Shown here: positions 1 to 64,000 of the stretch, in pieces
Layout of the letters: each line of letters begins with the position of its first letter
Numbering within the stretch: position 1 is the stretch's first letter
DNA from: Halichondria panicea
Taxonomy: Eukaryota; Porifera; Demospongiae; Suberitida; Halichondriidae
Assembly (NCBI RefSeq): GCF_963675165.1
Contig: NC_087378.1
Coordinates: 2,210,525-2,274,524 of the forward strand
Length of the DNA stretch: 64,000 nucleotides
Direction: 5' to 3'
Made by a program: the position numbers and the translations under genes
Notes under the pieces: generated by a model
Told to the model about the DNA's origin: nothing
The model's database searches: none
What the model saw: the letters and a program-made list of their open reading frames with translations, nothing else

Positions 1-130
1 GTGAGCTACATGTATAGCTACATGACAGTGTCAGACAATAGCTACTTTGTGCTGATAGGCATTACTTATTCATACCTTGCTTGACTGTGTGTTCAGTAAC
101 CCCCCCCCCCCCTCTCTCTCTCTCCTACAG

Positions 131-7748
<7,618 letters not shown>

Positions 7749-8049
7749 CAGTTAATTTTGTTATGAGATGTTTATTGTGTTAGAAATTTTTTCTGTCCGC
7801 CTTATTACACATGATTTTTGTCATTAATTTTTTAGAACTTAATATTATATTTTTTACATGTACAGTAACATGTATAGTCATCCAGTCAATGCCATTTTCA
7901 TTAACCAGTGCTCACACGAGCAGAGTCTTACAATCTGGTCGGGTTAGATTTTCCCGGGTATAAATGCTGACAACTTAATATAACTTTTGAATGCTGTGAT
8001 TTGTCTGTCAAAACTTTGCTCCTCTTCAGTTCTCCGTCTATAATTCATC
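7749..8049 (+). promoter_or_regulatory. SH2 adaptor 3' UTR and histone H1 promoter
   Basis: A 301 bp gap. The left part is AT-rich and probably the 3' UTR of the SH2 gene; no clean AATAAA was found. A TATA box (TATAAAT, 7959-7965) lies 90 bp before the H1 start codon, placing transcription start near 7990. Confidence 0.6.
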
Positions 8050-8559
8050 ATGTCTAAGACAGTATCCTCTCATCCCAAATACTCCGAGATGATCGCTTCT
8101 GCTGTTACAACATTGAAAGAAAGAAATGGATCAAGTAGACAGGCCATAAGCAAGTATGTAAAGGCAAACTACTCAGTGGGGGAACAAGCTGATACACATG
8201 TCAAGACCTCGCTGAGAAAGATGGTTTCCAACTGTGATCTGCTACAGACAAAAGGGACAGGTGCTAGTGGTTCATTTAAAATCAATAAAGCTAAACTGCA
8301 GGCCGAGAAGAAAGCAGCAAAGAAAGTCGAGAAGGCACCTAAAAAGTCAGAAGGTTTGAAAGAGAACAAAAAACTAGTGGCTAAGAGATCATTGACTAAA
8401 AAGGTGACAGACAAAAAACCAGCAGCTAAGAAATCGGCAGATACCAAGAAGCCAGCTACTAAGAAGAAGCCTGCTGCCAAGAAAGCTAAGCCACCTCCAA
8501 TCCCATCCGAGACTGTCACTGAATCTTCCTGCTCTGATCTTGAATCTTCAGAAGACTGA
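8050..8559 (+). CDS. Linker histone H1, intronless
   Basis: 169 residues in one exon, unlike every other coding gene here; intronless structure is usual for histones. Residues ~8-78 form the winged-helix H15 globular domain (HPKYSEMI, then SSRQAISKYVKANY, then TSLRKMVSNCDLL, then GASGSFKI). The following ~75 residues are a lysine/alanine/proline tail with KKPAAKK repeats, typical of H1 binding to linker DNA. It is shorter than most H1s (about 190-220). It ends in an acidic, serine-rich stretch (ESSCSDLESSED) not found in textbook H1 tails. No canonical histone 3' stem-loop (GGCTCTTTTCAGAGCC type) follows. AATAAA at 8721-8726 and again in the downstream duplicate suggests a polyadenylated, possibly replication-independent or variant H1. 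Confidence 0.93.
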   Translation: MSKTVSSHPKYSEMIASAVTTLKERNGSSRQAISKYVKANYSVGEQADTHVKTSLRKMVSNCDLLQTKGTGASGSFKINKAKLQAEKKAAKKVEKAPKKSEGLKENKKLVAKRSLTKKVTDKKPAAKKSADTKKPATKKKPAAKKAKPPPIPSETVTESSCSDLESSED

Positions 8560-8696
8560 ACTCATCTTGAAGACAATAATTAATTGTGTACAATAATTGT
8601 TCTCTTCTTTGCTTTTGCTTCTGTATCTATGCTCAATTTCAATCTCTCACATGGTTTCATATTCTATTCATGATCATCCATTATTTTATTAATGTG

Positions 8697-8845
8697 CCAA
8701 ATAGATCTACATGTAGCTACAATAAACTATATACAGCACACTAGAAAAGTTATATGCTCCATCAATAGCCAAATAGATCTACTTATAGCTACAATAAACT
8801 ATACAGTACACTAGAAAAGTTATATGCTCCATCCTCCATCAATAG
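8697..8845. repeat. Tandem duplication (~72 bp) at H1/BDH2 convergent 3' ends
   Basis: Copy 1 (8697-8768) and copy 2 (8769-8845) both run CCAAATAGATCTAC ... GCTACAATAAACTAT ... ACACTAGAAAAGTTATATGC, then CTCCATC and AATAG. Each contains an AATAAA on the + strand. Copy 2 includes the stop codon and last codons of BDH2 on the minus strand; copy 1 carries a shortened version. Confidence 0.9.
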
Positions 8846-10245
8846 TGAAGCAGGTCCCAGTGACAAAGTTTGACTGCATGGGGGTAAAAATTTACACCTT
8901 TATCTCAACCACAAGATCAAATTATCAGCCTACATGCAACAGCATGCTTACAGCACAAGTGCTGCATGTATAGGTATAGGCATCATGCACATTCGTAGAC
9001 CCGAGTGGATGACCAATACACTCTCAAGAACTTATTATATAATTATGTACTGTGTATGTGTACTGAGTGGATGACCAATACACTCCCAAAACTTGTGTGC
9101 TGTGTATGTGTACTCATACACACAACTCACCTCATTACTGGCCAGGTAGACAAACATGCTAGCCACTTCTTCAGGTGCCCCAAGACGCCCAAGCTTCTGT
9201 CTGGTAATGAAGTCTGTCCTCGACTGTAAAGTGGTGCATGACATACAGTTACCAGTATAGCTATGGAGAAATTATAAACCGATGTGCGGTGGGTTAATTC
9301 TCACACCTTGTCATAATCACCAGTAGCTTTCATCCTGTCATTTAGAGACGGGGTGTCAATTGTACCTACAGCAAAAACCAAAAACAGTACAATAAAACCT
9401 TCGCCAACATTTCAGCAAAACTCACCTGGGCAAATGGCATTGCATCTAATCTTGTTACCAACATAGTCGATAGCAATTGACTTGGTGAGACCAATCACAG
9501 CAGCCTTTGTAGCACCATACACACAACGATTAGTGGCTCCTTTGATACTGGAGGCCACCGACGCCATGTTGATGATGTTACCAGCCACTCCTTTCTCCTT
9601 CCACAGCTTGATGCACGTTTGTGAAGTGCAAAACATGCTCTTGACATTGATGTCAAAACTTCTGTCCCAGTCCTTCTCTGTCGTCGTCTCAATGGTGCCA
9701 TTGAAAACATAACTGTGTGAGTACAATTAGCAAGATACAAAAGATATCGAAAGATGCACAAGGTCAATAGGTTGGTAACTGTACACACACGTATGTACAT
9801 GTAGTCTATCAAACTTTATTTCAAGTGAGGTGAAAGGGTTAAGGTTGTACACACATACCCAGCACAGTTGAACAAAACATTCAGTTGAGGGTATTTTTCA
9901 GTGATCATTGCCTTCACATCTTCACTCTTTGTGACGTCCAGCGTGTCTATCTTGATCGATGATCTCTCCGACTGAAGCTCCTTCAGCTTCTCAAAATTGA
10001 GGTCAGTAGCGATCACCTCAGCTCCTTCATCATCACATCTCTGTAAACCGAAAAAATTGATCAGCTTACGCAAAAGTGCAGATACCATACAGTAGACAGA
10101 TCTAGTTGCTGTACTGTACTACAGTGTACTAGAGTGTGCATGTAAATTGATCACACACAAGAGCAGTTGCCCTTCCAATCCCCTGAGCTGCTCCAGTGAT
10201 GAAAACAATCTTTCCAGCTAGTCTTTTGGTGCATGAGTTTGCCAT
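8820..10245 (-). CDS. BDH2: 3-hydroxybutyrate dehydrogenase type 2 / DHRS6-like SDR
   Basis: Six exons on the minus strand: 10245-10159, 10040-9859, 9712-9426, 9365-9307, 9223-9131, 8873-8820, giving 253 residues (human BDH2 is 245). It is a classical short-chain dehydrogenase: NAD-binding TGAAQGIG at residues 17-24, FNCAG in place of NNAG, the catalytic NMASVASS serine strand and YGATK (Tyr-x-x-x-Lys), and CPGTIDTPSL after the active site. NRCVYGATKAAVIGLTKS and the end TIDGGWSI are close to human BDH2. The family is a cytosolic NAD enzyme linked to 3-hydroxybutyrate and to 2,5-dihydroxybenzoate siderophore synthesis; which applies here cannot be told. ATG 10245 is chosen because it places the Rossmann motif normally. 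Confidence 0.93.
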
Positions 10246-10518
10246 ATTTCTGGTAGCAGCCTAGTTTCTCTGTTCGCCACTGCAGCACTACAATTATATA
10301 AAAGGTCAGAGGGTGGTAAAGACAGTTTTGCAGTTTTGTGAGATCACATGTTTTACCACCCCCACACTTGAACAATTGACCTCCCAATAGGAAATAAAAT
10401 GAATATCCCTACCACAATCACAATCATAGTATTTGAACGATTATTATTTATGAGGTGCAATAGTTTGTGTTCTGTTTTTGGCTGATATCTGATATCGGCT
10501 GATATTTGATTAAAGTGG

Positions 10519-12605
10519 TTACTCCGACAACCCTAGTGTGGAGAGTAGTTCATCAGATTCCTTCAGCTCCTGGGTAAAAAAACGAAGTGTACCGTTAATT
10601 CTTACCCAGTGGTACATGGTACCATTGAGCCACCAATGCAGCAAGCATAAAACATATAGGATATCTACTTAACAAAAAAAGATGTGACATGTCATTTTAA
10701 GTCAACTGACTCCACTAACAGACCAAAGACAATAGATACATGTACTGCACACTAGCTAGACAAACCCACACACACCATACAGCACTCACCTTGAGTATGT
10801 CTAGGCCACCGATGAGTTCACCCTTTACGTACAGCTGGGGGTAAGTGGGCCAGTTGGAAAACTTCTTCAGCCCCTGTCGCACCTTATCGTCAGAGAGGAT
10901 GTCAAATGTTTCAAAAGTAGCCCTGTATAAAATTTGCAATTCAGCACTGCCACTATCAAATTGGTATTCGGGGATGGTATTATTTCAAATCTTACACAGG
11001 CACCAACAGGAATGCAGATGGGGTTGTAACACAGACATTTTAGCATGTAGGCCGTCTGGAGCCAGAGGAGGTATGACACGAGTATCTTGATTAGGCTTGG
11101 TCATGTGCAAAATTCAACAGTAAAGTCATTGTTGATTAACTAAAATCGAGGTACTCGTCGGACCTCCTCTGGTCTGGAGCTAGCTTTCACTCACCCACAC
11201 TCCTGTAAAATCCCGCACACAGTTTTACTGAATCCACACTGTGGTTCCTGAAATGAGCAGCTATAAGACTCAGTTGTGCTAACACAATTGCTTACCTCCG
11301 GAGAACCTTTCATGAAAAGCATGATAGGTGCTTTGTTAGTCAGTGATTTTAACCTGTATTGTGAGTGAAAAGGAGTAAAACATTCCGATTCGGCTTGTGT
11401 GTATAGTAGTACAGTGGCATACGTACCTATCATCCAAAGATATTCTCTTTGGTAATATTTCTTTCAGTTCTCCATTTTCTTTCATCTCCTGTACACAGAA
11501 TACAGCAGTAAGGAATACAGCAGTAAGGAATACAGCAGTAAGGAATACAGCAGTAAGTCTATACGGGCTCATATCTGAACTAATTCCACACCTTGAGAAT
11601 GTCCAGTCCACCTAGTAATTCCCCCTTTACATACAGCTGTGGATATGTGGGCCAGTTGGAGTATTTCTTTAGTCCTGCACAGAGAGAGAGAGAGAGCAAG
11701 AGTTTGAAAGTGAAACCCTGCAAACATTCAACCCGTAATACATGTACCTTGCCTGACTTCATCATCAGCGAGAATGTTGAATGTAGAGAATTTAGTTCCA
11801 CACTCATTTAGCAGAGCCACTGTTTGTCGACTGAATCCTGAGAACAAGACGTGACAAAATAATCATAATCTTTCAGCCATGTAGTTTTGACGTACCACAT
11901 TTTGGTTCTTCCGATGTGCCCTTTATGAAAAGCATACAATCAGCTGCATTGATTAGCTTCTTCAAGCGTGTGTCAAGATCCTGAGGAAAAATGAGCTTAC
12001 TCAAATGCTATGATTGCCCTACAAATGCTATGACAACTAACCTCTTTCTCGGCTGGTGCTGCCTGAGGTGGTGCCATGGTCTGAGAGTGAGCAGCTGTCT
12101 TCTTGGCGAGCTCAGGAACATGAGCTCCATTCAGCGTGTCCACAACTTTACCAGCCTGAGAGTGAAAATAGAGCATTCTTAATCTTTGAACTTGGGGTTA
12201 AATTTAGGACAGCCAACCAAAGAACCGTTCACTTGAATAAATGATATACCTTAAACAGTAGAAAGGTAGGCACAGCCACCACCTCATACTTGAGAGATAT
12301 CTCTGGAAACTCTTCCGCTTCAATCTGTGTGTTGTCAATCTTTATTAACAAAACCGAAAAATGATAATCGAACCTTTATAAACTTCGAGTTCAAGTATTC
12401 CTTGGCTAAATCTTCCATAGCCTCTGCCATCTGCTTGCACGGCTCGGACCATGGTGCCCAGAAGTGGACTACCGTCAACCTGATTGATATTGTTTGATTG
12501 ATTGTTAGATACTGATAGATCTAGATCTACCCTACAGATGTCTCACCCTCTATAAGAGACCAGTTGATCAAATTTGTCAGTCTTCTTCAGCTCTTCAACA
12601 GCCAT
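10519..12605 (-). CDS. GLRX3: Glutaredoxin-3 (PICOT), thioredoxin-Grx-Grx iron-sulfur protein
   Basis: Twelve minus-strand exons: 12605-12547, 12479-12374, 12339-12250, 12155-12042, 11980-11896, 11837-11748, 11674-11592, 11488-11427, 11353-11295, 11247-11195, 10922-10800, 10569-10519. Total 324 residues against 335 in human. Domain order is a thioredoxin-like domain (~15-105) with WAPWSEPC in place of the redox CxxC, then two monothiol glutaredoxin domains each with a CGFS site (around residues 151 and 253). Each Grx domain ends with [14 protein letters not shown] and GGLDILK. The family binds bridging [2Fe-2S] clusters with glutathione and BolA2 and delivers iron in the cytosol. The gene is divergent from the KIF20 gene with 218 bp between start codons. 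Confidence 0.95.
11497..11556. repeat. 15-bp tandem repeat, four copies
   Basis: Unit GAATACAGCAGTAAG repeated four times, the first copy slightly diverged, inside a GLRX3 intron. Confidence 0.9.
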
Positions 12606-12823
12606 TGCGATGTGACACGTGTAATGTAATATTAGTCATTATTGTGTTTGGGTAAAGATCATCAGCTCTACTAAAACATGCCTAAGTATGATGTCATTTA
12701 TTCATTCTGATTGGCCCACTGTTCAAAAACCATTGTACACAATTACAAGTACAAGATAGAGCGATCGTGTAGCTAGCTTTTCGCGATCACCAAGCAGCAA
12801 GCTTATTAAACTACCGTTACTAA
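12606..12823. promoter_or_regulatory. Divergent promoter, GLRX3 / KIF20
   Basis: 218 bp between the two opposite ATGs. No clear TATA box. It holds a GATTGG (inverted CCAAT) at about 12709-12714 and a CGATCG-rich stretch near 12760-12790. It must hold both 5' UTRs and core promoters unless there are upstream non-coding exons. Confidence 0.6.
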
Positions 12824-15800
12824 ATGAATTACGGATTCACCCCGTCACTAGCCACGGCCGGCCTGGCTACCTCATCAGACCTAGATGATGATGTTGACGA
12901 AGACTTCACCTCAATAAAGAAGCAATTGTTTAACTGCGACACCACCCCAGCAACCAAGAAGCAGGCTGTGCAAGTATTTCTAAGGGTTAGACCTAAGAGT
13001 ACCTTGGAGATACAGCTGAAGCAACCAGAATGCTTCCACTTTCCCAATGGCAACCAAGAGTTGATAGCAATCGCACCCAAGAGCTCTCAGAGTTACAAAT
13101 CCAAGACGGCTACTCACACTAACAGCAAGTACACCTTCACTAAAATCTTTGGTCCGGATACGACACAAGTGGATTTGTTTGAGGAGACGCTTCTTCCGTC
13201 TCTGAAGGACTTTCTAGAAGGGCAGAACTGTTTAGTGTTTACCTATGGCGTCACCAACTCCGGTGAGAAAGTGTTAACTAATGTCTGTTTAATTTATTGA
13301 TTGACTCTTCACAATGAGTGGTCACCTAATAAGCTTAGCATAGGCGCTAGGCGTAGGGATGATGGTTCGTTTATACACCTAGATATAATTATACATGTAC
13401 TATTTATAATTATGTAGATTTTATACCAAGGACCTGTGACCAGCTTGTGTTTCTTATTCCCTCTAAAGTGTTCACAACCATTATTACCTTTGTCTGCGCT
13501 ATAGGGAAGACACACACTGTATCTGGGACCCCTAGCAACCCTGGCCTGCTCCCTAGGATGCTGGACGTTGTGTTCAACTCTGTCCAAGATGGAAAACTTC
13601 TCACTGATGTCAAATTCAAGCCCAAGCATTACTGTGGTGTGTCTTATCCCTCCCAAAAGGAGCTGACCTCTGAGAGTGAGATCAAAGCAGCTATCCTAGC
13701 CAAGGTAAACAGCTTAAAGTTACTGTAAACTGTTTGCTTATTTATTCATGAACTACCGTAAACGTTGAAATTTTCGACGGGTGTTTAATTTCGTTTTTTC
13801 CGTCCTTGGACTCAACGCACAAAATTAATAATTAAGCCACACCTACGTTAATATAACGGACGAAAATTTATGCGCACGAAATTTAAGAATTGTGGGCCTA
13901 GTGCAGAAAGTGCGAAATTTTGATGCGTCGAAAATTTCAACGTTTACGGTATATCTAGTGCAGTGATGTGAGCAGCTAGTTTGAGCTGGAAGTCACGTGG
14001 CTCGAATACACTAGATAGCTTAGGTACCAGCTAGTTTGAGCTGGAAGTCATGTGGCTCAAGTAGTACATGTAGCTTAACTGTATGCAGGGCCACACGAAT
14101 TTTTTGAAAGGTTACTGAAAGCTCACAGGAGACTTTTTTCCTTGGCTCTGACCGCCATTCTAAACATTCTTATTTTGTGAAAAACTGCTTCGCGTAGCCG
14201 TCCAGTATAGCAAGAAGTGTGCTATAAGAGCATAATTCAGAGCTAGAATTATTTTTATTTGACTACTATTTTGTGCTGATGATCGCTCATACCATTTTGA
14301 ATTGGTACTTGTGTACACCAATAATTATGCCTCGAGGCGTAGCCGCACGAGGGATACGGTAAAGCTGACTGTGTGTGTGTCTGTGTGTCTGTGTGTCTGT
14401 GTGTCTGTGTGTCTGTTCCAGCTGTAACTGCTCAACGGTTGCAATGCGACGAAAACTAACAGCTTCTATAGGCTTCTAGCCACGTTCTCTTGGATTTTGA
14501 TTCGTGGATTAGCAAACTAAAGCTTCTTTCTCGAGTTATGGCTAGTTTGACTCACATTGAAGGCTGTTGCAGTCTCTTCAGAATCTTTCATAGCATCATC
14601 TGTCCGCACAAACTTTCTATTCAACATATGAGTTAGCCTTGCACTAAAGCGCTAGCTTTTTGTTAGCTACAAGACTCAGAAAATACCTGTTAAAACAGCT
14701 AGCTAGCAGTAGCCATTTGTGAAATTGATCTCTTTGGACACACCCTTTAATTATTCCTATGGATGTAATGCGCATGCGCGCTCATTCCCCAGATCCAGAT
14801 CCTCCTGGCAGAATCATATTTTTCTTGAGGGCCTGGTAAGCCACAAAACACTACTATAGATAACAATATGTATGTACACAAGTCTTTTCTTCTTAAATAT
14901 TATAATTATACACTGCATGAACTACAGATCCAATTTTCTTCTTTCTTGAGGTCCTGGTATTAAAGCCACATAATACAACAATAGATGCATGTAATAAGTC
15001 TTTTCTTCTCAGTGACTTTATATAAATAAGCTAACTTTATGAAATAATTATGCACTTCCGCTTATAATTAATTGAAAACAAAATCTTCTTCTTTGTTGCT
15101 TCCTAGATCCTTGAGGTCCTGGTATAAGCAGCCACAAAACACAACAATGATACCATAATTATACAATTGCAAGTCAGTTTTAGACAGATTATTTTATACA
15201 CTTTTTCCTCTTCTATACTTTCTCTACTATACTTTTGAGCGAAAGCAAATCATGGCGAGAGGCATTAGCACAGCGCCAGCTTGAACACTAGTTATAGATA
15301 GTACATGTACCAATTGGTATGTTCTTCAAACTTCAATCATGGCATTTATAGCTTCACAAAAAGCAATGAGCAGGTAACCTAAACTGTCTGGCTGTGTCTG
15401 GAGGTGGCCACAAATTAATTGTTGAAGGAGGTGCCTATCTTGTCAAAGGCATGCTCTGTCTTGCCCTAGCTATGAATATGATTATAATTGTTGGTCTACC
15501 AGGATGTCCCAATGTGTTCTCCCTCACCCCCAGGCTATGGAGGTGGACCAGACCCTCTCCTCTACTTTCCCTGTTCTGGACGAGACTGGCAGTGAGCAGC
15601 AGGACATCAGCTCAATCTCCAGTGTGTCCTCCAAGGTCTCCTCCAACATCAGCAAACTCAGCTGTGATAGTGGTAACTTGTATGGCAATTTTTATCGCGT
15701 TCCAAGATGAATATACAATACATGCACCTGACGTGCTTGTGTATTTGTATCCCATTATCTCAAGCTTACAAAGAGCAACTCTGTTACAATACATGAGTCA

Positions 15801-18800
15801 CCACTTATATGTAAGGGAGAACTTTCACGTTTAATTTTCCCAATAGGAATGAGTTTTGAGATCCCCACTCAAGACAGCTCCACAATTAACCTGGATGACA
15901 GTGACCACTATTATTACTCTGTGTGGGTATCTTATGCGGAGATCTACAACGAGTTCATATACGACCTCCTCGGTGACGCTCACGTGACGGGCAAGACACG
16001 CTCGGCACTCAAACTTCAAGATGATCAAAACCACAATCAATTTATCAGAGGTGAATTAGCTTACATGTACAGGTACATGTAGCTTACTATATACAGCGTG
16101 CACATGGCAGCTTCAAAAGTTAGTCAGTGTCCTCATACAGTTAAGGCAGCTCCACATTGTCATTACATGTGCATACTTAATACATGTAGTAGTTTAATGT
16201 GAGCTTATATCTTATTGAACAGCTCGCCTAAAGAAAGACTGCTTGTTCACCCTGAGACATCCTCTGATTCGGTTTTCTCACAGCAGCCTCAATTATCATG
16301 CTATCCACATGCAGGTCTACGTGAGATCCAAGTGAGCACTGTGGAGGAAGCCATGCTCCTACTGCGCTATGGGTTGCGTCATCGCAGTCAAGCAGCCACT
16401 CGGCTCAACTACAGCTCATCTAGAAGCCACGCTGTGTACACCGTCAAGCTAGTCAAGGTGGTCAACCCGGACAAGCCGGCCAATGCCCTGGTGAACAGGT
16501 AAGTAAAGGTGTTAACATGGCTATACTGTACAGTGTATATACAACACCCTGTGGGCATTTTGCACGTCTATGACCCTAAGGTTGTATATTTTTTTCATGT
16601 AGCTATTACAGCATTAAAGCTTAATACCAAGGGCGTATGAAGAGAAGAGGGCATGCAACTACAATCTATCGTATTATAAATGGGCGGGGTCTTATGTCTA
16701 AAAATAGCATTGCACGTGCACTGTTTTTGTGCGTGCAAGGTGAAGATATACGGAAACTTACAGAGAAAGTAGCTGTTCTAGCTAAGCTAGCTAAGCTAAC
16801 ATACTGTAGCTCTCTATACTAGTAGTAAATGATGCTCAGTGACACTAGAAAGTGAGTAGCATAGTCATACTAGAAACAACGAGCCAGAAACCACAAACCT
16901 TGAGTTGTTGCTGCAAATCTTTCGTTTCTTTGACTCCTGTCTTGATGTAGCAGGTATAGCAATCATAGTGTTAAACTACTACGACTCATAAACTAACAAG
17001 AGATGTCGTACAAGAGAGATAAACGAGCTAATGGAAAAAGTGCCGACTCAGCGGTTTGGAGTTTAACATAAAAAACATAAGCTCACGTGAATCAGGCGGT
17101 TGGCTAAATATAGCATATCCTGCTGACTCATCAATAATATGACACATACACAGTATACATTGTGAGTTGCATGCCCTCTTCTCTTCATACGCCCTTGGGT
17201 AATTCTATGTGAAAATCGGATGACCCCCTCAGATTTCCTCGAAACTCGGTACATGTGGATACATGTAGTAGTTGTTGAAATATTAAAACAACAAAAATGT
17301 GTGGTTATAGTGTGGTAAAAATGTGAGGTTTTTTGCAATTTTGACCTACATTGCATCGCAAATACTCATTTCTTGATTGCTTTTATGAGAAACTAATTGT
17401 ATGTGGTTGTAGCATACATGTAAGTATTAGGCTTTTATTTGATATGCATAAAATATGCTTTCTAGTGAGGTTGGGGTCAAAGATTAATTGGTGAACAATC
17501 GACTCCAGTGTTGAGGCCTTCGGGATATTTAAATTGTTTTTATATTTTGTTGTGATAATATTCCTCTTTATCGCGCTTAAGTTTCGTATTGGGATGCCAA
17601 TGGGTTCGGGAGATACGGAGCTCTCAGTAACTAGTGGTTGCACTAAGCACTCACAATCCGAAACTACTAACACAAAATGGAGATACTTGCCCCACACGTA
17701 CAGCAAAGCACAACAAACATTTTTTGACGACTAAACAATGCTCATCTTTTGGTACAGCCTACATCCTGTCGATAGCCTATACTATACTGTTACATCCATC
17801 TGTGAAATAATTTAATACACATAGCAAACCCGCCTGCAGATTTAAAGAACCACATATAAATGTACGTACCTCAATCGCAACCTGTACTTGAAATACATAA
17901 CTATAATTATACTAAACATTCCTTCCTTTTCTGTGTAATTTCAAAACCTTAAGAAAAAGCACAACTTGTACACTCAAACTCACTGATCTTGACAAGGAGA
18001 AGAAAACTGCCCAATAAACTCGGCAAGACAAGTAGATCTAGTACAAATATAGCTGCTTCCTGTTCTATCCGGCCAGACTATGGTTAACATAAACCTACTA
18101 GGCCCTATAGTAGGTTTATTCTATGTGTCCCTAGTCTAAGGACACATACATGTAGAACTAGGGACATGTTCGTAGGTGTGCTAAAGACAGAGACTAGACA
18201 GCTGTCTGTTTAGCATGACGCCACCTCCAGGGCCACGTATAAAAGCAATCACTTCATGAGAAATGAGCATTTTGCATGATGCAATGTAGGTCAAGATTGC
18301 AAAAATCTCACATTTTTGCCACACTACATGTGTATATAACCACACATTTTTGTTGTTGTGGTTTAATATTTCAACACTACTACCTATGTATGTACCAAGT
18401 TTGAGGGAATCTGAGGGGGTCATCCGATTTTCGTGTTTATTTCACATGGAATGACCCCCTTGTTAATACTGCAGTACATAATTATTTTGTGTTTTGTAAG
18501 CTCATGTACATACATGAATGAATCACAAATAATTAGACACTGTTTTGGAGGTGTCTATGGGATTTAGAAGCCCAAAGGTACTGATGTAGTATCCCGAGCG
18601 TAGCGAGGGTACTACAAGTGGCTGAGGGCTTCTAAATCACATGGACACTGACAAAACAGTGTCTAACTCATTTAGATACTAGTGCGCATGCGCTAACCGC
18701 TTGACTACAATACAATTACTTGACAACGGAATACTAGGTATACTAAGTAAATTTGCAGGTATACTAAGTCCCATAGTATACCTACTCTGAGGCACTTTTC

Positions 18801-21800
18801 CCATGTACAAGTACTTCCCATGTAGATATTATCAACTAGTGTCTAACTGTGTGCATGTAATGTCACGTGCAGAGTGTCCATAGTAGACCTGGCTGGTGCT
18901 GAGAGGTCAAGCAAAACTGGAGCCAGTGGAGCGAGGGTGAAGGAGGCGGGACAGATCAACAAGTCTCTCCTCACTCTGGGCAAGTGCATCGAAGCAATGA
19001 AGCACAATCAGCTCAAGAAGTGAGTTGGTGATACAGTCATGTATCTCTTGCTATATCTAGCTCTTGTACATTTGTACCCTAGAACTTCGTGTGTACGTAT
19101 AGTTTCAGCTCCTCCGTTTATGAACTAAGTTATTACTGCACACAGCAGTAGCCAGTTTACATGTGTACACCAATCAAGATTTTATGGGCTCCTATCTTCA
19201 TATTGAAGGCAATATTGCACAAGTTTTCAGTTATAATTATCTATAGGGGAGATGACCTGATGGTCCCATTTCGTGAGAGCAAACTGACACGACTGTTCCA
19301 GAACTACTTTGTGGGTAAGGGAGGGAAGGAAGCGAGGCAGGGCAAGGTCACCATGTTTGTCAACATCTCCAACATTGCTTCTGTATTCGATGAGACGATG
19401 CACGTGCTCAGATTCTCAGCTCTCACTAGCAAGGTGAGTCTATCCACAGCTAGTGTACATCGCCTGGTGGACTACATGTACTGTACATGTTATGGTCCTC
19501 CTGCCCCCCACACCTAGCACACTCACACGCTCGCATGTATGGTCCTCCTGCCCCCACACCTAGCACACTCACACGCTCGCGTGTATGGTCCTCCTGCCCC
19601 CACACCTAGCACACTCACACACTCGCGTGTATGGTCCTCCTGCCCCCACACCTAGCACACTCACACGCTCACATGTATGGTCCTCCTGCCCCCCACACCT
19701 AGCACACTCACACGCTCGCGTGTATGGTCCTCCTTCCCCCCACACCTAGCACACTCACACGCTCGCATGTATGTTCCTCCTGCCCCCCACACCTAGCACA
19801 CTCACACGCTCGCATGTATGGTCCTCCTGCCCCCCACACCTAGCACACTCACACGCTCGCATGTATGTTCCTCCTGCCCCCCACACCTAGCACACTCACA
19901 CACTCACATGTATGTTCCTCCTGCCCCCCACACCTAGCACACTCACACACTCACATGTATGTTCCTCCTGCCCCCCACACCTAGCACACTCACACGCTCG
20001 CATGTATGGTCCTCCTGCCCCCCACACCTAGCACACTCACACACTCACATGTATGTTCCTCCTGCCCCCCACACCTAGCACACTCACACACTCACATGTA
20101 CATGTATGTATGTATGTAACATAGGAGATAGATATATCTCAGTTGTGGTTCCATAATTATACTAACATGTATGTATGTGTAGATGTAGATTCATTCGTGC
20201 TTACTAACATTCAGATATACATGTACATGTACATAGCAAAATATTGTGCCAACAAAAGAGTTGTTGGGTGGGGCAATGAGTCAACTGATTAAGTTCTGTT
20301 AATGTATACATAATGTATGTACATGTACATGTATTGTTGTGGTGCTGCTTTTCACAACTTCATTCAATGCACAATTTATATTGTCTGTCTCCAGGTGATC
20401 CCACTGGTCAAGTCCCTCCCCGGACCCACCCCCCAAAAGAGGTCTAAGACGAGTAACCTTCCACTCCCCACACCAAGCACACTCAGAGTCACACGCTCCC
20501 GGGTCCTCCCGCCCCCTACACCTAGCACACTCACACGCCCTGCAATGCCGACGTACTCAGCAGAAGAGGACTGCTCGAGCAGCACTGACGTTGGTCCAGC
20601 ACAATGTCTAGACTGCAAGGTGACACACAGTATTTGTAGATGTGTTTGTACTGTACACCCAGGTTCTTTAAAACTCCCTACTGTATACAGCATCAATTTC
20701 TAAAAGTTTGAATTATTGGTTGCCACTATAATAGTTAACTTGCGGTCCATTTACAGAACATGCACATAATTATACTGTACATGTACATAATAATATCTTT
20801 CTCTGTTTCACAATATAGGTATCGGAACACTATTAATAATGACTTTTTATACGACTGCTTCCCCCCCCCCCCCCCCCCCCCATACACACACTGACAGTCA
20901 TTGAAAGAGATGGTGGGCTCCCTGCGCAGTGAGCTGAGAGAGCAGGAGTACAAGCTACGACAAGAGGTGTGCAAAGAGTTCAATGAGCAGCTAATAGAGA
21001 TCGAAGACAACCACAGGTACAGTACTAGTGTGCAATTTAACACAAGTAAGATCGGTGTCTGCTCACTCTCTCAGCAAGTAGTTAGGAAAACAATACTATA
21101 CATGTACACGTGAGGTGTGATACATGTATATTGTACAGCTACATGTAACTCCTCCCCTCCCCTACAGTCGTGAGCTGGAGACGCAGGCCGAGGAGATTGA
21201 GGAGGCGTACGAGAAGAGGATGCACAACCTCCAAAAGTCCATGAAGAAGCAGTTTTCGAGAAAGAGGAGAAGAAGAGATGATGATGGTGTGTGTGGTTGT
21301 GAAATCTTAGACTACAGTTAATAGCTAGACGGTTTCTCCGCCTTGGTACGTGTACATGTACATTATAACATGTACATGTAGCTCTATGGTTAGCAGGAGT
21401 ACAAACAGAGGATATTTATTGTACTGTACACACTGTGTATACATGTGACTTGCACTCGATCGTCATCTCTTTCTCTTCAGATGAGGAAGGCAATGGTGAG
21501 CAAAGACTGAGAGAGATGGTCGAGCGACTGGAGGAGAGGAACAGAGAATTGGAAGAAGAACTGGAGCTGGAGAGAGATAGAGGTGGAGCATTCACACGTA
21601 CTGTAGTAGCACCCCTGATCTCAGTATTGCACTATTAAAGACGCTGGTTTTTACACACGTACAGTACATGTACTCTGTAATGGCAACTGTATGCGTACAT
21701 GTGTATAAAATTAATTAGTTATATTATTGTAACACTATGTTTTTCTTACCACATTACAGTACATGTGCAAACATTGTATTGAAAAAAAACTCTGTAATGG

Positions 21801-24800
21801 CAATGCCAATTATGCTTTTAAACTTCTCGTAAAACAATTCCACCTCTGTAACATGCAGCTGCTGCTGAGGTGCGTGACACTGTAGAGAGTCACGAGACAA
21901 GGGTGGTGACCCTGAACAGGCAGCTGGCAGACAAATGTGTTGAGGCTCTAGAGAGAAGCAAGGAGATGGCTGGGCTCAAGGAGCAGCTGTCTTCCCTCCA
22001 AGGAGAGCTGGGCCAACTGAGGGGCCAGGAGGGACAGCTTGCAGACAAATGTGCTGAGGCTCTAGAGAGAAGCAAGGAGATAGCTGGGCTCAAGGAGCAG
22101 CTGTCTTCCCTCCAAGGAGAGCTGGGCCAACTGAGGGGCCAGGAGGGACAGCTGGTGCCTCAACTGGAGGCTCTCAAAGACAAGGTGTGTTGTGAACAAA
22201 ACTATAACTGGCGCATGCATTTTGTCACATGCAAGACAAGACTGTCCTACATGTACTGTAACAATAGCTGACAAGTCACCTTAAGTATTGCTACGTACGT
22301 ACGTACCTGTGCAGGTTTAGTTATAGTATATAACTATAAAAATTACGTTGTCGTCCATTGCCCTCCACACAGCTATCTTCTGCTGAGACGTCAGCCGAGT
22401 ACGCTCTGGCCGAGGTGGAGATACTCACGTCTCGTATCAGTGAGCTCACCAGCGAGAACGAAAGAATGGAGGAAATGGAGAAACAGCTGAAGGAAGCAAT
22501 AACATCAACAGGTACACTTTAGCTAGTGCTGTTGTGGGAGGTACGGTACATGTACAAAAGGTAGAACTGTACTTTTATGTATACTGTACATGTACATGTA
22601 GATAAGCCCAAGGGCGAGCTGCCTGTATATTCATTGCAGCAAGGATTGGCATGCTACATGTACATGTACATGTATAATTGTCTGTTTTAATTATGCCACG
22701 ACAACCCTATATCTGCTCATCATCTGTATGACTTTTGTACTGTAATTGTTTCCTTGTCTGTACAGCTCCTACAAATGACAACGACAGTGAGAGAGTGGCT
22801 TCTCTGGAGTCTCAACTAGCAGAGCTGAACAGTCAGTTGACCACCACCCAGGCTGAGCTCTCAGCCATAGCCAGCAGACACGAGGAGGAGACAAAATCAT
22901 GGGAGACTCAGGCTGCAGAATATAGTAGGGAGAAAGAGGCGTGGATGCTCGATAGAGCTGCTCTAACTCGAGCCCAAGCTGAGAAGGTGGAGGTCGAGCT
23001 ATTGAGGGGAGCTTACGATGAGGATAAGGCCAGTTTAGCTGGGGAACTCGAATCGCTCAGGAATGCTCACACTAGCGAGCAAGCGTCTTGGGGGGAGAAG
23101 ATGGAATCAGTCGCTGAAACACACCTAAATGAGAAAGCCACTCTTCAGGCTGAATTGAGCCGCCTTGGCCAAGAGAAGAACCTCCTTGTTTCTGAGTTAG
23201 ACGACTTCAAGAAGTCTAATTCGAGTAAGATGGATGAACTACGAGGTGTGCTGAGCGGCGAGGTGGTCTCACTCAAGAAGGAGCATCTCAAGGAGAAGGC
23301 TGCCTGGGAGAACCAGGTGGAGGCTCTAAAGAACGAAATGAACTCTGTCTCCGCTAAGGTTGCTGTCAAAAATGAGAAGATCTATAAAGTGGAGTCACAG
23401 AAGGAAAGCCTGTAAGCCATAATGTAAACATGTACATGTACACATGTAGCACAATTGTATTGCCTGGTTGTAGAGAAATGGATCTTAAAGATTTGAAGGA
23501 AATGCTGCAAGGCAAAGAAGCCATGATTTCCGAGCTCACAAATCAGACAGGTACAGTACATGTGTGTACTCATCATCCTAATGCTAACAGTTGTATTGTA
23601 GCGTAATATACACATACATGTAGATATACATACATGTACGTAGTACATTGTACACACAAGCAGAGACCTGCACACGCTACTATACTGTATACATACATTT
23701 TGTCAGGATTTTGTATATACATGTAACCTTATGTTATCTACGTAATCTACTATTTACTAGTAAACTGTGATGCTTTATGTGTTACCTGCCATGTGAACCT
23801 GCATGTACCCTCCACCCCATACACACAGACTCTCTGAGCTCAAGTATCAAGAGGACATTAAAGGATTACGAGATCACCCTCAAGAATCAGACGGCTCACA
23901 TAGAGGAACTTAAGAGAGAAAACGAAGTGGCCGTGTCTCAGAGTGAGGAGCTGGCTCAGCAATGTGCTGATCTTGAGCTGAGGATGAGCCGGGCGTGTGC
24001 TGCCAAGGAGGCTCTGTCTAATCGTGTGGAGGAGCTCACCAACTCTCTGGACGGTACTTACAGTACATGTACATGTATGCATACAGGTGTAAATTATCAT
24101 GGGTTCCATGGCGGGGGAGTCCTCCTTGTGACTGGCTTGTTCTGACCGATGAGCTCAGTGACCTCTGACCCTCAATCCATAATGCTTCACTCTATACCCA
24201 TTACAAGCCATTTTAGTTTCTTTCCTTACAGATACTGTACATGTATAATTATTTGTAAGTACATACCGTGTAGTGTAGTGTAGTGCGTGCAAGGTTTATT
24301 GGATGTACGGCATCATTTACATGTACTTAGAGAACTGTTGATACATGTACATCTGTAGATGCTGTTTACTTACAGCTTCTAAGCAGATCTCTTCGTTATG
24401 TTATCTACAGACTCACGGAAGGCCCTCTCCCAAAGAGAGTCAGAGTTGCTGGACTCCTCTGACCAGTGTCGGGCCGTGCTGGAGGAGACAATTAGTGATC
24501 TAAAGAAGAGCAATGCCACACTAGAGCACCAGCTGACCGTAGCCAGGGAGGATACCAAGGCTCTGCAAGCTACATTCACTGAGAAGGTTAGTTCCTGAAA
24601 GTTCTGTATTAGAGTCATGTAGTACATGTATGTGTAGTTTGTACTAGGGGGCACATGTATGCAAATGTTTGATGCTGGCAAAGTATGTACATGTAGTACG
24701 TAAGGCTCAGTAAGAGTGTACATGTACTGGTGTCAGCATCAGATTTTGTATGTACGGAGATGAGATCTTTATCTCAGTAGATTTTGTATGTACGGAGATG

Positions 24801-25189
24801 AGACTGTATGTGCATAGTTTCGAAGTTATAAGCTCTACTGTACAAACGTGTGTATTTATAAACCTGTACTTTCTTCTTGACACTTTGTTACATATTGATC
24901 CCACCCACCCACCCCAGGAGAGTGAGCTGTTGAGTTTGGCCAAGTCAGTGGGCGGTGAGAGGGCCGAAGTGGAGTCGCTCAATAGCCAGATGCTGGAGCT
25001 CACCCAGAGACACCAGACACAGGAACAGGAGCGTCATACACTCGTTAGTGAGATCAAAGGTGGGTGGGGTGCATGCTCAGAATAGTACATGTACATTGTG
25101 TAAATGCGGAAGTAATTGTGAACGTACATGTATTTGTAGTTGTGTTATACACTACATGTACACATGCATCTTTCACTGCTGTGTGAATG

Positions 25190-25247
<58 letters not shown>

Positions 25248-28200
25248 ACCCACCAGCTTGAGGTGGCCCAATACTCAATTCGTGTGCGAGAGTTGAGTGA
25301 TGAGTTAGAGTCAACAAGGGCAGAGCTTGATGCCAAGAGGGCGGAGCTTGACAATGTGGGGTCATCATACGAGAGTGAGGTGGAGAGTGTGCGGGCAGGG
25401 TGGAACGATGAGGTGCAGGGACTCAACAAGAAGCTGCAGCAAGCAGAGAAATCGTGAGACACACTTACATGTACAGGGAGACACAGCTTGTAGCTAGTGG
25501 TACACTGTGCTTTAGTGCTGTACACACATTTATATTTCTATACTGACATGACATGTACAGTAGCTGCCAATATAAAGTACTCATTCCGTTTACGTAGTAC
25601 GCTGGTACGTTGCAAAATAAACGTTAAAAGTACGGTTAAGATACGCTACGTACCGTTGCGTTTTTTTTCTAATCAATCGTTGTTAAATTTTTCCTTCGGC
25701 CACACTCATGCAGCTCTGCACGCAGCTAGCTAGCTAGAACTTTTGCAGCAGTTAGCTGTTAGATAATTATTATAGCTAGCTAGCTAGCGTTTTCTAACCT
25801 TGTAGAACAGAGATAGAACTCCTATAGAGACTGCAGACATCCTTTTTGATTAAGAACCTGTGAATGGTGCGTTTTATGTCTTTGTTGTAGATCTAGAGCT
25901 AGACTTACAGCTAGACATAGCCATAGCATAGCTAAGTAACTAGTTTAGCTACGATATTCAAGATGACTAGGATTGTCTCTTTGTTCGTTTAGAACTAAAA
26001 CTTTTCTGCAAAACGTACTTGCAACATACAACGGTACGGTAAATTCAACGCTTTTAATACGGTGTTAAAACGGAAAGTTACGGACGTACTACGTAAACGG
26101 ACCGGGTACTTTATATTGACCACTACTGTATGGCTCTATCGCTATAATATTATAGTAACTAATTATACAGTCTATAATACTGTGTCCTGTGCACACTGTA
26201 CATGTACATTGTACATTACAGGTTGAACAGGCTGGCTGTTATGGAAGCTGAGTTAAAAGCTTTCAAGAAATCTTCCCAGCAGCTGAAGAAGGTAGTGGAC
26301 AAAGATAGAAAAGAGATTACCTCTTTGAAAGCCACCGTGAGTCTATTAGACATGATGCCATTCTGTTTTATTTTACGCACACATGCACGCACACCAGGTG
26401 AACAGTCTGGAGAACACTGCATGTGCCAGGGACCAGGAGCTGCTCAAGTTGAAAATCAACCATGAGACGGCCATGCAGGCAGTAAAGGACGAGTGGAGGA
26501 CGGAGGTAGGAGAGGTCAGAGCAGCTGCCCAACTGGAGCACAAGGACAAGGACCCTATTTATGAAGAGCTGCCAGAAGTGAGTGTATAATGCACATGTGC
26601 TGTAGGACAGTAGCATCCCTTAAAATAATCTGCTTTAGACATTGTCTTGTGAAATAATTATATCTTCACAATTGCGGCTTGTGTGCAGCACAACTTGTTT
26701 TTACATCGCATTCAACATACACTGTAGTGTACATTGTGTACATACACGTGCACATGTCCAGCTAATTCTGTCATATACAGTTTAATTGAAATTCTCGTCA
26801 TTGACAGGCCCCGTCAGAACAGCCTACAATCTATGACTCGGTGTGTGATGGGAGTTATGTCAATAGCGAGGCTCCTCCATCTAGCAACCAGACTTCTGTT
26901 GCTAACGTGCCCAAGCCAGTAGAGAGCACCGTTAACAGTAGAAGGTACACTGTACATGTACATGTGGTATAACGTATGAATTCATGTACCGTATACATGT
27001 AGCGGGTTATTTTCGTTGGAAATGTTCGTATTGTATATTGTAGAGCATCGTACGAAAATTAAAACTACAAAATTATTCTACCCGCAATAGGTTCAACGTC
27101 ACTAACCTGAGCTGTACAAATATTTAAAATAATTTATTTTATTTTATTTAAATATTTAAAATAATTCAATTGGACAGTTCATACGAACTAACGAAAATTA
27201 CCCACTACATGTATATGCACGGTATCTATTATTGTGTTGAATGTAGGCTGTACTAGGCTGCACTGAACTTTGTAGCTTGGTGAACTCTGTTATAGGCACA
27301 ACAATGTATCAAAGACTGGTGTGTCCCTCACAGGTCTTACCTAGTAGCTGTGACCACCTCCATTACCCCTGATCATGAGAGTGAGCGCAGTATGTTGGAT
27401 ACCTCCAAACCCATGGTCCCCATCCTGGAGTCCAGCTCTCAGCTCATGGACGATACTTGTCTCTCTGAGCCTCAGCGGGTGGAGATCGATGCCACTCCAC
27501 TCCCACTCAGGAAGAAGAGGAGGAGGTTTGCCTCAAAAAAAGCCTTAGACAAGGAGAATGCTGTCCTGGTAAATACATGTAGATGTGTAACGCAGTTGTG
27601 TAAAACTATTTTTTAAGCTGTAAATTACATGAATACATCTTGAAGTTAGCTAACTGGTAGAACAATCATAATTATGTAGCAATTTCATGTAGGGCAATGT
27701 ACAGTAGATCTACAATACTTATGTGGGTTAGTTCAATGTTTAATATTCCAGATCAGTGGCCTGTTATCAGCGACTTACTGATCACTAAGTCGATTGGGAG
27801 GGAATATATTGCTGGTAGAACAATACAATCACATTATGCTAACTATTATACACAATTGTACAAGTTCACTGTGTATACATGATCATAGTTGACCAATGTA
27901 TTGACATCCGTAGAGTCCACCTCCTGAGAAGAAATCTAAGTACCCTCTGAGGTCCAGGGTCAAGAAAGTCAAAGAACAGGTGTGTGTGTGTGTGTCTTTC
28001 TTCACTGTTCTTGTTTAAATGCTTGTCTACACTTCTACATAGGATAATGCCTCACTCGATAGCTTTACGCCCACCTCTCAGAAAAGCTTCATAAAGAAAC
28101 TCAGTAAGTTCTCATAATTCAAAATGTAGTTTTTCAACTCTTACATACGTAGCCTCGTACATGTACATGCATGTTCCCAAATTACATGTACATGTATGTG

Positions 28201-28437
28201 CACCCTGTATTTTAAATCAGCAAACAATATTTGCGAGATTGAGTACATGTACATTGTATTTGTTCCCCTTCAGCTACCAAGAAGAAGAAGGTAACTCTGC
28301 CTGTGACCCCTAAGAAGGAGCAAGCGTCTCTGAACACCTCAACGGTTTCTACTCGAACCAGAACCAGGAAAAGGGGGCTCCACAAGTCACAGATATCTGG
28401 ACCTATTGAGTACTTTGACTCCCCCATGAATGTATGA
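12824..28437 (+). CDS. KIF20-family mitotic kinesin (KIF20B/MPP1-like), 26 exons
   Basis: Exons: 12824-13262, 13505-13704, 15534-15672, 15847-16050, 16315-16498, 18873-19019, 19247-19433, 20395-20619, 20898-21016, 21168-21286, 21481-21582, 21859-22184, 22373-22511, 22766-23411, 23474-23550, 23829-24053, 24411-24586, 24918-25059, 25246-25453, 26222-26336, 26398-26577, 26808-26944, 27334-27568, 27914-27979, 28043-28103, 28274-28437. The 1,653 residues stay in one frame (human KIF20B is 1,820). The motor spans ~45-500: P-loop YGVTNSGKTHT (~141-151), switch [12 protein letters not shown], switch [12 protein letters not shown], closing [16 protein letters not shown] and the long motor insertion are hallmarks of the KIF20 group. 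A TPST proline segment follows, then ~800 residues of coiled coil and a basic tail ([21 protein letters not shown]). The family acts in spindle midzone and cytokinesis. The tail length favours KIF20B over KIF20A. Confidence 0.93.
13754..13951. mobile_element. MITE with perfect 26-bp terminal inverted repeats
   Basis: 198 bp in a KIF20 intron. It begins TACCGTAAACGTTGAAATTT and ends with the exact reverse complement; identity extends over 26 bp to ...TTCGACG. It has no coding capacity. The TACCGTA tip is shared with other elements in this window. Confidence 0.92.
14325..14790 (+). repeat. Dispersed repeat, copy 1 (GCCTCG...GTGTGT type)
   Basis: Runs from TTATGCCTCGAGGCGTAGCC through a GTGTGTCT microsatellite to ACAGCTTCTATAGGCTTCTA, ATTCGTGGATTAGCAAA, TTCTCGAGTTAT and GCGCTAGCTTTTTGTTAGC. 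The same landmarks occur in the same order at 63503-64000. No ORF; class unknown. Confidence 0.75.
14808..15175 (+). repeat. Three degenerate direct copies, ~115-155 bp spacing
   Basis: Each copy contains CTTGAGGTCCTGGTA (first copy CTTGAGGGCCTGGTA), then GCCACA and AACAAT, at about 14824, 14946 and 15112. Copies 1 and 2 also share AAGTCTTTTCTTCT. They sit in the same KIF20 intron. Confidence 0.65.
16627..17198. mobile_element. 572-bp element with perfect 34-bp terminal inverted repeats
   Basis: Left end CCAAGGGCGTATGAAGAGAA... (16627-16660) and its exact reverse complement at 17165-17198. It lies in the 2.4 kb KIF20 intron 16499-18872. No long ORF inside. A 33-bp palindrome at 41692-41724 starts with the same CCAAGGGCGTAT. 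Confidence 0.9.
17203..18453. mobile_element. 1.25-kb fold-back element with ~190-210 bp inverted arms
   Basis: Left arm ~17203-17386 and right arm ~18239-18453 are imperfect reverse complements. Shared blocks, read from the outside in: AAAATCGGATGACCCCCTCA, TTGAAATATTAAA, AACAAAAATGTGTGGTTATA, GACCTACATTGCATC, GATTGCTTTTAT. The inner ~850 bp shows no convincing protein. It lies immediately beside the 16627-17198 element. Confidence 0.85.
18534..18665. mobile_element. 132-bp fold-back MITE
   Basis: Begins TAGACACTGTTTTGGAGGTG and ends CACTGACAAAACAGTGTCTA; ATTTAGAAGCCC and GGGCTTCTAAAT continue the stem. Almost the whole element could fold into one hairpin around GAGCGTAGCGAGG. Confidence 0.88.
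19487..20098 (+). repeat. 47-bp minisatellite, about 13 copies
   Basis: Thirteen copies of CACCTAGCACACTCACAC spaced 46-47 bp, each followed by (G)CTC(G/A)C(A/G)TGTATG and TCCTCCTGCCCCC. It lies in the KIF20 intron between exons 19433 and 20395. The unit resembles 20507-20552 in the next coding exon. Confidence 0.95.
25191..25245 (+). repeat. (CA)n microsatellite ending at a splice acceptor
   Basis: About 27 CA units run directly into the CACAG acceptor of the exon starting at 25246. Confidence 0.95.
25566..26122. mobile_element. ~557-bp inverted-repeat element
   Basis: Left end GCCAATATAAAGTACTCATT then CCGTTTACGTAGTACG. The right end is the reverse complement with few differences (GTACTACGTAAACGG, then ACCGGGTACTTTATATTG). 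It sits in the KIF20 intron 25454-26221. No ORF of note inside. Confidence 0.85.
26987..27224. mobile_element. ACCGTA-type MITE in KIF20 intron
   Basis: 238 bp. Left TACCGTATACATGTAGCGGG then TTATTTTCGTTGG. Right end, reverse-complemented, TACCGTGCATATACATGTAG then TGGGTAATTTTCGTTAG. The ~35-bp arms match with a small insertion. Confidence 0.85.
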
Positions 28438-29313
28438 CTCAGCTGACTGTGTTTGTTTCTGCATACAATTTTGTATTTGTCTAACTGTATCTTGAACACT
28501 CCGTTATATGCATGTAAACATGTTGCTAAAATTTATTCTGTCATAAGACAATGTGCACTGACAAATTAAATAAAAACACTTGCAACCCTTTTCACATCAC
28601 TTGAAATGTACCCAAGCTTGCTCAGTGTGACCACTAATTTCATTGAATACGTAGCTGCAGTAAGACACAGTCACTATTCAACTGTTAGGGTCAATAATTA
28701 TTATTTCTGAAAATATTATTGCACTTAGGCTTGTATGTAATACGTACCGTACATATAATAATTATATATAGCGGGATTTTCGTATAACAACATGATGTAC
28801 CCATTTCTTTCGTATTCAATATTCGTACAGCTCAGGATAGTGACATTGAACCTTTTGTGCCAGAAAAAGTTCCCAGTTTTAATTTTCATATGATGCTCTA
28901 CAGTATGAGTACTAAAAATTCCACCATATCCACCATACAACTGCTATACAGTTACCATAAAATGGCTATAATATCACGGGCGGCGGTCGATACGCCCTTG
29001 ACTTGATATTGTGTTAATTGTTCGCACATGCACATGCACACTCATGCAGATGATCAAGCAGCAGGTCTTCGTGACAAAAGGGATAAACCTTGGGAAAAAG
29101 TTAAGGCCACCAGCTAAACTGATCGTACATGACTGCTAAAATAGACTCTGTGTTGTGTTAGTATATAATTCAGTACACTGTACATGTTAGAAAGTCTTTT
29201 CCCCCATCGGTATAAATTATATCCCCACTGCAGCTTATATAATTATAGTGAACTTTGTTTGTCAATTTTAATATGTAACTGTCATGATAAACTCAGAATG
29301 ACAAAATTGAGAA
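28438..29313. other. Convergent intergenic region with KIF20 poly(A) signal
   Basis: 876 bp between the KIF20 stop and the stop of the minus-strand cupin-like gene. AATAAA at 28569-28574 is a probable KIF20 poly(A) signal. Near 28744-28790 there is an isolated MITE-like left end (TACCGTACATATAATAATTA ... AGCGGGATTTTCG) without a clear partner. I see no gene here. Confidence 0.6.
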
Positions 29314-32300
29314 TCAACTATGAGCAGGTTTTAGTAATGGGAACACTGTGAACACTATGAGGTCATGAGCATGTGAAGTGTTCTCCAGTTGCAGCTGGTT
29401 GTTAGGGGTGACTAAGAACTCTCTCCTCAGCTTCTCCTGACAGCTGACGGCTAAACTGTTGGCTCTGCCCTCACCACTCCACACAATGCCTGCATACATA
29501 CGCGTGAAAGTAGATCGTATTGAAGGTTTCATTTATATAAGCACCATCTTACTTTTGATCCAGTTAATTGTTTAGAGATCTTTACATACTCACAAATGTA
29601 GCTAATTTATAACTTTATTAATCAGCCAAGGTATTATCCTGATCATTACCTGCAAACGGTCTCTCCTCCCCCTCTCTCTGGTACTTGGCTCCCGGGTGCA
29701 CCACAAAACCCTCTCCATAGAAACCATGATAGAACAGCCTCACCACTTTACCCCAGTCTCCTTTCTGTAGCACCTCACATTCTCTCCACCAACGCTCCTT
29801 GAAGGAGGGGTCAGTGTTACCAGCCCAGTCCAGAGTCTCTGTGAAGTGTGTGTGTGTGGGGGGGGGGGGGATTACTTCAGTGGAATGTTTTACTCCAAAT
29901 GCCAATTAACACTTGTTTTTATGGTTAATTCATGCGCACTGTAGACTGTGCAAACACAACTTGCTCACCATCTAGTAGTTTCTCATCAGACTCTAATCCC
30001 CTCAAGTGGTAGGTTTTCCTTGCTTCCTCCAGCTCCTCCGAGGCTATCCTCTCTCCTAGCACCCAGGCCAGCAGGTGAAAGTCATCCTGAGGCAGCTGGA
30101 TCTCAAAAGTCAACCACGGCCCTACGTCAGTACAGCAAGGAATTGACTACAAGCATTTTCAGATAGTTTACAAGGAAATAGATACTCGATTAAATAATTA
30201 TGAGGCCCCCCATGCAGCCTTAAGAAATAGGAAATTAGGCGGAATTGTAACTAGGCACCGTCACTATGTGTTTAAAACTCACACCAACATACATGTAACA
30301 CACTCCGTGTAGCTATCCTATAATTATATCACCTGTATATACCTGGAGCATGGATGATCTTCTGTTCAATGGTCCAGCTCTCCCAAGGTCTGATCTGGTA
30401 CTCATTCAATAGTGGATACAGGTTGTCATTTTCTCCAAAATGCCTCAGGGAGGAGAGAACCTACAATCATGGCATTTACAAGGTCATCAAGCTCTCACCA
30501 CACATATAAAGTAATAGCTACCTTCAGGTGACATATTTTAACAGGTAGATTTGTTTGCGATTTCACTGTTCAGCTCATTTTGCTGGTACATTGTAATTCT
30601 GCTAAATCCTGTTCAAGTTGTCCTTATAATTATGGATATCTAATGTACATGTTTACACATTGTGGTGTCATAAACATTGTGGTGAAATGCCGCTTAGGAA
30701 GCAAAATTCAAAAACAAAATGGCTTTTTCTTGTGAAAAAAGCTGACCAAGGCTTTATTTAAGGATATAAGATGGAAAATAGTGCACCAGACAGAGCTGCT
30801 TGGACTGTCTTATCAAAGTGTTACTGAGAATCTTCAAGTTGATCCATCAACTGTTTGTATGCACTCCTGTTTGTATATACAGGAGTATATGATTCATACA
30901 GTCATTCATACACTCCTGGTAGTGCATTGTTGACATGCTGACTAAGATCTACAACTTTATGGTTGACCACAGATAAAACCTTATAAGGAACGCTCAACAC
31001 AAAACGTTTTTTTGTGAATATTGCAAAGATTCTGCAAAATCCTGTAGCAGAAATTAATACCTGCGAAAATAATAATTAGACTGAGCCCCCCCTACATATC
31101 CATACAAATATCTCCCTTAGAGCCATATACAAAATGTAGAAACCATTGTTTTGAAATTTGACAATCTTGCACCCAAACCACCTACACTATATACATGCAA
31201 CCATTGACCCACTTTATCTTTGGTGACGTCAGGCCTCAAACCGAGCCTTGTCTTGACAGGGCCTAGCTCCATGTTATAGGGAGGAACGTCTAATGGAGGA
31301 AAGAAGTAAGCCTCTGTTTTGCCATGGCCCATACAGCAACCATCCACCACGTCTCCAGCATGCACGTGACAGGGAATGGGCGGCACCTCAGTTTCTTCTG
31401 ATGGGAGAGAGAAGACATGCAGTAATCAACAAATATACAATAGGCAAATTTTGAAGAAACTAGTTAGTACAAGCCAGCTTGTTTTAAAATTAGTCTACCT
31501 AGGGACTGAATGCTACACTATACCTAGTCTATACAGTGGTTTGCAGAATAGTTGTCATACCATTGATACAGGAAGAAAGGGATTGGCAACGGATCACGTG
31601 CGCCCGTAAGCTACACATAAAATCAATACAGAGCTTGACGAGCCATCCGTGTTTCCCACCCAACGCGGTAGAACAACCTTTGTTGTAAGTAGCTAGAGGT
31701 ACATACGACGCTATGTACCTGTACTTCTCTCATTCAACTCTGGAGTAAGGTTAGGCTGTCTCTTAACTCCACCGATATCCAGAATTTTTGTGAGTGGCCA
31801 GAGAGCTGCATAGTCTCCCATGAGCTCCTTCTCTGCTACCCTCAGGGCTGTTGGTAGGGACACCAACTGATCACCAATCAGGAGAGAGGTGATTCCTGCA
31901 ATACAACACAGAGTATGAATGCAGGCACAGTGGGGTGTGCCTTATTATTCTTTGAGTGATGAGGCTACCATAGTGTTGCATGGTCTATATCATTACACAA
32001 TTATGTAGAAGTAATAATACCCCATCAACAAGCCACTTTCAAACACCCTAAACCCTCAAACATTAACCACCTTCGTCCTTTACTGGGATGGCGTTCTTAG
32101 CTTCTGTTTTGGACATGATCCACCACTCCACCGGCAGCGATCCACGCTCATCAACCATTTCAGGAATGAACTGAGTGTTAGGGGCTATGATCCCCCGTCC
32201 TGTGTACATGGCACGGTGCACAATTGCAGGAGAGGAGAAGAGAATACCATTCTGGGAACCGAGAGCCTGGGGAAGAGGGAAGGTGACTGTGACTTGTCAT

Positions 32301-32381
32301 AGGTTGCTATGTCTCACTATGCAGGATGCATGTCAGCTCTTGTACCTTGGTGATCTCTTGATGCAAGGAAATAGGTTCCAT
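29314..32381 (-). CDS. Unrecognised 409-residue protein, possibly cupin / phosphomannose-isomerase-like
   Basis: Eight minus-strand exons: 32381-32346, 32266-32071, 31895-31719, 31397-31213, 30460-30343, 30121-29969, 29838-29650, 29489-29314. The frame is unbroken and all joints follow GT-AG. I do not firmly recognise the family. Suggestive motifs are GHGKTEAYFFPP followed by TRLGLRPDVTKD, and later HAPGPWLTFEIQLPQDDF. These recall the GKTE and EIQ strands of class I mannose-6-phosphate isomerase cupins, and the length fits, but the resemblance is weak. There is no signal peptide or membrane segment, so it is probably a soluble cytosolic protein. The start codon is 164 bp from that of the divergent Eph-like gene. 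Its last exon has a decayed copy at 34913-35081. A fold or profile search would decide the assignment. Confidence 0.72.
30760..30858 (+). pseudogene. Transposase helix-turn-helix fragment
   Basis: Inside an intron of the cupin-like gene. It translates in frame as KDIRWKIVHQ, then LLGLSYQSVTENLQVDPSTV, the pattern of the N-terminal helix-turn-helix of Tc1/mariner-like transposases. No catalytic domain follows, so it is a relic. Confidence 0.6.
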
Positions 32382-32545
32382 TTTTAATTAATACCACACC
32401 ATAATGGTAAAAGGGCGTTACTGTTTTACACAGAAAAGAATGAGGTGGGTGGGGCTCAATAGCTGCAATCTCAGTATAGCTGCCAGGAGTGCATGAATAC
32501 TGCATAATGCAAGAATTTTCATTCAACATCAGAGATTATGCTAAG
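32382..32545. promoter_or_regulatory. Divergent promoter, cupin-like / Eph-like
   Basis: 164 bp separate opposite start codons. No TATA box is obvious on either strand; ATGGTAAAAGGGCG and TGAGGTGGGTGGGGC are the only GC-richer runs. Confidence 0.5.
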
Positions 32546-34815
32546 ATGATAGCTATAGCCAACCTGCTGATGATGATGGGTATGCTGACAATGGTGGCTG
32601 GGCAGGCTCCAGGAGATGAGCAAGAACTGTGTACAGTATTTCTACCTGACCTAGGAATAAACATAGTGGAGGACCCTCCTAATGGGAGGATTCTAATGGA
32701 CTCCACTCACTATAACAGGTTGCTTGCACCAAACAGTAATCCAGTGTGGCAGGCAGTGGACCTTGATGCCAATAATCCCATTGGGCTCCGTTCATCAGTA
32801 AGTAATTCTAGAACAAATTTCTAGCCGGTATTTTTGTTCTTCTTTTTCAGTGGATAGAACAAGGGGTTAACTGTGAGTCTACCATATCTGTTTGCGGTTG
32901 GTCAGGTGGGGATCAGAACAACTGGCTCTTTACTCAGCACATCAACAGAACTGTGGATGGATACCCCCTACAGCAAGTCTCCGTACAGATCGAATACCAG
33001 CAGTCTACTTGCCCTGATACTACGGTAGACAACACAAGATGTAGGAGAATATTTGACCTTTGGAAATATGAGACATCTTCAGTGAATCTTGTGGCTGCCA
33101 GGGACACTAGTAATTATGTGGCTATACGAACCTTGACAACTCAGGTCTCTGGAACTATCACACAAAGTATTGACAACTTTGGATTCAATACCGATGAATC
33201 TGGGTTCTACCTCGCTATTAGAGATCGTGGCACTTGTATTCTCATCTCTCGACTGACTGTCTTCTATAATGCCTGTCCTGGCGAAACAGTAAACTTGGTG
33301 GTGCGCCCTGAAACGATAGCTCCTATGGTAGGGTCTGGTATACAGCTCAGCGTTAATGCCTCTTGTGTCGATAACTCCAGTCCTGTAGGTAATGATTTCT
33401 GGCTTAAGTGTTTGGATAGCGGTGACTGGGTTGCTGCAGCCTCTAGTAGGTGTGAGTGCAACACTGGGTTTGTTCCCACCATGGACGGAGAAAATTGTTT
33501 GTGTAAGTATGACCAGTTAAAATTATTGTTAAACTTATATCTACGTGTAGTTACAGGATGTGCATGCATGTGCTTGTATAGGATTGGGTCAATTAATGCC
33601 TCCCCCCCCCCATACAGCCTGTGACCCTGGGTTCTACGCCAGTGTGGCTAATACTATTGCAGAGTGTCTAACATGCCCTAGCAACAGCAACAGCACAGCC
33701 TCAGGCCTGGCAGAGTGTCCCTGTGATGATGGTTACTACAGAACACCACAAGAGGTGGACCTTCCATGCACTCGTGAGTTGGAGGACATAATTATTTGGG
33801 TAATCGCTCCACTCCCAAAATGCCTCGATCTAACAATTGATTTAATGGCTGTTACATACACTGTACGTACGAAATACCTGATCACCTATAATGCTGTACT
33901 TCTAAACACAGCGCTGTACATTGTATTTGCTACAGGCTCGTATCAATATTTCCATAACTGTTGTAGACAAGCCATTGTGATGTGTGTATTGCTCTGCAGT
34001 TTTAGTTCAATGGTTCAATTGATGTTGATGAAAATATTATTCCACCATTTCCTTAGCTCATTCGGTCATGCAGTCTTCCTGTCATACACGCACACACACA
34101 CACACACACACACATACACACACAGTTCCCCCATCCCCTCCGCTTAATGTAAAGGTGGTGGGTACGTCCAGTACCACGATAACGTTAGCCTGGGAGGAGC
34201 CAGTGTCCACTGGTGGTAGGGGGAGAGATGAACTACGATACAACCTCTGGATCAGGACTGCTGGGGAGATAGACATCGAACTATCTAATACTGTCACCGA
34301 CACCATGGGAGTGATTGGAGGTAAGCAGCTACTTGGATAGTACTTGGATAGTACTTTATGAAGATACGCTTCAGCGGGCAAGGTTCCATCCTAGTGCTTA
34401 CCCTTCCAAATACACCCACCCACCCACAGGACTATTTTCAGATATTGAGTACACAGTATTTGTGACATCAGAGACGGACATAACAGATTTTATCCCCGTG
34501 AAAGAGGTTTTCATTCTGGCCAGAGGAGATACACTTGTTCAATCTACTGGTGGGATTGCAACTGAACTATTAGTGGGAGTAACTGTGTCTGTTGTGGCTG
34601 TAGTGTTTACTGCAATTGCTGTCATAAGCGTCGTCAGTATTGCTTGTGTATGCTACAAAAAACGCGTGAAGAAGATAGAGATTGAACTCCAGGAATTGCA
34701 GATGGTGCAGGTCAACACAAATCTCTCCTACGGACAAGCCACTCAGTCAAATGATTGCATTGTGGAAACTGTTTACTCGGACGGACAATATGAAATTGTA
34801 AACGACTTTGCTTGA
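32546..34815 (+). CDS. Eph-receptor-like ectodomain protein without kinase
   Basis: Exons 32546-32797, 32851-33502, 33618-33773, 34126-34320, 34430-34815; 546 residues. ATG 32546 is chosen because it starts a signal peptide (MIAIANLLMMMGMLTMVAG); an in-frame ATG at 32507 would add 13 polar residues. Next comes an ephrin-binding-type jellyroll (~25-210) with DQNNWL and GFYLAIRDRGTC ... TVFYNACP, matching Eph GFYLAFQDVGAC ... RVFYKKCP. Then a cysteine-rich region (CDPGFYAS, CPSNSNSTASG, CPCDDGYYR) and one fibronectin III domain opening PPSPPLNVKV. A single membrane helix lies at ~460-488. The cytoplasmic tail is only about 55 residues, with three tyrosines (LSYGQ, TVYSDGQYEIV) and no kinase, SAM or PDZ motif. 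The stop is a clean TGA, and no kinase-like exon lies downstream. Inference: surface receptor or decoy. Confidence 0.85.
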
Positions 34816-34912
34816 ACATTACAAACTCGTGTGTACAATCATGTTATTTGCATATTCACTGACTACAATATCCTAAGTCATCATCAGAGCAAAAAACCAT
34901 ATCACATCAAAC

Positions 34913-35081
34913 AACACTGTGAACACTATGAGGTCATCAGCATGTGAAGTGTTCTTGAATTGCAGATGGTTGCTAGGAAGAATTCTTTCCTCAGCTTCTT
35001 CTGACAGCTGACGGCTAAACTGTTGGCTCTGCCCTCACCACTCCACACAATGCCTGCATGCATACGCGTGAAAGTACATCG
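34913..35081 (-). pseudogene. Decayed copy of the last exon of the cupin-like gene
   Basis: Highly similar to 29338-29520, including the intron side (GCATACGCGTGAAAGTA) and the coding stretch GIVWSGEGRANSLAVSCQ. Relative to the source exon it lacks about 7 nt near the middle. This shifts the frame and ends it early, and no other exons of the gene are nearby. Confidence 0.88.
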
Positions 35082-35279
35082 GAAAAAAATTGATGAGTAA
35101 TTTGTTGCATATACAATAAGCATTGCAAGTCCATCCTAATGATCCAGTAATAGAGAGAATGGTGACACCTCGGTAACATAATAATTATGTCAGTACTTGG
35201 AGAAATGCATGTAAAAAATGGCAGTGTGGTTTGTGTTGCCATGATACTGGTATACAAACCGTGTTATAAATTATTTACT

Positions 35280-35397
35280 TACCGTATAGCGTGTATATTT
35301 CGAAGGTATAAATATTCGCAGTTTTTGCTGATCAAGCATGCACCGCTAACATTTATACCCACGAATTTAATATCACATGCATGCATGCTACACGGTA
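35280..35397. mobile_element. Truncated ACCGTATAGCG MITE
   Basis: Left end TACCGTATAGCGTGTATATT then TCGAAGGTATAAATATTCGC matches the left end of 7337-7608. The right end keeps GCTACACGGTA. At 118 bp it is less than half the length of the fuller copy. Confidence 0.75.
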
Positions 35398-35650
35398 TAT
35401 CCCATTGCTATGTTGTTGCTATGAATTTTCCGTAAAGTGATAATGCACTAACCACAAAGTCATAATGTAGTTGCGTCCTTTTGCTAGATCGGACATGCTA
35501 TGTACCTCAATCTGTCATGGTTAAGTTAACAGTATTGCTATGTAATTTGTTTGGTCATTTTGACAAATGGGCCTTAGGGTCACCTGCAACAGCAAGGGAA
35601 TCAGCTGTGCATGGTGGCTTTGTAGATTGACAGTAGTGTTGACAATTTAT

Positions 35651-35704
35651 TATGTCCTGACTATTTATATGTACCTAGTAGGTACATATAATAGTCAGGA
35701 CATA
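35651..35704. repeat. Near-perfect 54-bp palindrome
   Basis: TATGTCCTGACTAT with TATATGTACCT on the left and its reverse complement on the right, with a 1-base bulge and a very short loop. No gene is attached. Confidence 0.9.
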
Positions 35705-36116
35705 AGGCTAGTTCTGCTTTTCTTTTGTAGCAGGCTACAGCTTCAGTAATGCATGTCTTCAGCAACACCCTATCCATTCTTGCCCCTGCAATGTGGAGTA
35801 GCAAACACAACAAAGATGTTTGTGGAACAGCCAACTCACATACAAGGATTCCTGTATAGAACATTTAACCACAAAAATGTTAGCTTGCATAAAGTGCTGA
35901 CAGTGCACGTTTAATGCAGCAACCACTCTAACTCTTGTTTTAAATACTTTTGAGCAACAATTTTTGTATATATACATTCTCTCCAAACACATCTAACTCC
36001 TTAGCATGATAAAAACTAGTTAAATAGTATGGTTTGCAAGAAAATAGATAAAACATTCAATACGTCACCAGAGACGAAACCAACCTGTTTTGTGGTTGAA
36101 AAAGAGAATAAATATC

Positions 36117-36167
36117 AAAAAATGTGGAACGCTTCACGAATTTGCGTGTCATCCTTGCGCAGGGGCC

Positions 36168-36207
<40 letters not shown>

Positions 36208-36224
36208 AGTGCCGAAGCAACTAC
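36117..36224 (-). ncRNA. U6: U6 spliceosomal snRNA
   Basis: On the minus strand the sequence has the U6 signature blocks: TTCGGC loop, CATATACTAAAATTGGAACG, ATACAGAGAAGATTAGCATG (ACAGAGA box and AGC triad) and GCGCAAGGATGACACGCAAA. It then runs through TTCGTGAAGCGTTCC to a T-run terminator. The length of ~108 nt equals the human gene. The 5' stem-loop is GTAGT/ACTAC around TGCTTCGGC, differing from the human GUGCU/AGCAC stem but fully paired. The RNA catalyses splicing within U4/U6.U5 and is made by RNA polymerase III. Confidence 0.97.
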
Positions 36225-36248
36225 ACTAAGCTATAATGTAGTGCACCC

Positions 36249-36257
36249 ATATATAGA
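36249..36257 (-). promoter_or_regulatory. U6 TATA box
   Basis: CTATATATG on the minus strand, about 25-33 bp upstream of the U6 5' end, the position expected for a type 3 Pol III promoter. A proximal sequence element should lie near 36275-36295; I cannot define it. Confidence 0.7.
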
Positions 36258-36309
36258 CGAGGGTACTCGCTATCTATCGTTCGTGGTAGAAATGGAATGC
36301 ATGAAATTC

Positions 36310-37946
36310 AACAACAAATTAGCAGTTGGGCAACGGCAATGGGCAGCGTAATTGTTCCTAAGCTTTACACAATCTCACACTCCACTTACACACCAGCTTA
36401 AATTTCCTCACCACTGAAACAACAACTAGCCAAAACATTGAGGAATCATATAAAATCTGTTTGAACTGAATACCTCTAGCATAAGGGGAGATATGCTCTA
36501 ACTCCTACAGGGACCTATTTCTTCACTACTACAAGCCCACCCTAGCTAGTAGTACACTTCACTGCCCAAGCTTGTACTTCAAGTCCTTTAGCCACTTAGC
36601 TCAAGTAGTGCTAAAAAGCTGATAATGAAATTAGAGAGATCAGTGGGCTGATTGCATAGTAAGATTAAATACACACCCATAAGAACTCACCTCACCTTGT
36701 GAGCCTCAGGAATACAGTTTGAGTGCTCACCTAAAGGAAACAGAGCAGATAATCTTGGTGATTCTTATTAGCTTACATTGTATGAATGCCCTATTGAAGT
36801 TTTGTTTCAACCCCAGCACCACTGTACTTTAGGGAGTGTGAACTGAACATATGGGTGGCATTTCATTGAGTGCTCTGTCATTATTTGGCGTGCTCTTGTT
36901 ACGTCTGGAGACACTCCTTGCCCTGCAGTCATTAAATTCATGCAGATTGAGTGGCTCAATAGTTACCTGTCCACCCGTTTTTCAGCTCTGTTTCACGGCC
37001 TCGATAAATTGATCATTAAATTATTGTGTAGATCTGCGCTACATTGTGAACAAACTACACATAATTATCTCATAGTCTGAGCATCATACACTACTTTTCA
37101 TTGACTGACATCTCACCGTAGCTGAGCTGTCTTGTTAGCAGATGACTGTGAAATTGACATTGCAGGAAACACAGGAAATCACTGTGTTGGACTTTTCTGC
37201 AGCTGAGGGAAGCCTCAACCACAGAACATAGTGGATTCTAATATTAGGATTCTAATATTAGCTCTGAACAATACTGACTAAAGGTAACTAAAGTCTATTA
37301 TAATAAATGTTTGCACTCTCAAAACCCACACACACACACACACTGAAGTTTGTTTATATTCAAGTTGTATAATAATACTGTATACAGCAGAATTGCATTC
37401 AAAATAAACATGTTACAAGAGTATTATCAGTCAGAAACGTCTGAGCAATCCTTCTTTCATTCTGCTTACAAATTTATGCTTAATTAATCGGCCTGGAATC
37501 GAGGCTACTAGACGGCACAACTTTACTGCAAAGATCTTCAGACTTGTGGTCATAGCCGATTTTAGTCGTCAAATATTCGACTCTAAACAGTGACCTACCA
37601 GCAGTATCTATGAAGAAAAATGCCAGAGTTTACTATAATTTTCGACTTCTACACGTGTACAATGTGCATTGATTAGGTAAAGATCATTAATAATAATTAT
37701 AACATCACTCGAGTTGATGTAAACGGATTTGCTAACCCTTTTCCTTTCATTATGGGTAAAGATCTCACAAGAATAAACCATAAACTGGATCACAAATACT
37801 GCAACTGGTAAAGGGTCATCGAAAATAGATACAAAATTGCAAATTATTACTACTGTACTGGTAAAGGGTCATTGCTCTGCACTACAAAATAAAAAAATTA
37901 ATGTGCAAATCCTGTAAATATGAGGTCACAAGTTATACTAGTTATA
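36310..37946. other. Gene-poor intergenic stretch
   Basis: 1.6 kb AT-rich sequence between the U6 promoter and the 3' end of the Kelch gene. It contains a small direct repeat (ATTCTAATATTAGG twice, 37235-37262) and a short CA run near 37330. No coding exon or RNA gene was recognised. Confidence 0.5.
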
Positions 37947-40145
37947 CTATGAAGGTGAAATACATTCTGCTGCTATTTGGTCCCTCTTTGACAGGGCACA
38001 GGCAGCTGCCCCAAACCGAACTGTCGGTAGTTTAGCGACAGGTACCCACTTGAGCGTGCTTGGATCATAGCACTCGACACTGTCAAGATATTCCGAGCCA
38101 TTCGATCCTCCTGTAATGCACGTGAAAGTGTGTGTGTATGTGTGTATGAGTGAGTGCAGGTGTGAGAGTGTGCATTATAAGGAGGTGTGTTTATGTTCTA
38201 GTTTGCTTAGCGAAAGTACAATACCAACATTACAATAACAAATCAATAATAAAGCCGAAAATAAAAACAAACCTTACAAGAAATACACAACTAGCTCACC
38301 CATAACATAGATGAGGTTTCCGATAGAGACCATTGCCAAGCCAACGCGAGGGCTTCCCATTCGAGACACAATCTGCTTCCACTGGTTCAGCTCTGGGTTG
38401 TACACTTCAGCTCCATTGATGACTTCTTTCCCGGCCTGACCTCCAGCGACGAATATCTCCTTAGCAAGTAAGGCAGCACCTGTGCACAGAAAGCAAACAG
38501 GTCAGTGAAGCAATAAATACCCAGATGCAATGTACATTCAGAAATCCAAAGTATATGTACATACTCAGGATTCAAAATAGCTATGGTATGAGGACCTACT
38601 GTATATGGCTTTTGACACTTGCCAACTGACAGCTACATGTACTAATATAAAACCACTTTTATATGCTTAATGAGGCAATTACATAGTTATGCACTAAAGG
38701 TGAATACACTATACTTTAGTCATAGCACTATTACACTCACCTGCATTTGCTCTGGGGGCATACATGCTGGACATTCTCTCCCATTTCCTGTTGAGCAGGT
38801 CGAATCTCTCCACCGATCGCAGCTCCTCCTTCGAGTTAACCCCTCCAATTGCATAAATCCGCTGATCAAAATAGACGGAGCACAAATCACTGCGAGCATC
38901 CAACATAGCCGGCTGATAAGACCACTCGTCAATATCAGGATTGTAGAGCTCTAAAGAATGGAGATACGCCGATCCACTGAATCCTCCTAATACTAAAATC
39001 CCTTGTGGTGTAACAACAGCAGAGCAGCTTCTTCGTGCCGTATTGAGAGCAGCAACCTTCACCCAAGCATTCGACAGGGGCGAATATTTCTCGACAGTCT
39101 TGTGAGGCTCAGTGATGTCTGTTCCACCAATAGCGTACAGTTCCCCTTTGAATAACACGAGTGCCAAACGAGAGCGGCGTTGGAGCATCTTTGGACCCAT
39201 TCTCCATTTCTTTTCGTGGGGGTTGAAGAACGAGACATCCATCATCGACTGGCCAGAGTCCCCCGATCCTCCGACGAGACAGATGACTCCCATGAGTGAG
39301 CTTCGAGGCTGTGTTTTCTTGGGGTTGGAAAATAAAAGCACAGAGGCTGGATTTTCGTGGTAATCGAGTGCTTCTTGAATCATCACCTTCACTTCGTACA
39401 CTTGTGAGAGCGAGGAGTTGAGCATCACAACTGTGCTCAGAAAGTTTGGCTGGAGGATCGGAAATCTGACATGATTGTATAATGGTACAATGTATCTCTC
39501 CCTGTCCTGGTCACATTCAATCCATCTTGTGACTGCATAATAAACATCTTCTTCGGATTCTATCGTGATCTGGTCTCCTCTAACAAGCTCTTCGACTTCC
39601 TCAAAGCTGAGTTCAAGAAATTCGTCTTTTCTAGACATCTGTACAAAGTGCTGAAGCTGAAATTTGGTCGAGGCCGATACAAGATCTTTGAGGTTGAACA
39701 ATTGAGCATACTTCAGTATACCGAGACAATTTGCCGGAGACAAGTGCTTTGAAATGAATCGAGCACAAACTGCTACAATTTCGGGGAGATCGAACAGACT
39801 TGCAGTTGATAGAAGACCTTGAGCGTTGTCTTCGGTGATTTCCAGTTTTGTAGTGTAGACGAAACTGACGAGAAGCTTCACACTGTTAGCATCTACATCT
39901 TTGAGAACAACTTCACTTTGTACAGACTCTTGCATGCAATTGGTGAACATAGCCTTGAAGTATGGAATAGAAGCAGCTAGTACCAGTCTATGGGCTGGTA
40001 TGGAGAGCAGTGGAGTGTCGTGGCTGTTTAGCACCATCAGATTCACATCACAAAGTGCTCTCTGTCTCCATAGCTCCTCGATCTCTTTGCAGTTTGTGAG
40101 CCTCAGATCTTCCTTAACATGTGTGTAGCTTGATCCTTTCTCCAT
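37947..40145 (-). CDS. BTB-BACK-Kelch protein
   Basis: Three minus-strand exons: 40145-38741, 38479-38300, 38110-37947; 582 residues. The real start is taken as ATG 40145 (MEKGSSY); the frame is open further upstream but without another ATG. Residues ~25-140 form a BTB domain (LCDVNLMV, IPAHRLVLAASIPYFKAMF). A BACK domain follows (CLGILKYAQLFNLKDL, VYYAVTRWIECD), then about six Kelch repeats with the double-glycine and spaced Tyr/Trp pattern (ELYAIGGTD, ILVLGGFSG, IYAIGGVNSKEE, IFVAGGQAG, IYVMGG). Proteins of this layout are usually substrate adaptors of Cullin-3 ubiquitin ligases; the substrate is not predictable. It is divergent from the LRR gene. Confidence 0.93.
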
Positions 40146-40398
40146 GTCCCTCACAGTCACTGTAGCAGCATGCACACAGGCTTGCTATAGCGCTAATGAT
40201 ACCTGATGGTTTCCTGGTACAGCACACATTGATAAACATTCCGGGGCTGACCAACAGCTAGCTCCAAACTCCGCGACCTTTCCCAGTTTCCAGATCCTAA
40301 AGCGTGTTGGATCTATATCTTAGATGGGCGTGCCCGTCCCCCATTTTTATGGCCGGGGACGGGCACGCCCATCTATCTATATCTAAGAGCTAGAGAAG
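40146..40398. promoter_or_regulatory. Divergent promoter, Kelch / LRR gene, with hairpin
   Basis: 253 bp between opposite start codons. Near the LRR side it contains a strong inverted repeat: TAGATGGGCGTGCCCGTCCC at 40321-40340 (arm to 40341) and its exact reverse complement at 40355-40375, around a 13-nt loop. ATCTATATCT and TCTATATCTA flank the arms and extend the symmetry. The right arm ends 23 bp before the LRR ATG, so the hairpin may lie in that gene's 5' UTR. Confidence 0.75.
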
Positions 40399-43300
40399 AT
40401 GGTGAAGTCACTGGAAGACTATTGTCTAGCATGTATTGCTCGCCACATTACCACCTTCAATCGGCTAGGTAACCACCTGAGCCTCAGGCACAAAGAGGTT
40501 CTCCTGGAGAGAATGTGTTGGCATCAGCAACTCACCCCTGAAGTCACCCCATCCATTTTCTACAACCTCTTCTCACATACCCTCCTCCGAGTGAACCTCT
40601 CCTACTCCCCTCAAGTCACGGATCGTACTCTTGAGTTGCTAGGCAACAGCGGATGCCTCCCAACCTCAATCACTCTTAACGATTGCCCCAATGTGACTGG
40701 TACGTACATACGGGTTTGGTCCACACCATTGCAATACTATTATTTCTGTGTCATTACCACACAGACAGAGGGATTTCCTGTCTTACCAGAATCCTGAGGA
40801 AGACTGAGGTTCTCAAGCTGAAAAGGCTGCATCAGATAACTAGCAAGGGGCTGAAATCTATTGTCTCCCGCTCCTTGAAATACATAAACCTGTCAGAGAG
40901 CAATGGAATATCAGATGAAGGGATCATTGATCTGGTCCACAACTGCCCCAATATTGAAAAGCTGAGTGTGTTTGAGCTGCACAAACTGTCTGACGTGTCC
41001 CTAACTCAAGTGGCTGCAATCCTAGGAGGCACACTTGTAAGTTCAGACCTGATACTATTACTAGCTCAGCTATGTGTGAAGGAATTCAGAACCATTTTCC
41101 ATCTTCCCTTTCTGTCTTGATGCATCACTGCGTGCTAACAAGAGCAAATGAGTAGATCTACTCATTTGCTCCTGGTGCTAATTACATGATAATTATGGGG
41201 TCTATTCCAAACTAGCCTCGTTCCAGGGTGCATTTCCTCCCGTTCTATTAAAAAAAAATCGGCGTGGGAACGAGGCTAATTCCAACTTGTAATACTGTTG
41301 TGTTAGAGTCTTCTTCATTATTACTACTTTTTCCTTCCAGACAGAGATAGACGCGTCTGATATAAACCTTGTGACCTCCCAGTCTACACAGGCATTGGCT
41401 GAGCATTGCAGGAATCTCACTGTGTAAGCACTTAGTAGTCTACCTGCACAAGGGCTGCACAGGAATATGTTTTGGAGCTTCAAATACATTATGTAACTGA
41501 TGCTAGCCGTACAATTAAGTGATGTACCTTCACCCTCACAGGGCTAAGTTTGAGAGCTGTGTTCGTCTAGACGGCTCTGGGTTGATACAGGTAGGGAAGT
41601 TTTTAAGGGATATGACTCAATTCTATGGTACTGCTCCTTACAGCTCACTTGAGGAAAATGATACAGCTGTTTGCATACAGTTATTAGTAAAACCAAGGGC
41701 GTATACAGAGAATACGCCCTTGGTAAAACTTACAATAATTATTCTGGGTAACTTGGCTGTAACCACAGTTGTAACACATAGCTGAATACCAAGCATCAAA
41801 CATCTAACTGCAAGCCCTGTACACCATGATAATTTCTTCAGCACAGCCTCAGAGAACAGATCCAGATGCCAATGAGGGTGTATAAAAATAAAAGTGTTCG
41901 GGGTTCGAGATAACAGTGATATTTTGCAGCAATGTTGCATACAGTAATGCATGTTGCTTCTCTTCCCCACTGGCCTACCACACTAACACCTCCACCCTGT
42001 GATGACACTTGCAGACTTAGAACTTACAAACCAAACGACTACTATACAATACCCGTGGCCGCCCACGCGCACCTGGGGTAAACATAGTTATGTTTCATAA
42101 TCATAATTATCCTCTTACTGTGGTTACAAATGTAAATATTGCAAGTTTTACTAACATGTAAATCACTCACTGCATTACCACAAAACCACCACAATGATCA
42201 ATCTGTGATCCTTGAAAGCTATATAATAAGGTGGTATGGAAATTCAAACCAAAGTATTATGATGAGAATTTGAAGTGTAGAATAGTCTACCAATGCTTTA
42301 TGCTGGGACTTGCATACCAGCAGATAGCTACTAGTCTGTCCACTGTATGGAGAGTTGTGAAGAAGTTTCAGGCTGAAGGAACTGTTAGTGCGAAGTACTG
42401 CTCACAAAAGATTGTTTTGAAAAAGCCTGCTGCTTATAAATACGAGGTTATACCGGTACTACAGTGAGCGAGTCAGCCATCTTAAGTGCAATAATTTTAA
42501 GTGTAAACAATTGCACTCACAGTTTTACATTTACCATTAATTTTGCCCCAAACTTCCAAATGAACTTGCAACGCACAGTATACAGTTCACAATATCTACA
42601 GTACACGTACCACATTGTCTTTATACAGTAATACACAAGCATAAAATGTACTCAATCACCTCTCCTTTCAGATGGCTGAACGATGTGATCTCACCGATCT
42701 CTGGATTTCATTCTGCTACAAAATCTCGCAGCCAAACATCGATATAATTGTGAGCCTTCTGAGAGCCAAGGAAAGAATGGTTACATTTAATGCCATGGGG
42801 ATAGGCATGTCCACACTCTCCATGCAGATGATAGCGGCCAGCTGTCTCACCTCCCTCTCTCTGTGCGGGGTCACAGCTCTCACTGACAGCACTGTCGATA
42901 TGGTAATGAACACGGTCACCCACATGGTATAATTATAGATCTGTGTCCCAGCTACACTATTAATTTTGGTCTGGAATGATTTAGGACTGAAATTTTAATC
43001 ATAATTATGATTATGCATTACTATATGAACTTGAGCTATAAAAATGCCTTTATTGGAACATTGGATCCATTAACCTAACTTTGCTGTGTCTCAGGTACAC
43101 GTATCTATGAGAATGTTTAGGTGTGGTTGCAATTAAGCATATTAATACTAATGGCGTGGCTGAAATTAACTACACGTCCTTCTGGTTCCCTTCACTAGAT
43201 CACCAAAGCCACTGGGCATAGCCTTGTGAATTTAGACGTCTCTAACTGTCTGTGGCTGACTAATCGGACACCTGCCGCTATTGCCCGCCACTGCCACGCC

Positions 43301-45086
43301 CTGGAGAAGCTGGGACTGAGGAACATGAAGGAACTAAATGGCAGAGAGCTATGTCCATTGTTCCTCGATAAAAGAGCCAAAAACTTCAAGTCTATCACTC
43401 TGTCGGGGTCAAAGAATGTAAGTGGAACTGGGTACAGAGACCAGTAAAGCTACACTATACTACAATGCATAAATGGTAATGCGCGCCTAAAGTTTAATGC
43501 TAGTGTCCAATACTTATACTTCCCAATGACGTACCTCTGTGTATGTAGTAGTATGCAGGGTGAGTACTATATATAATTATAGTAGGGAGTTTTGTTGCCG
43601 ACAAAAACAATTGTATGCCTATAATATAGGATATCTTTCCTGGTAGTGTTGTACATGTGAGTAGTTATAATGATTCTCATACACATAAAGCTTCTTCCTC
43701 GTAGCAGCTTGAATGCTTTCTGAGTACCTATAGCGGGAGATTTTTGTTGGTGCACATTTTTTGTTAACTATACCCAGTTAAATATTTCGTATTCTAAGTG
43801 GTTGTAATGGTGATGTAGGACCTATTGCGCATTAATATTTCGCAGTTTTACATTTTCTGGTTAATACGAAAAAACGAAAGAAAATTTTCGAAAATATCCC
43901 ACTAATACAGTATACCTAACATGTAGAGAAGGAATGCAGAGTTCACTTCGGATTTCTAATGGTGTGTGAATTATGAATTACATATGGCCATAAAATGCTG
44001 TGTGTGAACTACACCCACTATAGAATGATGTGATAATTCCCAACTTGTAAGGCATTGTATGTTGATTCAGATTCTTATTTGGGCAATCCAGAACCCAAAG
44101 AAATTAAAAAGCCACCTGTTGGTTGCCCTAATTAACGACCATGTACCATATCCTCTCATCTGCCATGACAGTGTGAGCTTACAATGTATGGTGATTATCA
44201 CCATCCATTTAGCATATTTTTTTAGGCACCTGTTATCTGTTGTTTCCATAGATACCAGCTACAGTTGTCTACGACATAGTAAGCAACTGTACCAGTCTAA
44301 AGATATTCACTGTGGCTGGTCTGAAAGATATAGACGACAGCATTGCTTTTGCTCTTGCTCAAAACTGCAAGAACGCTTGTCAGATCAGCCTTAAAAATTG
44401 TGAACTTACAGATAAAGGTGTTTGTGAGATTGCAGTGAACTGCTCTAAGCTGACCATAATGGCACTGGCTGGTGTAAGTCACCTCACTGACAAGTGTGTC
44501 ATTGCACTGGCAGAGAATTGCCATGAACTGAGAGAGCTGTACGTGTCGGGCTGTCCAAAGATCACCAGACAATGTATCACCTATCTCAAGGTGAAATGAC
44601 ATATTGATTCATAATCTCCAGAAGCCTGGTACATGGTAGTGATTACCTGATCTGATACCTGATACTATGCATGTATCATTTTTGGGTTTCTTCAAGGCTT
44701 TGCCTTTGATCTTGTTCTTGGCTTAAGTACCATTTTGGTTTTGCATGCATGGTTTTTAGTGGTATGTTGGCTAAAATTTTATAGTGCTTGTAATTTTGTC
44801 CGCTTACCTTTCAAACTGAAACTATGCAACTATGCATATGCTTTATTAAACACTGTACAATATCCTGTGTTACCTCAAATACAATGTTTAGCCACATTTT
44901 CTAGCTGATGTGGTATTATTCATGACACTGTTCCCCACCCAGGACTGTGCGATTGGTCGAGTGTGTGTCAAGCACACCATCCCGAATGCCCCCATTGGAC
45001 TGCTCATGGGCAAGGACCTAGATACTGGACAGTATACACGAGTTGACAATGTAGAATTTGACAGCCTCAAGAGCAAACTAGCATGA
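40399..45086 (+). CDS. AMN1/FBXL-type leucine-rich-repeat protein
   Basis: Exons 40399-40699, 40765-41036, 41341-41423, 41542-41590, 42672-42902, 43199-43417, 44252-44590, 44943-45086; 545 residues. After an N-terminal helical stretch (LEDYCLACIARHI) the protein is a series of cysteine-containing leucine-rich repeats of ~26 residues, e.g. LKYINLSESNGISDEGIIDL and LRELYVSGCPKITRQCITYL. Such repeats form curved solenoids in F-box (FBXL) ubiquitin-ligase subunits and AMN1. I see no convincing F-box, so AMN1-like is the closer match. AATAAA at 45086-45091 overlaps the TGA stop codon, implying a very short 3' UTR or use of another signal. Confidence 0.82.
41142..41171. repeat. Perfect 30-bp palindrome
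   Basis: GAGCAAATGAGTAGA followed at once by its exact reverse complement, in an intron of the LRR gene. Confidence 0.95.
41212..41278. mobile_element. 67-bp TAGCCTCGTTCC inverted-repeat element
   Basis: Left CTAGCCTCGTTCC and right GGGAACGAGGCTA are reverse complements, with ATCGGCGT before the right end as in the element at 891-1155. Intron of the LRR gene. Confidence 0.75.
41692..41724. repeat. 33-bp fold-back with CCAAGGGCGTAT ends
   Basis: 13-bp arms ACCAAGGGCGTAT/ATACGCCCTTGGT around a 7-nt loop. The arm equals the terminus of the 572-bp element at 16627-17198. Confidence 0.9.
42237..42420 (+). pseudogene. Transposase helix-turn-helix fragment
   Basis: An open frame in an LRR-gene intron reads KYYDENLKCRIVYQ, then GLAYQQIATSLS, then TVWRVVKKFQAEGTVSAKY. 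This is the homeodomain-like DNA-binding region of Tc1/mariner-type transposases. No DDE catalytic region follows. Confidence 0.65.
43725..43912. mobile_element. Degenerate ACCGTA-like MITE
   Basis: Left TACCTATAGCGGGAGATTTT and right, reverse-complemented, TACTGTATTAGTGGGATATT, with AAATTTTCG-like runs inside. Arms match imperfectly. Intron of the LRR gene. Confidence 0.5.
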
Positions 45087-45437
45087 ATAAAACAAACAAT
45101 AATTATTAATTAGCTTAGCAATAATGTTTTATCATGAATTTTATCACATCCATTTTTGTACAAGCACTCCAATCTTATCATCGTTACCTTGTATGGATGA
45201 ATCTTATGGCTGCTGCAATGTATTGTACGGACACTGCACTTGTAATAACATGTGACTTCAGAATTACCACCCAAAGCCTAATTTGTGGTTTGTTGACAGT
45301 TGATCTAATTGAGATACGCCCACACATTTTGCACATTAGATAAAAACGAGGGCACTCGGTTAACAATCATAATATGTTGTTTGAGAACTTAACTACCGTA
45401 GCTGATTAACTATTACTAGACCTCAAGCTAGCTCAAG
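45087..45437. promoter_or_regulatory. Intergenic region upstream of the EGF-rich ADAM
   Basis: 351 bp between the LRR stop and the ADAM start. It should hold the LRR 3' end and the ADAM promoter; I see no clear TATA box or other defined site. Confidence 0.4.
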
Positions 45438-48400
45438 ATGAAGCTGTTGCAGCTTTTAACGCTGCTAGTCGGTGCTGGCACCGCTCTAGCTGCGAGCAGT
45501 AGGAGACCTATCAGGAGTCTACATACACCCAAAGGTAAAAAAATCCTTTCTCTGGAGCCGGAGCTAGATCTAGCTGCCATGCATAGTCCAGAACCAGTGA
45601 TAGACATGCACACTAAAAAACTGTGTTGGAATAGAAGACTATGCATGCCACCTCAATGAATCCTTTTCTTGCAGAAACTGTTGAGAATTACGAGGTGGTG
45701 TTTCCAGTTGTCACTTATCCTGAAGGAAAGAAAGTAAGCTGGCGGGATCTAGCCAGAGTTTTACTGTTCTGCACTGACATAATTATTGTCAGCGAGCAAA
45801 AATGAATGTAATTATTATCTTCTATTTCTACCTCACCACAGGCACAGCGCCATCCCTCTGTGATGCATGTGCACATCGAGGCACAGGATGAGAGATACAC
45901 TATCGTCTTGAAGTTGAACGAGTGAGTTTGAGATCTACTACAAGTGACGTATGACCTGATTGTACTGTGTTTTCCAACTTTACAGTATGCTCATTCCCTC
46001 CAACTTCAATTCACTTTCTTATGATAAAGATGGCAGAGAAGTTATTACAACGGTATGTCATGTAACAATGTGTGCTATTTTATTTGTCACATTTTTCAAT
46101 GAATTAAACTAATTTATTATTAATTAATCTGTACTAACCCCCTCCTCTTATAGGGTCATGTGAACTGTTTCTACCAGGGCTGGGTGGAGGGTCACCCAGA
46201 GTGGAGAGCCACAATGAGCACCTGTACAGGATTAAAGTGAGACACTAAGTATCGAATTAGTACAATTAAATTACACACTAACCCCAAAAACGGCGTCCTG
46301 ATATGGACTCACATTTTTAATAGGGAGCCTTGCACGTGTCAGGTGATACTATAGTGCAGCCATATTCGTTGGATAGTTGTGAGAATACATCCGGACTTTG
46401 CTAAGTAGTTGCCAAGTGATTTTTACCACCTTGTGCATACATTGAACATCATGAATGCCCATTTATGATGATTTCAAGTGACACTTTAGATCATTTCGTT
46501 TGTTGCACATGGCTTCTGTTTATGATCAGGTAACGTGTGTGAGTGTGTGTGTTGTACTTGCAGAGGCACTTTTGGGAATTACCAAAACAAGAAAGAGCTA
46601 TTCCATTTGGAACCACTCGACACAAATGACCCATCTGTGAGTTTCATTTTTAAGTTTGTTCTAGCTCATTTTGTTTACTTTGCCTTGTTATTGTTTGTGG
46701 CAGTTGGAGCAGCCCCATGCACTTTACCCTGACATGGAACTCGAGATTGATGAAGGGTCTTGTGGTAGGTGATCTTTTTGCAACACTGCCTCCCTCCACT
46801 CACCATAAATTACACTGTCTCCACACACACACACACATGCACACACCCTCACACATTGCACTGCATCCACACACACACACATGCACACACCCTCACACAT
46901 TGCACTGTCTCCACACACTGCATCCACACACACACACATGCACACACCCTCACACATTGCACTGCCTCCACTCCACACACCCTCCACATCGCACTGCCTC
47001 CACTCCACACGCCATCACTTTGCACTGCCTCCACTCCACACACCCTCACACATTGTACTGTCTCCACTCTACTCACACAGGCTCTAATGAGACTCACATG
47101 GTGGATGAGATCGGTGGAGTGCCCATGCCTGATATAGAAGATCTGAGAGTAAATAACAGAATAAGCTAAAGCTTGACCCTGTGCATGCATGTACCTGTCC
47201 CTGTATATACCTACGTACCTTCTTTTCTATACGTACATAGGGATAATGATAAAAAATTGTGTTGTAACTTTGCAGCTGAAGAGACAAGTCAATGGCTTTT
47301 GGATTGTCGAATTGATCATAGTCAATGACTTTAGACAGGTAAGTGCTTGTGCGTAGATATATAATAATTATTATGCGCTCTGTTTGCATTATACAGTATG
47401 GTAGCCAAGGGCAAAACCTCGCTAACACTGTCAGTAGAGCTCTGAGTATTACCAACGAAGTGGACAGTGTAAGTTGCTCTATCAAACACTTGACATTGTA
47501 CAATGCACCCCCTCTCGCACACTTGCTGTATCTTTCACGACTCTCTCCCCTCACACACAGTCACTATAAGTATTGTTATCCAAATCAAATGTGGCACACA
47601 CTAAAATACTGCAACAGGTATATCAGGCCCTAAGCATCCGTGTGGTTTTAATCCAAAGTATCACTTGGACATCAGGAGATCAAATCACTATCGTCACTGA
47701 TCCAGACGTTGTTCTGCCTTTATTCCGAACTTATGGACGGACAGTTTCAACACCTCATGACTGCATACATTTAGTCACGTAAGAAATAACGAATTACATG
47801 TACCGTATAGCTAGTAGTTTCCGGGAGGGTGGGGGGGCAAAATATTCGTGGTTTTCGTGGTTAAACACTGGAGCAGGAATATTTTATCCCCGAATGAAGC
47901 GACCTTGCCAAGCAGCAACTACGAAAATAAGATCCACAAACTGACTAAATATTGCTCAACCAGGAATATTTTGCCCCCCCGAAAATTACCCGGTATACGG
48001 TATGTTGTGGTCACAATAGCTACCTTCGTTATTTCTCTGTAGTGGTATTAATTTGGATGGGGGTACAGTGGGACTGGCATATATTGGAGTCATGTGTGGA
48101 AGCGGTTGTTCTGGCCTCTCACAAGATGGAGGAAGAGGACTAACAGGAGTCGGAACTACTGTAGCTCACGAGCTCGGTCACAATTTCTTCATGAGTCATG
48201 ATGACGGTAAGAGTTGAACTTTGAAGTAGTGATTTGAACGTGTGCATTGTTGTTTTTGTGTTTAATTCCCTTCTGTATTCTTATTATAGGCATAGCAAAC
48301 ATGCATTATTGAACGTGTTTGAGGTGTAAAAAATCACTGTACAACTACACACATTTTCTCTCTGCCTACAGGTAGTTGCACATGTACTGACTCTGTGGGC

Positions 48401-51400
48401 TACTGTATAATGGCAGCAATATCCACAACTGGCCGTGAGCCTAGCTCTTGGAGCAGCTGCTCTGTTGCCTTCCTTAACACAGGCTTCCAAACACGAAACT
48501 TAAATCGGTGTCTTGGCAACCAACCTATAACAATGGTCGGCGATCCTGTCTGTGGTAACGGTCTTCGAGAAGGCGATGAAGTATGCGATTGTGGCTCGAC
48601 TTTGGAGTGCACTGATCCTTGCTGTAATGCTGCCACGTGCCAGCTAGCATCAGGGGCCCAATGCAGTGCAGGAGGATGTTGTAACACTCAGTGCCAATTT
48701 ATTAGTGCTGGCACCACTTGCCGAACATCTACGGGTAGTTGTGATATCACCGAATATTGTAGTGGGAGCGCCAGCGAGTGTCCCAGTGATGAGAGTGTGT
48801 TGGACGGAACAGCCTGCACTAGGAATGGCGTTGGTGCCTTCTGCTATTCTGGAGAGTGTCCAAATCTAGCCCTGCAGTGTCAAGAGGCTTGGAGTAAGTC
48901 ATCGATCTCTCTATCCTATGTATAAATATGATAGCTTCAGGTCCATACATTAATTAACCCGAGGCCGTGCTGCGGCCAGCGGGTTATAGTAGTTGTCTGG
49001 TTTGTCTGTCGATCTGTCTGTCTGCATGCATGGATTGTCTGTTTGTGATTTCTGAGTCTGCTCACCTGGATGCCACAGCGCTGCGTTTACAGCATGGATA
49101 GCCTTCACACAACTAGTAATAGTGGCAGATTTTGATGTCAAAGCTTCGTTGTCGAATAAAAGCTCGTTGTTTGCCGGTTAGCTAGCTACACGCGCACGAC
49201 CTTTATTCGAGTCACTTATTATTTTGTTGTTTTCTTTGCGGACTCTGCGATCCTAGCACCAGGACTCTAGGCTTCTTCTTTACTGTGATCCTGTGATAGT
49301 TTAGTGGTGCATGATAACTTGCGCTAAACTCTCTCAAATATTTCAGCATACTGCTGTACTAGCCATGCAGCTCAGTCATACATAGTCCTACTACATGCAC
49401 TGTATTTATTGTACATGTACATCATTCCTCTGGTTTCTATAGATCTTTATTATCGTCACCAGCCGAGGGTTTGCACTTTAGTGCTCTAGTTATTATTGTC
49501 ACTCATATCCAATGATTATTGTCTTTGTTCTTATAGCTACATCATCAACCAATGGGGGATCTGCGTGCTTTAATCTGAACACTCGAGGCGATAGATTTGG
49601 CAATTGTATTGTCCATGCAACAGATCCACTCACCTATACAGCTTGTACCACTGCGTAAGTGTGTGTTGATGGCTAGTCTTCTAGCAATATGTTTTAATGT
49701 ACTGTTTTAGGTTGCAATTGATTTACTTTTTATGTTTAGCTTTGTAAGTTGAGCGAAGTGACAGGAAATCTTTCTTTTTCCTCTGTAGCAATGTTGGATG
49801 TGGTCTCTTGCATTGTATGAACACAGGCAACTTCCAGTTGAGCAATGCTAACTACCTTTTGGGCACTATTACTCCTTTTCAATCACAACCATGCAGGCGA
49901 GTTTATCAACTGCTTTGAATGTACATTATGTCATGATTTACTACAATGCCCGTTATCGCACGTTAAAACCTCGATTACATATGCAACCTTGGTAACCTAT
50001 GAAGCCAATTTGGGTCACTACATTTGAGGACATGCATACAAAAGAAGATGGGGTAGAAAGAAGATCAGGGTATGAACCTTTAAGGGCGAACATTTCCATT
50101 CTGACCGAGTATGAATATCATTCTGTATATAAACTCTTGTTGTTATTTGTAATAATTCGATTGTGACATTGCCTGATATCGTTGCAGGTCTTACTTCAGC
50201 ACAGATGCTGATGCTGTTGGTGCAGGGTTTGTATCTGACGGCATTGCATGTGGTACTGGCAATGCCTGTTTCAACAGACAGTGTGTAAATCCTTCACAAC
50301 TCACCACTCATACCTGTCCAGTGGGCTCTAACAGTCTACTCTGCTCAGGAAACGGGGTGAGCTTTAATACATGCACCTACGTACACAATAGCAGCACTGA
50401 TCCACCACAGCAGTTTATATAGAAACAGACAAGCTATAATAATTGTCCGACACTGCATTGTGATGCATTTGTACACGTTTTACATAATATAGCCAGCCGA
50501 AAAAGGACTTGATCATTGTTCTGTTTCCTTACTATAATTATAGCAATGTAACAACAATGGCGGCTGTTCTTGCTCTGCTGGTTTCTCCGGAACTACCTGT
50601 CAGACTTCAGGAGGTAGGTATCAGAATACAAAGTATATAGCTACTCAACTAACTTCAGAGCTGCTATACAGACATACATTATAACTAACACCTGTTTTAT
50701 TTTACAATTTGATTGACAGCTGTTAATCCATTTCAGTTCCAACCAATGAGTGTCTCAACAACAATGGAGGCTGCGCTCAGACATGCACAGACACAACCAG
50801 CTCTTTCGTGTGCAGCTGTGCGACAGGATACAATCTTGCCAGTAACGGACTCGGTTGCAATGGTATGTCCTCTAAATACAGCTAGCCATATGGGAGTTCT
50901 ATACATATAATTATATGGGCAGTGTACGTGTGTGTGTGTGTGGGTGGGTGTGTACTTTTATAGTTGTGCAGGATGTGACCCTGCAGCATATCACATTGTA
51001 TGTCGTCTGACCTTTGATATCATACGTTCATTTGTTTGTACTTGTGATTCTATACTCTCCACATTGTCTCAGACATCAATGAGTGTAACTCTAACAATGG
51101 CGGCTGTGCTCAAGGCTGCATCAACACAGCGGGGTCCTTTCAGTGCAGCTGTGGAACTGGGTACACACTGGCCACTAATGGAATAACATGCAATGGTGCG
51201 TTCACATTTACTCACATTTTCACATTTTTGGACAGCTTTAATATTCTGAATCCTGGGAAGAGATCAAACCCACACGCCAATTACTTATGTGTAGTAATGT
51301 ACACATGTATGGTATATGTATAGCCAACTCGACAATTGCCTCGACAAATATAGACCTGCATGGTTTATGGTTTCCGACATATCCCACGTACATGTACATG

Positions 51401-54400
51401 CAGGAACTACAACTAGCCAGCTATGTTATGTGACCCCCACACGTTTCCCTTTACTATAACCTCCCTAATATGAGCAGATATCAATGAGTGTGTGGCCAAC
51501 ACTGATGGCTGTAGCCAGTTCTGTACCAACACTGTCGGCTCCTTCACCTGTTCTTGTAGCAGTGGATATACTCTCGCCAGCAATGGCCGCACTTGCAATG
51601 GTACGTATTACATACACAATCTAGTGAAACTTGTTAGTACAATATTAGACTTATAGGCATACAGGCTTCCTTGTGCATGCATGGTCTCTTTTGATGGGGT
51701 TAACGTGTCCATGTTGACTACACTGAGACCATAGTTTACATGCATCCCAAAATGTACGGTGGGTGAGTGGGAAAGTGTAATCCTAGCCTCTTACACGGAA
51801 TTAACAAATGTAACTTGAAGTGATGTGGTGTATATACTTGTACACGATAGCTCTGTCCCCACATGAATGTTTGTATTGAGTTGTGATGCATTATAATGCT
51901 AGATAACAACGAGTGTGCTCTCAATACTGACAACTGTCAGCAAGTCTGTATCAACTCGGCCGGCACGTTCAGTTGTGCTTGTAACAATGGCTATACTCTC
52001 AACTCTAACGGGATAACATGTTCAGGTAAGCAGCACACACTATGGACCATTGAACACCTGAGCTGTTAACGCCATAGCGATGTGGTGACAGTGTCAAACA
52101 TGTAATATGAATGGTGCATTGTTATAGAGGCCATGAGAAAGATATGTATACGTATGCACAATCTGTATGCAGTATTAATATTATGGTGCTCAAGGAACGC
52201 TGTTATGGTACTATTATTAGCCTTTAGAAAACAGTACTACCGCATGTACTATAACTGACTTAATGATGTTTTTGTGCACAGATGTGAATGAGTGCAATAC
52301 TAACAATGGCGGTTGTGTGCAGACATGTACAAACACTGCTGGGTCTCGTACCTGTGGTTGCAACTCTGGATACTCACTTGCCAGCAATGGAGTCTCGTGC
52401 AATGGTACGTCAGGCTATTGTAGAAGAATAGTTAGAAGCAAAGTGCACATCATTGTATTGCGGTTATAAATTATCACGGCGTCATACACACCAAAAAATT
52501 TCACGTTTACGTTTCGCTCCGCACGTTACGAAAAACTTCATCTCTTACGGCAGCGTCTGATCAAAAGTATTTGTGTTATGTTTAACGTTTGTCATTGGTG
52601 ACTGTGCTTAATTACATATTTTGTGCACCGGAATCTCTAGACATCAACGAATGCTCGTCAAACAATGGCGGCTGTGCTCAGCGCTGTACCAACACAGTGG
52701 GATCATTCCAGTGCAGCTGTGGAACTGGATACACGCTAGCAGCAGATGGGAGAACATGTAGTAGTAAGTGTAGCTAAACAGGCTTAGAAGTTCAAATTAA
52801 TGTGACACTCTCTCAGATATAAATGAGTGCATGGCCAATAATGGGGGATGTGACCACTCTTGTACCGACACTACTGGCTCCTTCGTGTGTAGCTGTATCT
52901 CTGGGTTCAGACTGGCTACTAATGGACGAACTTGCAACGGTTTGTGGGAATACAACTTTCTTAGCTACAGAACTATCCACTTTCTCCCACACATTCAGCT
53001 ATCAACGAGTGCCAGGAGGGAACTAGCAACTGTGCCCAGCTGTGCACAGACACTGGCTCCTCATTTGTATGCTCTTGTATGAGTGGCTACGTCCTAACTA
53101 ACGGGGTCAACTGTCCCGGTAAGTTAGAGCCTCTGTGAGTGCATGAATCAGCCCAAGCTTTATGGCTCTTCTCTCTCTCCTATATAGACATTAACGAATG
53201 CTCCACAAGCAATGGAGGGTGTAATCAGATCTGCAGCAACTCTCAAGGCTCTTTCCAGTGCAGCTGTAACAGTGGCTACTCTCTAGCTGCTGATGGAATG
53301 ACTTGTGTGGATTTGAACGAGTGTCAACTCAACACTGACAACTGCCAGCAATCTTGCTCTAATATAAATGGTGGTTTCACTTGCTCCTGCATCTCTGGAT
53401 ACATACTTAATAATGACGGAAGGACATGTAGTGGTATGTTAGCTCAAAACAAAACTTGGCATTTTTAATATCTGATTGAATTCCCTACCAGATATAAACG
53501 AGTGTTTTACAAATAATGGTGGCTGCAATCAGGGCTGCACTAACACTGCTGGAGGCTTCACTTGTGAATGTCAATCGGGATACTTGCTCGCTCAGGACAG
53601 CCAAACCTGCAATGGTAGATTCTTGCATGAATACTAGTCCAGGAATTGTCAAATAACCACTAAATTCTTACAGACGTGAATGAGTGCTCGACAAACAACG
53701 GACTTTGCTCTCAGCTGTGCTCCAATAATGATGGGTCATTTGAATGCAGCTGCAATACTGGGTACACACTCAGTGTTAATGGAGCCACATGCCTGGGTAA
53801 GTGATCAAACATTAATTTTCTGAATATGATCAGATGCTGCCAGTAAAAATTCGCAACGCCAGAAAAAAACGCGCCTGAAAAATCGCCATGCATTTCTATA
53901 TTCGCTCAATCAATGGTTCATATATCATTCGCACTGTCCAGTTTTTAGCACAGATGATGTTGACTCACACACACACCAACACATGCACACTCTTTCTTTC
54001 TCAGACATCAATGAGTGTAACTCTAACAATGGCGGCTGTGCTCAGGACTGCGCCAACACATTAGGATCTTTTCAGTGCAGCTGTGAAAATGGATACACAC
54101 TGGCTGCTAATGGAAGAGCATGCAACAGTATGTTTGTAGCTATCCAACATTTTTTGTTTGGACTCAACAAGAACAATTTGTGCACTTATATAGTACTTGT
54201 CGTATATGTGCAGGTAATGTACATTTTGTTTGCTCATGCAGATATCAACGAGTGCCAGAGCAGCAATGGTGGGTGTGACCAGATCTGTACAGACAACGTT
54301 GGCACCTTTGTGTGCAGCTGTAACACTGGTTTTGAACTTGCTACCAATGGACAAACTTGCACTGGTGAGTAGCAGCTGACTTACTTAACATTAGGTGTTC

Positions 54401-57400
54401 TTCTGCATAAATTATGGACAGTCTGTTAAAGTAACAACATTGAGTGGTGTACAAGCTATATCATTTATAATAGGGGAGCCATCAATTGTGCTGTATATGT
54501 ATGCCTTTATATCAATCGTACCTTTACAGCTATTAACGAGTGTGCTGATGGCACCAACAACTGTGAACATCTCTGCATGGATACTGGATCCTCCTTTGAG
54601 TGCTCGTGCAGAAATGGCTACACCTTGAACGCTAATCAGGCAACCTGCGATGGTAAGCAATTTTACTGCATCATATATACATGCACCATGCAGCAATCTG
54701 CTTTTATTGATTCTATACTCTCATCATAATGTTCTTATTGGCCATAAAGTACTTCCAAAAACAACGCACTCTTTATTTACATTGTCTTTGTTTTTATTCA
54801 GACATTGACGAGTGTATCACAAACAATGGAGGATGCTCAGACACTTGCCGGAACTCAGCCGGGTCCTTTGACTGCGTGTGTCCCAGTGGCTTTACCCTCA
54901 ATGCCGATGGACTCTCATGCACAGGTGAGTAGGTATCTCTCTCTTTGTAGCTACTTCGATTTGGCGTGCACTTAAAATTCAGTAATTTTTCGTCAATTAT
55001 ATAGAAAGACAATGCAAAATGCGCGCAATCTACACACACAAGTGCGTGTGCTTGGGATGTTTTATATATAATTATAGCTGGCTCATAATTACCTGTAATA
55101 ATAGTCACACCATTTATGATATGTTTTTCTACAGAAATCAATGAGTGTAATTCAAACAATGGCGGCTGTGATCAGACCTGTACGAACACTGTCGGAGCCT
55201 TCCAGTGCAGCTGTAGCGCTGGGTACCAACTCGATACTGATGGTCTATCATGCGAAGGTAAGCTGATCACTTGAAATGAATATTATGCTAATTGTATCCT
55301 GTTCGGAACCGCAAAGCATGGTTGTAATAATTATGAATGGCACCATTAATTGTTCAGTAGTTTTGCTAATTTAACATATTTTGCTAAGTTTTGTAATGTA
55401 ACACATTGTACAACCCTCTTTCTTGTTTACCTAAACAGACATTGATGAGTGCTTACTGAGCAATGGAGGCTGTGACTCTGTCTGCTCTAACACGGAGGGC
55501 TCCTTCGAATGTGACTGTAACACTGGGTTCAGAATAGAAGCAGACGGAAGGACTTGTACTGGTACGTATGTGAGCATGTAGAACCAACGATCTACTAGCC
55601 TTGTTGATTGCAGAGTAATCATGCAATCTCCTGTTAGTGTAGCTAGCAGGAAATCATTACCAGCTGTATATTATATATTATTATTCACACACACTTTCTG
55701 TTCCCACATGCAGCTATCAATGAGTGTGCAGAGGGAACTAACAATTGCGAGCAGTTGTGCTCAGATACCGGTGATGCCTTTGTCTGCTCTTGTCGCAGTG
55801 GGTACACACTCAATCAGGATCAGGCCACTTGCACAGGTAATCTTTATTATATTAGTATGTCATGTGTGAATGTGTCAACTTGTTTTAAAATTAGAAGTGA
55901 CTTTATTTCAAATGACAAGATTGTATCGTAATTATGTCCCTGTGTAAATACATACAACATGTAGGTATGAATGTGTACATATACATAGCTAATTCTCAAA
56001 AATTACTGTTTTCTCATGATAATGGTAGCAAACCTGAACGTGTACAAGCGTCCACAATAATTAGTATGAAATCCCTCTAATCATTAATTTGATGTTGCAG
56101 ATATCAATGAGTGTGATGCACAAGCGGGTGGAGTGTGTGAGCAAAATTGTGATAACACTGACGGAGGGTTCGAGTGTTCCTGTAATAGCGGCAAGCAATT
56201 GGACGCCAACGGATTCACTTGCTCAAGTGAGTGTTGAAATTCATACTTCCATATTGGAACGGGTGTACGAATTGTGTAAAAATGCTATGTACTATACACA
56301 TTTTCTCCTGTAAATCATGAGTTCTTATTTCTCCTGCAGACATCACTTCAGTTGTGGATGAAAACGGTGAGCTCTCTCTGTTCCTTATGTGCATGCACAC
56401 CTCACAGGCAATCGGCATTTTTGCTTAGTCTGAGTCTGACAGCTAGTAGTACACACACATACATGTACCTCTTTATGTGTAGTAAACATACGAACTAACT
56501 CCTTCACACCTACACACACACAGTTGCTCCTATAGGTGGCATTGTCGGTGGAGTGATCGGCGCGATAATTTTCTTTGTTTTGTTAATAGTCATCGTCATC
56601 ATTGTGGTCACAGTGCTGATGAAAAAGCGAAGCGATAAGACCGAAGGTGACTACAGACCATCGAAGGCAAGCCCAAGCAAACAAAACTCCTCACAGCTGC
56701 ACAGACCTGTCCATGCTTCTCTGACTGGATCAAGTGACAATCTCTTGAACACTTCTACCAATGGTTACCACAACAGTAACATAGCCTACGTACCAGCTAT
56801 GACAACTTTCAGTAATCCTTCTCCAACCAGTCCAACCAGTCCAATCTCAAACGGCCGCTATACTAAAGGATATACCCCACCCCCCGTAACCCCTGCACCC
56901 AGTGGCCCCCCACCTAGACGAGCAGCTCCAATGGCCCCCAAGACAAACCCTGCACCTTCGGCACCCCCCAAATCCTACCTACTACCCGTCAACTCAGTGC
57001 AGTCTCCTCCACCGAAACCAGCCAAACCATTCCTGCAGTCAACACCTCCCCCAAAACCAATGAAGCCTCCGGTCCTCTCAAAGCCTCCGGTCTTCTCAAA
57101 ACCTCCAGTCCACTCAAAACCTCCAGTCCACTCAAAGCCTCCAGTTCACTCAAAGCCTCCTCCGTCTACCGGAACTCCCCTGTATCCGCCATTGAAGCCA
57201 GTAACAGGAGACATTGCAAAGCCTGCTCCTAAGCCAAAGCCAGCCCCTCCACCTAGTAGACCAGTCGCACAGGATAGAAGAGCTCCACCTCCGGCACCAG
57301 CCGTGAAACCACAGCCGAGTAACAAGCCTGTTCCAAGTGAGTAGATATACATACGTATATATACGGCCTATGCTAGGAACCTTCCCTGTCATAAGGTACA

Positions 57401-57677
57401 ATAATGCCTTTCCTACTCTATAAAACAGCGTTGCCCAATGCTATACAACGTACAACACACTTCGTCTAGTCTATGTATAGTACTATTGCCGTGTTTATCG
57501 TAATTATTTCCACACACAGCTCCCAGACCGTCTGTAGCCCCTCGAAGTAACAGCAAGCCTGTTCCTCCCCCGGCCCCCAAACCCACAGCTCCACCTGCCC
57601 CCGTGAACAGCTCAACTAAACAACCCATGGCCCCACCTGGCGGCAAAAAAGCAATGGTACCGCCCCCAAGAAGATGA
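45438..57677 (+). CDS. ADAM metalloprotease with 20 tandem EGF domains, membrane-anchored
   Basis: 39 exons, 1,831 residues in one frame. Order: signal peptide (1-19); prodomain ending in a furin-type RLKR (~199); reprolysin domain (exons 47276-48206) with [13 protein letters not shown] at ~337 and a CIMAA Met-turn; disintegrin ([15 protein letters not shown] to EYCSG); cysteine-rich region; the usual ADAM EGF (50544-50613). Then 20 more EGF domains, ~679-1499: 50737-50862, 51073-51195, 51478-51600, 51903-52025, 52282-52404, 52641-52763, 52817-52939, 52999-53118, 53188-53433 (two), 53492-53614, 53674-53796, 54005-54127, 54242-54364, 54530-54652, 54802-54924, 55135-55257, 55439-55561, 55714-55836, 56101-56226. 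Most start DINEC, the calcium-binding type. Last come a linker (56340-56366), one membrane helix (~1515-1540) and a ~290-residue proline-rich tail with KPPVHS repeats (56524-57336, 57520-57677). Family role: surface shedding and adhesion. Exon 49896 appears to use a GC donor. Confidence 0.88.
46815..47079 (+). repeat. CA-rich minisatellite before an ADAM exon
   Basis: Tandem copies of TCCACACACACACACATGCA with CACCCTCACACATTGCACTG, then a shorter GCCTCCACTCCACACACCCT series. The array runs up to the CACACAG acceptor of the exon at 47081. Confidence 0.9.
47801..48002. mobile_element. ACCGTA-type MITE in ADAM intron
   Basis: 202 bp. Left TACCGTATAGCTAGTAGTTT then GGGGGGGCAAAATATTCGTGG. The right end, reverse-complemented, begins TACCGTATACCGGGTAATTT then GGGGGGGCAAAATATTCCTGG. 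It lies in the intron just before the catalytic-motif exon. Confidence 0.85.
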
Positions 57678-57854
57678 ACTGAATATCACAACAATTATTA
57701 CCCTCCCTAAATTAGCGTGTTGCTCTGTTTTTAAATCCAATGCATGTGTAGACGTGAAAGTTATAGCACAAATACATTCACTATTAATTATTCTTTTAAA
57801 TCACTGAAAATAGACAAACAATTTTGCAAAATTAAATGATGAATGAAAAGAATA

Positions 57855-59994
57855 CTAAAGCGTCCATATTTGGTTGACATTGTTCAGCGAGTCTTCTGGG
57901 TCATTCTTGTAGAACATAAAGTAGCCTTGTAGCTGAGCCATGCTGACGGGTTTGTTCATACAAGTCACTTGCTCTGCAAACAGCTGGGCTCTAGCAATAG
58001 GCTGCTCTGGGTAGAATCGAAGGTACATCTGCTCCAGTTGGTACGGAGATGCATAATCAATAGCAACCTTCATGTCCACTCGTCCCGGTCTAATTAAAGC
58101 AGGGTCCAACCTAAACCAATAAATCAACATTAATTATACAGCATACATTGAAAGAGCATAATTATATAAATTATAGTCAATGTGATTGGATGCACACAAT
58201 AATTATGTAATTACGTATACCCTGTGCGTGCGCAGCAGGGGTAGAGTGATTGGTGTGTGTGTGTGTGTGGACACAAAAATGAGCTGTTTGAGCGAACTAG
58301 ACACCTTCATGGACTGCTTCAACTGCTAATGAGACAGTAGGATAGACTAGCTATAGTTTAAACTTGTAGGTGATCTTCGAAGGCGACTGTTTTCTAATCA
58401 ATCTCGCTTTATAAAGTCACGATCATTCCCCATTTACAATCCCAGAAGGTCATTACGATAAAAAGTTTTGTATCCGTTTTGCCGCTCTGCGCGTGCAATG
58501 AAGCTCAATGCACGGGGTGGAGCATCTTGTTACAGTGATGCATAGTGAACCCACCTGTCTAAGTAGTTGGTGGTCATGAACACGACCCTCCCCTCAGTTG
58601 ACGCCACTCCATCCAAAGTGTTCAACAGCCCACTGAATGTGACTCTACTCAACCCTTCGTATGCCGTTTTAGCCTTTGCACTCTCCTCACGGCTCACAAA
58701 TGCAGCATCCACATCTTCTAAAAGTACAAGACTTCGCTGAGGGGCTAGACTGAGCAGGTGGTTGAGACGATCGTCAGACAATCCTCGATCACTCAGGTTG
58801 AGTACACAGATGCTGTAGTCCAGCTCACCAGCCAGTGCTGTACTATTGTGTGTGCGTGTTGGAGGGGAGGGGGGGGGGGGGGGCAATATTTTGTGGGATG
58901 TATTTGTGAATGCATAAAAAGAACAAAGTCATTCACAATCAGAACAAGTTCTAGCACATCTCGCCTCTAGGGCATTGAGTGGTCATTACATGAAACTACT
59001 CTTTCCACAGCCTGGCGGACCATAGAGAAGGTAACCACGACGATAGGGAATGCCTGAAAAGCAACAGCAAAGTATTTATTTCCAATAATTGTTGTTCCAA
59101 CGTAAGCAGCACTCACCTCTCTCCATGTACCACTGCGGTGTACTGACGAAGCCCTTGATGTCATCCACAATAGCCTCTGTGATGCCCTGGTTCAGTATCA
59201 CTGAGTTGATGGCCCGGTGTTTCCGTGGGTAACCAAACTGGCGCCACTCGGCCCCGACAGGAGTATACATGATCGTTTTGCCCTCCATCTCCTCCAGAGC
59301 CATTTTCCTGGCTTAATACACATGTGCATACCAGACACAAACCAAGTAAACAAGGGGACTAAAACAGTACTTTTTACAAATGCAGAGTTTTATAAACAAG
59401 CTCCACATACCTAACTAGAAACCTGATAAAAGGGGGCACATAATTATATACACTTGACATTGACATAGTGTATTAGGTTATGTCATCAGTTAGATCTACC
59501 AATAGTGACTAGACTAGATAAAGAATAGACATACCTTCTTCCAAAATTCCGAAGTACACCCCTTTGTCTCTACCAAGGGCTGTAAGTGTCACTGTTTCAA
59601 ATGGAGTCCCATTTTGAAGATTCACCATTTGTTTCTCCCTGTTTCGTTCGACTCGTATCCATGTCCGTTTGTACCAGAATATATGAACCCCTGGACTCGG
59701 AATAAAATCAAATTTAGTCCTAATGCTTCCGTTTTCCAATTGTTGGAAGGTCGTCTGAGCACTCAAGTGTTGGGTATGGCTGGCATTCTCTGTTATCCAC
59801 TGAAGAAGCCATTGGTAGCTCTTGTCTCTACTGGGGACTTCTAGTGTGATCATACAGTGCCTTCTGAACATAATCATGCCAAGCTGACTGCCCTTCCTCA
59901 GAAAAGCAAGCCCAGCTCCAACTCCAACCAGTCCAAACCCTGCACCAAAGTATGGATTATTCTGCAAAGCTCCTACAAACTCTGCTAGCCCCAT
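57855..59994 (-). CDS. BCS1L: Mitochondrial AAA chaperone BCS1
   Basis: Five minus-strand exons: 59994-59535, 59311-59117, 59053-58990, 58842-58555, 58110-57855; 420 residues against 419 in human. The N-terminal hydrophobic stretch (~16-32) and following residues match the BCS1 membrane anchor and internal targeting region. The BCS1 N-domain ([32 protein letters not shown]) is followed by the AAA module with Walker [11 protein letters not shown] (~228-237), Walker [12 protein letters not shown], and sensor region [19 protein letters not shown]. The family moves the folded Rieske iron-sulfur protein across the inner mitochondrial membrane for complex III assembly. Its 3' end is 177 bp from that of the EGF-rich ADAM, with no overlap. 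Confidence 0.96.
58862..58882. repeat. Poly-G/C run near a BCS1L splice acceptor
   Basis: A G-run (C-run on the gene strand) with CACACA lies directly upstream of the acceptor of the exon starting at 58842. It serves as an extreme polypyrimidine tract. Confidence 0.8.
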
Positions 59995-60813
59995 AGTGAA
60001 GTGATTTAATAATTTAATAATTAGTAGTCAATGATTAAGGACGCCCTTGAGTTTACTTTGGCCATGTGGTCTTTGATGACTGCGCATGTGCAATAGCAAA
60101 CATCACACAGAATCTATGTATAAATTCTTGGCCTTTCTGTTCTACCATTAGGTTGCCATGGATTACATATAGACTATTTAATAACAGGAATTCAAGAAGA
60201 ATTGTATTGCTGTAAATCTCCCATAGTGTGCTATCTGTGACATCATCGCAGAATCTATGTGAGAAGGAAGACAAACATTCAAAACAACACTCGTACCATC
60301 CTCGGCTAGGGTCTGTTACCTCCGCTAGTTTCACACGACTGGGTCTCAACATCAACTCCCCTTGCCCCAACAATAATAATAGTATCGGAAAGTCTGGCCA
60401 CATTTCCAGTCAACACCCAGTGCAGTATCATCTAAATTTAAGTACATGTAGTACACATGTATTGCCAATACTATTGCATGGGTCCATTTCACCCACTTCA
60501 TGCATTGTAAGCATGTTTCTGAAAGGACTCACCACAAAGAAGCTATAGACCATATTTTGTCAGCAGCCTATGGTTCCATTGATCTGTTCAACACACAATA
60601 CCTTAATTATTATTGCTGTATGATCTGATCAACAAGCAAGCACTTACTTTAAACAGTGTCATTCTATTTTCAACACTTGGTATAAATAAATAAATAATTA
60701 TAGAGTCACATTAATTCACAAAAAGCCTGAGTAAAAAATGAATACTAATGAACTATGTTCTATAATAATAATAATTATAATACAATTTCATATCACAAAA
60801 GTTGGTTGTTCAA
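59995..60813. other. Upstream region of BCS1L with an unexplained open frame
   Basis: 819 bp between BCS1L and the second ADAM. A 116-codon minus-strand frame (60403-60053) begins MWPDFPILLLLLG and contains hydrophobic segments. I recognise no family, and possible splice sites interrupt it, so it is not called as a gene. The right part is AT-rich and probably holds the ADAM 3' UTR. Confidence 0.3.
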
Positions 60814-63431
60814 TCAAGGCTTGGGAGGAACAAGAGGCCTCCTTGTAGCAGGCACTCCGGGCCTCGGTGCAGGCTTAATTGGTGGCTGGTGGTTGGCATT
60901 ATCTAGGGGTTTTTAAAAATATGTTTGTTATCAAGAGCATATGCATAGGGGTGCATGGTTTGGTTTAATGCATTACACACTAAAAGCTTACAGGGCGGAG
61001 GTGGGTCTTCTCTTGAGGCAGGTATTGGTCTAGACGGTGGTTTAGCCGTGGGTGGAGGAGGTTTGAAAGCTGGTCCTCTGGGTTGTGCCGTCCGTGAGGG
61101 TGGTGGGCGTGAGGGTGCTGGACGTGTGGAGGGAGTAGTGGGAGGACGTGAGGGTGGGGGAGGTCTTGTTGCCGCTGGAGAGGGAGTTAGCTTATTGGAC
61201 CGTACCACACTAACTGATGTGACAGGTTTAGTAGTGGTGTGACCGTTTACTGATCGGCCTCTGTGTGATGGGGTGTACTTTCCGTCCTTGTAAAACTTTA
61301 TCAGCACTACTGTGACAACCACTGCCCCAACGATCAGAGCAAGCACAAGGAGGGTTCCAATGATACCCCCAGCTATCGCCCCACCTGTAAAGGAGAGAAT
61401 ATAGCAGTGGATCAGCAGGAGTCCTTCAACATGATTGTGATATAGTAAAAACCATAGAGTGTACAAGAGTACATGTAAGTCTAAGCGGAATCTGTCATTG
61501 CTAACTCTTAGTTCTGAGTTTGAAATGGACAGGCATAGGCCACTGTAGTATATTCTGACATACATGTAGAGTGGACACATTAACACACACACACACACAC
61601 CTGACGCTGATGCTCCTCCGCCAGGCACATCGATAAACTCACTGCAGACAGACCCACCAGAGCCAACATTGCATGAACACATATTGTCAGTGTTGCATAC
61701 CTAAAAAGAGAAGAAATTCGTATGTCATGCACGTATTAGAGACACATTATTATTTTTATCAACGCAATTGACAAGTTCACGAGTACATTATCTTACTCTA
61801 CCCACACACACTGTCATGTGATTCCCCTTGACGTACCCCGTTTCCAGAGCAGGAGAGTCCATTGCTTCCTACCGAACAAGGAGGGATGTTCAGGCTGGTC
61901 AAGGGCACACACTGTCGTTGGAAGCACACCTGCAAACAGCAAAATACATATATACTTACACAAGTATCACAACTACGAACAATACATGAATCCAAAGTGC
62001 ACTATTAAAGTGTCCATGCATGCATACAGTATGATTGATTGCCAAGCTGAAGGCTTACCATTTCGTCTCCACACTTTGTGCCTTCATCAACCAGTCCGGG
62101 ATTTACAGCATCTGATGATGTCGGGGTAACTGAGCCACGACACTGGTGAGACACTCGATTGTCATCTCTGTTTGAAACTGTGATGACGGTGGTGAAGATG
62201 TTGTTCGGGTTGGTAAATTCCCCAAATTCACAGTAGAGGAGACCACACATCTCGTCTCCTGATGCACATGAGAGATATTGGTTTTGGGAGGGATCGTGGC
62301 CACAGTTGCCAAATTGATTACCAGCCAGGTTCCTTGAGTAGCACTGGTCTATACCTTTATTGGTGTCTGCAGGGAGGAGAAATTACAAAAATGTATGTAA
62401 GTACATGTATGTAGTCTGAAAATACAGTTTAGATACACATACCGTAAAACGTCTAATTAAGGCGCCACTCTAATCTTAGCGCCAACTTTAAACAGTCTAA
62501 TTTTTCTTTGTTCTAATTGGGGGCCAAATGAAGCCATCAAAGCTATTTATCAACGTGGCCGTCACTTTAAATAAGGCTAAAGTATTTTTCTCTGTTCTAT
62601 TTGTGCGCCATAAAACCTTAATTAGAATTTTTACCGTACTTAAGTATATGTTGCATGGTATAGTACATGCAGCATAATGGATGCAGTAGGTTACCATAAT
62701 TCTTTAACTCACTGAAGTCGATCTGACACTGAGAATCATACGAGAGACAAGTACCAGAGAAGCAATACGAGTCGTTGTTGTTGCAAAGCTGTCCGTCCTG
62801 AACTCTGAAATCCTCGGGACAGTCCGAGGAGTCACCAGAGCAATACTCCGTGATGTCACACTCCTGGGTGGACTCACGACAAGTGGTGCCATAGAGACGG
62901 AGCTGACAGCTGTCACAACAAGAGCCGGAGAAACACTCAGCCCCATCTATCAGCTGACAGGAGGTGGCATTGCAGCAGGGATCAGTGCAGATCTACAGAT
63001 ATATGTGTACATACGGGAGGAGAGTTGGCTCAGTCACAATTTACATTGTACATGTAGTGTACTCAAACAACTCAAACATTACTGACACAAGTACAGTCAC
63101 AAGACAATGGGAAATTCGCATGCAGTGTGCTGCATGTAGTCACACTTTAATCATAATTTATACTCTAGCCCAATAGTTCGGCACCAATTAGTTCAGCTCA
63201 CCTCTGGAGTGCCACAGTCGCAGACCTCCCCTGTCTCTCTGAGTCCGTTCCCACACACTCCCTCTCCCAAAATAGCCGCTGGCTCGTTGAACAGACAAGA
63301 GTTGAGACCGTATATTGTGAAGCCTGCATCGAGGTCTTCTTGTGAGCAGGTGGACCAGCGAGTGGATGGAATAGACCCTGACACGGAAGCCATGATACAG
63401 TTCCCTGTCGGGTCATTACACGTGCATGCTC
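60814..63431 (-). CDS. Second ADAM, conventional architecture, 5' part outside window
   Basis: Minus-strand exons in the window: 63431-63202, 62992-62713, 62366-62059, 61929-61837, 61700-61601, 61384-60992, 60902-60814; 496 residues. The first starts at the Met-turn region (CNDPTGNCIMAS), so the HExxH exon lies beyond 64000. Then come disintegrin (CGNGLRETGEVCDCG, CCNATSCQLIDGAECFSGSCC, ITEYCSG), cysteine-rich domain, one EGF-like module (CSGNGVCNTDNMCSC), a Gly-rich linker and a membrane helix (GTLLVLALIVGAVVVTVVLI). The tail is proline-rich with SRPPP, KPPSRP and a PPPPY motif. Unlike the neighbouring ADAM it has no EGF array. Matching disintegrin exon content suggests the two are paralogues. 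Confidence 0.9.
62440..62638. mobile_element. TACCGTAAAA MITE in second ADAM intron
   Basis: ~199 bp. Left TACCGTAAAACGTCTAATTA then AGGCGCC. The right end, reverse-complemented, TACGGTAAAAATTCTAATTA then AGG, with TGGCGC further in. Arms match ~19 of 23 bases. Confidence 0.75.
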
Positions 63432-63502
63432 CTGTTGAGAAGAGAAAAAGATGAATTCAGAACAAAAGTATTGTAGTAAGCAGGATTTCTTATGTGCAAT
63501 AT

Positions 63503-63541
63503 TATTATGCCTCGGTGCGCATGCGCAAGCAAGGTATACAG

Positions 63542-63613
<72 letters not shown>

Positions 63614-64000
63614 ACGGCTACAGCTGCTCAAGGATCAATGACATGCAAGTAAGAATTTCTATAGGCTTCTAGTCAAGTTTTCTTGGATTTTTATTCGTGG
63701 ATTTGCAAAATAATGCTTCGTTCTCGAGTTATTCCTAGTTTTGCTCTTTTTCAGAAGAGTGCGTAGCAAAACTTGTTCACTGAGTGTTGCTACTCTACTT
63801 AGTAGTTAGCTCTGCACTAGAACGCTAGCTATTGGTAGCTACAAGAGTGAGAAGAGACCTGCAAGGCTCTGCTGATGGCAGCCATTAATATAGACTTGAA
63901 ATTTGGCATCAATCGTTCTTAACAACAATCATGGTCGACCATTACCCATTCTTTGAGGCGTGATTCTGGATTCTGCCTGCATGCAACAAAATTAATTAAT
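63503..64000 (+). repeat. Dispersed repeat, copy 2, with (GT)n
   Basis: Begins TATTATGCCTCGGTGCGCATGC and includes a ~68-bp GT run (63544-63612). It then continues TTCTATAGGCTTCTAGTCAA, ATTCGTGGATTTGCAAAA, TTCTCGAGTTATTCCTAG, ACGCTAGCTATTGGTAGC. Same landmarks and order as 14325-14790. It continues to the window edge, in the intron upstream of the second ADAM's first visible exon. Confidence 0.75.

Follow-up and report, generated by a model that had tools for sequence, protein, structure and literature searches.

A Halichondria panicea gene that appears to encode an ADAM head on a stalk of 20 EGF modules

A gene of the demosponge Halichondria panicea appears to encode an ADAM head carried on a stalk of 20 EGF modules, a layout for which no description was found in the otherwise well-studied ADAM family. 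The gene, named AE1 (ADAM-EGF-array gene), occupies positions 45438–57677 on the forward strand of the window, i.e., the whole stretch of 64,000 nucleotides analysed here, which corresponds to C2:2210525-2274524 in the H. panicea genome searched (131 Mb, 39 contigs).

Gene model and domain content of AE1

The exons of AE1 were picked by eye from the sequence and then checked with a script. The preliminary description had claimed an unbroken frame from the ADAM part through the EGF array and the membrane helix into the tail, and this frame was recovered over all 39 exons, which give a coding sequence of 5,496 nt (stop codon included) and a protein of 1,831 amino acids with zero internal stops. 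Of the 38 predicted introns, 37 are of the GT–AG type and one is GC–AG (exon 15 donor), and every border from the exon 17 donor through to the exon 39 acceptor is in phase 1. The assembly letters at 45001–58000 are free of N, and nothing was returned by the tRNA scan of the whole window or by the Rfam scan of 45000–58000 at the gathering threshold. As read from the genomic letters, the exons would be spliced in H. panicea as listed in Table 1.

Table 1. Predicted exons and features of AE1 (window positions).
Feature	Position	Strand	Basis
Exon 1, start codon; signal peptide assigned by eye	45438–45534	+	Script-checked translation
Exons 2–8, prodomain; Cys-Gly (EGSCGSNE), possible cysteine switch	45675–47148	+	PF01562, residues 53–113, E = 3.6e-6
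RLKR/Q proprotein-convertase site, split by the exon 8/9 intron	47146–47284	+	Read from translation
Reprolysin (M12B), exons 9–12 and start of exon 13	47276–48526	+	PF01421, residues 207–401, E = 1.5e-35; PDB 2ero, 3hdb, ADAM22
Zinc motif, Phe replacing Gly of HExGHxxGxxHD	48167–48202	+	Translation and comparison with relatives
Exon 13, Met-turn region (CIM), disintegrin, start of Cys-rich	48372–48893	+	PF00200, E = 1.3e-20; genome scan, 78.1 bits
Exons 14–16, Cys-rich and start of ADAM EGF; exon 15 donor GC	49537–50356	+	PF08516, E = 3.7e-19
Exon 17, remainder of ADAM EGF-like module, phase 1 end	50544–50613	+	PF07974, E = 1.1e-4
Intron 17 (123 bp), between the ADAM-coding part and the array; has in-frame stops, lacks a poly(A) hexamer	50614–50736	+	Junction scan
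Exon 18, EGF 1 (VPTNEC...)	50737–50862	+	Translation
Exons 19–23, EGF 2–6, each phase 1-1	51073–51195, 51478–51600, 51903–52025, 52282–52404, 52641–52763	+	Translation
Exons 24–25, EGF 7–8	52817–52939, 52999–53118	+	Translation
Exon 26, EGF 9 and 10 together	53188–53433	+	Translation
Exons 27–29, EGF 11–13	53492–53614, 53674–53796, 54005–54127	+	Translation
Exons 30–33, EGF 14–17	54242–54364, 54530–54652, 54802–54924, 55135–55257	+	Translation
Exons 34–36, EGF 18–20	55439–55561, 55714–55836, 56101–56226	+	Translation
Exon 37, nine-codon linker ahead of the membrane helix	56340–56366	+	Translation
Exon 38, membrane helix (~56538–56624, hydropathy only) and Pro-rich cytoplasmic tail	56524–57336	+	Translation, hydropathy
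Exon 39, remainder of Pro-rich tail, stop codon	57520–57677	+	Translation

The predicted protein consists of a signal peptide, a prodomain, the RLKR site, reprolysin, disintegrin, Cys-rich and ADAM EGF domains, followed by 20 EGF modules, a membrane helix and a Pro-rich tail. The Pfam scan of the full-length protein matched nine families, with Reprolysin, the propeptide, EGF_CA (16 stretches), FXa_inhibition (19 stretches) and cEGF among them. The Disintegrin, ADAM_CR and EGF_2 families are absent from the full-length listing and were seen when residues 407–678 were scanned alone, EGF_2 as one match (E-values in Table 1). Together with the translation, these matches bear out the complete ADAM layout that had been proposed for the gene. 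Among solved structures, the head comes nearest to ADAM22 and to snake metalloproteinases of the P-III type (best 60 of 89 distinct sequences, E ≤ 0.001).

By the features of the ADAM (M12B) family, AE1 has the reprolysin domain, the propeptide with a convertase site, the disintegrin and Cys-rich domains with SCD as the disintegrin loop (xCD in PMC4848645), and a membrane helix (top 19-residue hydropathy of 3.75, at residue 1519) followed by a tail with 20 overlapping PxxP motifs. One fixed position of the zinc signature, which is not needed for membership, is altered from Gly to Phe. In place of a single EGF-like module ahead of the membrane, AE1 has 21 EGF modules overall, which is taken as a variant feature, because the head groups with sponge ADAMs in the tree described below. 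According to PMC3055250 and PMC4848645, known ADAMs carry an EGF-like module, in agreement with the preliminary description, and membrane ADAMs (M12B; ADAM9, 12, 19, 22) share the order from prodomain to tail with AE1, whereas AE1 has 20 extra EGF modules before the membrane and Phe in place of Gly.

The EGF array

The count of 20 EGF modules beyond the ADAM EGF was reproduced, and the modules are distributed over 19 exons, exon 26 carrying two of them. To our knowledge, the EGF-array proteins fibrillin, LRP and thrombomodulin have no ADAM head. Their arrays resemble that of AE1 in the tandem EGF modules, the DINEC-type calcium consensus and the short, uniform links; by Pfam matches, AE1 differs from fibrillin in being without TB domains and from LRP in being without the LDL-receptor propeller. 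Among the nine Pfam families matched by AE1, there were no fibrillin TB (8-Cys) domains, no Notch LNR or ankyrin repeats, and no YWTD propeller or LDL-A repeats of the LRP/LDL receptor type.

The spacing between C6 of one module and C1 of the next is five in all 19 inter-module links, and 19 of the 20 modules have a packing aromatic residue after C5. Such uniform links and the aromatic after C5 are expected for a calcium-stiffened rod. A hydroxylation-type motif was found in 19/20 modules and the O-glucose motif in 0/20, while 15 of the 20 carry D or N at the position of the first calcium ligand (by-eye count). Judging by this consensus, most modules of the array would bind calcium. According to PMC7545174, tandem cbEGF modules of fibrillin form rods, and the same source gives observations that challenge a strict rigidity of these rods.

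The modules bear the mark of selection on their protein sequence: pN was lower than pS in each of the 153 equal-length module pairs (18 of the 20 modules), with means of 0.32 and 0.78, the pairs being non-independent. The mean identity between modules is 49–58% at offsets of 1–11, and the best partners (EGF 2 with 6 and 13, 7 with 14, and 15 with 19) point to growth of the array by duplication. As every module exon begins and ends in phase 1, the array could lengthen by exon duplication, and exon skipping could shorten it with the frame kept. A four-module block compared with the genome outside AE1 reached an identity of at most 64% among the matches listed from a total of 207 (150 of 595 candidates scored).

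Proposed role of the stalk and state of the active site

ADAMs are usually viewed as cutting proteins near the membrane that bears them. The account that we favour, with moderate confidence, is that AE1 is one gene and encodes a long-stalked ADAM of the type I membrane class, which would act away from its own membrane. The propeptide would probably be cut off at RLKR. The 20-EGF array may then form a rod, stiffened by calcium and some tens of nanometres long, by analogy with the tandem modules of fibrillin and with the general per-module length of such arrays. This putative rod would carry the protease-disintegrin-Cys-rich-EGF head off the membrane, and the head might bind and cut targets of the extracellular matrix or of an adjacent cell, not ones beside its own membrane. 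If the head does sit on a calcium-dependent rod, AE1 would act in a different zone, that of the matrix or the facing cell, and such a natural spacer would make the question whether the distance to the membrane sets substrate choice directly testable for ADAMs.

The active site bears on the cutting step of this account. The zinc motif of AE1 has Phe at the position where the family has Gly, a feature absent from the preliminary description, and the protease activity of AE1 is therefore unsure. Among 113 proteins related to the head, three have no readable zinc motif, and the remaining 110 readable HExxHxxXxxH motifs have Gly (95), Asn (7), Ser (7) or, in one protein (P0125), Phe at this position. 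The 18 sponge or unnamed-source proteins comprise 14 with Asn or Ser, three with Gly (P0016, Amphimedon P0020 and Geodia P0022) and one with no motif. It is possible, though we consider it unlikely, that the same single gene encodes a head that does not cut and serves as a receptor for adhesion or a surface that binds ligands, on the EGF stalk, like the inactive ADAM22. The rarity of Phe among the relatives would fit a pseudoprotease of this kind, as would the ADAM22 chains among the best PDB matches of the head, but AE1 retains the Met-turn as well as the Glu and all three His. Moreover, the position holds Asn or Ser in 14/110 proteins, many sponge ADAMs among them, and Gly thus seems not to be strictly held in the sponge ADAM clade.

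A non-cutting head overlaps with a further possibility, rather improbable in our estimate and compatible with an active as well as an inactive head, namely that the array serves mainly to bind ligands, in the manner of LRP-, thrombomodulin- or Notch-like proteins, rather than as a spacer. The solved structures closest to the four-module block are in keeping with it, with LRP2, thrombomodulin, LRP4, NELL2 and the LDL receptor on top (best 60 of 144), and so is the diversity of the modules described above. The uniform length of all the links argues against it, as does the Notch-type O-fucose motif C-x4-[ST]-C, which was found in 0/20 modules. In addition, the Ephydatia muelleri protein P0015 (1,019 aa), which shares with AE1 the ADAM head, a long spacer (~206 aa), the helix and the Pro-rich tail, differs in that its spacer is Ser/Thr-rich, repetitive and non-EGF. 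The presence of such a spacer at the same place favours a spacer role for the AE1 array.

Sponge relatives and the junction at intron 17

The domain scan revealed three disintegrin loci in the H. panicea genome, i.e., AE1, A2 and A3. The exons of A2 (P0013, 858 aa) were read within the window at 60814–63431 on the reverse strand, and its product is 44% identical to that of AE1 over 99% of the ADAM part; 496 A2 residues read from the window are identical to the end of P0013. The exon of the ADAM EGF ends in phase 1 in AE1, A2 and A3 alike, and the membrane exon starts in phase 1 in both AE1 and A2. The two genes differ in that A2 has a gap of 24 residues without an EGF array and Asn in its zinc motif; A3 likewise has Asn at the Gly position. 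The H. panicea proteins that PMC12345144 reports following contact with vibrios include an ADAM10, which may or may not be AE1, A2 or A3.

The distance from the ADAM EGF to the top hydrophobic stretch was obtained with a script for AE1 and 18 sponge or unnamed-source proteins, 11 of the 18 being without a readable ADAM-EGF motif, P0058 and P0017 ending too early, and P0019 and P0023 having no convincing helix. It amounts to 844 residues in AE1, 24 in A2, 15 in Ephydatia P0014 and 206 in Ephydatia P0015, and three kinds of spacer occur among the sponge ADAMs examined. In a tree of 21 proteins, 14 sponge or unnamed-source rows, AE1 and P0017 included, form one group with a support of 100/100, and several relations inside this group, that of AE1 and P0017 among them, are open. 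The group and the three spacer kinds suggest that early animal ADAM layouts were more varied than the vertebrate members show. We tentatively suggest that the position following the ADAM EGF, ahead of the membrane, might accept interchangeable spacers in sponge ADAMs (almost none in A2, Ser/Thr-rich in P0015, 20 cbEGF modules in AE1), where duplication and alternative splicing of phase-1 cassette exons could set the cutting distance and make a length-tunable protease.

The beginning of the ADAM-EGF/cbEGF layout is not unique to the H. panicea genome. Protein P0017 (541 aa, one ORF in a 1,736-bp contig) is 51% identical to AE1 over 71% of the query and extends from the convertase site past the ADAM EGF (GTTCQT) into a cbEGF (DVNECASNNGGCAHTC), within which it ends; its last letters look like adapter read-through, as we presume. 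Ten introns of AE1 (8–17) fall within the span covered by this apparently intron-free ORF, and P0017 therefore most likely derives from RNA. Given the 51% identity and the presence of just three disintegrin loci in the H. panicea genome, a different species is its most likely source. As in AE1, the ADAM head is directly followed by cbEGF; P0017 differs in stopping in the first cbEGF and in having Asn, in place of the Phe of AE1, in the zinc motif. A clade of AE1 and P0017 was considered and set aside: the fork was left open in the 21-row tree, and the letter composition of AE1 does not conform to the assumption of the model, so the fusion may have arisen once or more than once.

The cbEGF core motif, of which AE1 has 15, was found in one of the 125 proteins returned by the protein searches, namely P0017. 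The searches limited to 1,007–3,204 aa gave 11 hits and 2 hits (217 candidates) with no ADAM carrying an EGF array among them, and P0001, P0006, P0008 and P0009 carry from several up to many repeats of the disintegrin type, without a match to reprolysin. P0013 was returned, and AE1 itself was not, either in the range of 1,007–3,204 aa or in that of ~373–1,187 aa with a 678-aa query; two of the protein searches scored just the 8,000 candidates sharing most words. Public annotation may list AE1 under a different form or lack it. The literature on ADAMs and domain layouts, covered with few subscription papers and hence weak evidence of absence, yielded no description of an ADAM with an EGF array. 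The statement of the preliminary description that no family of this layout has been described thus holds for the literature found, but the start of the layout is also present in P0017.

The frame across the junction, its phase and P0017, together with the shortness of intron 17 and the lack of a nearby poly(A) hexamer or in-frame Met, support the reading of AE1 as a single gene rather than two, as proposed beforehand, and we regard this as very probable on the sequence evidence. The splice sites of intron 17 are ordinary: counted from the weakest, its donor ranks 15th and its acceptor 7th of 38, as scored with a leave-one-out matrix built from the by-eye exon choices in AE1 itself. The exon-end phases of the first 12 exons are the same in AE1 and its paralogue A3 (12/12). 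Two adjacent genes, one for a short or soluble ADAM that stops after exon 17 and the other for a distinct membrane protein bearing the EGF array, are very unlikely: the ADAM and EGF parts are each made of whole modules, chance neighbours exist (the CCP-membrane exons downstream of the ADAM A3 recur elsewhere on C6), and a short separate 5' exon ahead of exon 18 is formally conceivable, but the gap is just 123 bp, AATAAA and ATTAAA are absent from 50357–51073, stops and no in-frame Met occur in the 60 codons upstream of EGF 1, the phases match at the junction, and P0017 unites both parts in one ORF. Read-through of intron 17, which would also suit two genes, adds 23 residues and then a stop, and a soluble ADAM isoform of the single AE1 gene is therefore possible.

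Two further comparisons were not carried into the argument. A fusion of the A3 ADAM (C6) with five CCP (sushi) exons and a membrane exon is not claimed; the downstream membrane-tail query gave 10 matches, all at 2308–2366 kb of C6 and two of them at the query's own place, and the CCP exons are thus more likely part of a CCP gene family next to A3. Homology between the AE1 and A2 membrane-tail exons was likewise dropped as an argument for one gene, and the phase pattern alone was kept, since the tail searches of the genome miss each other: one query gave a single match (itself) and the other three (itself and loci on C10 and C14, E ~7e-5). Direct alignment of the membrane and tail parts of AE1 and A2 scored 174, above all 500 shuffles by a small margin (shuffle maximum, 167).

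ADAM genes and their surroundings

The gene AE1, in which an ADAM head is probably joined to 20 further EGF modules and a membrane helix, lies tail to tail with the second ADAM gene, A2, with one other gene in between. The product of A2 carries the public name 'zinc metalloproteinase-disintegrin-like EoMP06'. By eye, the ATPase pieces in the intervening stretch resemble BCS1, and on the other side the leucine-rich-repeat gene ends about 350 bp upstream of AE1. The third ADAM, A3, is closely related to A2, and a genome search found no membrane exon of the A2 type for it. A3 is followed first by an ORF whose appearance, judged by eye, suggests an element that is mobile or has been domesticated; CCP (sushi domain) exons come next. 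A3 may be soluble, broken or linked to these exons.

Features at the ADAM loci and at L029
Feature	Position	Strand	Remark
A2 (P0013), second ADAM, ordinary layout, 858 aa	window 60814-63431	-	last seven exons read
AAA-type ATPase pieces, between AE1 and A2	window 57858-60027	-	judged by eye
Leucine-rich-repeat gene, end part	window 43199-45086	+	judged by eye
A3, third ADAM (L008 and L010)	C6:2371519-2380321	-	
CCP exons near A3	C6:2366200-2369198	-	
L029, two Delta-like EGF stretches around an ORF	C14:5648000-5657500	-	judged by eye

The zinc motif

Asn or Ser replaces Gly in HExxHxxGxxHD in 14 of the 18 ADAM proteins read, sponge ones among them, which is an oddity for a metzincin motif.

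Disintegrin and EGF stretches elsewhere

The Pfam scan revealed 4 to 23 disintegrin-type stretches in each of four long proteins (P0001, P0006, P0008 and P0009), Kelch repeats in one of them, and no reprolysin match in any. Judged from sequence, these proteins appear to use the disintegrin fold as a repeat, outside ADAMs.

At locus L029, two EGF stretches, by eye Delta-like and similar to each other, lie one on each side of an ORF that appears to encode a RecQ-type helicase.
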